From assembly GCA_016213785.1 (NCBI GenBank), contig JACQZQ010000021.1, positions 1-64,000 on the forward strand: a DNA stretch of 64,000 bases, read 5' to 3'. Both the position numbers and the translations under genes were made by a program. Within the stretch, counting starts at the first letter, position 1; every line of letters starts with the position of its first letter. Under the pieces are notes generated by a model. The model was not told where the DNA came from. It did not search any database and saw nothing but the letters and a program-made list of their open reading frames with translations. This document shows, in pieces, positions 1 through 64,000 of the stretch. Source of the stretch: Acidobacteriota bacterium. Its GTDB lineage: Bacteria; Acidobacteriota; Blastocatellia; Chloracidobacteriales; JADJPF01.

Positions 1-1
1 G

Positions 2-1303
2 CTACTTGATTTTGGTATTTCTAAAAGTTTATCTCAAGACAACCAATCAAATACTACTAATATTACTAAATCTGGTACAGTAGGCACGCCTAGGCATATG
101 TCTCCTGAACAATTACATCATGAAGAAAAACCTATAACTTACAGTTCAGATATATATTCCCTAGGAATTGTATTCTATGAAATTTTATCCAAACAGCATC
201 CTCTTATAAACAATGGTGAAATTAGTATGCCTATTCCTGATTTTCGCTGGATATCTAAGCACCTAAATCAATCACCCAGGCTACTTTCAACCATTTGCCC
301 TGATTTACCGACTAATTTAGTTGATCTAGTTATGAATATGTTAGCTAAAGAGCCAACAAATAGACCTTCACTAGACATAATTGGAAATGTACTTAGTAAC
401 CCTAGCCAACCGTACAAAAGCCTATCTCTATTTACATTTGAAACAGTAAAAGTGGACATTAAAGGGAAAATAATAGAAAGAAAGAAAAAGCAAGCAAGGC
501 AATATATAGAACACTTAGGAAATGGAGTTATGCTAGAAATGGTAGAAATCCTTGCTGGAGAATTTATGATGGGAACAAGCGAGAGTGATATAGAAAAAGT
601 TGTTGCAGAGTATAAAAGATATGGTAGAAGTGAAGAAGATGCTCGTAGATGGGTAAAAGAAGAAACACCACAACATAAAGTAAGAGTAGAAATGTTTTAT
701 ATAGGAAAATACCAAGTAACACAAGAACAGTGGAAAGAAATAATGGGAGATAATCCAAGTTACTTCAAAGGAGAGGATAAACTACCAGTAGAAAATGTGA
801 GTTGGGAAGACTCTAGTAAATTCTGTAAGAAACTATCAGAAAAAACAGGAAAAGAATATAGACTAGCAAGTGAAGCAGAATGGGAATATGCATGTCGTGC
901 AGGAAGCCAAACACCTTTTGCATATGGGGAAACAATCAATACAGAGATAGTAAACTATGAGGGTGAGCATCCATATGGAGAAACACCCAAAGGAGGATAT
1001 ATAGGAGGAACAATGCCAGTAGGAAGTTTAGGAGTAGCTAACGAATTTGGGTTATATGATATGCATGGAAATGTATGGGAATGGTGTCAAGATGAGTGGC
1101 ACGACAATTACAATAATGCTCCTACGGATGGCAGTGCCTGGGAGAACATACCTAGCAATAATACGCTCCGGGTCTTGCGTGGTGGTTCGTTCAACAGCCT
1201 TGCTAACGCTTGTCGTTCTGCCCTCCGCCTCAGGCTTGCGCCGGACTCTCGTCTCAGCGGCCTTGGGTTGCGTGTTGTTATGTCTGCGCGGACTCTTAAG
1301 TAA
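2..1303 (+). CDS. Ser/Thr protein kinase fused to FGE-sulfatase-like domain (5' end outside window); candidate DGR target
   Basis: The reading frame is open from the window edge, so the gene is cut at its 5' end. The first codons give the DFG motif (Asp codon at 8-10), followed by an activation loop ending GTVGTPRHMSPEQ, the APE-type motif and the SDIYSLGIVFYEIL helix of a Hanks-type kinase C-lobe. After a short linker (about 430-530) comes a formylglycine-generating-enzyme/sulfatase-modifying-factor domain: GEFMMGTSESD, YQVTQEQWKEIMG, PVENVSWEDS, YRLASEAEWEYACRAG, GNVWEWCQDEW and the terminal RVLRGGSFNS...GLRVV signature. Kinase-FGE fusions are known targets of diversity-generating retroelements. 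The last ~135 bp are GC-rich and A-poor, unlike the rest of the gene. Domain calls are firm. The biological ligand is unknown. Without the N-lobe, catalytic competence cannot be fully judged. Confidence 0.9.
   Translation, partial: LLDFGISKSLSQDNQSNTTNITKSGTVGTPRHMSPEQLHHEEKPITYSSDIYSLGIVFYEILSKQHPLINNGEISMPIPDFRWISKHLNQSPRLLSTICPDLPTNLVDLVMNMLAKEPTNRPSLDIIGNVLSNPSQPYKSLSLFTFETVKVDIKGKIIERKKKQARQYIEHLGNGVMLEMVEILAGEFMMGTSESDIEKVVAEYKRYGRSEEDARRWVKEETPQHKVRVEMFYIGKYQVTQEQWKEIMGDNPSYFKGEDKLPVENVSWEDSSKFCKKLSEKTGKEYRLASEAEWEYACRAGSQTPFAYGETINTEIVNYEGEHPYGETPKGGYIGGTMPVGSLGVANEFGLYDMHGNVWEWCQDEWHDNYNNAPTDGSAWENIPSNNTLRVLRGGSFNSLANACRSALRLRLAPDSRLSGLGLRVVMSARTLK
1166..1300 (+). other. Candidate DGR variable region (VR) at the 3' end of the kinase-FGE gene
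   Basis: From the Leu-Arg-Val codons at 1166 to the stop there are about 14 adenines in 138 nt, whereas the upstream FGE coding sequence is rich in A. In retroelement-diversified FGE-type proteins the corresponding template typically encodes Asn (AAY) at the exposed positions between fixed RGGS, CRSA, R.R, PD.R and G.RVV residues. Here these fixed residues are kept and most intervening positions are Leu, Ser or Ala in codons such as ctc, agc, gct and ctt, as expected if template adenines were replaced. No matching template repeat and no reverse transcriptase were found in the window, so this is a strong inference, not proof. Confidence 0.65.
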
Positions 1304-1461
1304 GATCTTGTACTCTTTTTCCCTATACACTTATAGCGAGCGTAGCGAGCGCATGAAAATTTTTTTTGATTTTGACATTATTTTAAAATATGCAAGAATT
1401 GTCCCACTAAAACTCTAATTTCTGTTTTGACAATTACTTGGCACTCACGTGCACTTGGCAC

Positions 1462-1477
1462 CAGCAATTCCCGGTTT
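1462..1477 (+). repeat. Left arm of terminal inverted repeat enclosing the repeat block
   Basis: The 16-mer cagcaattcccggttt is the exact reverse complement of 1970-1985. Similarity continues inward: cttaag with adjoining A/T bases at 1490-1497 matches cttaagaaa at 1949-1957 in inverted orientation. The two arms delimit a 524-bp non-coding unit. Confidence 0.8.
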
Positions 1478-1525
1478 GGAAAAAATGAATTTCTTAAGTC
1501 GCGTTAGCGACGTTACAAATTTTAG

Positions 1526-1545
1526 CTTGGCACGTAAGTGCCAAG
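1526..1545. repeat. Short perfect hairpin (TTGGCAC type)
   Basis: cttggcac and gtgccaag form an 8-bp perfect stem with a gtaa loop. A related hairpin, cttggcag-ttac-ctgccaag, lies at 1645-1664, and cttggcac also occurs at about 1453. No T-run follows, so these look like repeated palindromic elements and not classical terminators. Confidence 0.6.
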
Positions 1546-1568
1546 AATACAATGAGTTGTAGTTACAT

Positions 1569-1622
1569 AGTCCCGAAGGGACGGCACAATCTTTGTTGTT
1601 TTTGTATCGTCCCTACGGGACT
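1569..1622. repeat. REP doublet (REPIN-like inverted pair)
   Basis: agtcccgaagggac (1569-1582) and gtccctacgggact (1609-1622) are each small palindromes. The reverse complement of the second is agtcccgtagggac, one base different from the first. The two copies are inverted and about 26 bp apart, the arrangement of REPIN elements. No RAYT-type transposase is seen in the window. Confidence 0.55.
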
Positions 1623-1687
1623 CTACGGTGTCTTGATTACTATACTTGGCAGTTACCTGCCAAGCTAAAAATAGTTTCGCCTCTTTC

Positions 1688-1975
1688 GAGGCTCAAGAAA
1701 TAAGATTTTTCTAAACTCAGAGGCTCAAGAAATAAGATTTTTCTAAACTCAGAGGTTCAAGAAATAAGGTTTTTCTAAACTCAGAGGTTCAAGAAATAAG
1801 GTTTTTCTAAACTCAGAGGCTCAAGAAATAAGGTTTTTCTAAACTCAGAGGCTTAAGAAATAAGATTTTTCTAAACTCAGAGGTTCAAGAAATAAGGTTT
1901 TTCTAAACTCAGAGGCTCAAGAAATAAGACTTTTCTAAACTCAGAGGCTTAAGAAATAGTTTTTTTTCTAAACCG
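1688..1975. repeat. Tandem array of a 32-bp unit, about 9 copies
   Basis: The unit starts GAGGYTCAAGAAATAAG and ends TCTAAACTCA. Copies start at 1688, 1720, 1752, 1784, 1816, 1848, 1880, 1912 and 1944; the last is degenerate. Units follow each other with no spacers and differ mainly at C/T in position 5 and A/G near position 18. It is therefore a minisatellite and not CRISPR. Confidence 0.9.
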
Positions 1976-1985
1976 GGAATTGCTG
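1970..1985 (-). repeat. Right arm of terminal inverted repeat enclosing the repeat block
   Basis: The sequence aaaccgggaattgctg is the exact reverse complement of 1462-1477. It sits immediately after the last, degenerate unit of the 32-bp array and a few bases before the stop codon of the 1056-aa gene. Confidence 0.8.
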
Positions 1986-1990
1986 ATATT

Positions 1991-4900
1991 TTACCTAACT
2001 AATATTTGATGTTCAGGAAATTCTTGTTCTAGGAGTTGAGCTATCATAGAAAATTTTTTAGTAATAAATTTAGCATAAAGAGTCTTTGAACAAGGTTGTG
2101 TTAGTTCACACCAAAGAGGTTCAAATCCTTCGTCTTGATGGGTAATAATACATTGTCCTTTACGGGCTAAAATACGTGCTCCACCTATTGGATAGACTTC
2201 TACAGAAGGTTCTTCAACCTTAGCATTAATTTGTTCTCTTAAATAAGTGCGAATTTTGCTTTCTGCACGTTCTGCTTGAATTGTGGCAGGATCGCTAGTT
2301 TCGCTAACATCAATTACTAAGCGATTACAGGCTAATAAAATCAAGAAATTTAAACCACTACTTTTTTGTGGAGCGTTAGCTAAATAGTCTGATAGTTTTT
2401 TTCTATCCTGTGGAAGAAAATTAGGGATTTTATTAGCTATAGGAACTAAAGAGTTATAGAGGTCTGATACTTGATTAAAATAATCTGTCATTTTAGGATA
2501 GATTTGCTCTATGTCTTCTTGTGATGGAAGATCTGCTGGGTCTAAACTACTTAAGTAGCTAAAAAAGTTTTTTGTTAGACTAGGAGCATTAAAAAGTAGA
2601 TTAAGGTGATTATGCTCTCTTATTAAACTAGTAATTAGCTCATTATTATTAGCTACTAATAAAACCGCGTCTCTTTTATCAACTCTAATGGCTAAAGATA
2701 AAAGCTTAAAAAATGTCCAACTATCTTGTTCAGGGACGTTTAAGACATTATGGATTAGGAATTCTACTTGTTCGGCATTGGCTTCATCAATAAATAAGTC
2801 TTTAAGAGCTTCTTCTTGTTGGGTTTCAACTACTTTTTCCTCAACTTTTTCGCTATCACGAACAGGATAAAGAATCTCTATTTGCTGTATTAATCCAGTA
2901 ATAGAAGTAAGTAAGGTTTTTTCAACGCCAAGTAGTTTTAAGTCTTGCATCATTTGGCCTAAATAACGGCGAAAACTACTGGTAAAAGCTAGCCACGAAT
3001 CAAATCTAATTTCAGGGTTATAGTAAAAATTAACGGCTTCTGCTACTTGTGGAGGAAGTCTTTCACCTTCTCGAAAAAAGCCTTCTAGTCCAACCATAAT
3101 ATTTTGACCTGCTGATTCGGCTTGTATTTGAACGCTTTCTGCAACCTCTGAACCAGATAATTCTATTACCAGTACTAGACGTACAAGATCACTAAATAGC
3201 CTAAGGAGTTGTCCTAGAGCTTGATAAGGAGGAAGACTTAAAAGCATATCGTCCCAAGGTTCATCGCTACTAATCTTAGTCCAAAAGTCCCAAGCCACAG
3301 GTGTACAAGTACGCATAAATGTCCATTGCCAACTTTTAGCAACAAGCCATTTAGTATTAAAACGCATTTGAATATCTTCTTTACGTGAAGCTACTAGGGC
3401 GGGTAGGTTTTCTAAAATACGTTTTAGTTTACCTTGAGAGCGGACTTCTCTAAGTTTCTCTAGTAATTCTTCTGACATTTTCCAAGTTTGGATAGTTAGA
3501 TCGAGTAAGCGAATTTGGTCAGAAAGACCTAAAGAAATAAAAGGGCTAACAGGAGGCTCTTCTTGAATTTCTTCACTAGCTTTTGCTTTTACTAAACCAA
3601 GGCGAATATTTGACCCAGGGGTCATTATTGTTCCAGCCCGCATAGTAAGAAAAGTAGGGTGTTCTGGGCCTTGTTCTCCTAAAGAAGCTAAACCACTGGT
3701 TACTTGTTTAACATAATCTTCACCAAGCATTGCTATTGCACGACGACGGCCAAGTGAGCGCCAGAAATAAGAAAGAAGTTGAAAACGCCCTATTGGGTCT
3801 AGTCCGCGTGCTCCGCTTGGAAGAGAAAAAGCTTGAGAGTTTACCAGTGCCATACCTAAAATAGTTTGAAGTGGCCCACCTAATATACTATTTCTTACTA
3901 GGGTCAAATCATTTTGGCCTTCTACTAAAGAGTCTAGTAGTTGAGACATTGAGCCAAAAGCCATCTTAAATTTCACTCTTTGATTAGCAGGGTCAAGGTC
4001 AAATTCTGAAAGGCCAGAACACATAAATAGTCGATAATTATGTGATTCTCCTGGGCTGGTAATTTGTGTAGCTTCATTTCTAATAATTTCGCTAAGTTCA
4101 CTGTCTTGGCGTGTTTTTAATAGAGTACCTGCATTAACTAAAATTTGTGCTGCTTCTGCACCAACACGTTTTAGGGTACGGCTAGAGTTAGCATCTTCTG
4201 TAATAATTTCCCATTCTCCACTATTATAATTATAAATACATAATTGAGATGGATCTTCTGGATCTATAGCAAGATCAACATAAGAAAAAGGCATTTCAAA
4301 ATTACAAAAGTAAAACAGATCAACAATAGCTCTTATTAACATATGGGGATAGCCCCAATCTGTATCTAGATTAAAAATACCTTCAATAAGTTGTTTTCTA
4401 TAGGCTTCGGCTAAAGAGTTAATAGCTTTAAGTAGGTGTAGCATATAGCCAGCCGTTTCCCTACTAACAGCTACAGCCCTCATGCTTTCCCCAAGAGGTA
4501 AAATAAAGCCAGCAGGCTCTCCAGGTTGTTTATAAAGTTGCAGCGTAGGTAGTTGAGCATCATCACTAAAGAGACTAGCCCAGGCTTTTATTTTTACAAG
4601 ACCTCTCCAACTCTGACTAAATACCCTAAGTATTTGTTCAGAGCTACGAGTTACTCTTAAACTACTTTCACTACCAATAAGTTTAACAACTCTTTCTAAA
4701 GCATCTATTTTAGAGCTATAAGCCCGTAAGAAGGTTAGTTCTGTTTCTAGTAGCTCTAACTCAGCATTTAATGCTGCACGTGGCTCGGTATATTGTGTTT
4801 GGGCAAGATTACTGGTAAGGGCTAATTTGTCTAAAGATTCCTGTCTACTTCGTGTAAGAGAAGCACTATATTCACGTTTTTTAATAGAAGATTTAAGGTA

Positions 4901-5161
4901 AGCAATAGCATCTAATAATTCAGCCTTACGCCAGTCTATTAGGCCAAGACCAAGCTCTGTATCTCGGCTATAAAGATCTTTATAAAGTATTATTTCTTGT
5001 TCTCGGCTAATAAAGCTTTGTTCATAAAAGCGAGGATTAATACTATTGCCATCTGCTATTGGTTCAGCAAAAACATTTTCTGCCCACTTAATTAAACGTT
5101 CTTGCTGACGATAATATAAAGAATCTGCTCCTATTTGATTTAGCTCAAATGGGGTATTCAT
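1991..5161 (-). CDS. Large protein of unknown function (1056 aa)
   Basis: A single long open frame with a good ribosome site (agaggt, 6 nt before the ATG at 5161). I recognise no domain. The protein has no signal peptide or clear membrane segment, so it is probably cytoplasmic. The N-terminal ~170 residues are rich in Glu/Lys/Leu/Arg and look helical, perhaps partly coiled coil; an alternating helical region follows; a Glu-rich linker lies around residues 780-800. The last ~70 residues look like a small alpha/beta region. It is read in the same direction as the pseudokinase-like gene 100 bp upstream (5261-7543), so the two may be co-transcribed and act together. The function remains open. Confidence 0.8.
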   Translation of the reverse strand: MNTPFELNQIGADSLYYRQQERLIKWAENVFAEPIADGNSINPRFYEQSFISREQEIILYKDLYSRDTELGLGLIDWRKAELLDAIAYLKSSIKKREYSASLTRSRQESLDKLALTSNLAQTQYTEPRAALNAELELLETELTFLRAYSSKIDALERVVKLIGSESSLRVTRSSEQILRVFSQSWRGLVKIKAWASLFSDDAQLPTLQLYKQPGEPAGFILPLGESMRAVAVSRETAGYMLHLLKAINSLAEAYRKQLIEGIFNLDTDWGYPHMLIRAIVDLFYFCNFEMPFSYVDLAIDPEDPSQLCIYNYNSGEWEIITEDANSSRTLKRVGAEAAQILVNAGTLLKTRQDSELSEIIRNEATQITSPGESHNYRLFMCSGLSEFDLDPANQRVKFKMAFGSMSQLLDSLVEGQNDLTLVRNSILGGPLQTILGMALVNSQAFSLPSGARGLDPIGRFQLLSYFWRSLGRRRAIAMLGEDYVKQVTSGLASLGEQGPEHPTFLTMRAGTIMTPGSNIRLGLVKAKASEEIQEEPPVSPFISLGLSDQIRLLDLTIQTWKMSEELLEKLREVRSQGKLKRILENLPALVASRKEDIQMRFNTKWLVAKSWQWTFMRTCTPVAWDFWTKISSDEPWDDMLLSLPPYQALGQLLRLFSDLVRLVLVIELSGSEVAESVQIQAESAGQNIMVGLEGFFREGERLPPQVAEAVNFYYNPEIRFDSWLAFTSSFRRYLGQMMQDLKLLGVEKTLLTSITGLIQQIEILYPVRDSEKVEEKVVETQQEEALKDLFIDEANAEQVEFLIHNVLNVPEQDSWTFFKLLSLAIRVDKRDAVLLVANNNELITSLIREHNHLNLLFNAPSLTKNFFSYLSSLDPADLPSQEDIEQIYPKMTDYFNQVSDLYNSLVPIANKIPNFLPQDRKKLSDYLANAPQKSSGLNFLILLACNRLVIDVSETSDPATIQAERAESKIRTYLREQINAKVEEPSVEVYPIGGARILARKGQCIITHQDEGFEPLWCELTQPCSKTLYAKFITKKFSMIAQLLEQEFPEHQILVR

Positions 5162-5260
5162 GATTTACCTCTCTAGCGACATAGGTAAAAACTTTTTTTC
5201 TACAATTTAGCACAAGTTTAATTAAATCTTGACAAACTATTTCAGCCTTTATTTTAATTT

Positions 5261-7543
5261 TTATCGCTCAAAAGCATAGGAATGCTCACAAAATAGCCTT
5301 TTATAATAATCAAACATATAACTATATAGTTTTACCTGACTCCCACTACCTAAAGAAAGCACCTCCCTCTTTAACTCTTCTATATTTTTTACTAAGTCAT
5401 TATATTGAGATAAATAAGACCCTTCTGCTATATTAACAACATAAGAACGAATACTCCCTCCAGGTTCAAGATGAGTTTTAGGATTTCTGGGAATAACCTT
5501 AAGTAATTTATTTCCCATTAAATCATCCGCAGCAGCATCATTAATTAATTCAGAAATTGCAATTTTTTGTTTATCTGCAATCAAAAAAAAGTATTCATAT
5601 AAACTATATAAAGAAATTGCATTTAGCCGACCAAAACTTTTAGAAATACTTTGTTCTAAAGAATCTAAAGGTTTTACTCCTGCATTTATTATTTGCAAAA
5701 CTACTTTATCATCCTCTGCAAAGGTTAATTTCTGTTGTAAAACAGTAGGGATTTTATCAAGTGCTACTATTTTTAAGCACTTTCGTTTTTTTAGGGAAAA
5801 AATTGCTAATATTAAAACTAGGCTGGCTAAAGCCTCTCGTTCAACAATAACTCCATCATATAAAATTCTTTGATATTGTCCCACTTTATAAGTCGGAAGT
5901 ACTTTATTTGCATAAAAATAACATATTTGCGTAGGTGAAAGAGGAATAAGGTTTTCGCTAGAATCACTATTAAGATTACCTTTATTTAATACTTCTTCTA
6001 CTTCTTTAACCTTTAGAACAGATTCTTGAATAAGATTTTCTTGGCTTTCGCTTAAGGAAGAAACTTTGTTATATAAAACTTGTAATTCAGGTGGAAGAGG
6101 TTTAGTACTATCTTGAATATCTGATAAAGGATAGGTTTTTTCTGCTAGTTTGCTACTTAAACTTGTAAGAATATCATCATTACTTATTCTAAGTGCAGCT
6201 TCATTATTAGACACATTTTCATTAAAACTTAAACTTTTCTCACTATCTTTTAATTTATTATCATCATTATCTCGAATAATACTAATGGTTGAAAATCTTT
6301 TTGGTTTATGGCTTGGGGCTTGGTTTATTTCTGGTGGGTTTGTAATTAATTCTTGGGCTTTTATTAAAGAGCTATCATTTTCGAAAAATTGGACTCCTGG
6401 TTGAGTTAGGCCAGGATCATTTTCCAAGGGAGGGACTTTTACTTGTGCTAAGGTTGAATAGTTTTGTTTTACTGACTCAAAACTTGTAACTTCAACTGTT
6501 CTATTGGCATCTTCTAATTCAAGGACTTGAGGATTCATAGATGCTCTTAAATTTTTAGCCTCCTTTAAGAGGTCTTTAGGCGAAGTACTTGCTATAGCAA
6601 GTTTTTCAGTAGAAGGTTTATCTACTCCTATAGGTTGTGAGTTCTCAATTTTATTTGCCTGCCTAAAAGCTTGACGCAGCAAATTAGCAAAAGCTAAAAC
6701 GCTTTGAAATCTTTTATCAGGGTCTTTTTCTAAAGCTCTTAATATTATTGCAGCAATATTTTTAGGAATTTCTGGGCGTATTGTAGAGGGATCTACTGGA
6801 ACTTGCCTAATATGTTGCTCTGCTATAGAAGTATAGTTTTGTCCTGAAAAAGGTATCTTTCCTGTAACTAAATGGTATAGTAACACTCCTAAAGAATAAA
6901 CCTCTGATCGTTCATCTAGTTCAATATTTTTACATTGTTCAGGAGAAATATAAAAAGGTAGGTCTAAAACCGTTCCTGTTGATCTAGGTTTTATACTAAA
7001 AACAATACCTAGGTGAGATAGCTTTAAGTTATTGCCTACAAGTATATTTGTAAGTTTTATATCTTGATACATTTGGCCTGTATCATAAATTGCATTTATT
7101 ATTTCACATAGCAAGCTAATATAATTTATTGCTTGTTCTAGAGGTAAAACTTTTTGCTCTTTTAAGGCTCTTTCTAATGTCTTGTATTCTAGATGTTCTG
7201 TTACTATAAAAAGTGAGGTTTCATCATTTTTACCATAATTAAATATACTAATTATATTAGGGTGATTTATTTGTTTTATATCTTCTAGGGTTTTAAGGTA
7301 TGTTTCTGGATCGCTTTGTAAATATTCTAATAAAATAATCTTAAGCGTAACTTTAGACTTAGTTTCAATATCATAAGCTAAATATGTTGTTCCAAAAGCC
7401 TCTGTATTTATTCGTCTATCTAATCTATACCTATTTTTAATTATAGGTAGACCTAACAAAGTAGTTTTTAAGGTTGTTTTATCTATATCACAATCTAAAT
7501 TGTGATCGCCAAAACACCTACCACAAACAAAACACTCCTTCAC
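5261..7543 (-). CDS. Ser/Thr kinase-like protein with zinc-ribbon N-terminus, probable pseudokinase (760 aa)
   Basis: The start is GTG at 7543. Residues 1-18 carry C4, C7, C10 and C18 (CxxCxxC-x7-C), the short Cys cluster found before kinase domains in Acidobacteriota. A Hanks-type fold follows (about 38-295). The glycine-rich loop is weak (INTEAFGTTY). The VAIK lysine is kept (K68 in VTLK). HRD reads YQD, but D161, K163 and N166 remain. The DFG motif is changed to H177-L-G, losing the metal-binding Asp. The APE-like SPE motif is kept. Residues about 300-540 are a polar linker, and the C-terminal ~200 residues match no domain I know. A missing DFG Asp usually means loss of phosphotransfer, so a scaffold or regulatory role is inferred. 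It lies upstream of the 1056-aa gene on the same strand. Confidence 0.85.
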   Translation of the reverse strand: MKECFVCGRCFGDHNLDCDIDKTTLKTTLLGLPIIKNRYRLDRRINTEAFGTTYLAYDIETKSKVTLKIILLEYLQSDPETYLKTLEDIKQINHPNIISIFNYGKNDETSLFIVTEHLEYKTLERALKEQKVLPLEQAINYISLLCEIINAIYDTGQMYQDIKLTNILVGNNLKLSHLGIVFSIKPRSTGTVLDLPFYISPEQCKNIELDERSEVYSLGVLLYHLVTGKIPFSGQNYTSIAEQHIRQVPVDPSTIRPEIPKNIAAIILRALEKDPDKRFQSVLAFANLLRQAFRQANKIENSQPIGVDKPSTEKLAIASTSPKDLLKEAKNLRASMNPQVLELEDANRTVEVTSFESVKQNYSTLAQVKVPPLENDPGLTQPGVQFFENDSSLIKAQELITNPPEINQAPSHKPKRFSTISIIRDNDDNKLKDSEKSLSFNENVSNNEAALRISNDDILTSLSSKLAEKTYPLSDIQDSTKPLPPELQVLYNKVSSLSESQENLIQESVLKVKEVEEVLNKGNLNSDSSENLIPLSPTQICYFYANKVLPTYKVGQYQRILYDGVIVEREALASLVLILAIFSLKKRKCLKIVALDKIPTVLQQKLTFAEDDKVVLQIINAGVKPLDSLEQSISKSFGRLNAISLYSLYEYFFLIADKQKIAISELINDAAADDLMGNKLLKVIPRNPKTHLEPGGSIRSYVVNIAEGSYLSQYNDLVKNIEELKREVLSLGSGSQVKLYSYMFDYYKRLFCEHSYAFER

Positions 7544-7744
7544 TAAAAATATTCAGTGCAATTATTTTTGCAAATACCTGCACTGCCTCCTTATTAAAAT
7601 CTGGCTTTTATATTGTCTTAGGATATTTTACCAGATTATTAAAGAACTATCTTATGCTTTACCCCCGCTAGATTTTTGGCTTACTATTATAAAATTATTT
7701 AACTTAAGTTAGAAAATTTAAGCATATTTCTTTATTTAACAAGA

Positions 7745-9463
7745 TTACTTAAGACCTTCTAATAGAACTCTTCCAATAGATCCATTAGGAGGCTCTACAT
7801 CTAATATTGTAGCCAAAGTAGGAGCAATATCACTTGGGCTAGAAGTTGTGTGATAAATGCCTGGCTTAATTTGTTTTCCCATAAAAATAATGGGTACATG
7901 TGTATCATAATGATAAGCAGTTCCATGACCTGTACCATTATATTCATCTTCTGCTTCAGCAATTTGTGCAAATGGTTTTAAGAGCATAAAAACACTTCCA
8001 CTTCGCTCAGCACTAAATCCAGCAATTATTTTACGCCCAATATCTGTACTAGGCATTTCTCCAGCAACTATTTTTGTACGTGTATAATAATTAGCAAACC
8101 CTTCTGTTTTAACGGCTTGTTGTCCAAGAAAATCTTCTACTTCTTTTATTTCTAGCTTTTTATTCTTAAGCGCATCTTCATTAAGATAAAACTGCTGATT
8201 AACTAGCCCAAATATATATTTATCATCATTATTTAGCCTACCAAACTGCTTAATAAGTCTTTCTTCCATTTCTTTTCTTAATTTTAGCCCATCTATTCTT
8301 AAACCTCCCAAGTTATGTTTTTGAGCATAAGCTGGAATAGGAGCAACACCATGATCTGCTGTTAATACAACTAATATATTATTTAGACCAAAGCGTTTAT
8401 CTAGCTCATCTAATAAAAACCCAATGGTTTCATCAGTCCTAATAATCATATCTTGTACTTCTTGGCTGTAGGGGCCAAACATATGACCAACTAAATCAGG
8501 AGCAGAAAAGCTTACTGTAAGAAAATCAGGGTATTGATCCTGTCCTAATTTTTCACTATCTATAGTAGCTAAAGCAAATTTAGCAAGCATTTCATTAGAA
8601 AAAGGGCTATCACCAAATTGTTTATAAAAAGCTGGGGTGATTTCTTTGCTATTACCATCTATTATATGTGGAAAAGTCTTAGTGTTCCCATCCCAAGTAT
8701 CTTCATAACTTGCATCATCTTGATCAGAAATGTTGTAAGCATTTTCAGGGAGTTTTCGCTCCCAATTTTTTTGAAAGTATTGGTCTGGAACCCTTTGTTC
8801 ATTAAACTTTAATACCCACTCTGGAAGTTCTTTAATAAAATAAGTGCTAGAACACATTTGACCTTTTTTCTCATTAAACCAATAAGCACCTGATCCTCGT
8901 CTACCAGCAGTAAAGACCGCCGATCGATCTTTTATTGAAACTCCAAAAGATTTAGATTGATAGTTATTACTTAATCTTAATTGATCTCCGATAGTTGTAG
9001 TAAGTAGCAGTGTAGGTGAAGAAGTGCCTTCTGTTCCAACACCTTTAACTTCACTATCATCAGAAGCCCTTAAAAATTTTCCTGTTCTGCGATCAAACCA
9101 TTTATTGCCAATAATTCCATGTATTGAAGGAAGCGAACCTGTAACAATAGTTGCATGTCCAGCAGCCGTATATGTATTAGAATAAGCATAGTTTGCATTA
9201 GTAAAATAAGCACCCTGATTCATTAAACGCCTAAAACCCTTTTGACCAAATAAATGATTAAAACGCTGTAGATAATCTGCACGAAATTGATCTACCACAA
9301 TTACTACTGCAAGCTTAGGCTTAAGATTTTCCTTATTACTAACCTGCCCTTTACTACTAGCTTGTAGATTATTAGGTGTAGCACTGCTAATAAAACTAAG
9401 ATTAAAAATTAATAGAAAACTAACTAAGAGAGTTAAACGAGAGTATAAAGGTTTTATTTTCAT
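7745..9463 (-). CDS. pafA: PafA-type alkaline phosphatase, secreted (572 aa)
   Basis: It belongs to the alkaline phosphatase/NPP superfamily. After a signal peptide (KPLYSRLTLLVSFLLIFNLS) come the metal ligand Asp in VVDQFRADY and the probable Thr nucleophile in YTAAGH (about residue 99), followed by VTGSLPSIHGIIGN. Then come the KDR motif expected for the Lys/Arg pair of PafA monoesterases, APDLVGHMFGP, TADHG and a late His in THVPIIFMG. PafA enzymes are phosphate-irrepressible periplasmic monoesterases that release phosphate from many substrates. The ATG at 9463 was chosen. A TTG 12 bp upstream (9475) is in frame, but neither has a clear ribosome site. No phosphate regulon genes are nearby. 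Confidence 0.85.
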   Translation of the reverse strand: MKIKPLYSRLTLLVSFLLIFNLSFISSATPNNLQASSKGQVSNKENLKPKLAVVIVVDQFRADYLQRFNHLFGQKGFRRLMNQGAYFTNANYAYSNTYTAAGHATIVTGSLPSIHGIIGNKWFDRRTGKFLRASDDSEVKGVGTEGTSSPTLLLTTTIGDQLRLSNNYQSKSFGVSIKDRSAVFTAGRRGSGAYWFNEKKGQMCSSTYFIKELPEWVLKFNEQRVPDQYFQKNWERKLPENAYNISDQDDASYEDTWDGNTKTFPHIIDGNSKEITPAFYKQFGDSPFSNEMLAKFALATIDSEKLGQDQYPDFLTVSFSAPDLVGHMFGPYSQEVQDMIIRTDETIGFLLDELDKRFGLNNILVVLTADHGVAPIPAYAQKHNLGGLRIDGLKLRKEMEERLIKQFGRLNNDDKYIFGLVNQQFYLNEDALKNKKLEIKEVEDFLGQQAVKTEGFANYYTRTKIVAGEMPSTDIGRKIIAGFSAERSGSVFMLLKPFAQIAEAEDEYNGTGHGTAYHYDTHVPIIFMGKQIKPGIYHTTSSPSDIAPTLATILDVEPPNGSIGRVLLEGLK

Positions 9464-9686
9464 TATTTTAACCAAAAAAGATTTTTTATAAATAAAAGTT
9501 TAGATATTCTACACTAAATAAGTTTTTTATGCACCTAAGTGCTCAAAGTCTTTAAAAAAGTAGGTTTTTAGAATATGTCTTGAAAAAGCCCATAAATAGC
9601 TACATAATTTTGCCTTACTATTTGTAGCCTTAAAAATTCTCACAAATCCAAAAACATATTTCTTAAGAGAATAAATAAATTTAATT

Positions 9687-10088
9687 ATGTCTCAAACATT
9701 TCGCCTTATATTAAAAAAACTAGACATTACACTTAAGCCTGATGGTAAGCAACATGTATTAGTTTGGCTTGCTTGTAGGGGAGAAATTTATATTGGAGAA
9801 GCTTTTGCTACTGAGGATGAAGACGATTTATTAAAAGCCATTGTACAAGCTACCCTACAGGCTATAAATAAATCTGTAACTAAATTCGTATCAATAAAAT
9901 TAATACATTGTCGCCAAATATTTCTTACAGAAGTTGGTCAGATAGTTTTTGTAGTAATCCTGCAAGTAGAATCAGAAAACAGCCCCTTTTTACTACCTGG
10001 AATTTCTTTATTTGCAGGTTTTACCCCTGAGGTTGCAGCCAAAGCAACGCTTAAAGCTCTAAATCGTACTCTTACTAGATATTTTTAA
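9687..10088 (+). CDS. Conserved-looking hypothetical protein (133 aa)
   Basis: A small protein without signal peptide or membrane segment. It shows alternating beta/alpha character with two similar halves: GEAFATEDEDDLLKAIVQA then a helix, and later AGFTPEVAAKATLKALNRT. This suggests an alpha/beta dimerisation or ligand-binding fold, but I do not recognise the family. It is convergent with the TonB-like gene; the stops are 10 bp apart. There is no clear ribosome site before ATG 9687. Confidence 0.6.
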   Translation: MSQTFRLILKKLDITLKPDGKQHVLVWLACRGEIYIGEAFATEDEDDLLKAIVQATLQAINKSVTKFVSIKLIHCRQIFLTEVGQIVFVVILQVESENSPFLLPGISLFAGFTPEVAAKATLKALNRTLTRYF

Positions 10089-10098
10089 AAAAATATTT

Positions 10099-11205
10099 TT
10101 ATTCTAAATCTTCAGAACTATCATCCCCTCCACTTTCTTCTTGAGAAGGCGTTTCTTGTGATTGGTCTTTCTTAAAATTCCTATGCATCATTGCATCAGC
10201 TTCATCACGTGGCATAGTCATATCTGCAATTAGTTCATTGTTTTTAGTAGTAATTTGCAAATGATTAAATAAAATTGCTGCCTCAGGATTCTTAAAACTT
10301 AAAAGAAGTCGTAGTCCTGCAACTTGTTGATTAAAAAGTGTTGCAAGATCTGAAGCAATTGCTGTGTTAGAAGCAAGCCCTCTAATAATAAAAGAGGCTT
10401 TTTCTTGTCCTAATTCCAAAGTTGCAGTATTAGCTGTAAGTGCTGTTAAAGGCAGTAGAGCGTGTGATTCACTAATTGCAGCAGCAATATTTAATGCTGC
10501 ACTATCAAGCTGCGTTGAGCCTGAAGATCTTATTATTCTGACTTGATAAAGTGAACCATCTTTTTCTACCTCATAGCCAACTGTGACAGAAAAGAAAGGT
10601 TTTTCAATATCTAGATTCCCACTTTTATAAATATCATAGACCTTTCCCATAATTTCACGAATTGGGCGAGCATTTATCTGACCAAATTTAGGCGATGTGG
10701 CTGGAGAGGGCGGGGTGTCGGCTTTTGCTACTTCTTCATTAGAAGAATCTTCTGAATTATTTTCTTGATTTTCTTGATTTTCTTTGTCTTCTTTGTTTTC
10801 TTTGTCTTTTTCTTCTTTCTTCTTTTTGGCTTCTTCAGCTTTTCTTTTAGCTTCTTGGCGTGCTTTTTCTTGAGCTTTTTCTTGAGCTTCTTCCAAAGCT
10901 TCTTTTATTTTATCTAGTGGAATAGTTTTTTTAGGAAAAACTAGCATATTAGCAGGATATTTAAGCGGTTTTGCTAGTTTAGTAATTTCAATCCATTTTA
11001 TATTGTCATAAACATCATCAACCATTGACATGCCTGTAAAAGGCGAATAAATCCATTGATAAAAAGACCAACTAAAATAGCTAATATGAAAGGATAGCGA
11101 GATAACTATTGCTAATACTAATTTATAGCGATAAAAAAAACCCGATCGTTCAAAATCAAGTTTTACACCAGGTCTTGAGTAAATATAACTATGTATGATA
11201 GACAC
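10099..11205 (-). CDS. TonB/TolA-like energy transducer with C-terminal TonB domain (368 aa)
   Basis: A short cytoplasmic N-terminus is followed by one membrane helix (YKLVLAIVISLSFHISYFSW). Next comes a long charged periplasmic spacer rich in Glu, Lys, Ala and Gln (EALEEAQEKAQEKARQEA and after). A TonB_C-like module follows: VEKDGSLYQVRIIRSSG, then LDSAALNIA. TonB-family proteins link inner-membrane proton-driven motors to outer-membrane proteins. The C-terminal ~100 residues extend beyond the usual TonB fold and are unknown. I prefer GTG at 11205 because AGGAG lies 8 nt before it; an in-frame ATG at 11229 has no ribosome site. No exbB/exbD genes are adjacent. Confidence 0.75.
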   Translation of the reverse strand: MSIIHSYIYSRPGVKLDFERSGFFYRYKLVLAIVISLSFHISYFSWSFYQWIYSPFTGMSMVDDVYDNIKWIEITKLAKPLKYPANMLVFPKKTIPLDKIKEALEEAQEKAQEKARQEAKRKAEEAKKKKEEKDKENKEDKENQENQENNSEDSSNEEVAKADTPPSPATSPKFGQINARPIREIMGKVYDIYKSGNLDIEKPFFSVTVGYEVEKDGSLYQVRIIRSSGSTQLDSAALNIAAAISESHALLPLTALTANTATLELGQEKASFIIRGLASNTAIASDLATLFNQQVAGLRLLLSFKNPEAAILFNHLQITTKNNELIADMTMPRDEADAMMHRNFKKDQSQETPSQEESGGDDSSEDLE

Positions 11206-11431
11206 TACAACATCTCCTAAAAATAACATTAACTTGGTTTAAGAGATTAGCAACGGCTTAGATGCTTTAGAAATAGTATTGAGTTGCGGGTTTAGGTGCA
11301 AGTCTATTCTACAATTTCTTAGGACTCCAGCTTAGCCTAAAGAAAGTTATAAAAGCTTTTTGTTTACCTGCAATTAGGCTATTATCTAATGCTTATCACT
11401 TTTATTCTTAATAAATATCTTAGGTAATTTT

Positions 11432-13981
11432 ATGAAACTAACCTTTTTAGGTGGGGCTGATGAAGTTGGGGCATCTTCGACTTTAGTAGAAATAGCTGGA
11501 CACCGTCTTTTAGTTGACTGTGGTATTAGGATGCAAGATCGTTCTGGGGATCAATTGCCTTGGCTTGCTCATTTACAAGAAGTAGGAGGAGTTGAAGCAA
11601 TTATTTTAACTCATGCCCATATGGATCATTCTGGAGCATTGCCTGTAGTTTGTTCTACCTATAAAGTTCCTCTATATTTAACTTCTCCAACACTTGCACT
11701 TATTACAATTCTCTTACTTGATGCAGTTAAAATTATGGCTATTGAGCAAGAGCGAGAAGGAGAAATCCCACTCTATTCCCTTCCAATGGTTGAAAATGTT
11801 ATGGGTGCGGCTCGTACTGTGCCTTTTTTACAACCAGTAAGTTTATTTGGAGGAGAGGTTAAAGTTACCTATTACCCAGCAGGTCATATTCTTGGTGCTG
11901 GTTCAGTAGTTATTGAAAGTAAAAAAGATGGGACAGTAATGATTACAGGAGATATTGCAGCAACCAATCAACTTACCGTTCCTGGGCTAATGATTCCTCC
12001 AGTTAAACCAGATGCTATAGTAATAGAGTCTACTTATGGTGGAAGATTGCATGCAAACCGAGCAGCAGAAGAAAAGCGCTTAATTGAACAAGCAGAAGAA
12101 GTTATCCAACGTGGTGGACAAATGCTTATCCCTGCTTTTGCTGTTGGTCGTGCTCAAGAAGTGATTTTGATTTTATCTCGTGCAATGGAAGAGAAAAGAT
12201 TAACTCGTGTTCCCCTATTTATTGATGGAATGGTTCGCCAAGTATGTGGTGTTTACTCTTCATTTCCAGAGCTTGTAACACCTTGGTTAAGAAGTAGAAT
12301 TAAAAAACTTGGTCGCCCTTTTTTTTATGAAGATGGCCCGGCTGTGCCTATTTGGGATCCTCGTAATAGGGATGAATGCTTAAAAATAAAACCTTGCATC
12401 TTTATTTCTAGTTCAGGAATGCTCTCCGGTGGCCCAAGCCAATATTATGCAATTAAAATGGCAAATGATAAAAAGAATTTTATTGCCATTACTGGCTATC
12501 AAGATGAGGAATCTCCTGGAAGAAAAGTCCAAGATTTAGCTCGCGAAGGCGGTGGAGAATTAACAATTGGGTTAGATAGGATTCATCTTAATTGTGGTGT
12601 AGGGACTTATAGTTTAAGCGCTCATTCTGACAGCTCACAAATTCTAGCCGAACTCCAAGCCTTAAACCCTAAAAATGTAATTTTAGTGCATGGCAATCTT
12701 GAGGCCCGTCAAGCAATTGCTCAAATGGCTAAAGATAGCGGTTTTAAGAGCGTTCTCTTACCTGATTTAACAACTATAGTAGAGATTAAAACCAGAGCTA
12801 AACGTACTACTAAAGCAGATACTAAGAAAACAGACGACCTACAACCAACTGTTGCAAAACTTGAGCTTGAGAATTTAGCTGAGTTGGCACAAAAAATTCT
12901 TGAACGTGATGGGCCAGGAAGACTCTACACAGTACAAGAAATTTTATCTTCCTGGGGTCAAGCTGTAGAAGATATTACTCAAGAAGAAATTACCCGAGTA
13001 GGAGAAATACTAAGCCATAAAAAATCCCCCTTTAGCCGTGATCGTAAACGCCAATTTATTTTTAGGCTAAGGACTTCAGGTAAAGAATTACTTAATATTG
13101 CTAAAATTGCTAAACAGACACCTAAAATTGGCATAGATTCTACAACTGCACTTACCAAAGTAGGAACACTATTTCCCTCAGAAACAGGGATTTATCATAA
13201 AGGTGCAAAAGTAGATGAAAAAATTATTACTCTATCATTTCATTTTCCTAAAGTAGCTATGGTGCTTTATCAAGAACTAATTAAAGAAGCAGAAGAACAA
13301 ACAGGTTGGAAAATTCAAGTCGAACCTAAAACTCATCAAGAAGCTTTATCTGAAGCGGCTTTAGCACTTGTTCCAGATGGGGTTGAAGTACGAAAACGCC
13401 CTTCAATTCATTTAGTCGAAGAATTAGTATCAATTCATATTGAAGGAAAAATCCCTGATAATGCAGAAGAACTATCTAAAACACTTTATCAAAAAACAGG
13501 CTTTAAGCTGGTTTTCAAAAGCACAATACCTAATTTAACTCTCCCTCAACAAACTACTAGCTCAAACAACGTAGAAATGCTTAATGTTCCTAAAATGGAA
13601 ATTAATGCTTCATATGCTTTTATTAAAGAGGCTTTTTCTTCATTACCTCATAAACCTTATAAAACCAGTCTTAAAGGCAATACCATTGAACTTGCTTTTA
13701 TCAGTCCAGAAGTAGGACAACGTTACCAAGAGCTAATTAATGATTTAGAAAAAAAAATAGGTTGGCCTATTTCTTTGCGTCAACAACCAGATCAAATGCA
13801 ACTTCAAACTGTGGCAAAGTCGTTATTGTCTACTAATTGGAAGCTACAAAAAGAACCTAGTTTTATTCCGCAAAACCGCTCTATAGCTGTTAAACTGGTA
13901 ACTAAACCTTCTGAGCAAGAAATGAATGAACTGATTGAACAGTTTAAGGATTTAACAGGTTGTTTACTTGTATTTTCTTAG
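11432..13981 (+). CDS. Metallo-beta-lactamase fold beta-CASP RNase-like protein with duplicated C-terminal tail (849 aa)
   Basis: Residues 1-460 are a beta-CASP nuclease of the CPSF-73/YSH1 type: LTHAHMDHSG (HxHxDH metal site), the GHILGAGS motif, MITGDIA, ESTYGGR, PAFAVGRAQE, SSSGMLSGGP and the final SAHSD and LVHGN motifs. Such enzymes cut or degrade RNA in the cytoplasm. From ~470 to the end there is a tail that does not occur in short homologues. It contains two matching A-B units: LYQELIKEAEEQTGWKI against YQELINDLEKKIGWPI, and LSKTLYQKTGFKLVF against LIEQFKDLTGCLLVF. This suggests a repeated RNA-binding-like alpha/beta fold. Start ATG 11432 immediately precedes the first beta strand MKLTFLGGADEVG. 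RNase activity is inferred from the motifs. Confidence 0.88.
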   Translation: MKLTFLGGADEVGASSTLVEIAGHRLLVDCGIRMQDRSGDQLPWLAHLQEVGGVEAIILTHAHMDHSGALPVVCSTYKVPLYLTSPTLALITILLLDAVKIMAIEQEREGEIPLYSLPMVENVMGAARTVPFLQPVSLFGGEVKVTYYPAGHILGAGSVVIESKKDGTVMITGDIAATNQLTVPGLMIPPVKPDAIVIESTYGGRLHANRAAEEKRLIEQAEEVIQRGGQMLIPAFAVGRAQEVILILSRAMEEKRLTRVPLFIDGMVRQVCGVYSSFPELVTPWLRSRIKKLGRPFFYEDGPAVPIWDPRNRDECLKIKPCIFISSSGMLSGGPSQYYAIKMANDKKNFIAITGYQDEESPGRKVQDLAREGGGELTIGLDRIHLNCGVGTYSLSAHSDSSQILAELQALNPKNVILVHGNLEARQAIAQMAKDSGFKSVLLPDLTTIVEIKTRAKRTTKADTKKTDDLQPTVAKLELENLAELAQKILERDGPGRLYTVQEILSSWGQAVEDITQEEITRVGEILSHKKSPFSRDRKRQFIFRLRTSGKELLNIAKIAKQTPKIGIDSTTALTKVGTLFPSETGIYHKGAKVDEKIITLSFHFPKVAMVLYQELIKEAEEQTGWKIQVEPKTHQEALSEAALALVPDGVEVRKRPSIHLVEELVSIHIEGKIPDNAEELSKTLYQKTGFKLVFKSTIPNLTLPQQTTSSNNVEMLNVPKMEINASYAFIKEAFSSLPHKPYKTSLKGNTIELAFISPEVGQRYQELINDLEKKIGWPISLRQQPDQMQLQTVAKSLLSTNWKLQKEPSFIPQNRSIAVKLVTKPSEQEMNELIEQFKDLTGCLLVFS

Positions 13982-14123
13982 TTTTCTATTAAAAAGAAAG
14001 TTGGATAGTTAAAATTTTCGGTGTTATTATTGCATATCAATTTGACACATCAATTTGACCTTTAGCCCCTAAATTTAGTTTTTATGTCTAGTTTCTAGAT
14101 TCTAGTAATTTAAGGAGTTATGT

Positions 14124-16643
14124 ATGAATATCTTTGCCCATTCTAAGGCAAAACAATATTTAATTAAATCTTTCGCTATTTTATTAATAATATTTTTGGG
14201 GCTTTGGTTAACAGAACGCCCCAATAGCCCAAAAGTCAATGCCGATACACAAAATCCTTCTAAAGTTTATAGCTTTGAAAGTCCACAAATTCACCCTTTA
14301 ACAATTACACCTGATGGAACTCGTTTGCTTGCAGTAAATAGCCCTGATCATAGATTAAGCGTTTTTGATATTACAGGAAATAGCCCTAGATTAATTTCAG
14401 AAATTCCTGTTGGTTTAGAACCTGTTAGCGTTACGGCTCGAAATAATAGTGAAGCTTGGGTAGTCAATTGGCTATCAGACTCAGTAAGTGTTGTTAACTT
14501 ATTAACTGGAAATGTAACAAGGACAATAAATGTAGGAGATGAACCAACAGATATAATTTTTGCAGGTGGAGCAAAAGAACGTGCTTTTATTTGTGTTTCT
14601 GGAACCCGCCAAGTAAAAGTTCTTCAGCCAGATAATGCTCAATTTACTCAAGTAATAGATATTGCAGGTAAACAACCTCGTTCACTTTCAAAAGATACAA
14701 AGGGCGAGAATGTTTTTGTATCAGTATTTGAGTCTGGCAATCAAACTACAATTATTTCTGCCGAGTTTGTACAAGAATCAGGTGGCTTGCCTGCGCCCAC
14801 TCCTGCAATGTCTCCTAACTTACCTCCATTTCCCCAAACAGGAATTATTGTAAAGAATAAAAGCAAAAAGAAATGGGCAGATGAAACAGGTGATACAAAG
14901 TGGTCAAAATTTGTGCCTTTTACTTTAGCCGATAATGATTTATTTATGATTGATGCTTTAAGTGATAAACCTAATATTAAAGCTACAGTAAATGCTATTG
15001 GTACACATATTGGTAATAGTATTTTTGATGCTAATAGTAATCGTTTATTTGTTATTAATACAGATTCAGAAAATGTTATTAGGTTTGAACCTAAGGTTAG
15101 TGGCCGATTTATCAAAACCCAGTTAGGGGTTGTAAATTTTTCTAATAAAAAGCCTACAGTTGATACGATAAGTCTAAACCCTCATATAGATTATTCTAAG
15201 CCTGGAAGCAGCGAAGAAGATAAAGCTAAAAGCCTTTCAATACCAACAGATATTGCTCAAGATAGTATGGGACGTTTTTATGTAGCCTCCACAGGTTCAG
15301 CTAAAGTAGGAGTTTTAGATAGTAATGGCAGAATCCAATCCAGAATTAAAGTAGGTGATGGGCCTACAGGGCTTGCAGTTGATAACACACGTCGTCAGCT
15401 TTATGTATTAAACCGTTTTGAGCAAACTATTAGTATTATTAACACAGAAGCTCAGCAAGAAACCTCAAGAATCGCCGTAGGTTATAATCCTGAACCTAAT
15501 TTTGTTAGAGAAGGTCGCCAATTCCTTTATGGTGTAGAGTTTTCTTCACATGGAGATGTTTCTTGTGCTAGCTGTCATCGTAATGGTCATACAGATGGCT
15601 TGGCTTGGGATTTAGGCGATCCTACAGGTAAAGTTGATGTTGTAAAAAGCCGTTCATTTCTTGGCAATGGAAGTTTTACTTTTAATCTTCATCCAATGAA
15701 AGGCCCTATGACAACACAATCTCTTAGAGGTATTGTAGGAACTGAACCCTTACATTGGCGTGGAGACAGAGAAAAGCTTAAGAATTTTGACGGTGCATTT
15801 ACCTCGCTCCTAGGCGGCAAACGTAAGCCTACAGAAGCAGAAATGGCTAAATTTGAAGCTTTTATTAAAACTCTAACTTATCCACCAAATCCATTACAAA
15901 ATCCTGATCGCACATTTCCAAATCCTTCAACTGGAGGAAGTCCAGCACGAGGAGAAAGAATTTTTCTCCAAGACAGAACTGATAGAGGCGCACTTAGTTG
16001 TAATTTCTGTCATGTTGCTTTTCCATCAGGAACAGGAACAAATGGATTAATCGTTCCTGGTCAAGTGCTTTTAATGGCTAATGGTCGCCCAGAACCTCAA
16101 CCTTTGAAAATTCCACAGCTTAGAGGAATGTACCAAAAAACAGGTTATTTAAGAGAACCTGGTAAACAACTCTCTGGGTATGGGTTTGCTCATGATGGGG
16201 TTTTTGATACATTACTTAATTTCTTAAAAACTATAAACTTTACTTTTAATAATGATCAAGAGCGTAAAGACGTAGAAGCTTATGTACTTGCACTAGATAC
16301 AGGCACAGCACCTAGCGTAGGATTGCAAGTTACCGTTAATGAGAGCAATAAAACTCTTAACTCTACTCTTCAGACCATAATGTTACTTATGTCACAAACC
16401 GATAAAGCTAATTCTGAGTTGGTAGTAAAAGGTGTTTTCCAAGGTCGTGCACGAGGATTTTTATATATTGGAAATGGAATGTTCCAAACTGATCGTAGTG
16501 GTGAAGCACCCCTTAGCCTGCAAACTCTAATACAAGCTGTAAGTAAAGGAAATGAGCTAACATTTACAGGTGCTCCTGTTGGTAATGGCCGTCGAATTGC
16601 TATTGACCATAATGACAACGGGAAATTGGATGGTGATGAATAA
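14124..16643 (+). CDS. Secreted beta-propeller fused to di-heme cytochrome c, peroxidase-like (839 aa)
   Basis: An N-terminal membrane/signal segment (YLIKSFAILLIIFLGLWL) is followed by YVTN/YncE-type propeller repeats, for example VNWLSDSVSVVNLLTGNV and VLNRFEQTISIINTE. A cytochrome c region then has two heme sites, CASCH at residues 481-485 and CNFCH at 626-630, with KGPMTTQSLRGI and IPQLRGMYQKTGYLR, as in MauG/CcpA-type di-heme proteins. The last residues (IDHNDNGKLDGDE) resemble an EF-hand calcium loop. Propeller-cytochrome fusions of this type are found in the periplasm or on the cell surface, but their substrate is usually unknown. AAGGAG lies just before ATG 14124. A strong hairpin follows the stop. 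Confidence 0.85.
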   Translation: MNIFAHSKAKQYLIKSFAILLIIFLGLWLTERPNSPKVNADTQNPSKVYSFESPQIHPLTITPDGTRLLAVNSPDHRLSVFDITGNSPRLISEIPVGLEPVSVTARNNSEAWVVNWLSDSVSVVNLLTGNVTRTINVGDEPTDIIFAGGAKERAFICVSGTRQVKVLQPDNAQFTQVIDIAGKQPRSLSKDTKGENVFVSVFESGNQTTIISAEFVQESGGLPAPTPAMSPNLPPFPQTGIIVKNKSKKKWADETGDTKWSKFVPFTLADNDLFMIDALSDKPNIKATVNAIGTHIGNSIFDANSNRLFVINTDSENVIRFEPKVSGRFIKTQLGVVNFSNKKPTVDTISLNPHIDYSKPGSSEEDKAKSLSIPTDIAQDSMGRFYVASTGSAKVGVLDSNGRIQSRIKVGDGPTGLAVDNTRRQLYVLNRFEQTISIINTEAQQETSRIAVGYNPEPNFVREGRQFLYGVEFSSHGDVSCASCHRNGHTDGLAWDLGDPTGKVDVVKSRSFLGNGSFTFNLHPMKGPMTTQSLRGIVGTEPLHWRGDREKLKNFDGAFTSLLGGKRKPTEAEMAKFEAFIKTLTYPPNPLQNPDRTFPNPSTGGSPARGERIFLQDRTDRGALSCNFCHVAFPSGTGTNGLIVPGQVLLMANGRPEPQPLKIPQLRGMYQKTGYLREPGKQLSGYGFAHDGVFDTLLNFLKTINFTFNNDQERKDVEAYVLALDTGTAPSVGLQVTVNESNKTLNSTLQTIMLLMSQTDKANSELVVKGVFQGRARGFLYIGNGMFQTDRSGEAPLSLQTLIQAVSKGNELTFTGAPVGNGRRIAIDHNDNGKLDGDE

Positions 16644-16647
16644 ATTA

Positions 16648-16690
16648 GTAGGTAGTAGGGGTAGAGCTAGTCTCTACCCCTACTACCTAC
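16648..16690. terminator. Long perfect hairpin between convergent genes
   Basis: An 18-bp perfect stem (16648-16665 with 16673-16690, gtaggtagtaggggtaga) with a 7-nt loop lies 5 bp after the cytochrome gene and 16 bp from the stop of the convergent anti-sigma gene. There is no T-run on the plus side. A bidirectional terminator is the likely role. Confidence 0.7.
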
Positions 16691-16705
16691 CCCTACTACC
16701 TTGCG

Positions 16706-19700
16706 TTATTTTGGGGGTAGAGACCTAACTCTACTCTCTATGTGAAAAACTTGTGCTTTACTCCAATTACTTTCTACTTCATTTCCATATAAGGCTTTTA
16801 CACGCCAATAAAATTTACCTTTAATTAGCCTTAGCCAGTTAAATTTAGTCTCGCTACTTAAAGAACTTACAATAATCTCATACGGCAAAAATTTTGGTGA
16901 AAGCGCTATTTCTATTTTGTAACTTGTTGCATTAGTAACCCTACTCCAACTTAAGAGAAGTTCGCTAGTTTCGTTTATCAAAATAGTATTGCCATTTAGA
17001 AAACTATTAAGTAACGGTGTCTCTAACTTATTAATAGCTATAGCTTTAGATTCATTGTATTTATTATCTATAAGAAGTTCATTACCATAACCAGGGTTAG
17101 AAAGTTTTTTTGTATTTTTAGGTGCAATATTTTTAACCTTATGGACTCTTGTCTGTCTATTTGCTTGTCTATCTGTCTGTCTATCCCACCAAAGGAAACC
17201 AACACGCCCGCGCTCATCAATAGGAACAAATTCACCTTCATCTTCCTCATTATCTGCAATATTACTAGAATCTATAGGAGAGCTTAAAACTTTAACCTCA
17301 GATTTACTTAGAGTTTCTAAAGGATCAGGGCTACCTACACCAGATGGCAAGCCTACAAATAAACTACCCCGTTCAAAAGCACGAAGCACATTACCAGGTT
17401 GAGAAGTCTCATAACGTGGTAATGGATTAAGGGGTGGTTGAACGCCTTTTTTCCTGACCTCTTCATCTGTTGGAGTATGAATAGTTTGAGTAGGTTGCGG
17501 ACGACTATCAGGATTATAACCTTCACTATAACGAGTAAAGTTAAAACTAAAAGGCATTATGACTAGACCTTCTGGTAATTCAAGAGGTATTTCTAAAAGA
17601 TTAGGAATATCTTCGCCAGTAAAACTTTCTTGATCAACGGCTACAAAAGAAGTGAATTCTGTTAGTAGACTATATTCTAGCCCTATACTAGTAATTTTTG
17701 CTTTAATATAAGGAGATAAATTACCTGATTGTAAAGCGTTATAGTCTAGCCCCATTAATTCATCTATTTGCTTACGCGCCCATAGTTTAGCAAGTGCAAG
17801 ATTATCAGTAGTTTGAGACAAATTAATAGTAATATCTCTAGTGTATTCTTGATCTCCAAGCTTGCCTTTTAACTTAATTATTCCTGTATCTTTAGCAGAA
17901 AATCGCCCTGTGATTACTAAAGGTTTAGCAGAAAATAAGTCTGGTATTTCTTTAGGGTATATATCTGTAATAGGTAAATTATTCCAATCAATAGATATAT
18001 CAGTTAGCAAAGGATTATGGATTTTCTCATAAAATCTTTTAGTAGCATCACTTGAGCTATCTTGGAGCATTAAATATTCAGCCTCGCCACGTCCATATTC
18101 TGCTATCTTATCAAGCAAAAACCTATTAACTGAGTTTCCAATACCAAAAGGAAAAATTCTAGCATTAGCATGCTTTTGAACTTCTGAAATAATTTCAAAA
18201 TCATTACCTACATACCCATCTGTAAGAAAACAAACAATACGAAGATTTTCTTGGTGATCAGAGGGTTCTAAGGCTTTACAGATGGCTTTCATCATTTCAG
18301 TACCACCGCCACCACTGCGATTGGCTAAAAACTTTTTAGCTTTCTCTAAATTTTCTCTTGAAGCTATAACTGGCTCATCAAAAAGAATTTCTGTATCCCC
18401 AGAAAAAGTAATAAGGTTAAATCTATCTTGAGCATTAAGATTATTAAGCGCAAAGTTAATAGTCTCTTTAGCTTTTTCTAAAGGAAATCCACTCATTGAC
18501 CCAGAAGTATCAACTAAAAAGACTAACTCTTTTGGCCTAATATCTGTTGGTAGAATTTGGTCTGGAGGCTGCAAAATTAAGGAGAAAAACCCTCTTTGCT
18601 GTTCATCCATATAAGTTAATACCCCGTCTTGAATTTTACTATTTAATACATTGTACTTAAGCACAAAATCTTTATTAGGGATAATATTTTGACTTTTAAG
18701 TTTAATTAAAGCGGTATGAGGGGTTTTCTTATATATGTCTAAATTATGGGTAGCAGTTAAGTTTTTCATATCTACCCCTGAGTCAAGACTTACTTCTATT
18801 GATAGGTCATGTCCTGTCCTAGTAGGAGAAAGTGGAGGTGTTATTCTTGACATATTTTGGGCTTGATAAGAAATAGCTGAACTATCTAAGTTTTGCTCAT
18901 AACTATTACCTTCAAGATGTTTAGGTATATAACGTGGGCCAACGACTGTAGGAAAAACAAATTCAAAATTACCTTTATCATATTTTAAGACTTCTATATA
19001 ACTAATAGTTACCTTTATCTTAGAATTAGGTAATATATTAGTTACATGTTGAGTAAATATATTAGGTCGTTCCTGATCCAAAAGACTAGCAATCTGTCCT
19101 TCTCTACGTGCTTGCTCATAAGTTGCTTTTGCTTCTTGGCGTTCCTTAATTTCACCTTTAATTACACGATTACCAACAATCATTGTTAAGCCATCTATAG
19201 CAGCATTTTGGGGCAAAGGAAAAGTATAAAGAGCCTCAATTTTTTCATTAGAAGTATTAACAAAATGTTGTGTTACTTTAACATAAGATGTAAAGCCTGT
19301 TATTGTTGCCTTAACATCAGTGTGGGCTAAGGCACAATAGCCTATTCGTCTACCTTCTAGAGTATAGCTCTCTAAAGCTCCAGAGGTTTCAACATTAGAA
19401 GCAAGCGCAGTAAAACTATTAATAGAATTACTTGGATCACTACTAAAAATGCTATTAAAAAATGGAAGAAAGATAATTAAGATAGATGCTGTGGCACAAA
19501 ATGTTACCCAAGTTTTTACTGAAAATAAGTTGTAGAAAACAAGTCTATTTTTAACTTTTGGCTGGAAATTTAGTTGAGGGTTTAGCTCAGAATTTAGTTG
19601 TCTAGCAATATTATGCCAAAGAAAATCTGGGCATTTTGCTAAGGAAAGTTCTTTAGCAAAAAATATACCTTGCTCAATTTCTTCGCATTCTTTTTGGCAA

Positions 19701-19810
19701 CTTTTACAGCTAGCTAAATGAGATTTAATATAACTAGCTTCTACACTAGTTAGCTCATTTTGCAAATAAGCAGAAATATCTTTTGATACATGTCGATTAA
19801 GTATTCTCAT
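16706..19810 (-). CDS. Anti-sigma factor fused to VIT and vWA domains (1034 aa)
   Basis: Residues 1-50 hold a zf-HC2 anti-sigma motif (HLASCKSC, HxxxCxxC). A membrane helix at about 85-105 (WVTFCATASILIIFLPFF) places the rest outside. The next part is a VIT domain (KVTQHFVNTSNEKIEALYTFPLP, then GEIKERQEAKATYEQARREG, as in inter-alpha-trypsin inhibitor heavy chains). A vWA domain with an intact MIDAS (VFLVDTSGSMSG) follows. The C-terminal ~100 residues resemble a fibronectin-like fold. The ATG overlaps the stop of the ECF sigma gene by 4 bp (ATGA), so the two proteins are co-translated and very probably form a sigma/anti-sigma pair. The extracellular vWA may bind a ligand or surface partner that controls sigma release; that is inference. 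A DRQTDRQANRQT stretch is encoded by a tetranucleotide repeat. Confidence 0.87.
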   Translation of the reverse strand: MRILNRHVSKDISAYLQNELTSVEASYIKSHLASCKSCQKECEEIEQGIFFAKELSLAKCPDFLWHNIARQLNSELNPQLNFQPKVKNRLVFYNLFSVKTWVTFCATASILIIFLPFFNSIFSSDPSNSINSFTALASNVETSGALESYTLEGRRIGYCALAHTDVKATITGFTSYVKVTQHFVNTSNEKIEALYTFPLPQNAAIDGLTMIVGNRVIKGEIKERQEAKATYEQARREGQIASLLDQERPNIFTQHVTNILPNSKIKVTISYIEVLKYDKGNFEFVFPTVVGPRYIPKHLEGNSYEQNLDSSAISYQAQNMSRITPPLSPTRTGHDLSIEVSLDSGVDMKNLTATHNLDIYKKTPHTALIKLKSQNIIPNKDFVLKYNVLNSKIQDGVLTYMDEQQRGFFSLILQPPDQILPTDIRPKELVFLVDTSGSMSGFPLEKAKETINFALNNLNAQDRFNLITFSGDTEILFDEPVIASRENLEKAKKFLANRSGGGGTEMMKAICKALEPSDHQENLRIVCFLTDGYVGNDFEIISEVQKHANARIFPFGIGNSVNRFLLDKIAEYGRGEAEYLMLQDSSSDATKRFYEKIHNPLLTDISIDWNNLPITDIYPKEIPDLFSAKPLVITGRFSAKDTGIIKLKGKLGDQEYTRDITINLSQTTDNLALAKLWARKQIDELMGLDYNALQSGNLSPYIKAKITSIGLEYSLLTEFTSFVAVDQESFTGEDIPNLLEIPLELPEGLVIMPFSFNFTRYSEGYNPDSRPQPTQTIHTPTDEEVRKKGVQPPLNPLPRYETSQPGNVLRAFERGSLFVGLPSGVGSPDPLETLSKSEVKVLSSPIDSSNIADNEEDEGEFVPIDERGRVGFLWWDRQTDRQANRQTRVHKVKNIAPKNTKKLSNPGYGNELLIDNKYNESKAIAINKLETPLLNSFLNGNTILINETSELLLSWSRVTNATSYKIEIALSPKFLPYEIIVSSLSSETKFNWLRLIKGKFYWRVKALYGNEVESNWSKAQVFHIESRVRSLPPK
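17149..17186. repeat. Imperfect tetranucleotide (GTCT) tract inside a coding sequence
   Basis: About nine copies of GTCT, GTCTA or near variants lie in the coding region of the anti-sigma/VIT/vWA protein, translated as an Asp-Arg-Gln-Thr-rich segment. Gain or loss of one 4-bp unit would shift the frame and remove the C-terminal ~150 residues. Confidence 0.7.
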
Positions 19811-20391
19811 TGTAGTTCCTCTAAAACTGTTTCTAAGTGAGCAAGTTTACGGGCAAGGATTTTATGCGCACGGTTAAGGCGAGAGGCTATAGTTCCATGT
19901 GAACATCCAACTATTTCAGCTATTTCATCATATGAAAGACCTTCTACATATTTAAGTATTACAGGGATTCTAAGTTTGATATCCAAAGTACTTATTACCA
20001 GTTGGACTTCATTAATAGCCTGTTTGCGAATTAGCTTAGTTTCGTGCGAGTCTTTAGAAATTAGCTTGCTCATTTTGTCTAAAATAAAGGGAAGAAAACG
20101 TTTTTCTTTCCTCTGGATCTCTATACATTCATTAAGAACAATTCGGTAGAGCCAAGTGTTAAAGTCTGAGTCAAAACGAAAGTCTTTTATCTTAACAAAG
20201 AGCTTTAGAAAAATTGTTTGAGTAATATCAGCTACTATGCCTTCGTTATTACTAAAATGGAGTGCCAAGGAATAAATACGGTCTTTATAAACTAAAAACA
20301 GTTCATAAAAAGCATCTTGATCACCTTGTTGGCAGGCTAGAAGGATTTTCTTTATTTCTTGGCTATTTTTAAGAAGTAAATTTTGCTTCAT
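19807..20391 (-). CDS. ECF-family RNA polymerase sigma factor (194 aa)
   Basis: The length is typical of extracytoplasmic-function sigma factors. Region 2 is visible as GDQDAFYELFLVYKDRIY, then DITQTIFLKLFVKI and FNTWLYRIVLNECI. Region 4 is visible as IPVILKYVEGLSYDEIAEI followed by the helix-turn-helix GCSHGTIASRLNRAHKIL. It directs RNA polymerase to a dedicated promoter set. The downstream gene encodes its probable membrane anti-sigma factor, with a 4-bp overlap. The subgroup is not assigned, and no matching promoter motif could be proven here. Confidence 0.93.
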   Translation of the reverse strand: MKQNLLLKNSQEIKKILLACQQGDQDAFYELFLVYKDRIYSLALHFSNNEGIVADITQTIFLKLFVKIKDFRFDSDFNTWLYRIVLNECIEIQRKEKRFLPFILDKMSKLISKDSHETKLIRKQAINEVQLVISTLDIKLRIPVILKYVEGLSYDEIAEIVGCSHGTIASRLNRAHKILARKLAHLETVLEELQ

Positions 20392-20555
20392 AAACCTATT
20401 AGACTTAGGCGAGTTTTTTTACTTCATTTTTTTTAAGATTTTAAGGATTTTTTAGGCTAAACTATTTTATAGCTGTAATACTACTAGTAACATAATAGCG
20501 TTTAAGTGGTTATAGATAATAATCTTGTCCTTGCTAGGCTGGTCGTTTGGGGCTT

Positions 20556-20933
20556 TTAGCAAGACTGCTTTTCATACCAAGTTTCATGTAAAGACCATTG
20601 GCTACAAGATAAACAAGATGTCCAACGCCATTGATGATTACAACCTGGGCAAAGCCCTTGAGTAGTAAAAGTATTCCAAACAGTCCCACAAGCGCTATAA
20701 AAATACTCAGGGTTTTCACAATCAGAACAAACCCAACGACTAAATTTTGATGGCCTCCATTCACATAAAGGGCAGCGAATACGATTAAACCCTATCTTTT
20801 CTTTCTCTAACTCTTGTTTTGTAGTTAAAGCGTCTTTGGTAGATGTTGAGATTTTTTTCTGTAGTAACCAAAACAAAATTATTTTTATATAACGAGTGTG
20901 AGGAGTTTGTTTTTTTAATTTTTTATATTTCAT
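20556..20933 (-). CDS. Small multi-zinc-ribbon protein (125 aa)
   Basis: After a basic N-terminal ~50 residues there are four Cys pairs: RCPLC, VCSDC, GLCPGC and TSCLSC, with HETWY near the end. The spacing of CxxC pairs suggests two zinc ribbons. This looks like a small hypothetical family in which the motif CPxCxxQW precedes TxCxxC. No function is known to me. GAGG lies 8 nt before ATG 20933. The gene sits alone between the sigma operon and a divergent U32 peptidase gene. Confidence 0.7.
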   Translation of the reverse strand: MKYKKLKKQTPHTRYIKIILFWLLQKKISTSTKDALTTKQELEKEKIGFNRIRCPLCEWRPSKFSRWVCSDCENPEYFYSACGTVWNTFTTQGLCPGCNHQWRWTSCLSCSQWSLHETWYEKQSC

Positions 20934-21137
20934 AAGCTAGCCTCTTTGTATAGGTTATATCAAATTAAACTTTAGAATTAAAGGTTATGAATGCTAGGAA
21001 CTAAAAAATTTTAGCCTCTGATCCGTTAGTTAAGGTTTTATATATCTTTACCTACAAGTAAAATCAAGGTTTACTTTCGCTATAAATATCTCTCTTTAGT
21101 GTTTTAGCTTTATCTAGAAAGGTTTTAATTTAGTTGT

Positions 21138-23693
21138 ATGGCAAAATTGCCTAAGCTATCTATTTTACCTAAACCTGAAGTAATGAGTCCTGCTGGCTAT
21201 TGGCCTCAACTCCAAGTTGCAATTGAAGCAGGAGCAGACGCAGTTTACTTTGGGCTTAAACATTTTACGGCTCGTGCTAAAGTAGGATTTTCCCTTAGTG
21301 AACTACCTGAGGTAATGCAAACACTTCATAAAAGAGGGGTTAAAGGCTATTTAACTTTTAATACATTAATATTTGACCATGAATTCTTAGAAGCAGCTAA
21401 AAGCCTAGCGGCTATTGCCCAAACAGGGGTAGACGCTATCATTGTTCAAGATCTTGGTATTGCCAAACTTGCCAGTAAAATAGCACCAGAACTTGAACTT
21501 CATGGTAGTACTCAGATGAGCATTACAAATGCTGATGGCATTAAATTAGCTCAAGATTTTGGTATTAGTCGTGTAGTGCTTGCTAGAGAGCTTTCTTTAG
21601 GTGAAATTAGAGAAATTCGTAAAGAAACTAATTGCGAATTAGAAATGTTTGTTCATGGAGCGTTATGTGTTTCTTATTCTGGTCAATGTTTTTCCTCTGA
21701 AGCTTGGGGAGGTCGTAGCGCAAACCGAGGTCAATGTGCTCAAGCTTGCCGCCTGCCTTATGAAATACTAGTTGATAATAAAATAAAACCTTTAGGTGAT
21801 GCTCGTTACTTGCTTTCTCCAGGCGATCTTTATGCACTGCATCAATTACCTGAAATTGTTCAACTTGGCGTATCTGCTCTAAAAATCGAAGGCCGCTATA
21901 AAGATGCTGATTATGTTGCATTAACTACACAAGCTTACCGTAAAGCAGTTGATGAGGCTTGGGAAAAATCATCTGTTAGCATAACTAAATTAGAGGAATT
22001 ACAGTTAGAACAAGTTTATTCTCGTGGCTTAGGAGCTTATTTTATAAGCGGCACAAACCATCAAGAAGTTGTAAAAGGGCGCTCTCCTCGTCATAGAGGC
22101 GTTTTAATTGGCAAAGTAGTAAAAACATTAAGCGAAAGTGTCATAATTAAACCAGAAAAAGAAGTTAATAAACTTGCACCTCTTAAAGCTGGTGATGGTG
22201 TTGTTTTTGATGCTGCTGATTGGAATAGTCCTCAAGAAATAGAAGAGGGCGGACGAGTTTATAAAGTTGTTATAACTAAAAATCATAATTTAGAATTATA
22301 TTTTGGTAATAATTCGGTTAATTTTGGTCGAATCCGTGAAGGTGATTTACTTTGGCGAACAGATGACCCTGAACTAGAAAAAGTCGTAAAACCTTTTATT
22401 AAAACAGCTTCCCCTATTTCTAAACAACCAATAAAAGCTTTTGTTAAAGCCTATGAAGGAAACCCGCTAGCGATAGAATGGCAACTAGTAAAAAATCCTA
22501 ATCTTTGTATCGCTATTAAATCAAAAAACATTTTAACTCAAGCACAAAATCGCTCTACTACAAAAGATTTTATTTTTGATCAACTTAGTCGCTTAGGTAA
22601 CACTCCATATAAGTTAATAGATATTGATTTAGAGATAGTTGGAAATCCTTTTATTGCTAGTTCGCTATTAAATGATTTACGCCGTCAAGCAGTAGAAAAA
22701 CTAATAGAACTTCAAGCTACACCCAAACAAATTTCTATTTCTGAGCCTCTTTTAACACTAGAAACTTCTTTAGAAGAAGTGGCTAAAATGCCTTTGCTAA
22801 AAGAAGAAGAAATGCTTTTACCTCAACTGCCTCAACTGCATCTTTTAGTACGTACAGTAGAACAACTAGATGCTGCAATTGAGTTACAACCTGCTAGCAT
22901 AACGCTAGATTATTTAGATTTATATGGGCTAAAACCTTCAGTAGAAAAGCTAGAAGCTAGTAAAATTCTAGCACGTGTTGCTAGCCCAAGAATTCTTAAA
23001 CCTGGAGAATCTAAGGTTTTAGATTTTTTACTTAAGCTGGGTTGTGAGATTTTAGTTCGTGCAAGTGGAATGCTTTCTGCTTTACAAGATATAGAGCATC
23101 CAAAATTAATAGGAGATTTTAGCTTAAATGCAGCTAATGTACTCTCGGCAAATGCATTATTAAATTTGGGGTTAAGTAGACTTACTCCTACACATGATCT
23201 TAATGCTGATCAAATTGCAATCCTTGCCCAAGAAGTAGGAAAAGAAAAAATAGAAGTTGTTGCTTATCAACATTTACCTGTTTTTCACACAGAACATTGT
23301 GTATTTTGTAGATTTCTTTCAACAGGAACTAGCTATAAAGATTGTGGACATCCTTGTGAAAAACATCGTGTATCGCTTAAAGACCTAAATGGCCGTCTAC
23401 ATCCAGTTATGGCTGATGTGGGATGTCGTAACACTGTTTTTGGGGCTGAAGCACAAGAGGCAAGCTTACATTTAGAAAAATGGTTAACTGTAGGTATCAA
23501 ACATTTTCGCTTAGAGTTTGTGCATGAGTCTGCCAAAGAAGTAAAAGAAATTTCTCAAGCTTTTGAAAAAGCATTAAATAAAGAACTTCCCTTTTTAGAC
23601 CTATCTAAAAAACTACAAAAACTCTCCCCTCAAGGAACAACTGAAGGAAGTTTATTTGTAGCAAAAAACTATCGTAGTCTACCATTATTATGA
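21138..23693 (+). CDS. Peptidase U32 family protein, RlhA-like (851 aa)
   Basis: A full-length U32 protein. The N-terminal TIM-barrel-like part has VMSPAGYWPQLQVAIEAGAD, VYFGLKHFTARAK, LHGSTQMSITN and the family signature ELEMFVHGALCVSYSGQCFSS (two lengths apart in the text of the protein), followed by GQCAQACRLPYE. The C-terminal extension ends with HCVFCRFLS, DCGHPCEKHR and DVGCRNTVF. Cys residues of this kind bind an iron-sulfur cluster in RlhA/TrhP-type members, which hydroxylate 23S rRNA or tRNA. A role in RNA hydroxylation is therefore more likely than proteolysis, although exact orthology is not shown. The stop overlaps the next gene's ATG by 4 bp. Confidence 0.85.
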   Translation: MAKLPKLSILPKPEVMSPAGYWPQLQVAIEAGADAVYFGLKHFTARAKVGFSLSELPEVMQTLHKRGVKGYLTFNTLIFDHEFLEAAKSLAAIAQTGVDAIIVQDLGIAKLASKIAPELELHGSTQMSITNADGIKLAQDFGISRVVLARELSLGEIREIRKETNCELEMFVHGALCVSYSGQCFSSEAWGGRSANRGQCAQACRLPYEILVDNKIKPLGDARYLLSPGDLYALHQLPEIVQLGVSALKIEGRYKDADYVALTTQAYRKAVDEAWEKSSVSITKLEELQLEQVYSRGLGAYFISGTNHQEVVKGRSPRHRGVLIGKVVKTLSESVIIKPEKEVNKLAPLKAGDGVVFDAADWNSPQEIEEGGRVYKVVITKNHNLELYFGNNSVNFGRIREGDLLWRTDDPELEKVVKPFIKTASPISKQPIKAFVKAYEGNPLAIEWQLVKNPNLCIAIKSKNILTQAQNRSTTKDFIFDQLSRLGNTPYKLIDIDLEIVGNPFIASSLLNDLRRQAVEKLIELQATPKQISISEPLLTLETSLEEVAKMPLLKEEEMLLPQLPQLHLLVRTVEQLDAAIELQPASITLDYLDLYGLKPSVEKLEASKILARVASPRILKPGESKVLDFLLKLGCEILVRASGMLSALQDIEHPKLIGDFSLNAANVLSANALLNLGLSRLTPTHDLNADQIAILAQEVGKEKIEVVAYQHLPVFHTEHCVFCRFLSTGTSYKDCGHPCEKHRVSLKDLNGRLHPVMADVGCRNTVFGAEAQEASLHLEKWLTVGIKHFRLEFVHESAKEVKEISQAFEKALNKELPFLDLSKKLQKLSPQGTTEGSLFVAKNYRSLPLL

Positions 23694-24895
23694 ATTCTTT
23701 AAGTGGATTAGGTGCGTTAACTGGAATTAAAGTTTTAGATCTATCTAGAGTACTTGCTGGGCCTTTCTGTACACAGATTTTAGGCGATCTTGGTGCAGAT
23801 GTAATTAAAGTAGAACGCCCTAAGGTCGGTGATGACACTAGATATTGGGGGCCGCCCTTTACTCAAGACAAAACTGCGGCTTATTTTACCTGTACTAATA
23901 GAAATAAACGAGATATCACGGTTAATCTTAAAAGCGAAAAAGGTCGTGAAATAATCACTAAATTAGCAAAACAAAGTGATGTTTTTATTGAAAATTATAA
24001 AACTGGTGAGCTTGCTAATTTTGGATTAGATTATCAGACTTTAGTAAAAGTTAATCCCCGTTTAATTTATTGTTCAATTACAGGATTTGGTCAAACAGGA
24101 ATTCGCAAGGATGAGGCAGGTTATGATTTTTTAATTCAAGCAATGGGTGGGTTAATGTCTATAACGGGGAATGAAACCGACCCTGATGGAGGAATGAAAG
24201 TAGGTGTAGCGCTAGTAGATTTATTTACAGGACTTTGGGCAACAGTGGCAATTTTAGCGGCTCTAGAGTCTCGTAACAAAACAGGGCAAGGCCAATATAT
24301 AGATTTAGCACTTTTTGATTGTCAGCTATCAATGCTTGCAAATGTTGCAAGTAATTGGCTTATTTCTGGTAAAAAACCAAGGCGTTTTGGAAATGCCCAT
24401 CCTAATCTTGTTCCTTATCAAACTTTTATGGCAAAAGACGGAGCATTTGCTTTAGCAATAGGTAATGACAAGCAATTTCGCTTACTCTGTGAAAACCTTG
24501 GACATATAGAAATAGCAGAAGATTTTCCAACAAATGCATCTAGAGTAGAAAACCGTTCTAAATGTACAGAAAAATTACAGGAAATTTTTTCTCAAAAACC
24601 CAAAGAAGAAATTATTTTTCTATGTAAAAAACTAGATATACCTGCTGGGTCAATTAACACAGTAGATCAAGCCTTTCAAGACCCACAAACAATAGATAGA
24701 AATATGGTTATTGAGTTAGTTAATAAAAGAGGGGAAAAAATTCCTACTGTAGCATCTCCTATAAAAATGAGTCGTACACCTATTGAATATAGGTTTGCAC
24801 CTCCACAACTAGGAGAAAATAATAGAGAAGTCTTAGAAGAATTAGGTTATAGCAAAGAAATAATTCAAGAATTTATTGAACAAAAAATTATCTAA
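23690..24895 (+). CDS. CaiB/BaiF (family III) CoA transferase (401 aa)
   Basis: Length and motifs fit the CaiB/BaiF/Frc family: LDLSRVLAGPFCTQILGDLGADVIK-type N-terminus (read across residues 15-39), NRNKRDITVNLK, SITGFGQTG, and GVALVDLFTG, which carries the Asp that forms the acyl-aspartyl intermediate. Members move CoA between carboxylic acids by a ping-pong reaction in the cytoplasm. The substrate cannot be read from the sequence. It is translationally coupled to the U32 gene by an ATGA overlap, although no functional link between the two is known. Confidence 0.92.
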   Translation: MNSLSGLGALTGIKVLDLSRVLAGPFCTQILGDLGADVIKVERPKVGDDTRYWGPPFTQDKTAAYFTCTNRNKRDITVNLKSEKGREIITKLAKQSDVFIENYKTGELANFGLDYQTLVKVNPRLIYCSITGFGQTGIRKDEAGYDFLIQAMGGLMSITGNETDPDGGMKVGVALVDLFTGLWATVAILAALESRNKTGQGQYIDLALFDCQLSMLANVASNWLISGKKPRRFGNAHPNLVPYQTFMAKDGAFALAIGNDKQFRLLCENLGHIEIAEDFPTNASRVENRSKCTEKLQEIFSQKPKEEIIFLCKKLDIPAGSINTVDQAFQDPQTIDRNMVIELVNKRGEKIPTVASPIKMSRTPIEYRFAPPQLGENNREVLEELGYSKEIIQEFIEQKII

Positions 24896-24932
24896 TCTAG
24901 TTCTAAATAAAACACATAGGATCAATAAAAAG

Positions 24933-25400
24933 CTAGTCTAACGGTTGAGATACTTCTACTTCTGGAATTAGAAGTTCTCCTATTTCTGTATTATCTAGGC
25001 AAAGGTGATAATTTTCCCAAGCTTCTGTATTTAGCAAATAAAAATCTTTAGCACGTAAAAACCAAAGTACTTTCACTGGAGTAAAGCCAAAAATTAAAGC
25101 TTTATATCCGCCTACTTCCATAGCTAAACATAATTCATCTATTTGAGGATCTTTAAGTATTACTGAAAATGTAGTATGGACAAATTTATTAGTAACATGG
25201 CTTAAGCGTGTTTCAATGTGAAGAATATCAGTTCTTGTGTGGGTAATTAGCCTTGCTTTAGGGAAATATTCTTGAATAACGTTTAGAATTTGAGCATCAA
25301 CAAAGGGGCCAGCTAAAACATTTATAGCTCGTCCAATAATTGATGTACGCAAGATTGTCCAAATAGCAGAGGATTGATTATTTTTTTCCTGTTGAGCCAT
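24933..25400 (-). CDS. Hypothetical protein (155 aa)
   Basis: A soluble-looking protein without signal peptide or recognised motif. It begins with a polar stretch, then alternating strands and helices (GRAINVLAGPFVDAQILNVI, LITHTRTDILHIETRLSH), and ends with an acidic tail. GAGGA lies about 5 nt before ATG 25400, which supports translation. It is divergent from the FHA-domain gene across a 250-bp region with two AT-rich inverted repeats, so the two may share regulation. No function can be proposed. Confidence 0.6.
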   Translation of the reverse strand: MAQQEKNNQSSAIWTILRTSIIGRAINVLAGPFVDAQILNVIQEYFPKARLITHTRTDILHIETRLSHVTNKFVHTTFSVILKDPQIDELCLAMEVGGYKALIFGFTPVKVLWFLRAKDFYLLNTEAWENYHLCLDNTEIGELLIPEVEVSQPLD

Positions 25401-25477
25401 TATTTCCTCAAAAATAGATACAAAAAATAACTTTATATCTTTGTTAAATAAAAATTTATATATTGATTTCTTAAAAA

Positions 25478-25568
25478 AAATAAAGAAAAATTTTTTGATT
25501 TTTCTTTATTTAACGGAAATTTTTCTACAAATCAACTAATTTATATATGTGGTTTTATAGAAAAATTT
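25478..25568. repeat. Two AT-rich inverted repeats in a divergent intergenic region
   Basis: First hairpin: aaataaagaaaaa (25478-25490) with tttttctttattt (25499-25511). Second, longer-range pair: aaatttttcta (25517-25527) with tagaaaaattt (25558-25568). Both arms are perfect. They lie between the divergent genes at 24933-25400 and 25648-26658 and may be operator or structural elements. Confidence 0.5.
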
Positions 25569-25647
25569 ATATTATCGTGATAAAAACCATAATATATAAA
25601 TAAAACTATCTATATTTAGCTTGTTGCTAGGTTTTAATGAGGCTCTT

Positions 25648-26658
25648 ATGAATGCTATAGAAGAAATTCTAGCTGGGTTAGAACAGTTTCTGCTAGCAGT
25701 TTCAACTACATCATTAAGTTATGATGAACTTTCCCCAGTACAATTTGTAAAAGATATTTTTGAACAAATAGAAAGTAAAAAACTTACTTGGACTGACAAT
25801 GTTACTTATGTACCAAATATTATTCATCTCTTTGTATTTCCAACAAGAGTAAGAAAATTACAAGAAGTAGAAACAATATTTAGCAGCAAAGAATTTTACC
25901 AATATATTTATGCTTATATAGAAGCAAACAATTATAAGTTATTTGATTTTCTACATACAGAGATTGATATTTTGCCTGGAATACCAACAAAAACAAAATC
26001 AGGCCGCTTACAAGGCCGTTATTTACCAAGACTTGAATGGCCTAATCACAAACAAACGCCTAGCGGACTAGATGCTATGGTAGAAGCTACAGCAAGTCGT
26101 ATTATCAAAGTTACACATCCTCTAACAGAAACTTTTCCATTAGCACTTTTGCATCCTATTAATGCGTGTGCTTTTCGAGATTATTTTTTAATAGTCAAAA
26201 GCCTAACTTATTTGGGGCGTTCTAGGAATGTATTTTCTGATAAAAAAGAAGTTCTTATGCCTAATGATTTTGCTTTTGCTCGTACATCTGATGCTATTAA
26301 TAAATCTGTTTCCCGTAGACATGCAGTGATTGAATTTCGACAAGAATTATTTTTCTTAAAAGACCTTAATAGCCGTTGTGGAACAGCAATTCAGAGATAT
26401 ATAAATGGATGGCAACAATTTATTGCTCCAAGCGATGATAAAGGTATTGCTTTAGCAAACCATGATGTTATTCGCTTAGGTAATGCTTTACTCACATTTC
26501 GTTATATTTACCCTACAGAAGTTCCTAAATTAATGCGTAAACTCCTTTCACAAGGCTGGTTAGAGCCTAAAATATCGCAAGATCTTAAAACTAGACAATA
26601 TAATTCGCTATTTTTATTTTCTAAGCTGATTAAGTATTTTGAAAATGGTGAAAAATAG
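25648..26658 (+). CDS. FHA-domain protein (336 aa)
   Basis: The C-terminal part is a forkhead-associated phosphothreonine-binding domain: SLTYLGRSRNVF (the GR motif), KSVSRRHAVIEFRQ (SxxH motif) and LKDLNSRCGTAI (the N-S-x-x-G-T type signature). The N-terminal ~190 residues resemble the DUF3662-like region that precedes FHA in some actinobacterial kinase-partner proteins, but this match is weak. ATG 25648 is preferred over an in-frame TTG at 25621 because GAGG lies 6-7 nt upstream. An FHA reader fits a genome with several Ser/Thr kinases, but no kinase gene is adjacent. Confidence 0.82.
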   Translation: MNAIEEILAGLEQFLLAVSTTSLSYDELSPVQFVKDIFEQIESKKLTWTDNVTYVPNIIHLFVFPTRVRKLQEVETIFSSKEFYQYIYAYIEANNYKLFDFLHTEIDILPGIPTKTKSGRLQGRYLPRLEWPNHKQTPSGLDAMVEATASRIIKVTHPLTETFPLALLHPINACAFRDYFLIVKSLTYLGRSRNVFSDKKEVLMPNDFAFARTSDAINKSVSRRHAVIEFRQELFFLKDLNSRCGTAIQRYINGWQQFIAPSDDKGIALANHDVIRLGNALLTFRYIYPTEVPKLMRKLLSQGWLEPKISQDLKTRQYNSLFLFSKLIKYFENGEK

Positions 26659-26762
26659 GCTTTTCTACTAGCTCTCTTTTAATAACTATGCATAATTTGG
26701 TTAAATACACAAATAACCATAAATAAATACACAAAATAATTTATTAGAAAGGATTATAGGCA

Positions 26763-27551
26763 ATGTTTTTGAAAGAAATTTTTTTAGCAGGCATTCTAGT
26801 ATTTATTCTTAATATTGTCGCTTTTTCACAAATTACAGAAATGCCTCCACCTCCGCTGCCTGATCCTGCACTTCTAGCTGATATTTTTCAAGCCACTGAC
26901 AACTTACAAAAACAGGCTAAAGTAGTGGAATTTAAGGAACAGCTTGGATTTCGTCTTGCATGTGTCTTACCTGAAGGACGTAGGACTAGAAATATTCAAA
27001 ATCGTAATGTAGATTTTAGACAATCAGCCGATTATGCTATTCGAGCTGAGTCTGGTCAAATAATAGAAAAAAAATTATTAGAAACCCATCAACCACCACG
27101 CTTTGACTTAAATAATTTATTTAGAGTTATTAATATACCTACAATACAAGAAACTTTTCCTGGTGTAGCATCCATAAAAACAGCCTTTCTTACCTTTGTT
27201 AGCAAAGATTTTGTTAATGGTTATAAAGAGGTAGAAAGAGAAAAAATTAATAAACAACCTGCTATTAAACTAGCATTAAGATTTCGCCCAGGTCGTATCC
27301 CAATAGAAGATTGTTTTCTATGGATTGATGAGAAAACCCATGTACCTGTACAAGCAGAACTTAAAATAGGAGATATTGGCCGTTATAGTAATGTAGTCTT
27401 AAAGATTTCTTTTGATATAACTAACCTTAATCAATTGCCTAATACAATTACTCAAGAAGTAACTTGTAGCACTTATGAAGACGGGATTCCTTTGCGTTTA
27501 GAACAAACCAGTATTTACTCAGAAATTAGATCTGTCTCAAAAGAAGAATAA
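26763..27551 (+). CDS. Secreted protein of unknown function, possible lipoprotein-carrier fold (262 aa)
   Basis: The signal peptide is FLKEIFLAGILVFILNIVAF. The mature part has a beta-rich look with long amphipathic strands, for example VPVQAELKIGDIGRYSNVVLKI, typical of the LolA/VioE-like half-barrel used by outer-membrane lipoprotein carriers; this is a weak structural guess. Two Cys residues (LACVLPEG and IEDCFLW) could form a disulphide. A weak AAGGA lies upstream of ATG 26763. A perfect hairpin follows the stop. Confidence 0.6.
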   Translation: MFLKEIFLAGILVFILNIVAFSQITEMPPPPLPDPALLADIFQATDNLQKQAKVVEFKEQLGFRLACVLPEGRRTRNIQNRNVDFRQSADYAIRAESGQIIEKKLLETHQPPRFDLNNLFRVINIPTIQETFPGVASIKTAFLTFVSKDFVNGYKEVEREKINKQPAIKLALRFRPGRIPIEDCFLWIDEKTHVPVQAELKIGDIGRYSNVVLKISFDITNLNQLPNTITQEVTCSTYEDGIPLRLEQTSIYSEIRSVSKEE

Positions 27552-27556
27552 ATAAA

Positions 27557-27600
27557 ATAGACATTATAGAAACAAAATCTTTGCTTTCTATAATGTCTAT
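27557..27600. terminator. Perfect 16-bp hairpin after the secreted-protein gene
   Basis: atagacattatagaaa (27557-27572) pairs exactly with 27585-27600, with a 12-nt loop, 5 bp after the stop of the gene at 26763-27551. A T-run is lacking. It probably ends transcription from both convergent genes. Confidence 0.6.
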
Positions 27601-27622
27601 GTTAATTACGCTTGCTTATAAT

Positions 27623-27660
27623 GTCTAACTGTCTAACTGTCTAATTGTCTAACCATCTAG
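27623..27660. repeat. Direct repeat of gtctaact-type 8-mers
   Basis: Four to five successive copies of gtctaact, gtctaatt, gtctaacc and catctag lie between the hairpin and the stop of the NHL protein gene. The tract resembles the GTCT-rich tract at 17149-17186. Confidence 0.6.
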
Positions 27661-27672
27661 TTAATAAACCAA

Positions 27673-30396
27673 CTAAGGTAATTTAAGTAAATACTTATTA
27701 GACTCCTTACCATTTACTGTAACCGTAATATTATTTTCTCCTGATTTTAGATTTAGCTTTTTCTTATTTCCAACCAAAGTTATAGAAGTCTCAGATTGTT
27801 TAGTTATATGATTACTAATATCCATTTGATTAATAGAGACTTTAGCACTAGTACTAAATCTAAGCCCCTCAAGAAAAAGGCTTGGTTTATTTAAAATAGC
27901 AAAAGAAACTACTGGAGCATCTGAATTAGGCTCGTCAACTCTAGCAGTTATACTACCTTTAACTACTCTAATTCTATCGTTAAAGAGGTCTGTAAAATAG
28001 ATATTTCCTTTACTATCAAGAGCAATTTCTCTAGAGACTGCAAATTTAGCTAAAGTAGCTTTACCTCCATCACCATCAAAACCTGTTTTACCCGTTCCTG
28101 CTACTGTTGTAATAATATTAGTTATTGCATCAATTTTGCGAATAACATTATTACCATCATCAACAAAAAACAGATCTCCCCGACTATTTAAGGTTAAGCC
28201 ATTAGGGAAACTTATTTTAGCCTTTGATGCTAAATCGCCATCACCACTAAAACCTGCTTCACCTGTTCCTGTTACTGTTCTAATAATGCCAGTTTGAGCA
28301 TCTACTCTACGAATACGGTTATTAAAAGAGTCTGAAAAGAATATATTTCCTTTGCTATCAACTGTTACAGCAGTAGGAAAAGAGAGTTTAGCTTGAGTTG
28401 CTTGAGCACCATCACCACTAAAACCTGCTTCACCCGTTCCTGCTACTGTTGTAATAATACCTGTTTGAGCATCTACTTTACGAATTCGATTTGTTCTATC
28501 AGTAATAAAAAGATTTCCTTTAGAATCTAGAGTTATACCTTCAGGAAAATCTAGGCGTGCTCTACTACCAAGTATTCCATCACTTGTAGATCCACCACTA
28601 CGCCCAACACCAACTATTGTATTAATAACTCCTGTAGCCATATCAACTCTGCGTATACGTTGATTTCCACCATCAGAAATAAATAGATTTCCACTAGATG
28701 AAGCAAGCCTAGGTTGATTTGCTATACCTGCTTTTGTTGCTAAACCACCATCACCTAAAAAAGCATATTCTCCAATGCCAGCAACCGTAGTAACCATATT
28801 AGTATTAGGGTCTAGTTTACCAATCCGGCTACTAGTATCGCCAAAGAAAATATTATCTTTAGAATCAACTGTTAGACCTGTTGGCCCGCTTAAAATAACT
28901 GATGTAGGTGGATCTCCAGCTTTAGTAAAGTCTACTTGCTTATTACCGGCTACAGCAGTAATTATTCCTGTTTGAGCATCTATTCGACGAATTTTTCTAG
29001 TATGGGAATCTGCAATAAATAAATTATCATTTTTATCTATTGCTAAACCTGAAGGAAAAACTAATGTTGCATCTTTAGCAGGCCCACCATCGCCATCAGA
29101 ACCTTCTAAATTACTTCCTGCAATAGTTGTAATAATCCCTTGTGTATCTATTTTGCGAATACGTTGATTACCCGAATCTGCAATAAATAGATTGCCTCTA
29201 TTATCTTTTACTATAGCAGAAGGCTGATTAAGCTTAGCATCCTTAGCTAAAGCCCCATCACCAGAAAAATTACCCTCTCCTGTGCCTGCAATAGTTGTAA
29301 TTATTCCTGTTTGTGCATCTACTTTACGAACTCGGTTATTTTGTGAGTCTACAATTAACAAATTATTTTGATTATCAAAGGCTAAGCTATAAGGAAAATT
29401 CAAGGTTGCATCTTTAGCAGCACCACCATCACCACTAAAACCAAATCTTCCTGTGCCTGCAATAGTTGTAATTATTCCTGTTTGTGCATCTACTTTACGA
29501 ACTCGGTTATTTTGTGAGTCTGCAATAAATAGATTCCCATTATTATCTAGAATAATTCCTCTTGGAGAATTAAGCGAACACGATGTAGCAAGAACTCCAT
29601 CTGCACCTACACCTATTTCTCCTATTCCAGCTACTGTAGTAATAACACCTGTCTGTACGTCTACTTTACGAATAGAATTATTATTTGCATCAGCAATAAA
29701 TAAGTTTCCTTTACTATCAAGTGCTACAGCAACAGGATTAGCTAAACTTGCTGCTATAGCATTTTCTCCATCGCCAAAAAAAGCAAACTCTCCATTACCT
29801 GCAATAGTTGTAATAATCCCTGTTTGAGCATCCACTTTGCGAATACGTTGATTTCTTAAGTCGGCAACAAATAAATTACCATTTGCATCTACAGCTACAT
29901 CAAGTGGTTCTAATAAAACCCTTTCACTTAAAGCATTAAAACCATCACCTATATAAGAAAGCCCTCCTATAATGCTAGTAATTTCGCCTTCTTTTAACTC
30001 TGATAAAGGTTTGGGGATGATATTAAATTGCACTTGAGATAGACCATCTTTATTAAGAATAGAAAGTGTACGGCCTCCTGTAATAATTCCTGATGGAACC
30101 TTAAAAACAATTTGAGTTGAACTTTCTAGTCTAAAATCTTTAATTATACGATCTGCTAAAATTACTTGAGTATCAGCACTAAAATTTTGACCTGTAACTA
30201 TAATTTCCTGACCACCTTCTACTCTAGCTATATTACTGCTTAAACTATCTATTTTAGGTGCAATTAGTAGTTCTTGGTTATTTAGTATTTTAGGCTCTAA
30301 AACCTTAAACATAGTATTATTAGCCAAATAAGCTGAATTAGGGATTATTAATTGTGTGGCTAAGATTGCAAGCAAAAAGTTCTTTCCTTTTTTCAT
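27673..30396 (-). CDS. Secreted NHL-repeat beta-propeller protein with TIG domains (907 aa)
   Basis: ATG 30396 is chosen because AGGAG lies 7 nt upstream and it starts a signal peptide (KKGKNFLLAILATQLIIP). An N-terminal IPT/TIG domain (VEGGQEIIVTGQNFSADTQV) is followed by about 12 NHL units of roughly 57 residues, each with ITTIAGTG, then FSGDGG-like and NRIRKVDAQTG motifs. The final ~70 residues are a TIG-like module ending ITVTVNGKESNKYLLKLP. NHL propellers of this Acidobacteriota type are exported and probably bind surfaces or polymers. Two of the units are identical over 71 bp at the DNA level, showing recent internal duplication. The ligand is unknown. Confidence 0.85.
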   Translation of the reverse strand: MKKGKNFLLAILATQLIIPNSAYLANNTMFKVLEPKILNNQELLIAPKIDSLSSNIARVEGGQEIIVTGQNFSADTQVILADRIIKDFRLESSTQIVFKVPSGIITGGRTLSILNKDGLSQVQFNIIPKPLSELKEGEITSIIGGLSYIGDGFNALSERVLLEPLDVAVDANGNLFVADLRNQRIRKVDAQTGIITTIAGNGEFAFFGDGENAIAASLANPVAVALDSKGNLFIADANNNSIRKVDVQTGVITTVAGIGEIGVGADGVLATSCSLNSPRGIILDNNGNLFIADSQNNRVRKVDAQTGIITTIAGTGRFGFSGDGGAAKDATLNFPYSLAFDNQNNLLIVDSQNNRVRKVDAQTGIITTIAGTGEGNFSGDGALAKDAKLNQPSAIVKDNRGNLFIADSGNQRIRKIDTQGIITTIAGSNLEGSDGDGGPAKDATLVFPSGLAIDKNDNLFIADSHTRKIRRIDAQTGIITAVAGNKQVDFTKAGDPPTSVILSGPTGLTVDSKDNIFFGDTSSRIGKLDPNTNMVTTVAGIGEYAFLGDGGLATKAGIANQPRLASSSGNLFISDGGNQRIRRVDMATGVINTIVGVGRSGGSTSDGILGSRARLDFPEGITLDSKGNLFITDRTNRIRKVDAQTGIITTVAGTGEAGFSGDGAQATQAKLSFPTAVTVDSKGNIFFSDSFNNRIRRVDAQTGIIRTVTGTGEAGFSGDGDLASKAKISFPNGLTLNSRGDLFFVDDGNNVIRKIDAITNIITTVAGTGKTGFDGDGGKATLAKFAVSREIALDSKGNIYFTDLFNDRIRVVKGSITARVDEPNSDAPVVSFAILNKPSLFLEGLRFSTSAKVSINQMDISNHITKQSETSITLVGNKKKLNLKSGENNITVTVNGKESNKYLLKLP

Positions 30397-30509
30397 ATAA
30401 GCTCCTAACTTGGGGTTAAAGAGTATAGTAAAGAATAGTAACCTTACTATACTCATTATGCTTAAAACTCTAAATTATTAAGTATTAAGTGACTTCTTAA
30501 GTAATACCC

Positions 30510-31655
30510 TTAGGGAAGGCCAACAGAAAATATCTGGGTATTACTTCCTGGTACGCCAATTTCGCTTACCCAAGAAAAGAAGTTAATTCCCCGAATTGAG
30601 GTTAAATCTACATTAAAAGAACCATTTAAGGTATTTGTTGACACAATGGTTTTAGCACCAAAACTTACTCCACCATCAGTGGATTTAGCTGAAACTATTT
30701 TTAATGAGCCGTTAAAGTCTGTCCAAGACACTGTAACGTTGTTATTAATGGCTGATATAGTTGAGCCTATACCATTAAAACTATTAGGGATAATTTGAGG
30801 AGTGGTAAAAGTTCTACCTCTATTACTAGATTTAGTAAAGTAGATACTAAAACCTCCTATTGGGCCGCTATTAGCCGAAACATAAATATTGTCTTGAGAG
30901 TCAATAAAAGCACTAGTATCAGTACTAAAACTTGGTGAGCCAGTAGCTATTGGCAAAGGGCCAGTAAAAGAACGACCAATGCTATCTCCTGTAACTAAAT
31001 AGGTTATTCCTGTATTTGAATCTCCATAGACAATATAGGTATTTTGTTGTGAGTCAAATAAAATATTTGTAGCTATAGCTGCCTCGCCTAGTCTAGATAT
31101 ATTTCTAGGTCTTGTGTTAAGAGGAAAACCTGTTTCGCTTAAGGTAGTAATATAGGCTCCTCCTGTATTATCAACATTATTAGCAGCAAAATAGGTAATA
31201 AAAACCCTACCGCTTTGATTTATATTAATTTTAGGAACTTGGGCTATTTGGTCTGGAATAGAAACAACTTGAGGGGAAGAAAAGCTTAGGCCATTATTTG
31301 TAGATCTAGAAAGAAAAATAACCCGACCCTGGTTAAACAAACCTGACCAAACTACGTAAATAATGCCACTAGGAGAAACAGCAACATCTGGACTAAAATT
31401 AAGTGTGTTTGTTTGAGAAACTTTAACTGCTGGTAAATAGCTTACACCTCCATCAATGGATTGCTGGTAGAAAATATCTTGTAACCCTTCTAAAGTATTA
31501 TCATAAACTACATTAAGTTTCCCTGGGCTAGCTTTAATAGCAGTAGTTTGTTTAAATCCTTGGTTTTGACTGACTTGTCTTACAGTCTGAGCATTACTTG
31601 CAAATGGGGATAGGAAAAATACCCCCAAAAAAAAGAGGAATAATAGTTTTTTCAT
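30510..31655 (-). CDS. Secreted sialidase-like (BNR-repeat) beta-propeller protein (381 aa)
   Basis: The signal peptide is KKLLFLFFLGVFFLSPFASNA. The mature part carries several Asp-box-like strands typical of six-bladed exo-alpha-sialidase propellers: STNNGLSFSSPQVV, SSNRGRTFTTPQII and STDGGVSFGAKTIV. Catalytic Arg triad and Tyr residues of true sialidases are not evident, so this may be a non-catalytic propeller. It lies 113 bp upstream of the NHL propeller gene on the same strand and may be co-transcribed with it. Confidence 0.8.
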   Translation of the reverse strand: MKKLLFLFFLGVFFLSPFASNAQTVRQVSQNQGFKQTTAIKASPGKLNVVYDNTLEGLQDIFYQQSIDGGVSYLPAVKVSQTNTLNFSPDVAVSPSGIIYVVWSGLFNQGRVIFLSRSTNNGLSFSSPQVVSIPDQIAQVPKININQSGRVFITYFAANNVDNTGGAYITTLSETGFPLNTRPRNISRLGEAAIATNILFDSQQNTYIVYGDSNTGITYLVTGDSIGRSFTGPLPIATGSPSFSTDTSAFIDSQDNIYVSANSGPIGGFSIYFTKSSNRGRTFTTPQIIPNSFNGIGSTISAINNNVTVSWTDFNGSLKIVSAKSTDGGVSFGAKTIVSTNTLNGSFNVDLTSIRGINFFSWVSEIGVPGSNTQIFSVGLP

Positions 31656-31930
31656 AAATTAAGCGCGTCTCCTACTAATTATTGTTTTATTTGTTTGCTA
31701 AAGTTATTAAGGCTTGAGCTTTGAGGTCAAAGCCTAAATTTATTTTTGAATTTAGTCTTGTTAAGCCCGATTAAGCCCTATAAATTTGCTCTGTAAAATA
31801 ACGCGTAAAAAAAATAACCTTGCTATCAGTTTATTTACAATTTTTTTCTAGTTCTTTACACCTCTTAAGTATTATCCTAAAGACCAGAGACTGAAAACTA
31901 AAGTTTTATATTTTTGGAGATGCTTTATTT

Positions 31931-32533
31931 ATGTTTGATGAGGAAAAACCAAAGTTAACAGAACGCTTTGAAGAGGCATTAGTTTATGCAACACGCCTTC
32001 ATTCAAAACAAAAACGCAAAGGAACAGATATCCCTTATGTTGCTCATCTACTTACAGTTGCAGCTTTAGTACTGGAGCAGGGTGGAGATGAAGATCAGGC
32101 TATTGCAGCACTCTTACACGACGCTATTGAGGATCAAGGAGGTCTTCCTACTCAAGAAGAAATACAAAAACGTTTTGGAGAAAAAGTTACAGCCATTGTT
32201 GTAGGTTGTACAGACGCAGATACTTTTCCAAAACCACCTTGGCGAGAACGTAAAGAACGCTATATTGCTCATATTCGTACTGCTCCTATTGAAGTACGTA
32301 GGGTTTCTATTGCAGATAAACTTCACAATGCAAGATCTGTTCTTTTAGATTTTCGTCGTTTAGGGGATGAGGTTTGGAGGCGTTTTCGAGGAGGAAAAGA
32401 AGGAACTCTTTGGTATTATCGTTCTTTAGTAGAGGCATTTCGTGAAAATAATAGCGGCCTTAGCACTTCTATTTTAGAAGAATTAGATCGTGTAGTTTCA
32501 GAATTAGAACGTCTATCTTATGAAAGCTTATGA
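31931..32533 (+). CDS. HD-domain (p)ppGpp hydrolase-like protein, MESH1/SAH type (200 aa)
   Basis: Motifs of the RelA/SpoT hydrolase fold without a synthetase domain: ALVYATRLHSKQKRKG, IPYVAHLL, the HD pair in ALLHDAIEDQGG and IADKLHNARSVL. This matches single-domain small alarmone hydrolases that degrade (p)ppGpp in the cytoplasm with a Mn-dependent HD centre. The length (200 aa) is usual. A GGAG lies about 12 nt before ATG 31931. The substrate is inferred from the family. Confidence 0.85.
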   Translation: MFDEEKPKLTERFEEALVYATRLHSKQKRKGTDIPYVAHLLTVAALVLEQGGDEDQAIAALLHDAIEDQGGLPTQEEIQKRFGEKVTAIVVGCTDADTFPKPPWRERKERYIAHIRTAPIEVRRVSIADKLHNARSVLLDFRRLGDEVWRRFRGGKEGTLWYYRSLVEAFRENNSGLSTSILEELDRVVSELERLSYESL

Positions 32534-32568
32534 AAGTTTATGAAAGACCTTAAGAAAAAGTTTAAGAA

Positions 32569-32623
32569 AACTGGCACATATTGGGCGGCGGGAGGCTGCT
32601 AATTTTAAGAATACGTGCCAGTT
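32569..32623. repeat. Inverted repeat with GC-rich interior
   Basis: Arms aactggcac (32569-32577) and gtgccagtt (32615-32623) are perfect. The interior holds gggcggcgggaggctgct, very GC-rich for this genome. It could be a terminator, a small structured RNA or a mobile palindromic element related to the TTGGCAC hairpins at 1526-1545. Confidence 0.45.
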
Positions 32624-32822
32624 ACTAAACCCAAGCCGTATTTATCTAAAAAGCTTTTTATTAGCTTTTAGCAAAAATACTAGTTTTATCCGTAAATCTA
32701 ATGGTCTAAAAAGAAATTCTTATGCCACAATTATAGTGTAGCTTAACTATTCTATATAATTAGTTTATTGTTATAAGCCTTAAAACAAGTTATTCTTTTT
32801 TGTTCATTTATGGAACGTCCCT

Positions 32823-32836
32823 GTTCAAAATTGAAC
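32823..32836. promoter_or_regulatory. 14-bp perfect palindrome upstream of monooxygenase gene
   Basis: gttcaaaattgaac is self-complementary and lies 84 bp before ATG 32920. Its position suits a repressor or activator operator. The binding protein is unknown. Confidence 0.4.
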
Positions 32837-32919
32837 GCATCCTTATGCACTGAAAGCTAGGTTAAATCTAAACCCAAGTTATAAAGATAAAAGTTGGTAA
32901 GTTAATAAAGGAGTCTTTT

Positions 32920-34389
32920 ATGAATGCATTAGTAGAAAGTTCTTACACTGTAGCCATTATTGGAACTGGGTTTGGTGGTTTATGTATGGCTATCCAGCTT
33001 AAAAAAGCAGGTATTAATTCTTTTATTATTTTTGAAAAAAATGAACATCTTGGAGGAACCTGGCACGATAATACTTATCCAGGTGCAGCCTGTGATGTGC
33101 CATCACATCTTTACTCTTTCTCCTTTGAAGCTAAATCCGATTGGACACGCAAATATTCTGATCAAAAAGAAATTCTTGAGTATTTAGAATATTGTGCAGA
33201 AAAATACAAGATTTTGCCTCATATCCGCTTTAATACAGAAATTGAAAACGCTACTTTTGATGAAGGCTTAGGATTATGGCGTTTTTCTAGTACTAAAGGA
33301 GAAAATTTTACTTCTAAAATATTTGTCTCAGCTTGTGGTCAGCTCAATAGACCTGCTTATCCTAAAATCCCAGGAATTGAAGACTTTCAAGGGGTACAAT
33401 TTCACTCAGCACGATGGAATCATAAGTATGACCTAGAAGCAAAACGTGTAGCAGTTATTGGAACAGGCGCAAGCGCAATACAATTTGTTCCTCAAGTAGC
33501 CAAAAAAGCTAAAGAGTTAATAGTTTTTCAGCGTACTCCAGCTTGGGTTGTTTCAAAACCTGACAGGGCATATTTAGCAATAGAAAAGTCTCTCTTTAAG
33601 CATATTCCTTTAATCCAAAAACTACATCGTGGACAAATTTATTGGTGGAATGAAATTAGATTTCTATCTTTTCAACAAAATACTTTAGCTAATAAACTCT
33701 TTCTTTGGGCAGCACAAAGACATCTAAACCAAAATATTAAAGACCCAGAATTAAAAGCAAATCTTACTCCAGATTATCCATTGGGCTGTAAAAGAATCTT
33801 ACTTTCTAATGATTACTTAGAATCACTAACTAAAAACAATGTTAAAGTAGTCACAGATAACATATTACAAGTAGAAAATGATGGAATTACCTCATCCAAA
33901 AACAAATTTTACCCAGTGGATGCCATTATTTATGGTACAGGCTTTCAAAGTACTGATTTTCTAGCTCCTATGAAAATATATGGACGAAAAGGTCTAGACC
34001 TTAATCAGGCTTGGAAAGAAGGTGCAGAAGCTTACTTAGGTATAACTATAACAGGCTTCCCTAATTTATTTCTTTTATATGGGCCTAACACAAACCTAGG
34101 GCATAACTCTATAATCTATATGATTGAGTCTCAAGTAAGATATATTATGTCTAGCATTAAGGCTTTAAGAGAAAAAAACTTACGTTTCCTAGATGTAAAA
34201 AGTGAGCCTCATAGAAATTATAATAATGAAGTGCAAAGAAGGCTTAAAACCTCTGTCTGGGCGGCTGGTTGTACTAATTGGTATACAAATGCCGCAGGTA
34301 AAAACACTAATAATTGGCCTAGCTTTACATTTGAATATTATTGGCGAACATATAAAATAAATCTTACTGATTATGAATTAGTTACTTAG
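32920..34389 (+). CDS. Flavoprotein monooxygenase, Baeyer-Villiger type (489 aa)
   Basis: Two Rossmann motifs are present: IIGTGFGGL near the N-terminus for FAD and VIGTGASAIQF in the middle for NADPH. Between them lies the Baeyer-Villiger fingerprint FQGVQFHSARW (FxGxxxHxxxW). GGTWHDNTYPGAACDVPSH is typical of the family, as is the late TGFQ and FLLYGPNTNLGHNS. Such enzymes insert oxygen into ketones or aldehydes to give esters, using NADPH and O2. The substrate is unknown. AAGGAG lies just before the ATG. No catabolic partner genes are adjacent. Confidence 0.9.
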   Translation: MNALVESSYTVAIIGTGFGGLCMAIQLKKAGINSFIIFEKNEHLGGTWHDNTYPGAACDVPSHLYSFSFEAKSDWTRKYSDQKEILEYLEYCAEKYKILPHIRFNTEIENATFDEGLGLWRFSSTKGENFTSKIFVSACGQLNRPAYPKIPGIEDFQGVQFHSARWNHKYDLEAKRVAVIGTGASAIQFVPQVAKKAKELIVFQRTPAWVVSKPDRAYLAIEKSLFKHIPLIQKLHRGQIYWWNEIRFLSFQQNTLANKLFLWAAQRHLNQNIKDPELKANLTPDYPLGCKRILLSNDYLESLTKNNVKVVTDNILQVENDGITSSKNKFYPVDAIIYGTGFQSTDFLAPMKIYGRKGLDLNQAWKEGAEAYLGITITGFPNLFLLYGPNTNLGHNSIIYMIESQVRYIMSSIKALREKNLRFLDVKSEPHRNYNNEVQRRLKTSVWAAGCTNWYTNAAGKNTNNWPSFTFEYYWRTYKINLTDYELVT

Positions 34390-34506
34390 ACTTACTTCGT
34401 CTTAAAAGTATATTTTAGTTATAGACTACTATCTTTTTGCTATTTTCAACCAGAGGAAAAGACATTTATAATCTCTAGTTAAACCGCCAAAATTTTATTT
34501 TCCTTT

Positions 34507-34542
34507 AGGAGGTAAAAAGGTCATCTAAAAGATTTTTAGATG
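34507..34542 (+). promoter_or_regulatory. 5'-leader hairpin between a strong ribosome-site sequence and the start codon
   Basis: AGGAGGT (about 34507-34513) lies nearly 50 nt before ATG 34560, too far to serve it directly. A perfect hairpin (catctaaaa 34522-34530 with ttttagatg 34534-34542) lies between, and aaggt with acctt can extend it. Folding could bring the ribosome site closer to the ATG. Confidence 0.35.
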
Positions 34543-34559
34543 TAAAAACCTTAAACTTT

Positions 34560-35258
34560 ATGAAACTTAGACTATTACTTACTACTTTAGTGTTAACGCT
34601 AGGTATGTTTTTTGCAGCTTGTGCTACAGATTCAGTAGCAAATAATAACTCTACTACAGCTAATAAATCTGCTCCAACTACTGAAAGTAAAGACCTTTCT
34701 GTTAATAATGTAAATTCTAATACAACAAATGCTGGCCCAACTCTTGGTGCACCTGCTCCAACATTTTCCTTAGAAGACCAAGATGGTAAAAAGGTTTCAC
34801 TATCAGACTTTGCAGGTAAAGTTGTTGTTTTAGAATGGATTAATCCAGATTGCCCATTTGTTAAGCGTCATTATGATGCTAAAACTATGACCACTACAGC
34901 CAATAAATATAAAGATAAAGATGTGGTTTGGCTAGCAATTAACACAACTCATTATATGGGTAAAGATAAATATAAAGAATGGATTAAGACTCACAATCTT
35001 TCCTACCCAATTTTAGATGACCATGAAGGCACAGTAGGAAAAATGTATGGAGCAAAAACTACTCCTCATATGTTTATAGTTGGAAAAGACGGAAAACTTG
35101 TTTATCAAGGCGGAGTTGATGATGATAATGCTGGTGATAAAGGCAAATCTGCTATCAACTACATTGATCAAGCTTTAGCAGAATTAACCGTTGATAAACC
35201 TGTTAGTGTTGCAACAACTAGACCTTATGGATGTTCTGTAAAATATGCTAAGAACTAA
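34560..35258 (+). CDS. Peroxiredoxin/thioredoxin-fold lipoprotein (232 aa)
   Basis: The N-terminus is a lipoprotein signal with lipobox FAAC (LRLLLTTLVLTLGMFFAAC). A Ser/Thr/Asn-rich linker of ~45 residues leads to an AhpC/TSA-type thioredoxin fold: APAPTFSLEDQDGKKVSLSD, VVVLEWINPDCPF with the probable peroxidatic Cys, and TTPHMFIVGKDGKLVYQGGVD. A further Cys in the C-terminal PYGCSVKY may be the resolving residue. It would act on the periplasmic side, reducing peroxides or protein thiols. The family is known mainly as a redoxin without an assigned substrate. A good hairpin terminator follows. Confidence 0.87.
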   Translation: MKLRLLLTTLVLTLGMFFAACATDSVANNNSTTANKSAPTTESKDLSVNNVNSNTTNAGPTLGAPAPTFSLEDQDGKKVSLSDFAGKVVVLEWINPDCPFVKRHYDAKTMTTTANKYKDKDVVWLAINTTHYMGKDKYKEWIKTHNLSYPILDDHEGTVGKMYGAKTTPHMFIVGKDGKLVYQGGVDDDNAGDKGKSAINYIDQALAELTVDKPVSVATTRPYGCSVKYAKN

Positions 35259-35274
35259 GTCAACTTTATCTAGC

Positions 35275-35313
35275 AATAAAAATAGCCCAGTGATTTGCTG
35301 GGCTATTTTTATT
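35275..35313. terminator. Bidirectional rho-independent terminator
   Basis: A 16-bp perfect stem (35275-35290 with 35298-35313, core atagcccag/ctgggctat) with a 7-nt loop is flanked by A and T runs. It lies between the stop of the lipoprotein gene and the stop of the convergent NHL protein. Confidence 0.88.
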
Positions 35314-35323
35314 ATGTTCTATT

Positions 35324-38300
35324 TTAGAAATTAAAACTAATAGTGTTAGATGTAATTCCATTTACTGTTACTGCCACTGTATTCTGTCCCTTTTTAAGAC
35401 CAAATTTCTTTTTACTTCCCTTAAGTTCAATTTTTGTGTCTGCTTGGCTACTGATTGTGCTACTTACATCAACATCATTTACCCTTACAATCGCACCTGA
35501 AGTACCAAAACCTGAGCCTAAAACGGTTAAAGTGGGTTTAGTAAAAGATGCAGTACTTACCATTAAACTGCCTGGAATTGTTATATTAAACATAGTCTGA
35601 TCACTTAACCCACCAGCATTTGTTACTCTAACTATAACAACACCACTTTGAGCACCCATTTGCGGAGCAATGCGAATCACTCCATTACCTGCGCCATTAT
35701 CAGTTAGTGAAACATACGTTGGAGCACCAATTAATGAGAGAGTTAGACCCATTTGATTAATTGGATCCATTACACTTACATTAACCATTGCAACCTCTCC
35801 TGGTTTTACAGTTTGACTAGCAACAGTATTTAATTTAGGTGGTCTAAGCATCTGTACAACACTAAGCTTTACCATTTGAGTACGCACTATTTGCCCTGAA
35901 GTACCTGTAACAATAATGTTAAAATCTCCAACTGTTGCATTTGCGAGAGCATTAACTGTCAAAGTTGAACTAGCACCAGGACTTACACCATTTTGTGAAA
36001 AGCTTAGCCTTAAATTGCTGTCTGGTGGGTCTACTGTTGCAGATAAAGAAACCGAGTCACTAAAGTCATTGATGGCTTGAGTGCTTATATTAAAGCTAGT
36101 TGCGGCTCCTAAAGGTACTGTTTGAACAGCAGGTCTAGCAACTAAAACAAAATCTCCTGCTGGCTTAGGTGTAATAACTAAACGAATCATTTCTTGACGA
36201 GTTACTGAACCGCTTTGACCTGTTAGAGCAATACTAAATACACCTGGCATAACACTGCTAGCAATATTAACAGTTAAAGTAGCCATTTGTCCGCTATTTA
36301 TACTAGTATTAGATAAACTTAGCGAAATCCCAGAGTTAGGAGGGTTTAGCACTGTAGCTAATGAAACAGCGCTGTTAAAACCATTTAAGCTATTAAAACT
36401 AACACTAAACCTAGCAATTCCACCAGCTTGAATATTTTGTGAAACAGGCGAGACATTTAGAGAAAAATCAGGAGCATTTGCAGAACTACCCAATAATTTC
36501 ATAACACGAATAGCATTATTAAAAGTATCTAAAACAAATAAACTAGAGTTACTATCTAGGGCTAAAGCATAGGGACTATTAAGTCTTGCTTGTGAAGCTA
36601 AATTCCCATCACCGCTAAAACCTGTAGTTCCTGTGCCAGCAATTGTACTAATAATACCTGTTTGAACATCAACTCGACGAATACGATCATTTTCTGAATC
36701 TGAAATAAAAATATTACCAGCATCATCAACTACTATGCCCTTTGGAAGTCTTAAACTTGCTGATGTAGCAACACCACCATCACCGCTAAAATCATCCATA
36801 CCATTGCCTGCAATAGTAGTGATTATTCCATTTGTGTCTATTTTTCTAACTCTACTATCATCACTATCTACAATATATAAATTACCCTTGCTATCTATGG
36901 CTAAAGAGCGAGGAAAAACAAATTGAGCAGCCTTTGCCATCCCTCCATCACCAGCAGACCCCATCATTCCTGTACCTGCAATAGTTGTAATCATCCCTGT
37001 TTGAATATCTATTCGTCGAATTCTTCTATTATCAGAATCAGCAACAAAAAGATTCCCCTCGCTATCAAGAGCCAAACCATGTGGAGAATTTAATCTAGCT
37101 TTTGTAGCCAGACCATTATCACCACTAAAGCCCGATGCTCCTGTACCAGCAAAGATAGTTATCATTCCAGTATTTAGATCCACTCTTTGGATCATATTTC
37201 TACCAGTATCAGAAATGTATAAATTATCTTCATCTACGGCAATTCCACTTGGAAAACGCAAATTAATATCTAAAGCAGATCCTTCTAATACTCTTCCATC
37301 ATCGCCGCCATCGTCTCCATCATCTCCATCATCGCCGCCATCATCTCCATCATCGCCGCCATCATCTCCATCGTCTCCATCGCCACCATCACTATCATCA
37401 TTATCGCTATTGCTACCGTCATCTTCTCCAAATTCCTCGCCAAGACCATCATCGCCTAAATTAGGGTCTACATCGTCATCACCTACAAGAGTATCTGCAA
37501 TGCCTTTATTTGTATCTATTACAACTACTCTATTGTTAAAAGTATCTGCTATATAAATAAACCCTTCTTGATCAATCACCATAGCCTCAGGGTAATCAAA
37601 ACGAGTATCCATTACACTACCTTTAAGAGTAAAGCTATTAGTTCCATTTCCTGCAATAGTTGTAATTATGCCATCAACTGTTACACGACGGATTCTATTA
37701 TTCCCAGTATCAGAGATAATTAAATTACCTAATCCATCTACAGCAATAGATTTAGGAAGATTTAAGCTAGAAGTAGTAGCAGCACCTCCATCACCACCAA
37801 AAGCAAGTTCACCGCTTCCAGCAACAGTTGCTATTACACCTGTTTTAGCATCAACTCGGCGAATTCGGCTGTTAACGGAATCTGAGATAAAAATATTACC
37901 TAGTGTATCAATCTTAAAATCTTCAGGAGAATTTAACTTAGCAGTGGTTGCAGCACCTCCATCACCTGCAAAGCCTTTAGTCCCATCACCTACAACGGTT
38001 GTAATAGTTTGAGTACTTGGGTTAATACGACGAATACGACCACTTGATGAGGCTAGGAAAAAGATATTATTAGAACTATCTACAGCAATAATTTCTACTG
38101 CTCCAATTGCAGTACTAGTAGCTATTGCTCCATCTTCACCGATAGTTTTATTACCATTACCTGCAATAGTTGTAATCAGCCCTGTTTGACTATCAACACG
38201 GCGAATCCGGTTATTGCCAGTATCAGCAATTAAAATATTTCCAGCTAAATCAACAGTTATACCTTGAGGAAACCGTAAACTTGCATTTGTAGCAAGACCA

Positions 38301-40306
38301 TTATCACCGCTAAAGGAACGTATACCATTACCTGCAACTGTTGTAATTATTCCTGTAATAGCATCAACTCTACGAACACGACTATTACCAAAATCTGCAA
38401 TAAATAAATTTCCACTGCTATCTAAAGCAATACTTTTAGGCAAGTTCAGGCTTGCAGCTAAAGCCGATGTCCCATCACCAGTAAAACCTCTTACACCGTT
38501 GCCTGCAATAGTTGTAATAACGCCTGCTGTATCTATCATACGGATACGATGATTACTAGAATCAACTACAAAAATATTACCAGCCCCATCAACTGCTACA
38601 CCTTCAGGTCTATTTAGACTTGACTCTAGGGCATCTCCTCCATCGCCTAAGAATGGAACCCCACCAGCAAAAGTAGTAATTTGACCATTTGTTAAATCTT
38701 GTAATGGGTCAGAAAAAATTCTAAATGGCCGTTGGATAACACCGCCACGAGTACGAATTGAAAGGGTTCTAATACCAGGTGCTTGTTGTGAAGGGACAGT
38801 AAAACGTAGTCTAGTAGAGCTATCTATTGTTGCTCTAACAACAGCATCCCCTAAAATCACATCACTCTCTGGAGCAAAGTTCTTACCTGTAACAATAATT
38901 TCAGTACCACCCTGTAAACGATCACTATCTTGAGTCATACTAATAATTTGTGGAGCACCAACAGTCACAACTTTTACAGCATCCCTATCACTTGTAGCAT
39001 TACTATCTAAGACCAAAGTCTGATTTCCTCGTACCACAACACTAGAAGCTTGACCAAAACTAACTCCAGGTTGAGCTAAAGAGATCATTTGTCTTTGTTT
39101 AGGATCATCTGTTATAAGCTTTGCACCTGATTTATCTACTACGTAAATATTACCAACGCTATCAACGCTAATTGAAGTAGGTTGATTAAATTCAAATTCA
39201 CTATCGGCTAAAGCAGAAATATCTTGAGAAGCGCTTTGATTAATTGGCCCAACAGTTGTTACTTTTCCATCTAAAGAGACTGCTCTAATACGGTTATTAC
39301 CCGTATCTGCAACCAGTAAAACAGTTTGTTGTTGTGTACCAAAAAAGCTAGTACTAGCAGATTGAAGGCTAATTGCAGTAGGGCGATTAAAAGCGGCGGC
39401 ACGGCCTTGACCATCGGCCTTTGAAGCTATGCCTGGTTGACCAGCAACTAAGCGAACTTGTTTTTTATTAAAATCAGCAACATAAATTGCATGGTTTCCT
39501 GTATCAACAATATAAACATTACCTCCTAAGTCAACTACAACACCTTGAGGAGAGCTAAAAGCAGCTTGTTCAAAAGGAGTTATGTCATTTCTATTGATTC
39601 CTGGGCTGCCATTACCTATTACCGTGATAACCTGATCATCAAAACCTACTTTTCTAACACTATGATTTAATGTATCTGCAACATAAGTACCACCCTGAGG
39701 GCGATTATCTAGAGCAATTGCTGTAGGGCCAGAAAAAAGTGCTTGGCTCCTCTCACCATCGTCTTTACCTCGACTACCTAATTTACCTGCAAAAACCTTT
39801 GCTTCTGCATTAGTATTTATTTTTTTATAAATAACATTACTAGCAGGATCACTAAGGTAAATAGCTCCCTGTGCATCAACTTTAGTATCTCCAGGAACTT
39901 TTACACCACTACTGCTATTTACTCTTGTTACAACAATAAAAGTAGAAACACTCTGACTACCCATTTTAGCTGTAATAGTGGCATATCCTCTTTGCAAACC
40001 AGCAACCATCCCTGTTTGAGCATCAACATTAGCAATATCAGGGCTATCAGAAGTAAAAGTAGCACCTGTTACTGGCTGACCATTACTATTTAATAAACTT
40101 AGCTGTAATTGTTTACCTTCATTAATTACAGGGTTAGGATCACGATCTGGGCCTGTTAATACTAAAGTGCTACTTTGCAAAACACTAGAAACAAATATGT
40201 GAGTATATTTTTGATAAGTTGCTAAAAAAACTCTAGAGCTTGCAAATAATGGAATAATAAGCACACATAAACAGATTAGAAACTTGCGAGATAAATATTT
40301 AGTCAT
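35324..40306 (-). CDS. Giant secreted NHL-propeller adhesin-like protein (1660 aa)
   Basis: Signal segment KFLICLCVLIIPLFASSRVF. Domains in order: a Big-2-like Ig fold (about 55-130; GYATITAKMGSQSVSTF); a first irregular NHL group (140-440); a TIG domain (about 455-540; GGTEIIVTGKNFAPESDV); NHL units with ITTIAGNG and FSGDGG motifs; a Gly/Asp linker (DDGDDGGDDGDDGG and similar) around residues 970-1005; four more NHL units; two Ig-like repeats starting DFSLNVSPVSQNI and DFVLVARPAVQTV; a cadherin-like fold; and a C-terminal TIG-like module. The protein is exported and probably at the cell surface, where it may bind polymer or calcium (acidic linker). Its C-terminal module is shared with two other proteins of this window. 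Confidence 0.85.
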   Translation of the reverse strand: MTKYLSRKFLICLCVLIIPLFASSRVFLATYQKYTHIFVSSVLQSSTLVLTGPDRDPNPVINEGKQLQLSLLNSNGQPVTGATFTSDSPDIANVDAQTGMVAGLQRGYATITAKMGSQSVSTFIVVTRVNSSSGVKVPGDTKVDAQGAIYLSDPASNVIYKKINTNAEAKVFAGKLGSRGKDDGERSQALFSGPTAIALDNRPQGGTYVADTLNHSVRKVGFDDQVITVIGNGSPGINRNDITPFEQAAFSSPQGVVVDLGGNVYIVDTGNHAIYVADFNKKQVRLVAGQPGIASKADGQGRAAAFNRPTAISLQSASTSFFGTQQQTVLLVADTGNNRIRAVSLDGKVTTVGPINQSASQDISALADSEFEFNQPTSISVDSVGNIYVVDKSGAKLITDDPKQRQMISLAQPGVSFGQASSVVVRGNQTLVLDSNATSDRDAVKVVTVGAPQIISMTQDSDRLQGGTEIIVTGKNFAPESDVILGDAVVRATIDSSTRLRFTVPSQQAPGIRTLSIRTRGGVIQRPFRIFSDPLQDLTNGQITTFAGGVPFLGDGGDALESSLNRPEGVAVDGAGNIFVVDSSNHRIRMIDTAGVITTIAGNGVRGFTGDGTSALAASLNLPKSIALDSSGNLFIADFGNSRVRRVDAITGIITTVAGNGIRSFSGDNGLATNASLRFPQGITVDLAGNILIADTGNNRIRRVDSQTGLITTIAGNGNKTIGEDGAIATSTAIGAVEIIAVDSSNNIFFLASSSGRIRRINPSTQTITTVVGDGTKGFAGDGGAATTAKLNSPEDFKIDTLGNIFISDSVNSRIRRVDAKTGVIATVAGSGELAFGGDGGAATTSSLNLPKSIAVDGLGNLIISDTGNNRIRRVTVDGIITTIAGNGTNSFTLKGSVMDTRFDYPEAMVIDQEGFIYIADTFNNRVVVIDTNKGIADTLVGDDDVDPNLGDDGLGEEFGEDDGSNSDNDDSDGGDGDDGDDGGDDGDDGGDDGDDGDDGGDDGRVLEGSALDINLRFPSGIAVDEDNLYISDTGRNMIQRVDLNTGMITIFAGTGASGFSGDNGLATKARLNSPHGLALDSEGNLFVADSDNRRIRRIDIQTGMITTIAGTGMMGSAGDGGMAKAAQFVFPRSLAIDSKGNLYIVDSDDSRVRKIDTNGIITTIAGNGMDDFSGDGGVATSASLRLPKGIVVDDAGNIFISDSENDRIRRVDVQTGIISTIAGTGTTGFSGDGNLASQARLNSPYALALDSNSSLFVLDTFNNAIRVMKLLGSSANAPDFSLNVSPVSQNIQAGGIARFSVSFNSLNGFNSAVSLATVLNPPNSGISLSLSNTSINSGQMATLTVNIASSVMPGVFSIALTGQSGSVTRQEMIRLVITPKPAGDFVLVARPAVQTVPLGAATSFNISTQAINDFSDSVSLSATVDPPDSNLRLSFSQNGVSPGASSTLTVNALANATVGDFNIIVTGTSGQIVRTQMVKLSVVQMLRPPKLNTVASQTVKPGEVAMVNVSVMDPINQMGLTLSLIGAPTYVSLTDNGAGNGVIRIAPQMGAQSGVVIVRVTNAGGLSDQTMFNITIPGSLMVSTASFTKPTLTVLGSGFGTSGAIVRVNDVDVSSTISSQADTKIELKGSKKKFGLKKGQNTVAVTVNGITSNTISFNF

Positions 40307-40515
40307 ATGTTCCTCTTTTTATCATCTTGGTTAATACTTAGTGTTTAAGCGTATTTAGTGGATCATCTAGACCATAAATCAAAGTATCTTCTAGGATAGA
40401 TTAACTATCAAGCTAAATATTGTTAAGACTTAAAAGATATTTTGTCTCTACAATGTTCCTAGAATATTAAGACAAATCTGATAAAGAGCTAATTTGTTAA
40501 ATTATAAAAAACTAT

Positions 40516-40544
40516 TTGACAAGAGGTAAAACTTTTATTAATAT
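40516..40544 (+). promoter_or_regulatory. arsR promoter
   Basis: A consensus -35 TTGACA (40516-40521), 17-bp spacer and -10 TAATAT (40539-40544) would start transcription at about 40551, only ~4 nt before ATG 40555. The operator candidate 40535-40570 overlaps the -10 box and the start point. Confidence 0.6.
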
Positions 40545-40570
40545 GTGCAAATATATGCATATATTAATAG
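40535..40570. promoter_or_regulatory. Candidate ArsR operator at arsR
   Basis: Two 15-bp arms around a 6-bp spacer (aatata) match at 13 of 15 positions. The core is ATGTGCA-N6-TGCATAT. It overlaps the -10 box and the first codons, an arrangement suited to autorepression. A matching core occurs at 40925-40944. Confidence 0.6.
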
Positions 40571-40911
40571 AAAACCAATTAACAAGAGAAGCTGCTGCTA
40601 ATAAGATATTGGATGTAATAGATTCAGAGTTTTTTAAAGCACTAGCAGAACCTGTGCGTATTGAAATAATAAAAGTGTTACTACTTTATGGCCCGGCGGA
40701 TATAAACTCAATATCAAAGCATATGCCTCAAGATCGCTCTGTTATCTCTAAACACCTACAGATACTTTTTAGAGCAGATTTACTTAATTGTGAGAAAAGT
40801 GGTAGACACCGTATTTACTCTCTAAAGGCAGAAGCCTTTGTAGGGCAATTAGAAAAGATTTTTACTACTGTACAAAAGTTGGTTGCTTGTTGTTGTCCTT
40901 CAACTAAATAA
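40555..40911 (+). CDS. arsR: ArsR/SmtB-family arsenic-responsive repressor (118 aa)
   Basis: A winged-helix repressor: EFFKALAEPVRIEIIKVL, then DINSISKHM and the recognition helix DRSVISKHLQILF, then the wing GRHRIYSL. The C-terminus has three adjacent Cys (LVACCCPSTK), as in ArsR types that bind As(III) through C-terminal thiols. Binding of As(III) would release it from its operator. ATG 40555 is chosen because TTG 40516 forms the -35 box and ATG 40543 lies in the -10 box. The transcript would be almost leaderless, which fits the lack of a ribosome site near the start. The neighbours are the other arsenic genes. Confidence 0.87.
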   Translation: MHILIENQLTREAAANKILDVIDSEFFKALAEPVRIEIIKVLLLYGPADINSISKHMPQDRSVISKHLQILFRADLLNCEKSGRHRIYSLKAEAFVGQLEKIFTTVQKLVACCCPSTK

Positions 40912-40924
40912 TTTTTTGATTATT

Positions 40925-40944
40925 ACGTGCATACATACGCATAT
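40925..40944. promoter_or_regulatory. Candidate ArsR operator upstream of the dioxygenase gene
   Basis: acgtgca-tacata-cgcatat has the same layout as the arsR site (two 7-bp arms, 6-bp spacer) and matches its arms at 12 of 14 positions. It lies 95 bp before the dioxygenase ATG, suggesting joint control. Confidence 0.45.
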
Positions 40945-41038
40945 ATATATTAACTAATGTTTTCATCAAACTAACCCTAGCTTAAATACATAAGCTAATT
41001 ATTATTTAATTTTTAACTTACTTAATAAAGAAGGATTT

Positions 41039-42031
41039 ATGAATATTATTAAAGCTCCTATAAATGCTAGTACTGCATGGCTAGGTAAGACTATGTCACT
41101 AGAAAGTAATTGGATACACAAACTACAAGGATCTGAACTTGCAGAAATAAACACTGCTTTAGAAAAAGCAAAATCAACTAATAAACCTTTACCAGAGCTT
41201 ACTTATAAGGATTTTCCTTTAACTAATTTAATAGCAACAATAAAAAGTTGGCTTAAAGAGCTTAATGATGGGCTAGGTTTCTTACTTATCAAAGGTTTAC
41301 CAGTTCAAAACTATAGTCAGCAAGAAATAGAAATTATTTATTATGGGTTATCTCTATACTTAGGGAAACCTGTCAGCCAAAATGCAGCAGGTGATTTAAT
41401 AGGCCATGTCCGTGATACTGGAGCTAATAGCAAAAACCCTGGTGTAAGGCTCTATCAGACTCGTGAAAAACAAGATTTTCACTGTGATGGTTCTGATTTA
41501 GTAGGACTTCTTTGCTTAAAACGTGCTAAAAGTGGAGGTTTAAGCCGTATAGTTAGCTCTATGTCTATTTATAACAAGATCTTAGAGTCTAGACCTGATT
41601 TAGTAGATTTGCTATATCAGCCAATGTATTTTGATCGTAATAATGAAGAGCCTATAGGAGAGCCACCATTTTTCCCTTTACCAATTTGTCATATTAATCA
41701 AGGAAAACTTAGGTTCTTTTACATAGGCTGGTATATAAGAAAGGCACAAAGGCACAAGGAAGTGCCTCGTTTAACAAAGCAACAACTAGAATTACTTGAA
41801 CTAATTGAGCTAACAGCTAATGATTCTGAGTATTACTTAGATATGGATTTTGATGTTGGGGATATTCAATTTCTAAACAATGGGGTTATTTTGCATTCAA
41901 GAACAGAGTATGAAGATTATGATGAAGTTGAACTTAAACGTCATTTGCTTAGGCTTTGGTTAAAAACGCATGATTTTTCTGTCGTCGAAGATATACTTAG
42001 AGAAGGTATCTTAGCTAGATCCAATCAATAA
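41039..42031 (+). CDS. TauD/TfdA-type Fe(II)/2-oxoglutarate dioxygenase-like protein (330 aa)
   Basis: GFLLIKGLPVQNYSQ is typical of the N-terminal part of TauD-family enzymes. The iron site is visible as FHCDGSD (HxD) and the distal His in LNNGVILHSR, followed by KRHLLRLWL, whose Arg fits the 2-oxoglutarate carboxylate-binding residue. Members oxidise substrates such as taurine or aromatic ethers with O2 and 2-oxoglutarate. An AAGGA ribosome site precedes the ATG. It follows arsR by 127 bp on the same strand and converges on arsC, and it carries an ArsR-like operator in front. A role in organoarsenical or other toxicant metabolism is inferred from context only; no such member is known to me. 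Confidence 0.85.
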   Translation: MNIIKAPINASTAWLGKTMSLESNWIHKLQGSELAEINTALEKAKSTNKPLPELTYKDFPLTNLIATIKSWLKELNDGLGFLLIKGLPVQNYSQQEIEIIYYGLSLYLGKPVSQNAAGDLIGHVRDTGANSKNPGVRLYQTREKQDFHCDGSDLVGLLCLKRAKSGGLSRIVSSMSIYNKILESRPDLVDLLYQPMYFDRNNEEPIGEPPFFPLPICHINQGKLRFFYIGWYIRKAQRHKEVPRLTKQQLELLELIELTANDSEYYLDMDFDVGDIQFLNNGVILHSRTEYEDYDEVELKRHLLRLWLKTHDFSVVEDILREGILARSNQ

Positions 42032-42036
42032 TAAGC

Positions 42037-42058
42037 AATAATAAAATTATTTATTATT
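42037..42058. terminator. AT-rich hairpin between convergent dioxygenase and arsC genes
   Basis: aataataaa and tttattatt form a 9-bp perfect stem with a 4-nt loop. It is AT-only and weak, lying in the 30 bp between the two stops. Call is tentative. Confidence 0.4.
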
Positions 42059-42061
42059 CCA

Positions 42062-42481
42062 TTATTCATTGACTACATTTGGCTTAGAGATACTTAAAAT
42101 AAGGTCTTTAACCTTAGATTCTATTAAATCTCTAACCTCTCTAAATTCTTCTTTAGACATATGTTTAGGGTCAGGGATTTTCCAATCTTCTCTATGTTTT
42201 GCCATTACAAACGGGCACTCATCACCACATCCCATTGTAATGGCATACTCATATTCGTCTGTAGGAATATCTTGCAAAGATTTAGAAGTATGTTTGGTAA
42301 GGTCATAGCCAAGTTCTTTCATTGTGTCTATAGCTTTAGGGTTTACATTTCCAGAGGGGCGAGAACCTGCACTATAAGTTTTAATTATTCTTTGACCATG
42401 AATTTTGGCAAAAGCTTCTGCCATTTGGCTACGACAAGAATTTTCTACACATACAAATAGAACTTTTGGTAACTTATTCAT
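42062..42481 (-). CDS. arsC: Arsenate reductase, LMW-phosphatase type (139 aa)
   Basis: The P-loop CVENSCRSQ starts with the nucleophile C11 and has C16 and the conserved Arg. MGCGDECP supplies C85 and C89 for the relay of disulphides, and DPKHMSKEEFREV follows, as in the thioredoxin/mycothiol-coupled ArsC class. It reduces arsenate to arsenite in the cytoplasm so that Acr3 can export it. It is the last gene of the minus-strand operon arsI-acr3-arsC, starting 18 bp after the acr3 stop. Confidence 0.93.
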   Translation of the reverse strand: MNKLPKVLFVCVENSCRSQMAEAFAKIHGQRIIKTYSAGSRPSGNVNPKAIDTMKELGYDLTKHTSKSLQDIPTDEYEYAITMGCGDECPFVMAKHREDWKIPDPKHMSKEEFREVRDLIESKVKDLILSISKPNVVNE

Positions 42482-42499
42482 TATAAAACACCTTCTTAT

Positions 42500-43588
42500 T
42501 TATATTGTTTTGCACAGTTTGATTTCTGTATTGGGTAAGTTTTCTGGAAAATATTTTTTTTCAAACCAAAGAGCAACATTAACTAAAGCTATTAAGGCAG
42601 GCACTTCAACTAAAGGCCCAATTACAGCCGTAAAAGCTGCTCCATGATGAATGCCAAAAGTTGCTACTGCTACAGCAATAGCTAACTCAAAATTATTTGA
42701 AGCAGCAGTAAAAGAAAGTGTAGCTGATTCAGAATAGTTGGCTTTTAATTTTTTGCTTATAAAGAATGAAATTATAAACATCACAACAAAATAAATTAGC
42801 AAAGGAATAGCAATCCTAATTACGTCTAATGGAAGCGCTACTATTACTTCACCTTTAAGAGAAAATATTATAACTATTGTAAATAATAGGGCTATAAGAG
42901 TTAGAGGACTAATTTTAGGGATAAAACTTGTTTGATACCAATCTTTTCCTTTGAGCTTTATTAAAGAAAACCGAGTGATAATTCCTGCTAAAAATGGAAC
43001 CCCTAAGTAGATAAAGACACTTTTAGAAATTTCTAAAGCTGTTATGTTTACTGAGGTACTTTTTAATCCAAACCAACTAGGTAAAAGTGTAATAAAAAAG
43101 TAAGCATAAATTGGATAAAAGAAAACTTGAAAAACAGAGTTAAAAGCTACTAGACCAGCACAATATTCAGAATCGCCTTTAGCTAACTCATTCCAAACAA
43201 TAACCATAGCAATACAACGAGCAAGACCAATCATAATCAGCCCAACCATATATTCTGGTTTGTCATTTAGTAAAGCTATTGCGAGTACAAACATTAGTAT
43301 AGGGCCAATTACCCAATTTTGTACTAAAGACAAGCATAATACTTTGAAATTACGAAAAACTTTTCCCATTTCTTCGTAACGTACTTTAGCTAAGGGAGGA
43401 TACATCATCAAAATTAATCCTATAGCAATAGGAATGGATGTTGTTCCAACGCTTAAAGTATTAAGCATTGGAACAACATTTGGACAAAAGTAACCTAAGC
43501 AAATACCCAAGCCCATAGCCCCAAATATCCAAAAAGTTAGAAATCTATCCAAAAAAGATAATTTGCTTGCTACACTTGGGGTACTCAT
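42500..43588 (-). CDS. acr3: Arsenite efflux permease Acr3 (362 aa)
   Basis: About ten membrane helices, for example [19 protein letters not shown], with the family signature [19 protein letters not shown]; its Cys is needed for arsenite transport in studied homologues. [20 protein letters not shown] and [20 protein letters not shown] are also typical. Acr3 exports arsenite across the inner membrane using the proton motive force. ATG 43588 is chosen because AAAGGA lies upstream and the N-terminus [16 protein letters not shown] fits other Acr3 proteins; an in-frame ATG at 43633 would overlap arsI. Confidence 0.93.
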
Positions 43589-43610
43589 AAAAACATCCTT
43601 TTTTGAACTA

Positions 43611-44159
43611 TTAGCATTTTTTAGATAAACCAACTAGATTTGCTGTCTCACTAGTTCCACAACAAGACATAGCAGTCTTTGAAGTTTCTGAAATAGTTGT
43701 TTGATTAGAAGTAGTGTCTACTGGAACTTCTTTATTTTCATCAGTTACACAGCACATAGAGGTTTCTGCTAAATTATCTTGAAGCACTACAAAAACTTCC
43801 CATTCATTGCCATCAGGGTCTTGTGCCCAAGTTTTATCTTGGATTGCATAACAACAGTTTGTTTGCATTTCATCACGAGGAGTTAAACCAAACTTTATCC
43901 ATTGTTCGCGAACTGCCATGACATCTTCAGTTGTTGCAACCTGAATTCCAAGATGAGAAAGTGCACCTCGTTCTTTTACTGCTATTTGATTAAGTGCTAA
44001 GTTAAGAGGTGGGTTTGCTACATCAAACTTTGCATAACCATTGCGAACTTTTGATGGCTCAACACCAAATAGCTTTTTATAAAATTCAATACTGTTTTTA
44101 ACATTACTAACGTTTAATGATATATGTGCTTTAAGACTTTGTATTGGTAAGCTGTTCAT
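43611..44159 (-). CDS. arsI: ArsI C-As lyase (organoarsenical demethylase), vicinal oxygen chelate fold (182 aa)
   Basis: Glyoxalase/dioxygenase fold: [20 protein letters not shown] with H12, [10 protein letters not shown] with H69, [10 protein letters not shown] with the vicinal C102-C103 pair that binds As(III), and [13 protein letters not shown] with E121. H, H and E are the expected Fe(II) ligands. ArsI splits the C-As bond of trivalent methyl- or aromatic arsenicals, releasing arsenite for Acr3. The C-terminal ~55 residues are Ser/Thr-rich with extra Cys ([21 protein letters not shown]) and could bind further As(III) or metal. It is the first gene of the operon. Confidence 0.9.
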
Positions 44160-44210
44160 AATTTAGATTCTCCTTTTATTTAATTTATATGCCTAAACGA
44201 ATATATTGTT

Positions 44211-44238
44211 ATTATGTTCCAAAAATAATATATGTCAA
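44211..44238 (-). promoter_or_regulatory. arsI-acr3-arsC promoter
   Basis: On the minus strand, -35 TTGACA (44238-44233), a 16-bp spacer and -10 CATAAT (44216-44211) lie upstream of AAGGAG and ATG 44159. The hexamers are close to consensus. The -35 box lies inside the inverted repeat 44228-44247. Confidence 0.6.
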
Positions 44239-44247
44239 GTCATATAT
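44228..44247. promoter_or_regulatory. Candidate operator over the arsI -35 box
   Basis: atatatg-tcaagt-catatat: two perfect 7-bp arms with a 6-bp spacer. The spacer length equals that of the arsR site, but the arm sequence differs (no GCA), so identity of the repressor is uncertain. Confidence 0.5.
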
Positions 44248-44617
44248 CACAAAATTTTGTAAAAAAATAACTATTACAAGAAACAAGAAAAAGAAGTTTA
44301 ATCTAGAGTTTTTAGGATTATGTTTTTATACTTTAGCAGACAAATTAAGTTACGATTACTAAACTCCAATGGGTAAAGAAGTTTTAGGTTGATAAGGTTT
44401 GGAGTTTTATTAAAAGTCTTAAATATTTTAATATTGCACTATTATTGTTATGTATTGTTATGTTTAGCATAGAAACAATTCTACTCATCTACATATAACT
44501 GTTATGCTACATATAGTTTTCCAATGCTAGACAATGTATATATATAATTGATATGCTATCTTATAGAAAATATATTATTTACACCCATTTACATCGTAAT
44601 CTACTAATAACACTTAT

Positions 44618-47600
44618 ATGATAGTACTAAATACTATATGGTCAACATCAGGTAATTTGGCTATTTGGGCTGAGAGTTTATTACTTTTTGAGCAATTTCT
44701 AGCCAGGAGAGAAAAAAATAAAACAGCTAATAAACCTAGTAAAAACCAAACTAAAACCCTAGAACATCCTTTTAGTTGCCCTACTAACTCAATATCAGAG
44801 ATAATAAGTTTATACTTTCAAATAGACAAAAAACTTTTAGAATCAGAAAACAAAATATTATCAAGAAAGCTTTTGGCTAATAAAAAAGCGAGTAAAGATA
44901 GTAGCAATTTAGTTACACTATTTTTACCAACTGCTGATAACCTACCCCAACCATCTCATCCATTATTTAGAGATTTAATCTCTGAGCATAAACCAAAAGA
45001 ATTATCAGCCTGGCAAGTTCCTAATCTAGAACTAAAAACGGATTTAGCCTTAGATCTTTTGTTGTCCTTACCTAGAAAAGCACCAACAGGAATTATCTTT
45101 AGCGATTCTTTACTATTTTTTAGTGAACTGGCAAAATTTGCCCTTAAATTAGTTGTTCAAGGAAAAATTCTTCCTACTATAGAAAAAAGAGGCGATAGCT
45201 TTTTTGCACGTTGGCAGCCTATTCTTAATGCTGAAGCAGAAATATTTCAAACAAAACAGTTAATGGAACTAATGCCTCTTTCACTATGCTGGGCAATTGG
45301 GACTCCAAAACCAAACACTACCATCACAACTATTTTTCAACTAGCTTTGAAATGTCTAGTTGATGGGCTAGTTAGAAAAACTTTATCAGGGACTAAGCTT
45401 TTTACTGCTAATAAAAAATACTCTTCCACTCATCAAGAATGGTTAACGGCTTTACTCTCAGAACCTAAAATAACCACTGACCAAACAGAATTAAATTCTT
45501 TTTATAAAGTAATTAATAATTGGCATAATTCTGCTTTTAAGGCTACAGGACAACTACGCACTTGTTTTCGTCTTTCTGAACCTCCTTCTGAGCCTCAATT
45601 TGTTGAAATTATAAGAACTCGCAAAAGAGCTATAAAGAAAACGGCTGAAGAAAACGAACGGAAAACAGATTTTCTCCCACAAACAACAAAAGAATGGAAG
45701 GTAGATTTTCTTTTGCAAGCAATAGATGACAAAAGCCTATTAGTACCTGCTGAAATGGTTTGGAAAACAAAAGGTAAAGTCCTTAAATTTTCTTCTAGAG
45801 AGTTTGAAAACCCACAAGAGAGGCTTTTAACAGATCTTGGCAAATCAATTCGCCTTTACCCAGAACTTGAATCAGCCTTAAAAACGGCTAGACCCATTTC
45901 ATTATCTCTAGATACAACAGGAGCTTATAAGTTTTTACGAGAAGTAATGCCACTTCTTGAACAATCTGGTTTTGGGGTGTTAGTCCCAAGCTGGTATGGT
46001 CGTCCACTACTTCGCCCAGGTGCAAAACTTACCGCTCAACCTACAAAAAGCAAAGCTACTGGCTCAAGCTTACTTGGGTTAGATGGAATTTGTGATTATC
46101 AGTGGAAACTCGCTATTGGTGAAGAAGAACTATCTTATGAAGATTTTCTTAAACTAGCTAAATTAAAAGTACCGCTAGTTAAAATACGCGGGCAATGGGT
46201 TGAGCTTAAGACAGAAGAAATACAGGCCGCAATAGCTTTTTTTGAAAAAAAACACTTATCAGGAGAGATGACTGTAAATGAAGTTTTGCGAATAGGGTTA
46301 GGGTTAGAAGGTGAAAAACTAGGTGTTCCTGTTGTTGGCTTTGAAACTTCTGGTTGGTTAAAAGAGTTTTTAGCTGAAAATAGCGAACAAAAATTAATCC
46401 AGCAAAAAACCCCAAAAGGCTTTGTTGGCAAGCTAAGACCTTATCAAGAGAGAGGGTTATCTTGGTTAACTTTCTTAAATAAGTTAGGGATGGGAGCTTG
46501 TTTAGCAGATGACATGGGTTTAGGAAAAACTATTCAACTACTAGCTTTACTTGTATTAGAAAGACAAAACTCAGATACAAAACAAAATCCTACATTGTTA
46601 GTTTGCCCAATGTCAGTAGTAGGAAATTGGCAAAGAGAAGCAACACGTTTTGCTCCAAGCCTAAAAGTACAAATTCATCATGGGGCAGAACGCCTTACTG
46701 ATAAAGAGTTTGTAGAAGAAGGGCAAAAAGCTGATTTAGTTATCACTACTTATGGGCTAGTTACTAGAGATCAAAATTTACTCTCAGAAGTAACTTGGGC
46801 AAGAATTGTTTTAGATGAAGCACAAAATATTAAAAATCCTGATGCTAAACAGACTAAAGCTATTCGTGGTCTTGCTAGTCAAAGCAGAATTGCATTAACA
46901 GGAACACCTGTAGAAAACCGCTTGTCAGAACTTTGGTCAATAATGGAATTTCTTAATCCTGGTTTACTTGGGTCAGCTAGCAATTTTAGTAGACAGTTTT
47001 CTACCCCAATAGAGCGTTATAGAGATAAAGAAAAAGCTACTCTGCTCAAGCAATTAACACAACCTTTTATTCTTCGTAGATTAAAAACAGATAAAAAGAT
47101 TATTCAAGATTTACCTGAAAAAATTGAAATGAAAACTTTTTGTAACCTTACTTCTGAACAAGCATCACTTTATCAAGCAGTAGTTGATGAAATGATGCAA
47201 AAGATTGAAAAAAGTGAAGAAAAAAGTATTGAACGTAAAGGTATGGTTTTGGCTACGTTGATGAAATTAAAACAAGTTTGTAACCATCCTGTGCAAATGC
47301 TGCAAGATGGTTCAAGCGTGGCAGAACGTTCAGGTAAATTGGCTAGATTAGAAGAAATTATAGAAGAAGTTTTGGAATCTGGGGATAAAGTACTTTGTTT
47401 TAGTCAATTTGCTGAAATGGGAAAAATGCTTAAATCACATCTTCAAGAAAAATTTGGTTGTGAAATCCTATTTTTACAAGGCGCAACAACTAAAAAAGCT
47501 CGTGACAAAATGGTGGAAAGATTTCAATCAGACAACGGGCCATCAATTTTTATTCTTTCACTAAAAGCAGGTGGTGTAGGTCTTAATTTAACAGCAGCAC

Positions 47601-47920
47601 AACACGTTATCCATTTTGATAGATGGTGGAATCCTGCTGTAGAAGCACAAGCAACCGACCGAGCTTTTCGTATTGGGCAAAAGAAAAATGTTCAAGTAAG
47701 AAAATTTGTTTGTATTGGAACAATAGAGGAAAAAATAGACCTCCTTATTGAACAAAAGAAAGAACTAGCTAATAACATTGTTGGAACAGGTGAAAATTGG
47801 TTAACTGAACTATCAAACAGCGAACTACGCCAACTTGTTGCATTATCAAAAGATGCAGTCTCAGAGTCTGCATCTAAAATGTCTACAACAAGTAAGAAAG
47901 CCAAAAAAGTCTCAAACTAA
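44618..47920 (+). CDS. SNF2-family DEAD/H-like helicase ATPase (1100 aa)
   Basis: The C-terminal half is a Swi2/Snf2 motor: RPYQERGLSWLTFL, DDMGLGKTIQLL (Walker A), VLDEAQNIKN (motif II), ALTGTPVENRLSELWSIM (motif III), then FSQFAEMGKML, LKAGGVGLNL and DRWWNPAVEAQATDRAFRIGQ (motifs IV-VI). The N-terminal ~550 residues fit the SNF2 helicase-associated bacterial region. These ATPases move DNA or remodel DNA-protein complexes; bacterial members include RapA-like and HepA-like enzymes with an unclear role. No ribosome site is seen before ATG 44618. A SWIM-finger gene follows 14 bp later. Confidence 0.93.
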   Translation: MIVLNTIWSTSGNLAIWAESLLLFEQFLARREKNKTANKPSKNQTKTLEHPFSCPTNSISEIISLYFQIDKKLLESENKILSRKLLANKKASKDSSNLVTLFLPTADNLPQPSHPLFRDLISEHKPKELSAWQVPNLELKTDLALDLLLSLPRKAPTGIIFSDSLLFFSELAKFALKLVVQGKILPTIEKRGDSFFARWQPILNAEAEIFQTKQLMELMPLSLCWAIGTPKPNTTITTIFQLALKCLVDGLVRKTLSGTKLFTANKKYSSTHQEWLTALLSEPKITTDQTELNSFYKVINNWHNSAFKATGQLRTCFRLSEPPSEPQFVEIIRTRKRAIKKTAEENERKTDFLPQTTKEWKVDFLLQAIDDKSLLVPAEMVWKTKGKVLKFSSREFENPQERLLTDLGKSIRLYPELESALKTARPISLSLDTTGAYKFLREVMPLLEQSGFGVLVPSWYGRPLLRPGAKLTAQPTKSKATGSSLLGLDGICDYQWKLAIGEEELSYEDFLKLAKLKVPLVKIRGQWVELKTEEIQAAIAFFEKKHLSGEMTVNEVLRIGLGLEGEKLGVPVVGFETSGWLKEFLAENSEQKLIQQKTPKGFVGKLRPYQERGLSWLTFLNKLGMGACLADDMGLGKTIQLLALLVLERQNSDTKQNPTLLVCPMSVVGNWQREATRFAPSLKVQIHHGAERLTDKEFVEEGQKADLVITTYGLVTRDQNLLSEVTWARIVLDEAQNIKNPDAKQTKAIRGLASQSRIALTGTPVENRLSELWSIMEFLNPGLLGSASNFSRQFSTPIERYRDKEKATLLKQLTQPFILRRLKTDKKIIQDLPEKIEMKTFCNLTSEQASLYQAVVDEMMQKIEKSEEKSIERKGMVLATLMKLKQVCNHPVQMLQDGSSVAERSGKLARLEEIIEEVLESGDKVLCFSQFAEMGKMLKSHLQEKFGCEILFLQGATTKKARDKMVERFQSDNGPSIFILSLKAGGVGLNLTAAQHVIHFDRWWNPAVEAQATDRAFRIGQKKNVQVRKFVCIGTIEEKIDLLIEQKKELANNIVGTGENWLTELSNSELRQLVALSKDAVSESASKMSTTSKKAKKVSN

Positions 47921-47934
47921 CTTAGGAGGAATTT

Positions 47935-48825
47935 ATGTGGGGTTGGAATAGGAGAAATTCTTCTGGGCCTCGTCCAGTTAAAGATGGTATTAAAGCTAAG
48001 AAACAAAGAGGCACGATAGGGGAGACTTGGTGGTCAAAAAGGTTTTTAGAGGTATTGCACTCATTTAACATAGGGGCAAGGCTAGATAGAGGACGCAGTT
48101 ATGCACGTAGAGGGCAAGTTATAAATATAGATATAGAAGAAGGTTTAGTGAGTGCTAAAGTACAAGGTTCCCGCTCAACACCTTATAAAATCAAGATAAA
48201 GCTAAAGGCATTATCCAAAAAAGAATGGGAGCAAGTAGAAAAAGCTCTTGTAGAGAGAGCAATATTTTTAGCAAGCTTACTAGCAGGAGAAATGCCTAAA
48301 GATATTGAAGAGGCATTTATAGGAGTAAACCTATCACTTTTTCCAAGCCGTATATCAGATTTAAACACAGAATGTAGCTGCCCAGATTGGTCAAACCCTT
48401 GTAAACACATAGCAGCGGTTTATTATATTTTGGCAGAACAATTTGATGAAGACCCATTTTTGCTTTTTACTTGGAGAGGTCGCACTAAAGAAGAATTGAT
48501 TGAAAAACTAAGGTCGCTCAGAGGGGTCGGCACAGATCTTGATATTAAAAATAATTCTCAAAAAGAAGTACCAAACATTTTGACTTCAACTTTGCCTGAA
48601 GTGCCAATACCAAGCCTAAATGATAGCTTAGAGAATTTTTGGCAAGCTAGGGCAAGTTTTTCAGAGCTTTCTTTTCAACTAGAAAAAGTTTCTGTACCTG
48701 ATGCAATGATAAGGCAATTAGAACCATTAAGTTTAAGTGTTGCAGATAAAAAAGTATCAGATATTCTTTCAGAAATCTATAGAGTATTATCAAATAAAGC
48801 TATTGATAAAGCTTTTAATAAATAA
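47935..48825 (+). CDS. SWIM zinc-finger protein partnered with SNF2 ATPase (296 aa)
   Basis: The SWIM motif TECSCPDWSNPCKH (CxCx7CxH) is at about residues 140-155, followed by IAAVYYILAEQFDEDPF, the usual continuation in this family. The N-terminus (GETWWSKRFLEVL, RGRSYARRGQV) is also typical. SWIM domains bind DNA or proteins, and bacterial members are commonly encoded next to a SNF2 gene. AGGAGG lies 6 nt before the ATG, and the 14-bp spacing indicates one operon. Partnership is inferred from position and family. Confidence 0.88.
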   Translation: MWGWNRRNSSGPRPVKDGIKAKKQRGTIGETWWSKRFLEVLHSFNIGARLDRGRSYARRGQVINIDIEEGLVSAKVQGSRSTPYKIKIKLKALSKKEWEQVEKALVERAIFLASLLAGEMPKDIEEAFIGVNLSLFPSRISDLNTECSCPDWSNPCKHIAAVYYILAEQFDEDPFLLFTWRGRTKEELIEKLRSLRGVGTDLDIKNNSQKEVPNILTSTLPEVPIPSLNDSLENFWQARASFSELSFQLEKVSVPDAMIRQLEPLSLSVADKKVSDILSEIYRVLSNKAIDKAFNK

Positions 48826-48936
48826 AAATTGGTAGCGGTCTAAAATAATACTATTGCTGATAATTTATTGTTAAACCTAGTTTTGTGGTTAACAATAAAC
48901 TATAATTGAGTATATTTTTTCACCACTACCAATTTT
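48825..48936. repeat. Nested inverted repeat between convergent genes
   Basis: Outer arms aaaattggtagcggt (48825-48839) and accactaccaatttt (48922-48936) match at 14 of 15 positions. Inner arms tttattgttaaacc (48864-48877) and ggttaacaataaa (48887-48899) match with one extra base. It begins at the SWIM gene stop and may be a terminator or a palindromic mobile element. Confidence 0.6.
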
Positions 48937-48989
48937 TCTACTCTAGATATTTTAGATATTTAATGAGCTAAATTTTGGTGGTCTTTTGC

Positions 48990-50234
48990 TCAGTTAAAAT
49001 CACGTAAACTAAAAATAAACGTTGCAGATGTTCCATTAGCAGTAATTATCAAGGTATTTTGGCCTGCTTTTAAGTTTGCTTTTCTTCTTGCACCTTTGAT
49101 TGTTAGAGTGCTGTCTGTTTGGCCTATCAATCTACTACTTAAGTCTTGACCATTAATCATTATTCTTGCACCACTAGACCCAAAACCTTGTCCTGTAACA
49201 AAAAGGAGATTTTTCTCTCTAACAACGGAACTTATTATTACAGCCCGATCAACTGTTAGATTAAAGCTAGTTTCTGAGGTTAAGCCACCTGAATCTATAG
49301 CACGGACTGTTACTCTACCGCCTTGATCAAGGGATCTTGGGGAAAAGGTTAAGATTGCGCCTCCACTTACATCGCTACCCACATTTATTAAAGAGAGTGG
49401 GGCTGTAGGAACAGAAAACCTTAGAGTATCATTATCTGGGTCACTTGCACGAACTGTGACTCTTAAAGTATCTCCGACTTTTACTCTTTGATCTGGCACA
49501 GTAGCAATCATTGGAGCACGATTAGTGGCTGTTACAAAAATAATAAAAGAAGCATTAGAAAATAGACCTGTTGTATTTGTTGCAGTAACTGTACAAACGC
49601 TTTGACCAACATCTGAGGCCTGCGGAGAAATTACTAAAGTTAGTCCCATTATAGTAATAAAATTGCCTCTATCACACTTAATACTTAATGTAAGAGGTTG
49701 GCCTTGAGGATCAGTAACATTTACATTTACTCTAACAGTCTGTCCAGCTTGGACTGTTACATCAGGAACTACAAAATTAGGCATGATTTCATCATCTATT
49801 GACCTAGTAAAATTTCCTGACAGTACCAATTTGTTTTCTTTATAGATACTAATATTTTTTATAGTTTTGACCGAAATAATTTGTTTTGGAAGAGGTTGGA
49901 TTTCATCTAGTTGGCTTTTACTAGGTTGTGAGCTATAAGAAAATTCAATTGCTCCTTGCTTATCACTCTGTTTTATATCAATGATATTTGAATCAACTGC
50001 TAAACTATATTCTGTGTTAGGTTCTAAATCAGTAGCAATAACTTGAAATTTTTGAACTAGTTTTTTACCAGTTTTAACAAAAGTTTTTGCCATTCCTGAA
50101 CTAATTTGAGAATCAACATTTTTTAATGTTGCTATTTGTTTTTGCCCCTTTTCATTTGCTAGGGTTAGGTTTGAATTCCCAACAACTAAAAGCAACATTA
50201 ATGCAGTAATACCTGCAAAAATAGCTCTCAACAT
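48990..50234 (-). CDS. Secreted protein with cadherin/Ig-like domains and TIG-like C-terminus (414 aa)
   Basis: ATG 50234 was selected: AGGAGG lies 6 nt upstream and it gives a signal peptide (RAIFAGITALMLLLVVG). The central part carries two cadherin-like/Big folds with repeated phrases VPDVTVQAGQTVRVNVNVTD and VPDQRVKVGDTLRVTVRASD, each followed by a glycine-rich FNLTV/FIIFV end. The last ~75 residues (GQGFGSSGARIMINGQDLS, then ITANGTSATFIFSL) match the C-terminal TIG-like module of the two NHL proteins. It is exported and may be surface-associated. It follows the S53 peptidase gene on the same strand by 155 bp. Confidence 0.8.
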   Translation of the reverse strand: MLRAIFAGITALMLLLVVGNSNLTLANEKGQKQIATLKNVDSQISSGMAKTFVKTGKKLVQKFQVIATDLEPNTEYSLAVDSNIIDIKQSDKQGAIEFSYSSQPSKSQLDEIQPLPKQIISVKTIKNISIYKENKLVLSGNFTRSIDDEIMPNFVVPDVTVQAGQTVRVNVNVTDPQGQPLTLSIKCDRGNFITIMGLTLVISPQASDVGQSVCTVTATNTTGLFSNASFIIFVTATNRAPMIATVPDQRVKVGDTLRVTVRASDPDNDTLRFSVPTAPLSLINVGSDVSGGAILTFSPRSLDQGGRVTVRAIDSGGLTSETSFNLTVDRAVIISSVVREKNLLFVTGQGFGSSGARIMINGQDLSSRLIGQTDSTLTIKGARRKANLKAGQNTLIITANGTSATFIFSLRDFN

Positions 50235-50389
50235 AATTTCCTCCTTTACATTTACAAATATTTGTTTTAACAAAAGCTAATCTTTAGGCTTAAATCATAC
50301 CTTAAACTACAAAACCTATTACATCAATAGGAACTTAGACCGATGAGCAGAATTAAGCCTAGATCAAACTATTATGTTATAGCTAAGCC

Positions 50390-53194
50390 TCATTCTATCA
50401 ATAAATTAAGCCTTAAAGTACGAACTCTCCCTAAATCATCTTGGCCTGTAAAGAGTACTTCTTGTATTCCTATTGGCCCACTTTTTTGTGCTTTTAATGA
50501 AAAGCTTAAGCTATTTTCTGTTGTAGACTGTATGTTTGGCGTAAGTTTTAGTTTTAATGAATCAGTATTAGGTGCAGTTACAGTTACTCTACCAGTAAAA
50601 TTAGCAATTCTATCAATCCTAATTGGGAAAGAGAGTTTTTGTCCGCGAGTAATTTTCAGTTGTGGCGAGTCAAAAACTAAAGAAAAATCAGGTTGAATTA
50701 CTTTTAACATTGCTAAAGTAGTACTAGAAATTTGCTCTCCACCACTATTTCTAGCTGTTCCAATAAGAGTTAGCTTAAAATCTCCTTGAGTATTAGCACT
50801 AGTACTAATTTGTATTACATCTGTATTTCCAGAGGATACTAAAATTCTTGGTGCAGTAATTTTAATGGTTGGGTCTGATGGCTCAACCATAACATTTAAG
50901 CTGATTTCTCCTCTAAAATTACCTGCTGTTTGTGAGGCAAGAGTAAAACTAGTGCTAGCACCTGCCACAACTGTTTGTAAACTAGGGCTTACGCTTAAAG
51001 TAAAGCTCTCTTGAATAGGGGTAATAATACTAAAATTACCTTGGCTAATACCAAAACCGCTATTACCTACTTGATCAATAGATGTAACTCGGATACGCGC
51101 TTGTGTAGTAGGTGAGTTTGGTATTGTAAAAATAAAGTTTTGTGCACTTGGGGCTAGGCCTTTTGCAACCGATATAGGGAAAGTTGCTCCACCATCTAAA
51201 GATAAATCAATGTTATGTTGAGTTATAGGGGAATTATCTGTTGTTTGCCAATCTATACGGATTTTATCAGCTATCTTAAACATATCTCCTGATTGAGGAG
51301 AGCTAACTCTAACTATAGGAGCTATTTTATCTGGAGCAAAATTTTTTACTAGTAATTCTACATTAGGAACACCCCAACCTGTTACAAGGTCATAACCTCT
51401 TGAAGCTAAAAACCCTTTTGCACCTGTTTGAGCGCAAGGACTACGAGGAGAAGTATTATTATTACCGAAAGTTACATCTCTAAAAACTGCTGCTCCTGAA
51501 TTATTAAATTGCTCTTTGCCTAAACGATAAATTTCGCTATTAGGAGAGCCTTGTACAGAACCTTTGGCTTGATTTATTAAAGCCATAATTCCAGCCCAAA
51601 GAGGTGCAGATTGACTAGTACCAAAAGCAATAAAGCCATTACTATTTACAATAATTGCTGTACCTGGATTACCTGCAAGTAAAGCAATATCAGGAATAAC
51701 ACGTTTTGTTCCTGATGGAACTCCTCCAGGAAAATCACTAGTCATTATTTGGTAGCTTGGGCGAGCAACTTTTTCGCTAACCCCCCCTCCTGTAGCACCA
51801 CCTCCCGTTGTTAGAGGGTTTCCATCACAGTCAAAACGCACTCCTGGAGGCTCATTCCAGACGCTTTCTTGACGAACACTTGATAAATCGCCAAAAAAAT
51901 CATATTCGCCAATAATTTGTGTCCCTCCAACAGCTGTAGCGCCATCATAACAAGCAGGGCAATTTATTGCAGCTTGACCAGAAGTACCACCAGGAAAACA
52001 TTCTGCACCTTCATCGCCTCCTGCAATAAAAAATGCTATTCCTTGGCTAACACCTTGTAGCATAAGCATTTGCTCAGCAACACTAAATACATTTGCTTCA
52101 CACCCTCCAAAACTTTCACTTACAATAGGAATCTTAAGTGTATTAATAATAAATTGTTCTGCTAAAAAAATATTCATAGCAGTAAGTTCTGGAATTAAGA
52201 TTAAATTTATTTCTGCCATTGGTGCAATTACTGAAACAGAGTCTATATCTAGTTCAGCCTCACCTTGAAATCTAACAGGAGGCATTTCTAAGCCTGGAGG
52301 AACAAATCTTTTAACATTAGTAAACGGTAAATCAAAGAGTTGACGGTGTAGATTAATATCATCATCTAAAACATTGGAATTAATAATAATTGCAACTCTT
52401 TGACCCTGACCTTGAATACCTGAATCAACAACGGGGGCAGTATTATAGGCTAGGGCAAAGTCATCAGGCCCAAAAAAAATAGGGCTGTTACCAATTTGAA
52501 AATTTTTTTCTATCTTTCTACCTTCTCTTACAGCATCTTTTAACATTTTTTGTTGTTCGGCAGAAAATGGGCGCAATTTGCTATTAGTTTTATATAAATA
52601 AGCATCGTTTAACCCATAAATATCACTAGCAATTGCTTTTAGTTCTTTAGGCAAAAGAGGCGCTTGGCTATTAGAATAAAAGACTCTACTGCTGCTATCT
52701 TCATATTCATTTATTTCTAGCTGAAAAGCTTTTTCTATAATGCTAGTTTGAGCACTAAAACTAATAGCTAAACGATTAGGCCAAGTTTCTTCTATGGTAA
52801 AACCTTGTGATACTAGCCAATTAATTGCAGTATTTATTTCACTGTCTGAACGTCCAAAACGTTTTCCAAATTCCTCAGGATTAAGCCATTTATGATAATT
52901 TGGTGAATTTTGGTCATAGAGTTCTTGGATTAAATTTCTTAACTCTATTTCTTTATCTAGCTTAAATGCCATAATTAAATTGAGTTTTCTATCAGCTTTT
53001 AGTTGGGACAATTTTTTACTTCTAAGAGCTAACTCTGGAACTTGTCCAGGTTGAAGTTTTTGTTTATTTAGCTCTATAACTTGTTGGGTAGTAAGACTAT
53101 TAGCACTACTAGGTATATTTTTTTGCTCACCTAGCAGAATAAAAATTAAAGTTAATAATAAAATTAAATAAAAAGTCTTTTTTAGGTAGTACAT
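50390..53194 (-). CDS. Secreted S53 (sedolisin/kumamolisin) peptidase with Ig-like tail (934 aa)
   Basis: Signal segment YYLKKTFYLILLLTLIFILLG. The pro-kumamolisin activation domain is at 30-200 (YHKWLNPEEFGKRFGRSDSE). The catalytic domain has E312 and D316 in GEAELDID, the oxyanion-type SESFGGCE, a Gly-rich TTGGGATGGGVS and the serine motif AFGTSQSAPLWAG (S about 527), plus the terminal DVTFGNN calcium region. S53 enzymes are secreted acid-active proteases, self-activated by loss of the prodomain. From about residue 625 there are a fibronectin-like domain and Ig-like repeats (SPSLQTVVAGASTSFTLAS), similar to those of the NHL protein at 35324-40306. Catalysis looks intact. Confidence 0.9.
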   Translation of the reverse strand: MYYLKKTFYLILLLTLIFILLGEQKNIPSSANSLTTQQVIELNKQKLQPGQVPELALRSKKLSQLKADRKLNLIMAFKLDKEIELRNLIQELYDQNSPNYHKWLNPEEFGKRFGRSDSEINTAINWLVSQGFTIEETWPNRLAISFSAQTSIIEKAFQLEINEYEDSSSRVFYSNSQAPLLPKELKAIASDIYGLNDAYLYKTNSKLRPFSAEQQKMLKDAVREGRKIEKNFQIGNSPIFFGPDDFALAYNTAPVVDSGIQGQGQRVAIIINSNVLDDDINLHRQLFDLPFTNVKRFVPPGLEMPPVRFQGEAELDIDSVSVIAPMAEINLILIPELTAMNIFLAEQFIINTLKIPIVSESFGGCEANVFSVAEQMLMLQGVSQGIAFFIAGGDEGAECFPGGTSGQAAINCPACYDGATAVGGTQIIGEYDFFGDLSSVRQESVWNEPPGVRFDCDGNPLTTGGGATGGGVSEKVARPSYQIMTSDFPGGVPSGTKRVIPDIALLAGNPGTAIIVNSNGFIAFGTSQSAPLWAGIMALINQAKGSVQGSPNSEIYRLGKEQFNNSGAAVFRDVTFGNNNTSPRSPCAQTGAKGFLASRGYDLVTGWGVPNVELLVKNFAPDKIAPIVRVSSPQSGDMFKIADKIRIDWQTTDNSPITQHNIDLSLDGGATFPISVAKGLAPSAQNFIFTIPNSPTTQARIRVTSIDQVGNSGFGISQGNFSIITPIQESFTLSVSPSLQTVVAGASTSFTLASQTAGNFRGEISLNVMVEPSDPTIKITAPRILVSSGNTDVIQISTSANTQGDFKLTLIGTARNSGGEQISSTTLAMLKVIQPDFSLVFDSPQLKITRGQKLSFPIRIDRIANFTGRVTVTAPNTDSLKLKLTPNIQSTTENSLSFSLKAQKSGPIGIQEVLFTGQDDLGRVRTLRLNLLIE

Positions 53195-53362
53195 AAAATT
53201 TTCCTGATTTAAATAATAGATTTAGTTGATATAATGAAGGCTAGCTTTAATAATAACTTACGTCAATCACTTTCTGTTAAGATACTACTTAAGCGAACTA
53301 TTATTTATTTTATTGCGTTTAGCTAAAAAACTCTTTGACTCTTTCTTACAAAATTTTTAATT

Positions 53363-54349
53363 ATGAAACCCTACAAGACTTTTGCTATTTTAATACTATT
53401 AAGCTATTTCTCTTTAGTATCATTTGGACAGGTTTTACCTAGCAAATCAGTTACTAGTAATAGTGAAGAAGATTTTCTAGTAAAAATAGGTACGGATTTA
53501 GTAGCTCTAGATGTTACAGTTACAGATGTTAAAGGTAATTATATCTTAGACTTAAAGCCAGAAGATTTTGAGATAAGAGAAGATGGACAATTGCGTCAAT
53601 TAGATTTTTTTCAACCATCAACAGAGTTAAAAAATACTTCGCTTTCCTTAGTTTTAGCCTTAGATTTATCAGGTAGTCTTTCAATTGAAGAAGCAAATTT
53701 ACAAAAAGAAGCCATAAAGAAATTTACTAAACAACTAGACCAAAACTCTTTTTGTGCTTTAATGGGGTTTAATTACAAAGTTGATATTTTTCAAGACTTT
53801 ACTAATGATCATAAAAAAATAAATAATAAATTAGATAAAATAAAAGACTATGGAGGCTCAACTAGAATTTATGATGCACTCGATCGTGCTGTAACTATGT
53901 TTAAGAAAGCGCCTTTAGTGCGCGGAGGTAAGCGTTTACGCCCTGTTATATTAGTAATTACCGATGGGTTTGATAGCTCAAGTATAATTGATAAAAAAGA
54001 GCTTATCCGCCGTGCTAACTTAAGTGGTGTTAGTATTTATAGTATTACTCTGCCATCATTTTCCCCTCTTCTTAACCAAGCTTCAAAAGAACGACTCCCG
54101 ACTTTACTAGATGTTTCAGGTGTTACTCGCCTAACAGGAGGAAGAGATTTTTCTGTTAGTAGCCAAAATTATCAAGAAGTTTTTGAAGCTATTGCTAAAG
54201 AATTTGCCTCTAGTTACACTCTAGCCTATCATTTGCCTAAAGAACACACTTTTAACACTCTTCATAAACTAGAAGTAAAAGTTAAACGCTCTGGTCTAAT
54301 GGTTAGGGCTAATCGTGATAGCTATTTAGTACAAAACAAACAAAAATAG
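53363..54349 (+). CDS. Acidobacterial VWFA-related domain protein (328 aa)
   Basis: It closely follows the acidobacterial VWFA-related family: after the signal peptide, LVALDVTVTDVKGNYILDL and LKPEDFEIREDGQLRQLDFF, then the MIDAS motif LALDLSGSLS, VILVITDGFDSSS and RRANLSGVSIYSIT, then YTLAYHLP near the end. Proteins of this family are exported and often encoded in large numbers in Acidobacteriota. Their role is unknown; the intact MIDAS suggests metal-dependent protein binding. No ribosome site is obvious. It precedes archease by 27 bp. Confidence 0.9.
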   Translation: MKPYKTFAILILLSYFSLVSFGQVLPSKSVTSNSEEDFLVKIGTDLVALDVTVTDVKGNYILDLKPEDFEIREDGQLRQLDFFQPSTELKNTSLSLVLALDLSGSLSIEEANLQKEAIKKFTKQLDQNSFCALMGFNYKVDIFQDFTNDHKKINNKLDKIKDYGGSTRIYDALDRAVTMFKKAPLVRGGKRLRPVILVITDGFDSSSIIDKKELIRRANLSGVSIYSITLPSFSPLLNQASKERLPTLLDVSGVTRLTGGRDFSVSSQNYQEVFEAIAKEFASSYTLAYHLPKEHTFNTLHKLEVKVKRSGLMVRANRDSYLVQNKQK

Positions 54350-54376
54350 ACTATAAACTTAATGTATAGATAATTT

Positions 54377-54787
54377 ATGTATGAAATATTTGAACATACA
54401 GCAGATTTAGGATTACGTATTAAAGCTTCTGATCTTAATACCCTTTTTTCTGAAGCAGGAAAAGGTTTCTTTTCCTTAATAGTTGAAAACATTGATGATG
54501 TAGCTTTAGTCGAAACCTTAGAAATTAAAGTAAATGGTCAAGACCTTGAGTATTTACTTTTTGATTGGTTAAATGAACTGCTTTATATTTCAGAAACACA
54601 ACATTTAGTTTTTTCTTATTTTAATGTAAATATTGATAACAATGGCTTAACGGCTAAAGTATCAGGAGAAAAAATCGATTATTCCCGCCATATTTTAGAT
54701 CACGAGGTAAAAGCTATAACCTATCATGGCTTAGTCTTAAAAGAGGAAAAAACTGGTTGGCTAGCAGAGGTTATTTTAGATATATGA
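54377..54787 (+). CDS. Archease (136 aa)
   Basis: The N-terminus YEIFEHTADLGLRIKA, then DLNTLFSEAGKG and DLEYLLFDWLNELLY, match the archease family, including the conserved Asp and His residues at the metal site. The end, HILDHEVKAITYHGL, is the typical final signature. Archease activates the RNA ligase RtcB by promoting guanylylation of its active-site His and thereby supports tRNA ligation or RNA repair. No rtcB gene lies in the window. The stop is 4 bp from that of the convergent regulator gene. Confidence 0.88.
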   Translation: MYEIFEHTADLGLRIKASDLNTLFSEAGKGFFSLIVENIDDVALVETLEIKVNGQDLEYLLFDWLNELLYISETQHLVFSYFNVNIDNNGLTAKVSGEKIDYSRHILDHEVKAITYHGLVLKEEKTGWLAEVILDI

Positions 54788-54791
54788 TAAA

Positions 54792-56192
54792 CTACGTAAT
54801 CTTATATTCTTTTAGTTTTCTCTTAAGAGTAGTTAATGAAATATTTAGGGCTTGCGCTGTATGAGTTTGGTTTTTCCCCAAATTATAAAAAGTTTTTAAT
54901 ATATGTTGGCGCTCTACATCCTCTAAAGTAAGTATTCTATTATCTATAACTTTAATATCATTTGGTAAAGTATTTTTTTTAGTGCTATTTATATCCAAAA
55001 GCTCTGAAGGATGTATTTCAGGGCCAGGCTGTAGAATTATACACCTTTCAATAATATTACGTAATTCACGAACATTTCCCGGCCAATAATAATTCTTAAG
55101 TAATTCAAATTCTTCATTAGGCAAAATTAACTGACGATTAGGAGCAAATTTTTTTATAAAATAGTCACATAGCTTAGGAATATCTTCCCTTCTTTCCCGT
55201 AAAGGAGGTATTTTAATTCGGATAACACTTAAGCGATAAAACAGATCTATTCGTAATTTTCCAAGCTCTATAGCTTCTTCTGGGTTAGCATTAGTAGCAG
55301 CAATAACTCTAACATCAATATTTCGGCTATTTTCACCTCCAAGCCGTCTAACTTGTTTTTCCTCAAGCACACTAAGCAGCTTAGTTTGCAGTGAAATAGG
55401 CATTTCTCCAATTTCGTCTAAAAAAAGAGTTCCTTTATCTGCTAGCTCAAAGACTCCTTTACGTGTAGTTACAGAGTTTGTATATGCACCTTTTTCTGAA
55501 CCAAATAACTCTGCATCAATAAGTCCTTCAGGCAAAGCAGCACAATTTATACTAACAAAAGCCTTTCTCTTTCCTTCACTGGAATGGTGTATGGCTTTAG
55601 CTAAAACATTTTTACCTGTTCCTGTTTCACCTGTAATTAATACTGGAGCATCTGTTAAAGCAGCTTTTTCAACTAGTTCTTTTATTTCTAAGAAAGTCCT
55701 TTCACTTCCTATTAATAAATTTTCATTTTTTTCTTGGTTGTGTGTGTAATTATGGATCTGCTCTAAATGTTGTAAGGTAGCAACTTGTCTTTCAGCTATG
55801 CTAATTTTAACTAAATGTAGGATCCTTTGTTTTAAGACTATCCAATTAAGGGGTTTGGTAACATAGTCTGTTGCACCAGCAGCAAAGCCTTTTTCGATAG
55901 ACTTTATATCTGACATAGAAGTGACCATTAAAATAGGAATATTTTTTCCTAACGCACTTTGACGGATCTTTTCACAAGCAGTTAACCCATCCATTACTGG
56001 CATAGCAACATCCATTAAAATTACATTTGGGTGCGAAATTTCATAAAGTCTTAACGCTTCTTGTCCATCTTCGGCTTCAATTACTTGATATCCTTCAGCC
56101 TCAAATAATAGTTTGACCATTTCACGAATATTTTTCTCATCATCTACTATCATTAGTTTAAGCCCAGTAAATGATTTTAGTAAATCACTCAT
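54792..56192 (-). CDS. NtrC-family response regulator with non-canonical GAFTGA loop (466 aa)
   Basis: A REC domain comes first (LMIVDDEKN; phosphoacceptor Asp in VILMDVAMPVMDG; TKPLNW). An AAA+ domain follows, with GETGTGKNVLAKAI (Walker A), LFLDEIGEMP (Walker B) and RIDLFYRLSVIRIKIPPLRER. A Fis-type HTH closes the protein (THTAQALNISLTTLKRKL). The sigma54-contact loop reads GAYTNS (encoded at 55473-55490) instead of GAFTGA. The loss of the Gly-Ala end is common in regulators that no longer drive sigma54 open-complex formation. ATG 56192 is preferred to ATG 56225, since AAAGG lies before it and the usual REC start follows. No kinase gene is adjacent, so this is an orphan regulator. Confidence 0.92.
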   Translation of the reverse strand: MSDLLKSFTGLKLMIVDDEKNIREMVKLLFEAEGYQVIEAEDGQEALRLYEISHPNVILMDVAMPVMDGLTACEKIRQSALGKNIPILMVTSMSDIKSIEKGFAAGATDYVTKPLNWIVLKQRILHLVKISIAERQVATLQHLEQIHNYTHNQEKNENLLIGSERTFLEIKELVEKAALTDAPVLITGETGTGKNVLAKAIHHSSEGKRKAFVSINCAALPEGLIDAELFGSEKGAYTNSVTTRKGVFELADKGTLFLDEIGEMPISLQTKLLSVLEEKQVRRLGGENSRNIDVRVIAATNANPEEAIELGKLRIDLFYRLSVIRIKIPPLRERREDIPKLCDYFIKKFAPNRQLILPNEEFELLKNYYWPGNVRELRNIIERCIILQPGPEIHPSELLDINSTKKNTLPNDIKVIDNRILTLEDVERQHILKTFYNLGKNQTHTAQALNISLTTLKRKLKEYKIT

Positions 56193-56460
56193 AACTATAG
56201 CCTTTGCCAACACCTCAATATACATTAGCTAATAAATACACTAGGTTAATAGCACTGAACCATTATTAATAGAGTCTATTAAATAGTACAACTATTTTTT
56301 GTGTAGAAAAAATACTATTTTGACCGTCATTTTTGATTACTAATCTAGCAATAATTATTAACACTACAGAAATTTTATACTATATATTATTTACTTGGAA
56401 AGTAATGTAGGGTTAAATATTTTATAAATACTTTAGGTAAGGCTTAGAAGGCTTAGTAAG

Positions 56461-58095
56461 TTAAGCTAGTATGTAATCACTGGCTTGAGGTTGGTAGCTA
56501 TAATTATTACTAACAGAAGAGTTTTCTTGAGGAAATATTTTTTCCATCCATTGACTTGCTTGTTCAGAAATTTTTCCTAATTTATTTTTAACACTTATCA
56601 GACTAATGGATAAATTAATATCATTTAAGTTTTGGGCTTGTAGTATCATAAAATCTACATCACTAATAGTTTTTTGAATTTCTTCGCACAAAGAATTTAC
56701 TATATTTCTTTTTCCATTAGTAAGAAAAGTCGATTTATTTTTTTGAGATAAGAAAGTAAAGGTTTCTTGGAGTTCTGCAACTAAAGTAACTATACGTCTA
56801 ACTAAAGCATTTTGTTGTACTTGTAGAGTATTGTCTAGGACTTGACCTTGAGATAACAAAGCATTTATTTCTGTTTGGCTTAAGGCTAATTTTGAATATT
56901 TTAGGTTTAGAGTATTGCTAGGAGATTTTTTAAGTAGATCTGTAATCTCTTGAGTACGTAAATCTAATTGTTGTTCTATTTCTGTCACTCCAACATTAGA
57001 GTAGGTTTCTATTAATGTATCTATTCTACTTTCTGCCACTTTACTTGCAACAAATTGTTGGCTATTTTTTACTTTACTAGGTTGGTTAGTCGTTTGATTT
57101 TTTTGATGATCAATTTCTTCTAATTCTTCATTAGCTTGATATAGAACTTCAAAGATTTTTGCTGTTTGTTTTAATTCCTTATTATGTTTTTCATAATCTT
57201 CTGCTAAAACCTTATCTAAGTCTTCAATAAAGACTTTTGCTTTACTTAAATTTAAGCTAGACCCATCTTCTAAACCTGCAACAGTATTATAGCGATGACC
57301 TAAGATTTTTGTGCATATCTCTAAAATCTCTGCCTTTTCTGATGAGAGTTTTTGAAATTGTTTTTTTAATTCTAAGTCCAGTTTAGCTACTGCTAAGACA
57401 ACTTCTTTATGCCAGAAATCTGTACTTAGAGATTGTTTTAACATTCTTGCTTTACTTAAATAATCATTAAGTATAAATTGATAAAAACTTTCCGTAGTAC
57501 TTATTTTTATAGTTAATTCAGAAATTTCTAATAATATTTTTTGTGTGTCTGTTGAGAGAGGTAACTCTTCTATTGCAACTATATAGTCCAATAAATTATT
57601 TAATTGGTTTGGTGCTATTCTATTGCAAAGTTCTGCTAAGATTAACTCAAATTTACTTATATCTTCTTTACTAGTTGGTTTAGTTAGACTTAATAAATAA
57701 GCTAAAGCTAGTAAATCTTCATAGGTAAGAAGTGAATGCTCTATATCTTGGCGTAGTAATTGAGCAGACAAATTATTAGTATTTTCTTTTATCCATACCA
57801 AATATTCCCAAAGGTTTTTTCTTACTACAAGCAATTGGTTTTTCAACTCTTCACTACTTTTATCAATAATTAATTCTTTCAATTTTTCTAAAGATTCTAC
57901 TAGCTTTTCTTCAGTATATGTATAGCCAATTATTGTTATTTCGCCAAGTTTTTCTAAAATATCTTGTGCTTCTCTAAGCCTTTTATAACAATTGGATAAA
58001 AAGTCTAATTGATTTTGATAAAAACCTATTTCCTTATCTGAAAGATTAACAAATATAGCATCTTCCATTAAAACTTGTTCATATAAAAACTTCAT
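56461..58095 (-). CDS. Helical protein of unknown function, paralogue of next upstream gene (544 aa)
   Basis: ATG 58095 has a strong AAGGAGGT site 5-6 nt upstream; the longer frame would begin with TTG 58143. The protein is almost all helical, rich in Leu/Glu/Lys and Gln, without signal peptide or membrane segment. It aligns with the neighbouring 58144-59991 protein in the middle (ESFYQFILNDYLSKARMLKQ, then FWHKEVVLAVAK) and near the C-terminus (LKYSKLALSQTEINALL, then LVAELQETFTFL). I know no family for it. The two genes lie 48 bp apart and are surely one operon. Confidence 0.75.
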   Translation of the reverse strand: MKFLYEQVLMEDAIFVNLSDKEIGFYQNQLDFLSNCYKRLREAQDILEKLGEITIIGYTYTEEKLVESLEKLKELIIDKSSEELKNQLLVVRKNLWEYLVWIKENTNNLSAQLLRQDIEHSLLTYEDLLALAYLLSLTKPTSKEDISKFELILAELCNRIAPNQLNNLLDYIVAIEELPLSTDTQKILLEISELTIKISTTESFYQFILNDYLSKARMLKQSLSTDFWHKEVVLAVAKLDLELKKQFQKLSSEKAEILEICTKILGHRYNTVAGLEDGSSLNLSKAKVFIEDLDKVLAEDYEKHNKELKQTAKIFEVLYQANEELEEIDHQKNQTTNQPSKVKNSQQFVASKVAESRIDTLIETYSNVGVTEIEQQLDLRTQEITDLLKKSPSNTLNLKYSKLALSQTEINALLSQGQVLDNTLQVQQNALVRRIVTLVAELQETFTFLSQKNKSTFLTNGKRNIVNSLCEEIQKTISDVDFMILQAQNLNDINLSISLISVKNKLGKISEQASQWMEKIFPQENSSVSNNYSYQPQASDYILA

Positions 58096-58143
58096 AACAA
58101 CCTCCTTAGTTTTTTGAGCCTCTACTACCCTGCTGGTTTGCAA

Positions 58144-59991
58144 CTAAGCAGCCATACCATAAAGAGGAATATCTACCTTGGCTTTATCAAATAAATTATT
58201 TATTTGTTTAATTGCTTCTTCTAATCTATTCTTAAATAAAATTAATTCTAAAACTTTATTATCATCATTTAATTTACTATATTCAGTAATATAATTAGTA
58301 ATATTATTAGCACTTTCTTTTGCTTGAGATAAATAGTATAAAATATTATGTAACCCTAAAATACCTCTAGAAGTAATAAGTAAATTAGATCTATCTTTAT
58401 AAAAAGCTACTATTTCTTGTAATTGAATTGACAAGGCTATAGCTCTTTTGAAAAAGGTAAATAACTTATTTTTTCTAGAGGTTAACACCTTTACTTCTTT
58501 ATCAGTTAATACTAAATCTGAATATCTTAATTTAATTATTTGTCGTGAATTTGTTAAAAACCTTTTTTCCAAGATATATATTATATTATCACTACTATCT
58601 TCTAATTGTTCTTCTGCCCATTTTTTTTCTAAAATATTAAATATTTTTATTCTATTACTATCAATGTTTTCTGCTTCTATTATATAAGGAAATGTATTTG
58701 TTTTAGTCTTTCTACTTATCTTGTTAAAACTAATCAAATTACTGTTCTCAAAATTAATAGTTGTTGTTTGTGTAAGAAGTTTGGAGCTTATTATTTGTTT
58801 ATCTTCTAAATTATCCTCTTCTGAATTAAGGTTTACTATTTCCCAACCTTTTTCACTGTTATTTATATCTACCTGACTAGCAAGTCTTATGTTTTCAGTT
58901 TTCTCGACCTTTTCAAGCTTCTTTATTTTCTCTATTTTCTCTATTTTCTCTATTTTCTCAACTTTTTCTATTTCTTTGCTTTTAGTATTTATTGTTTTGT
59001 TAGCTTCTGTAAAATCAAGGGAGGCTCTTTTTTGATTAGCATTACTACTTATAACTTGTCTAATCATTTTCCCAATATATGCAATTTTTGATAGTTTTCG
59101 GTAATTGTTACTATACTCTTGATTAATCCACAAATTAACCTCATTAACAAACTCATAAGTCTTAAATAAATCCAAAACCCCAGTATTATTTTGTTTTGTT
59201 AATTGGTCAACGCCTTGTAAAAGCAAGGTGTCTAGGTTGTCTTTAATAAAATTACACTCTTTCTCTAGTAAATTAGAAAATTGCTCGCTTAAAATTATGT
59301 TTGTAAACACTATATAAGCTAATACATCTGGATACCAAAAATTATTTTGTAGATTTTTTTTAACCTCTCTTATTTTTTTTATTAAATCACTTTTTATTAG
59401 GTTTTCAAAACTATTTACTGTTTGAACTTGTTTATTAATATTCATTATTTGGCTTATAATATGTGAATATAATATATAATTATAATTAGCATTTTTATCA
59501 AATAATAAAACAATATTTTTAATATTATCTAAATTTTTAATATTAGAAACTAATTTACCTAAGAGTAACTCTACTTTTGAATGATTTCCTATATTTTCAG
59601 AGTGTAAATAGAACTCAAATTGTAAAAGTGTAATAATATCTTTTTTTGTTAAATTATTTTCTGTTATATAAGCTCTTAGTAAATCGATAGTTAATAGATT
59701 ATTGTTTTTTATTAGATCTGTTTCATATAATGATAAATATTTTTCTATTAATACAATAAATATATTCATTTCTAAGACATTTTGATTAGATATTTCTTTA
59801 GAAAATTTTTCTTTTAATGATTGTAAATATATAAATAAGTTATTCTCAATATTAACTAAACTAGATATTTTATTGTTTAATTTATAAAGAATTTTATGGA
59901 CACTATGTAAAAGTTTAAATTTATTTGCTAACAATATAAAATATTGCTTAACGTTTTCTGCATTTTTATAAGGTTCACTTCTTAAATACAT
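58144..59991 (-). CDS. Helical protein of unknown function, upstream paralogue (615 aa)
   Basis: ATG 59991 is used, with GGAGGT 4-5 nt upstream; the longer frame would start with TTG at 60003. Very AT-rich codon use gives many Asn, Ile and Lys. The protein is mostly helical with a Lys/Glu-rich EKI tract around residue 345-360, encoded by a 9-bp repeat (58921-58959). Shared segments with the 56461-58095 protein are NSFENLIKSDLIKKIREVKK/NNFWYPDVLAYIVF and LRYSDLVLTDKEVKVLT. No domain is recognised. A tandem duplication followed by strong divergence is the simplest explanation. Confidence 0.75.
   Translation of the reverse strand: MYLRSEPYKNAENVKQYFILLANKFKLLHSVHKILYKLNNKISSLVNIENNLFIYLQSLKEKFSKEISNQNVLEMNIFIVLIEKYLSLYETDLIKNNNLLTIDLLRAYITENNLTKKDIITLLQFEFYLHSENIGNHSKVELLLGKLVSNIKNLDNIKNIVLLFDKNANYNYILYSHIISQIMNINKQVQTVNSFENLIKSDLIKKIREVKKNLQNNFWYPDVLAYIVFTNIILSEQFSNLLEKECNFIKDNLDTLLLQGVDQLTKQNNTGVLDLFKTYEFVNEVNLWINQEYSNNYRKLSKIAYIGKMIRQVISSNANQKRASLDFTEANKTINTKSKEIEKVEKIEKIEKIEKIKKLEKVEKTENIRLASQVDINNSEKGWEIVNLNSEEDNLEDKQIISSKLLTQTTTINFENSNLISFNKISRKTKTNTFPYIIEAENIDSNRIKIFNILEKKWAEEQLEDSSDNIIYILEKRFLTNSRQIIKLRYSDLVLTDKEVKVLTSRKNKLFTFFKRAIALSIQLQEIVAFYKDRSNLLITSRGILGLHNILYYLSQAKESANNITNYITEYSKLNDDNKVLELILFKNRLEEAIKQINNLFDKAKVDIPLYGMAA
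58921..58959. repeat. 9-bp coding tandem repeat (Glu-Lys-Ile)
   Basis: About four copies of ctctatttt, read on the minus strand as repeated Glu-Lys-Ile codons in the linker of the upstream paralogue. In-frame, so copy-number change would alter length only. Confidence 0.6.
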
Positions 59992-60112
59992 AACGACCTC
60001 CAATTTGATTAGTCAAATGATTTGGAGTCTTTTATTTCTTAACCTTATCTTCAACTTACTAGCTAAGAAAAAATTGTTCGTAAGCATAAGCCTATAATTT
60101 CTCTAATACCCT

Positions 60113-60319
60113 CTAAATAGCTTTAACTGTTTCTACTATACTTAAGTAGTTTTTCATTAGCTTCTCAAAACAGTTATTACAAATACATGTACTACCTTCT
60201 ATAGTACTTAAACCATTAGGCTTATTGCACCAGGCACATATAACAGGAAATCTATTTTCAAAACTAACTTCTAATATAGTTTTTGGGACTATAACCATAT
60301 CAATTTGTTTATTTAACAT
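60113..60319 (-). CDS. Small zinc-finger-like protein (68 aa)
   Basis: Two Cys pairs, CAWC and CICNNC (CxxC types), separated by about 16 residues (CAWCNKPNGLS), suggest one zinc-binding site. Similar short C-terminal Cys modules occur in response regulators and sensor proteins, but here it stands alone. GAGGGG lies just before ATG 60319, supporting translation. It lies 120 bp upstream of the two paralogous helical genes on the same strand and may belong to their transcript. Function unknown. Confidence 0.6.
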   Translation of the reverse strand: MLNKQIDMVIVPKTILEVSFENRFPVICAWCNKPNGLSTIEGSTCICNNCFEKLMKNYLSIVETVKAI

Positions 60320-60721
60320 AACCCCTCACCTAACAGCGTCTCGTAAGTTTAACTTTTGCTTTTTTTCTACTGCAAACAAAATACCAAACTGACACTTAGA
60401 CCTAATAAACTTTTCTGTACTTAAATAAAATTGATAATATATTTGGTAAAATATTGTTTTTAAGTATGTTATAAGAATAAAATTTGTCTTTTTCTTATTA
60501 AAAAGATATTAAGAATATTTTTTAGTAATAAATTTAGCCAAAGTTTTATATCTAGTAGTTCTAAAATGGTAGGCCAAAATAACCCACTAGGCCAAATCTA
60601 CCTACTAAATACTAAGCTAAAAGCTGTTTTTTTCTGCAACAGTTCTGATACTAGAAATTGACCCACTTTCCTTAGCAACGTAAAATAGAGTTTTTAAAAT
60701 ATTCTTATTATTAAGTAACTT
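60320..60721. other. 402-bp gene-free divergent intergenic region
   Basis: AT-rich sequence between two divergent genes. No gene, strong hairpin or clear repeat was seen. It presumably holds promoters for both sides, which I could not place with confidence. Confidence 0.5.
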
Positions 60722-61273
60722 ATGTCACGAAAAACCAAAAAAGAACTTATTCTGGAAACCTTTCTTGAAAATGGTTTTTCAGAACTAACAGATAAAACCA
60801 TTAACATAATCAATTCTCGGCTAGTAGAAATCTATGGTCGTGGTGCGGTGGCATCTGCTGCTTATATTGCTCAAACTTTGATTAATAAAGGCCAAAAAGT
60901 TTATTTTCTTGAACAGCTAGACATTTCTGGAGAAATAGAAAGCTTTGCTAATTCTTTGCATACATTAAGCTTTGATACTTTAGCTGATGCAGAAAAATCT
61001 ATCCTTCTTTTAGATAACTATTTCCATCAATCTCAAAGAGAAGGAAATGAAGAAGGAGTATTTTATTGTAAGGATTTTGCTAGGAGAGCTAAATTAAGAG
61101 CCAAATTAATTTCAGAAAATGAAAAGCTTACAGCAGAAAAACGTAAATTAAAGCAAGAGGTAGCATTCTGGTTTGAAATCTGGCTAGCTACCCCAGAAAT
61201 ATTTAAGGATTGGCTAATATTAAGAAAATCCTCTAAAGATTTTCAAAAGCAATTTGGTATTGAAATAGAATAA
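60722..61273 (+). CDS. Hypothetical protein, first gene of a three-gene operon (183 aa)
   Basis: Soluble, no signal. Visible segments are IINSRLVEIYGRGAVASAAYIAQTL, a helix pair in the middle, and a charged coiled region RRAKLRAKLISENEKL followed by FWFEIWLATPEIFKDW. The last looks like a small hydrophobic helix. No known family. The gene is followed after 25 bp by the beta-glucosidase gene and then DAHP synthase, so it is probably co-transcribed with them. Confidence 0.65.
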   Translation: MSRKTKKELILETFLENGFSELTDKTINIINSRLVEIYGRGAVASAAYIAQTLINKGQKVYFLEQLDISGEIESFANSLHTLSFDTLADAEKSILLLDNYFHQSQREGNEEGVFYCKDFARRAKLRAKLISENEKLTAEKRKLKQEVAFWFEIWLATPEIFKDWLILRKSSKDFQKQFGIEIE

Positions 61274-61298
61274 TTTACAAACAATTAGGAACATCTTA

Positions 61299-62651
61299 AT
61301 GAGTGAAAATAAAGAACTTCTATTCCCTGACAATTTTCTTTGGGGAACGGCTACGGCATCGCATCAAGTAGAAGGAAATAATAATCTTAATGACTGGTGG
61401 GCATTTGAACAAGAACCTAACCGTATTCACGATGGGCAAGTTTCTGGTGATGCTTGTCGCCAATATGAACTCTATAAAGAAGATATTTTACTAATGCACG
61501 AGTTACACCAAAACTCACACCGTCTTTCCTTGGAATGGAGCAGAATAGAACCTAGTGAAGGTAAATTTGATCAAAAAGCTATAGATCATTATCGCAATGT
61601 ATTAGAAACTTTACATAAATATAAAATTGAGCCTCTTTTAACGATTCATCATTTTACTAACCCACAATGGTTAAGAGCTAAAGGAGCTTGGGAGACTGAG
61701 GCTGTAATCCCCTATTTTGAGCGATTTACTGAGCTTGTAGCCCGTGAATATGGTGATTTAGTTCGTTACTGGGTAACAATTAACGAACCTATGGTTTATT
61801 CAGTAATGGGTTATGTTTTATGCGCTTGGCCTCCTGCTAAAAAAAGCCCAAAACTTGCTTTTGCATCAGCAACAAATATGATGCGTGCTCATGCTGCGGC
61901 TTACCATATCCTACATACAAAGGCAAAACTTAAGCCTATAGTGGGAATTGCTCATAACATACGTATTTTTGACCCTGCAAATCCTAAATCTTGGTTTGAT
62001 AAAAAAGTAGCCTCAATGCAAGACTACTCATTTAATGAAGTAATTATCCGTGCTCTTACTGAAGGAAAACTTTACTGGCCGCTTGGGTCAGGAGAAATTC
62101 CTGGAGCAAAGGATTCTATGGATTTTATAGGTATTAATTATTATTCTCGCGATTTAGTGGCTTTTAATCTTCTAGCACCAAAGCTTATGTTTGGAAGAAA
62201 TTTTCCTTCGCCTGAGGCAGAATTAAATTTATTTGGTTGGGAAATCTATGCTGAAGGTCTTTATCGTTTGTGTAAAAGAATGTCACAGTATGGCCGTCCT
62301 ATTTTAATTACTGAAAATGGAATCCCTGATGATACTGATGAACAAAGACCTAGAGCCTTACTTGACCATTTAGAAGCCGTACATAAGGCCATTAGTGAAG
62401 GAATTGATGTAAAAGGTTATTATCATTGGTCATTTATTGATAATTTTGAATGGGCAGAAGGTTATAGAACTCCCTTTGGGCTAGTAGAAGTTGACTTCCA
62501 AAACCAAAAGCGTACTGTTAAAGATAGCGGTAAATTATATGCAGAAATTTGTAAGTCTAATCGTATTACTCCTGATATGCGTAAAGGGGTAAAACCTCGT
62601 TCTGCAACACCTAAAAAACATTTTAATTTATATACATATGGAGAGAAATAA
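61299..62651 (+). CDS. GH1 beta-glucosidase (450 aa)
   Basis: Family 1 glycoside hydrolase with full length. FLWGTATASHQVEG is the N-terminal signature. TINEPMVY holds the acid/base Glu (NEP), and ILITENGIPDD holds the nucleophile Glu (TENG). YHWSFIDNFEWAEGY is the usual C-terminal motif for the substrate site. GH1 enzymes hydrolyse beta-glucosides or beta-galactosides with retention. No signal peptide, so it is cytoplasmic. AGGA lies before the ATG. Confidence 0.93.
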   Translation: MSENKELLFPDNFLWGTATASHQVEGNNNLNDWWAFEQEPNRIHDGQVSGDACRQYELYKEDILLMHELHQNSHRLSLEWSRIEPSEGKFDQKAIDHYRNVLETLHKYKIEPLLTIHHFTNPQWLRAKGAWETEAVIPYFERFTELVAREYGDLVRYWVTINEPMVYSVMGYVLCAWPPAKKSPKLAFASATNMMRAHAAAYHILHTKAKLKPIVGIAHNIRIFDPANPKSWFDKKVASMQDYSFNEVIIRALTEGKLYWPLGSGEIPGAKDSMDFIGINYYSRDLVAFNLLAPKLMFGRNFPSPEAELNLFGWEIYAEGLYRLCKRMSQYGRPILITENGIPDDTDEQRPRALLDHLEAVHKAISEGIDVKGYYHWSFIDNFEWAEGYRTPFGLVEVDFQNQKRTVKDSGKLYAEICKSNRITPDMRKGVKPRSATPKKHFNLYTYGEK

Positions 62652-62654
62652 TTT

Positions 62655-63680
62655 ATGTTAGTAGTAATGCGAACGCAAGCAACCGAAGATCAAGTGCGCC
62701 AAGTAGTTGATACTATTGAATCAATGGGGCTTCGCGCTCATCCAATCCCAGGTGCTCAACGTACAGCAATAGGTATTACTGGAAATACTGGAGCAATTGA
62801 TGCATTAACTTTTGAGTTATTGCCAGGTGTTGCTGAAGCAATTCGCGTTTCTAAGCCTTATAAGCTAGTTAGCCGTGAAGTAAAACCTGACCGTACTATA
62901 GTAAAAGTAGGTCAAGTTGAAATTGGAGGCGGTGATTTAGTTGTAATTGCTGGCCCTTGCTCAGTAGAATCCAGAGAACAAACTTTTGCTGTTGCTAATG
63001 CAATTGATCGATATGGAATAAAGCTATTTCGTGGAGGAGCTTATAAACCACGTACTTCTCCTTATTCATTTCAAGGTCATGCCGAAGAAGGTCTTAAAAT
63101 CCTTGCCGAAGTACGTGATGTTTACTCTATGGCAATTGTGACAGAAGCTATTGATAATGAAAGCCTCGATCTTGTTGAAAAATATGCAGATATGATTCAG
63201 ATTGGTGCTCGCAATATGCAAAACTTTTCTCTGCTACGCCGAGCAGGCCAATGTCGTAAACCTGTAATGCTTAAACGTGGTATGTCAGCTACTCTAGAAG
63301 AATTCTTAATGGCGGCTGAATATATTATGGCTGAAGGAAACTACCAAGTAGTTCTATGTGAACGTGGAATTCGTACCTTTACAGATTATACTCGTAATAC
63401 CCTAGACCTATCTATTATTCCTGCGGTACAAAAACTTAGTCATTTACCCATTATTGTTGACCCAAGTCATGGAACAGGACGACGCGAACAAGTAACACCT
63501 ATGTCAAGGGCTGGAATTGCTGTAGGCGCAGATGGAGTTATGGTAGAAGTCCATTGCCAACCAGAAAGAGCACTCTCTGATGGGCCTCAAGCCTTACTAC
63601 CTTCAATGCTTGGTGAACTAGTTCAACAGCTTAAGGAAATTCATCAGGTTGTTACTAATTTGGCTGTAAGTGTTCGATAA
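62655..63680 (+). CDS. aroF: 3-deoxy-7-phosphoheptulonate synthase (DAHP synthase), type I-beta (341 aa)
   Basis: The first ~70 residues ([18 protein letters not shown], then [11 protein letters not shown]) form the small ferredoxin-like regulatory domain of AroA-beta enzymes. The catalytic barrel follows: [57 protein letters not shown] and [12 protein letters not shown]. It condenses PEP and erythrose-4-phosphate, the first step of the shikimate pathway, in the cytoplasm. The ATG follows the GH1 stop by 3 bp, with GGAGAG upstream. A hairpin follows the stop. Confidence 0.95.
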
Positions 63681-63690
63681 GTCAACCTAG

Positions 63691-63716
63691 TAGACCTACT
63701 AGGATTAGTAGGTCTA
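63691..63716. terminator. Hairpin after DAHP synthase gene
   Basis: tagacctacta and tagtaggtcta form an 11-bp perfect stem with a 4-nt loop, followed by an AT-rich stretch. It lies 11 bp after the aroF stop and 21 bp from the stop of the convergent permease gene. Confidence 0.7.
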
Positions 63717-63736
63717 TTAATAATATTTCTTAATAC

Positions 63737-64000
63737 TTATTCATAGTGAAGGGCTTCGGCAGGAGGAATATTTGCGGCTATACTGCTTGGATAAAGCCCG
63801 CAAATTACAGTTAATAAGGCTATTATTGCCCAAGAAATTAGTAGAGTAATAACATAGACTTTAATGCTTACAAAATTCAAAAAACCTAATAAAGGAATTT
63901 GAATTACAATTATAGTTCCCACAAATAAAGCTATAGAAGTTATTACTAGCAACTCTCCTAGAATTTGGTAATAAATTTTGCCTTGAGTGGCACCTTTAGC
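63737..64000 (-). CDS. ABC-transporter permease C-terminus, MacB/FtsX type (truncated by window edge)
   Basis: The frame stays open to base 64000 and begins inside the gene (AKGATQGKIYYQILGEL, which fits the RxxIGATxxxI-type helix before the last membrane segments). Two or three membrane helices follow (VITSIALFVGTIIVIQIP and YVITLLISWAIIALLTVICG). The end LYPSSIAANIPPAEALHYE is the signature end of MacB/LolE-like FtsX permeases (GxxPAxxAAxxxPxEALRYE). It forms the membrane part of an export or lipoprotein-handling ABC system. The specificity cannot be told from this fragment. Confidence 0.88.
   Translation of the reverse strand, partial: AKGATQGKIYYQILGELLVITSIALFVGTIIVIQIPLLGFLNFVSIKVYVITLLISWAIIALLTVICGLYPSSIAANIPPAEALHYE

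Follow-up and report, generated by a model that had tools for sequence, protein, structure and literature searches.

A probable diversity-generating retroelement variable repeat at the 3' end of a kinase-lectin gene in a Blastocatellia bacterium

The target gene and its adenine-poor end

The window analyzed here was a stretch of 64,000 nucleotides, the first 64 kb of contig C124 in a draft genome (6.4 Mb, 132 contigs, 96% complete) of an Acidobacteriota bacterium of the class Blastocatellia. At its start, frame 2-1303 on the plus strand matched both Pkinase (E 5e-16, C-lobe only) and FGE-sulfatase (E 1.3e-50). The contig start cut the kinase at its DFG motif (LLDFG), leaving the N-lobe and catalytic loop outside the contig, and models of antiphage kinases (PD-T4-6 and similar) matched this kinase only at the generic C-lobe. 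The FGE domain ran to the stop codon. The features of the locus are as follows (TR-B, template repeat of a genus-mate; C129, another contig of the same genome; C105 and C349, contigs of the genus-mate):

2-1303, plus strand: target gene with a Ser/Thr protein kinase C-lobe and an FGE/C-type-lectin domain (open frame, domain matches)
536-1279, plus strand: FGE-sulfatase (PF03781) domain with a C-type lectin fold (domain match, predicted structure)
1166-1288, plus strand: variable repeat (VR), equal in length and register to TR-B
1191-1264, plus strand: hypervariable core of the VR, from the first to the last differing template-adenine site (alignment to TR-B)
1265-1288, plus strand: constant 3' end of the VR at the position of an IMH (initiation of mutagenic homing), two bases differing from the template
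1288-1372, plus strand: 85-bp 3' tail across the stop codon, with 100% identity to the tail of the C129 gene (L006 792-876)
1385-1400, plus strand: vestige of an avd gene start, AAAATATGCAAGAATT, a 16-mer that recurs exactly where avd begins on C105 and C349

About nine tandem 32-bp units (GAGGCTCAAGAAATAAGATTTTTCTAAACTCA) were also present 3' of the target gene (window 1688-1973).

The first-pass annotation had proposed that this gene ends in a variable region of a diversity-generating retroelement (DGR), citing its base composition, fixed residues and codons. An exact count gave 14 adenines among the 138 bases of 1166-1303, and the upstream FGE coding sequence was indeed A-rich, with 20-31 adenines per 60 bases over most of its length. 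Among those ends of the 42 FGE domains in this genome that could be parsed, the window gene had the lowest A fraction (0.11; others, 0.21-0.33), and only the window and contig C129 carried VR-like ends. The fixed residues expected of diversified FGE domains were also found (RGGS, CRSA, R.R, PDSR and GLRVV).

Structural prediction placed the VR at the C-terminal end of a domain with the C-type lectin fold. The AlphaFold model of the FGE domain, based on 26 homologues, reached a pLDDT of 91.7, and a Foldseek search with this model ranked PvdO (5hha) first and TvpA (2y3c) third (E 1.1e-17), with FGE enzymes next. In phmmer alignments, the window repeat was matched to the corresponding C-terminal region of TvpA. 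With regard to the two catalytic cysteines of FGE (human Cys336 and Cys341), one Cys was retained (NACRSA), and the position of Cys336 appeared by eye to be a variable codon. The suggestion of a surface-exposed kinase was not supported: no membrane segment was found between kinase and FGE, the highest 19-residue hydrophobic average over the whole available protein being 1.12. Since no transmembrane segment parts the two domains, the variable tip is probably cytosolic, on the same side as the kinase.

Templates, cassettes and a second repeat

We searched one genus-mate, the Blastocatellia MAG nzgw73 (G001), which contained nine matches to the repeat. Contig C105 of this MAG carried, in order, a caspase-FGE gene, avd, a reverse transcriptase (RT) gene, a non-coding template repeat (TR-A) and two further caspase-FGE targets. 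The Avd protein matched NF033474 (137 bits, cut-off 80) and PF22296, and the RT (360 aa, motifs GLPIGNLTSQ and YVDD) had the DGR RT of BPP-1 (8ub7) as its best PDB match (E 1.6e-51). Compared with TR-A, the repeats of the three targets showed 9-16 differences among 26 adenines and 0, 0 and 1 among 90 other bases; for one repeat, a one-codon insertion was set aside before counting. The second template, TR-B (flank sequence, ACCTTGAAAGAGGTAGATTTGGGACATGTCACTCCGGG), lay on contig C216, 3' of the last 40 codons of an RT gene whose upstream part was replaced by a transposase gene. In this damaged cassette (L023 5912-6532), the template was preserved nonetheless. Around the two templates (L019 12763-12890 and L023 5734-5861), the flanks had roughly the similarity of a recent duplication (93% overall), but the templates diverged from each other at the sites where their target families diverge.

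An ungapped alignment of the window VR to TR-B, which is the sequence of another species, revealed differences at 22 of 31 template adenines, against 6 differences among the 85 other bases (Fisher p=1.5e-11). The adenine enrichment persisted within the variable core alone (p=1.4e-8), no such enrichment being seen for C, G or T, and each adenine left in the core aligned with a template adenine. The first-pass annotation had also anticipated that template Asn codons would read differently in the window. This proved correct, as TR-B contains 13 AAC, AAT or AAA codons that are mostly altered in the window, where they read AAC, AGC, CTT, AAC, GCT, CTC, CTC, CTT, TCT, CTC, AGC, GGC and CTT. The segment 1265-1288 would serve as the IMH, judging by its position. 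TR-B also fitted the gene ends on two other genus-mate contigs, C349 (an FGE protein 3' of AAA/MoxR-like and vWA genes) and C724 (an LRR-Roc-COR-phosphoesterase-FGE protein); C496 fitted it more poorly (16 of 31 adenines vs 13 of 85 other bases).

A search for further genes with the same end in the window's own genome yielded one, on contig C129. Four of the six non-adenine differences between the window VR and TR-B were common to C129 (positions 26, 98, 104 and 107) and two were found in the window only, which fits the copying of both repeats from a species-specific template. The two repeats differed from each other at 13, 12 and 5 sites in codon positions 1, 2 and 3, respectively, and were 73% identical, compared with 82% for the upstream FGE parts and 100% for the 3' tail. 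The C129 copy lacks its upstream part, adjoins a transposase-like fragment at the contig start and is shifted in its 3' frame. Beside it (L026 1092-1687) lies a small gene pair that might encode a putative antitoxin and a MazF/PemK-like toxin.

Within the window's genome, the 85-bp tail was confined to the two VR genes; recognisable forms of it lay 3' of genus-mate targets. Similarity between the window and C129 stopped past it. No stable hairpin was predicted within the tail (z -0.37). Its identity is well above that of the repeat and FGE parts, which may reflect either constraint (possibly a homing signal) or recent conversion. A few bases further, the exact 16-bp copy of an avd start at 1385-1400 suggested that the gene probably descended from a complete cassette. 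In the genus-mate, C349 still had an intact avd behind its target (97% identical protein), and C724 kept the vestige with avd gone. A comparison of the excision endpoints within avd in C724 and the window disclosed, by eye, no common sequence in the flanks past the vestige. Most simply, the window gene would be a former target of a target-avd-RT-template cassette, or a copy of such a target ending a few bases inside avd.

Origin of the repeat and whereabouts of its machinery

Taking the pattern and the relatives together, we consider it very probable that adenine-mutagenic retrohoming produced 1166-1288 as a DGR variable repeat. The original proposal is thus supported by the adenine-specific mismatch with TR-B, the machinery in the genus-mate, the C129 gene and the avd-start vestige. 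An error-prone DGR RT, together with Avd, would have copied a template RNA closely related to TR-B, incorporating random bases wherever the template has an adenine; the resulting cDNA would then have replaced the 3' end of the kinase-FGE gene in a past retrohoming event. In this way, about 12 codons of the lectin-fold domain, on its ligand face, would have been altered with the scaffold kept. The gene, probably derived from a target-avd-RT-template cassette, would now be an orphan or remote target, its RT and template being either lost or located on DNA missing from the assembly. Functionally, binding of a ligand by the variable FGE tip could switch the kinase, and the protein would most likely be an intracellular sensor kinase whose ligand is set by the random lectin tip, a role that has been proposed for cyanobacterial kinase-CLec proteins (PMC7517822) and for conflict-system sensors (PMC10907252). 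Its pathway is probably one of conflict or defence, judging from the sister targets (caspase, MoxR-vWA and LRR-Roc-COR fusions).

Counting against this explanation are the six non-adenine mismatches to the foreign template, the lack of RT, avd and template in the own assembly, and the position of the kinase N-lobe and catalytic loop beyond the contig. As the first-pass annotation had indicated, neither template nor RT lay in the window, and tblastn revealed no match to avd or RT downstream of the target; since only the 16-bp avd-start vestige stands next to the target, the window was not classed as a complete cis DGR cassette. Queries with the VR and with TR-A plus flanks recovered the two VRs and no template from the 132 contigs, and all own-genome queries together (these, the RT protein and 20 kb of the genus-mate cassette) matched only the two VRs plus other FGE or kinase genes. 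Thus, no DGR RT, avd gene or template was found in the 96%-complete assembly. That same annotation had named a genome without RT or template as a refutation of its reading; such is literally the situation here, and we judged the comparative evidence to outweigh this absence.

The genome contained four RVT_1 matches, two of which were parts of one RT. Checked as candidates for the DGR RT, all were rejected: L001 belonged to group II intron RTs (304 bits, cut-off 300), L002 was retron-like, and L004 was group-II-like and adjoined a Cas1 fragment and RAMP genes. L002 (1126-2697, minus strand, contig C131) carries a long charged N-terminal extension and scored 234 bits vs a St85 cut-off of 235. 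In the group-II-like, CRISPR-associated RT on contig C40 (L027 75-1800, minus strand), an additional stretch splits the RVT_1 halves; its neighbours, a Cas1-like N-terminal fragment and RAMP-type genes, resemble an RT-associated type III CRISPR locus.

Two accounts of what became of the machinery appear about equally likely. According to the first, which falls slightly short of an even chance, an ancestral DGR made the VR and its RT and template have since been lost, leaving a fixed tip under normal selection. The absence of RT, avd and template from a 96%-complete assembly agrees with such a loss, as do the damage to the C129 copy (upstream part gone, transposase-like fragment, shifted 3' frame) and the reduction of the RT in the second genus-mate cassette to a tail with a transposase adjacent. 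However, the target frame remains open, with 11 of 13 Asn/Lys template codons changed and zero stops; both VR genes lie at breaks in the own assembly, which may therefore lack related DNA; and relatives within the class retain intact cassettes. According to the second, which may nearly as well hold as not, the gene is a remote target of a DGR that is still present, its RT and template residing on an unassembled contig or plasmid and acting in trans. The position of both own VRs, in the window and on C129, at contig starts is in keeping with this, and action in trans has been reported for Thiohalocapsa (PMC10907252). Moreover, each of the two contigs with a genus-mate template also has partition- or replication-like genes (ParA-like on C216), and such neighbours suggest that the machinery may be plasmid-borne and lost in binning. 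On the other hand, the 6.4 Mb yielded zero direct trace of RT or template, and the plasmid idea comes from a reading of neighbour genes. With regard to the proposal that the tip is rewritten by a reverse transcriptase, the VR itself is supported, whereas the gene would be an orphan or remote target whose current activity is only possible.

A non-DGR origin, in which this end came from an FGE paralogue with odd base composition or from ordinary conversion between FGE genes, is very improbable. FGE genes are abundant (42 domains) and base composition alone could mimic A-depletion, but the differences sit on template adenines (22 of 31) with no excess at C, G or T, every remaining core A matches a template A, and the genus-mate holds a template of equal length beside an RT.

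Known systems and implications

The literature already documents kinase-lectin DGR targets, remote targets, action in trans and degenerate loci, and the window VR is well supported as a further case of the known DGR mechanism and not a new system. In cyanobacterial DGRs, kinase-CLec proteins have been described as remote variable proteins that carry the VR at the 3' end, are dispersed from the DGR and are mostly predicted to be cytosolic, and kinase is the commonest functional domain of the DGR-internal targets in that set (Vallota-Eastman et al. 2020, PMC7517822). The window protein shares with them the Ser/Thr kinase, the C-terminal C-type lectin and the VR position, but its host belongs to Blastocatellia and its own assembly lacks RT and template. 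DGR-diversified sensors of conflict systems combine FGE/CLec targets with MoxR-vWA, kinase, caspase-like and TIR-NACHT partners (Dore et al. 2024, PMC10907252; Kaur et al. 2020, PMC7159879), and their DGRs include degenerate loci, transposon damage and in-trans action (PMC10907252, PMC7159879). In contrast with these sensors, the window gene is known from sequence and has no MoxR/vWA neighbour. TvpA, a DGR variable protein of Treponema denticola (2y3c), has the same fold and C-terminal VR region, but shares 26% identity and its solved chain contains no kinase domain. The RT (8ub7) and Avd of BPP-1 are homologous to the genus-mate proteins, whose genes are missing from the window's assembly; compared with BPP-1, the genus-mate gene order is target-avd-RT-TR.

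Across the class, RTs related to that of the genus-mate (E<=1e-30) were present in 10 of 162 genomes, their named relatives being mostly cyanobacteria, and most such loci yielded, by script, pairs of template and repeat whose mismatches were biased toward adenines. Their targets were FGE ends fused to caspase, TIR-NACHT, pentapeptide repeats, lectin-like domains and protein kinase. One of them (G026 contig C91, L108) has a kinase-FGE cis target with its VR in register with the TR, and avd and RT present, which gives the window gene a direct precedent. Both genes are kinase-FGE fusions, whereas the G026 machinery is complete and in cis, and a hydrophobic segment can be read between kinase and FGE in its protein but not in that of the window. 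On another contig of the same genome (C33, L116), two TIR-NACHT-FGE genes lie on opposite strands and one template fits both. In the open-licence papers searched, no description of Blastocatellia DGRs of this type was found.

A broader scenario, which we consider unlikely on present evidence, is that the lectin tip, VR, conserved 3' tail and first avd bases spread across the genome as a module onto unrelated N-terminal signalling domains (kinase, LRR-Roc-COR, a MoxR/vWA partner, caspase), while template copies diverged in parallel with the target families and a mobile replicon provided the RT. Our results extend kinase-lectin DGR targets, known from cyanobacteria, to Blastocatellia, and indicate that a target can be recognised from one genome and the template of a relative even where an assembly lacks the machinery. 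Finally, this genus offers a clean comparison, having two templates, N-terminal signalling domains of at least four kinds, and genes with avd-RT in intact, broken and vestigial states, which would be useful for understanding how targets leave their cassette and whether diversification continues afterwards.

Follow-up and report, generated by a model that had tools for sequence, protein, structure and literature searches.

The arsenic resistance locus of an Acidobacteriota bacterium holds, between arsR and arsC, a gene for a TauD/TfdA-family dioxygenase (here tauD) that is preceded by a second copy of an arsR operator-like site, and relatives of this gene recur beside arsR, arsI, acr3, arsC, and arsM in other genomes. 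The interpretation that we favor, and to which we give an even chance of being correct, is that an ArsR-controlled Fe(II)/2OG dioxygenase of a distinct TauD/TfdA sublineage has turned into an arsenic resistance enzyme that works alongside ArsI and ArsM by hydroxylating, and probably demethylating, methylated arsenicals. Judged from comparative data, an already known superfamily of enzymes would here fill a role of which our literature searches found no description; if true, this would add a new substrate class for TauD-family enzymes. The mechanism of dimethylarsenate demethylation, a process relevant to rice straighthead disease, is described as unclear in the excerpted text of PMC10579292, which has ArsI acting on MMAs(III). 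A soluble, O2-dependent candidate with orthologs beside arsI and arsM would make the question of aerobic dimethylarsenate demethylation testable, and past additions of enzymes to the ars operon have each altered the picture of the arsenic cycle.

Organization of the arsenic locus

The window, by which we mean the whole stretch of 64,000 nucleotides that was analyzed, carries the arsenic locus at positions 40516-44238: arsR and tauD on the plus strand, followed by a convergent minus-strand operon, arsI-acr3-arsC. Promoter-like hexamers of arsR (TTGACA-N17-TAATAT, 40516..40544, plus strand) agree with the consensus in 10/12 positions of the scan, and the operator ATGTGCA-N6-TGCATAT (40543..40562, plus strand; core TGCA-N6-TGCA) overlaps the -10 hexamer. 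This site is a palindrome, ttaatatgtgca-AATATA-tgcatatattaa, at 11/12 arm positions around its 6-bp spacer. The arsR frame (40543..40911, plus strand) scores 61.4 bits against NF033788 (cutoff, 55), matches PF01022, and ends in ACCCPSTK in an alignment of 19 ArsR proteins; its true start is probably downstream of the operator, e.g., at ATG 40555 or TTG 40609. The second operator-like site, ACGTGCA-N6-CGCATAT, lies at 40925..40944 (plus strand) and is followed by tauD at 41039..42031 (plus strand; 330 amino acids).

The three genes of the opposing operon were assigned by their family models. A low-molecular-weight protein tyrosine phosphatase (LMW-PTP)-fold arsenate reductase, arsC (42062..42481, minus strand), matches PF01451 and has TIGR02689 as its best NCBIfam match, at 102.5 bits, below the cutoff of 157.6. 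The arsenite efflux pump gene acr3 (42500..43633, minus strand) scores 452.3 bits against TIGR00832 (cutoff, 282.8), and arsI (43611..44159, minus strand), of the C-As lyase family, scores 160.6 bits against NF041414 (cutoff, 116) and aligns with a Cys-Cys pair and a Cys-rich tail. Promoter-like hexamers of the operon (TTGACA-N16-CATAAT, 44211..44238, minus strand) agree in 11/12 positions and have the half-site GCATATA downstream; the arsI promoter carries no more than this half-site. A flavin monooxygenase gene at 32920-34389 was considered as ArsO and rejected (98.8 bits against a cutoff of 425). Adjoining the locus at 35324-40306 (minus strand) is a gene for a 1660-aa NHL-like-repeat protein with an Asp/Gly-rich repeat run.

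Structure and relatives of the dioxygenase

The TauD protein matches PF02668 at 116.7 bits (cutoff, 27) over residues 49-307, which correspond to positions 3-267 of the 267 in the profile. Residues H148, D150, H286, R301, and R305 are invariant in 50 aligned sequences; the HxD...H residues we take to be the metal triad, and the distal Arg presumably binds 2OG. An AlphaFold2 model made from the 50 aligned sequences has a mean pLDDT of 95.6. By sequence and modeled fold, then, the window protein is a TauD/TfdA-fold Fe(II)/2OG dioxygenase in which the metal-binding residues are present and turnover is predicted.

The closest solved structures, by sequence and also by fold, are FrbJ (PDB 5eqn, a phosphonate hydroxylase; E 3e-45) and TtnM (7n7v, a hydroxylase of the tautomycetin pathway; E 3e-44). 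Both share a subfamily of Fe(II)/2OG hydroxylases with the TauD protein, but they are only 25-30% identical to it and belong to natural-product pathways with no ars context noted. AsnO, TmpA, and human BBOX1 are remoter fold matches. TmpA (2-trimethylaminoethylphosphonate hydroxylase, 6npb) and BBOX1 share the superfamily at 16-18% identity in the fold match, and their hydroxylation beside a hetero-atom supplies the chemical model for our proposal. The window protein scores 15.7 bits against the TmpA equivalog NF049936 (cutoff, 400) and 22.3 bits against the trimethyllysine dioxygenase equivalog TIGR02410 (cutoff, 268.3), placing it outside both. Residues W198, N201, W231, and H239 are nearly fixed in the sublineage defined below and different elsewhere, the window protein itself having F198. 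The enzyme's cysteines were considered as a site for trivalent arsenic and rejected: C159 is family-wide, C217 occurs in 13/31 sublineage members, and no pair is clade specific. The lack of a sublineage-specific pair makes a trivalent substrate less likely than a pentavalent oxyanion.

Arsenic linkage of the TauD sublineage

We scanned 84,980 species genomes with the TauD protein and kept 79 loci, drawn from the best 80 of 548 confirmed matches. The nearest relatives among the best 80 of 548 (L042-L045) are 48-49% identical to it. Two of these four stand in ars loci, with the gene orders arsR-arsI-tauD in L042 and arsR-aquaporin-arsC-arsA-like fragment-tauD in L045, from Nocardia seriolae; the remaining 75 loci include none with arsI or acr3 and one, L084, with a weak arsC-like match about 4 kb off. 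Follow-up samples, with the center genome counted, had matches over the limit in 6/301 genomes of the N. seriolae family, 11/148 of the genus of one hit, 2/345 of the L042 phylum, and 22/282 of the L044 phylum (recorded as Myxococcales). The window's own tauD copy was the only one in its family (1/4 genomes), and a homolog occurred in 9/396 genomes of its phylum sample including its own, the other 8 being just 29-35% identical. With the stretches around these matches included, a total of 127 loci were scanned for ars genes; loci were picked by TauD similarity alone, several samples were centered on ars-linked genomes, and near relatives are not independent.

In a maximum-likelihood tree built quickly from 142 proteins, made without bootstrap and containing some long branches and a window protein of unusual composition, the window and all 20 ars-labeled rows (arsR-only rows included) fall into one 45-row clade with an SH-aLRT of 99. 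The ars label changes 7 times on this tree against a shuffled mean of 19, and 0/500 shuffles were as low. Within the clade is a 14-row paralogue group; the rest is a 31-locus sublineage that includes the window.

Linkage was counted with fixed score cutoffs and a 6-kb reach. Under these limits, arsI, acr3, or arsC is nearby at 14/31 sublineage, 0/14 paralogue, and 0/83 outgroup loci, and arsR at 21 sublineage loci, no paralogue locus, and 1 outgroup locus; the Fisher p for linkage is 1.5e-10, uncorrected for kinship, for the centering of samples, or for short flanks. Weak ars matches in outgroup loci L049, L084, and L111, all low-scoring and more than 2 kb off, were rejected as unlinked, though the fixed limits still count the L049 arsR. 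An arsM match above 200 bits is found at five more or less distinct sublineage loci (L190, L191, L192, L198, and L199) and in none of the other groups. A core ars gene (arsI, acr3, arsC, or arsM) thus accompanies tauD at 16/31 sublineage loci, and the figure with arsR counted is 23/31, seven loci having arsR only (L181, L182, L183, L184, L186, L189, and L193). The 8/31 without an ars gene are L043, L044, L127, L128, L129, L131, L180, and L195, two of which have a short contig or flank (L043 has 815 bp downstream); flanks are short at some loci. Clustering of neighbor proteins without named queries placed ACR3 and ArsI at 11 clade loci each and at no paralogue locus, and ArsC at 11 and 1. NCBIfam models matched 11/11 of the ArsI neighbors and 11/11 of the ACR3 neighbors, and 2/2 ArsM proteins tested exceeded the NF008823 cutoff.

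The linkage recurs in N. seriolae and more widely in its family, in Myxococcota-type genomes, and in the metagenome-assembled genome (MAG) RBC016, with a variety of gene orders. Within the family of N. seriolae, L130, L176, and L177 have arsC and arsI-tauD-arsR-acr3, and L181, L182, and L184 have arsR-tauD alone. Loci from the L044 phylum show arsR-tauD-arsI with acr3 divergent (L188), arsR-tauD-arsM-arsI (L191, and likewise L192, which is cut before the tauD 5' end), and arsR-acr3-arsC-arsM-tauD (L198). At L190:6886-8859, arsR is followed by a single 658-residue TauD-ArsM frame; this is one instance, and the fusion could be an assembly artifact. The order arsR-tauD-arsI-arsM was seen in L228 and L229, which were found via an ArsM-containing query and stand outside the linkage counts. 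The host's own genome has, on contig C19 (L235:3382-4162), another arsR (ending AECCTW...) followed by an arsM that is cut by the contig end, and the host may make methylarsenicals itself.

On these comparisons, it is well supported that the TauD family at large is not arsenic linked and that the window's sublineage is. The first-pass annotation had suggested a new arsenic-related oxygenase, perhaps acting on an organoarsenical before or after ArsI. This suggestion is supported in part: it agrees with the comparative data, in which the sublineage recurs in one cluster with arsR, arsI, acr3, arsC, and arsM. The co-occurrence with arsR and arsI that the annotation had named as a check is borne out in the sublineage, and its counterpart, that the gene would lie mostly outside arsenic loci, holds for the family at large and fails for the sublineage.

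Operator-like sites and probable control of tauD

The first-pass annotation had also called attention to a second copy of the arsR operator before tauD, and this observation stands: the tauD site, ACGTGCA-TACATA-CGCATAT, matches the arsR site, ATGTGCA-AATATA-TGCATAT, at 12/14 arm positions with the same 6-bp spacer, and it ends 94 bp 5' of the tauD ORF. In the 127-nt gap between arsR and tauD, a match of 12/14 was reached in 6/5000 dinucleotide shuffles, and when spacers of 4-8 were allowed, 9/1500 shuffles were as good. Across the whole genome (6.4 Mb, both strands), the motif with no more than 2 mismatches has 59 matches against 17 for a reversed-pattern control; in the window, with no more than 3 mismatches, it has 8 against 6.8 expected. 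The operator motif on its own is therefore weak and unspecific, and its position is what gives the tauD site weight, a match at that position being unlikely by chance. An operator regulon extending beyond ars loci was considered from four other own-genome matches without an ars gene (L216-L219, out of the 59) and rejected; the two of these regions whose core is intact fall within or at coding frames.

As a palindrome the tauD site is poor, and it is closer to the arsR site than to its own inverted half. A hexamer scan found no clear sigma-70 promoter beside it, and a scan of the gap found no terminator-like site between arsR and tauD. Given this negative scan, read-through from the arsR promoter, which may occur, would also put tauD under ArsR. 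We predict that the second site is likely a functional operator for ArsR.

Counterparts of the site elsewhere bear on this prediction. The same genome has, on contig C116 (L215:6060-6376), a broken second arsR whose frame is disturbed and whose middle is lost, with the CCCPSTK end kept; it is 86% identical to the window ArsR over the first 44 query residues. This copy is preceded by the same TTGACA stretch and retains the promoter and operator of the window arsR, and directly after its stop codon the tauD site has a counterpart in which TGCA-N6-CGCA is intact and the spacer and flanks are changed; both C116 sites fit TGCA-N6-YGCA. No tauD follows the C116 arsR, tauD occurring once in the whole genome; the copy adjoins a convergent flavin monooxygenase gene. 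In another genome (L189), the arsR upstream of a tauD relative shares 39% identity with the window arsR and has TGCA-N6-TGCA over its 5' end. Reading the tauD site as an operator is supported, not proven, by the C116 and L189 sites. A 134-aa protein without a Pfam match is encoded between arsR and tauD in the latter locus (L189:6591-6992). An ArsR of the window type scored above the limit in no other genome among the 247 sampled from the phylum.

Among the 19 aligned ArsR proteins near tauD relatives, 13 end in Cys-Cys; the window ArsR has three C-terminal cysteines (ACCC), and many of the ArsRs beside tauD orthologs have two. In having C-terminal cysteines they resemble type 2 AfArsR and SpArsR; the SpArsR type is marked by a C-terminal Cys pair with no third Cys. 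SpArsR, with two C-terminal cysteines, responds to methylarsenite and not to As(III) according to the excerpted text of PMC11868830.

Proposed function and alternatives

The favored mechanism begins with ArsR, which would bind TGCA-N6-YGCA sites over the promoter of arsR and ahead of tauD and would be released when trivalent arsenic, either As(III) or methylarsenite, occupies its C-terminal cysteines. Such a release would cause the dioxygenase to be made together with arsR, and at the time when the cell needs ArsI, Acr3, and ArsC. Most likely the enzyme would then act on a methylated arsenical, e.g., dimethylarsenate or methylarsenate, by hydroxylating one of its C-H bonds; the hydroxymethyl product would fall apart into formaldehyde and a less methylated arsenical, with which ArsI, ArsC, and Acr3 would deal. 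We propose hydroxylation, and probable demethylation, of a methylated arsenical because of the arsI and arsM neighbors, the methylarsenic-type look of the sensors, and the relationship to a phosphonate hydroxylase. ArsI requires Fe(II) and O2. As an organoarsenical enzyme and recurrent operon partner of tauD, it is a close functional parallel, but it has a VOC/glyoxalase fold with a Cys-Cys site, whereas the fold of the TauD protein is a different one and lacks this pair. Operons of arsR-arsI and arsR-arsM in actinobacteria and others (e.g., Rhodococcus, PMC6514093) share the regulator and partner genes with the loci described here, and the excerpted text of that source mentions no TauD-family gene. 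Searches of the openly available literature, including excerpts of PMC6514093, PMC10579292, PMC5923176, PMC10402746, and PMC11868830, found no link between a TauD-family gene and an ars operon.

Several observations count against this favored mechanism: the ars-free loci (8/31), a Rhodococcus ruber relative described below, the soxC neighbors, the lack of a Cys pair, the weakness of the tauD site, and the limits of the comparison, i.e., dependent loci, samples centered on linked genomes, and a quick tree without bootstrap. A demethylase beside arsM would, moreover, resemble a futile cycle. We offer only tentatively, as possible but doubtful, the bolder proposal that the sublineage is the missing aerobic di- or monomethylarsenate demethylase, a 2OG dioxygenase that would hydroxylate As-CH3, release formaldehyde, feed ArsI and Acr3 under a methylarsenic-sensing ArsR, and sometimes be fused to ArsM. 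The futile cycle would vanish if the ArsR-controlled enzyme instead oxidized the arsenic atom, turning a trivalent organoarsenical into a less toxic pentavalent form with an ArsH-like outcome, or made a new hydroxylated organoarsenical. The same neighborhood evidence would fit. We nevertheless judge this unlikely, given that the chemistry of the family (TtnM, FrbJ, and TmpA by fold) is C-H hydroxylation and that conserved cysteines to hold trivalent arsenic are lacking.

TauD is a sulfonate enzyme, and the substrate of an arsenic-induced dioxygenase might itself be free of arsenic: a sulfonate or other metabolite could be oxidized, e.g., with release of sulfite for thiol supply during arsenic stress. 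A soxC gene of the sulfite dehydrogenase type directly follows arsI at L192:2382-3668 (TIGR04555, 506 bits; cutoff, 420), another directly follows tauD at L194:8059-9342, and a Pseudomonas aeruginosa plasmid has soxC next to two TauDs of the outgroup. Its presence near just 2/31 sublineage loci, where arsI and arsM are far more frequent, and the closeness of the enzyme to FrbJ and TtnM rather than to taurine dioxygenase among solved structures make a sulfonate role quite improbable to us. Least credible is a chance insertion of an unrelated TauD gene into an ars locus, with the second operator as a coincidence or a leftover of arsR duplication. The sparse and divergent homologs in the phylum sample would accord with such an accident, as would a tauD site of weak symmetry, with no recognizable promoter, in a stretch duplicated once in the genome. 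It is, however, at odds with the recurrence of the linkage in N. seriolae and its family, in the RBC016 MAG, and in Myxococcota-type genomes, at the kinship-uncorrected Fisher p given above.

Further neighborhoods of the sublineage

Of 34 records with plasmid homologs, four were examined, and in none of these four is the homolog part of an ars cluster. The R. ruber plasmid pYYL1.1 (L234) encodes a 57%-identical relative of the L130 protein in a small, ars-free cluster. The genes next to tauD in L127 are those for WS/DGAT and a class III aminotransferase, and the relatives of L127, L128 and L129, are also ars free. Together, L127-L129 and the R. ruber relative suggest further roles within the sublineage. 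The transposon-flanked group of L234 comprises genes for an ATP-grasp maturase-like protein, a methyltransferase, a fragment of a flavin mononucleotide (FMN) monooxygenase, and an aldo/keto reductase, and it may be a small biosynthetic cluster. Two observations concern the arrangement of arsM: at L228:1187-2530, ArsI and ArsM share one open frame of 448 residues (in the relative L229 their frames are separate, with an overlap of a few bases), and at L199:5118-8035 there is a row of arsM, a stretch that looks like a sigma factor and ends close to a Cys-Cys motif, and tauD.
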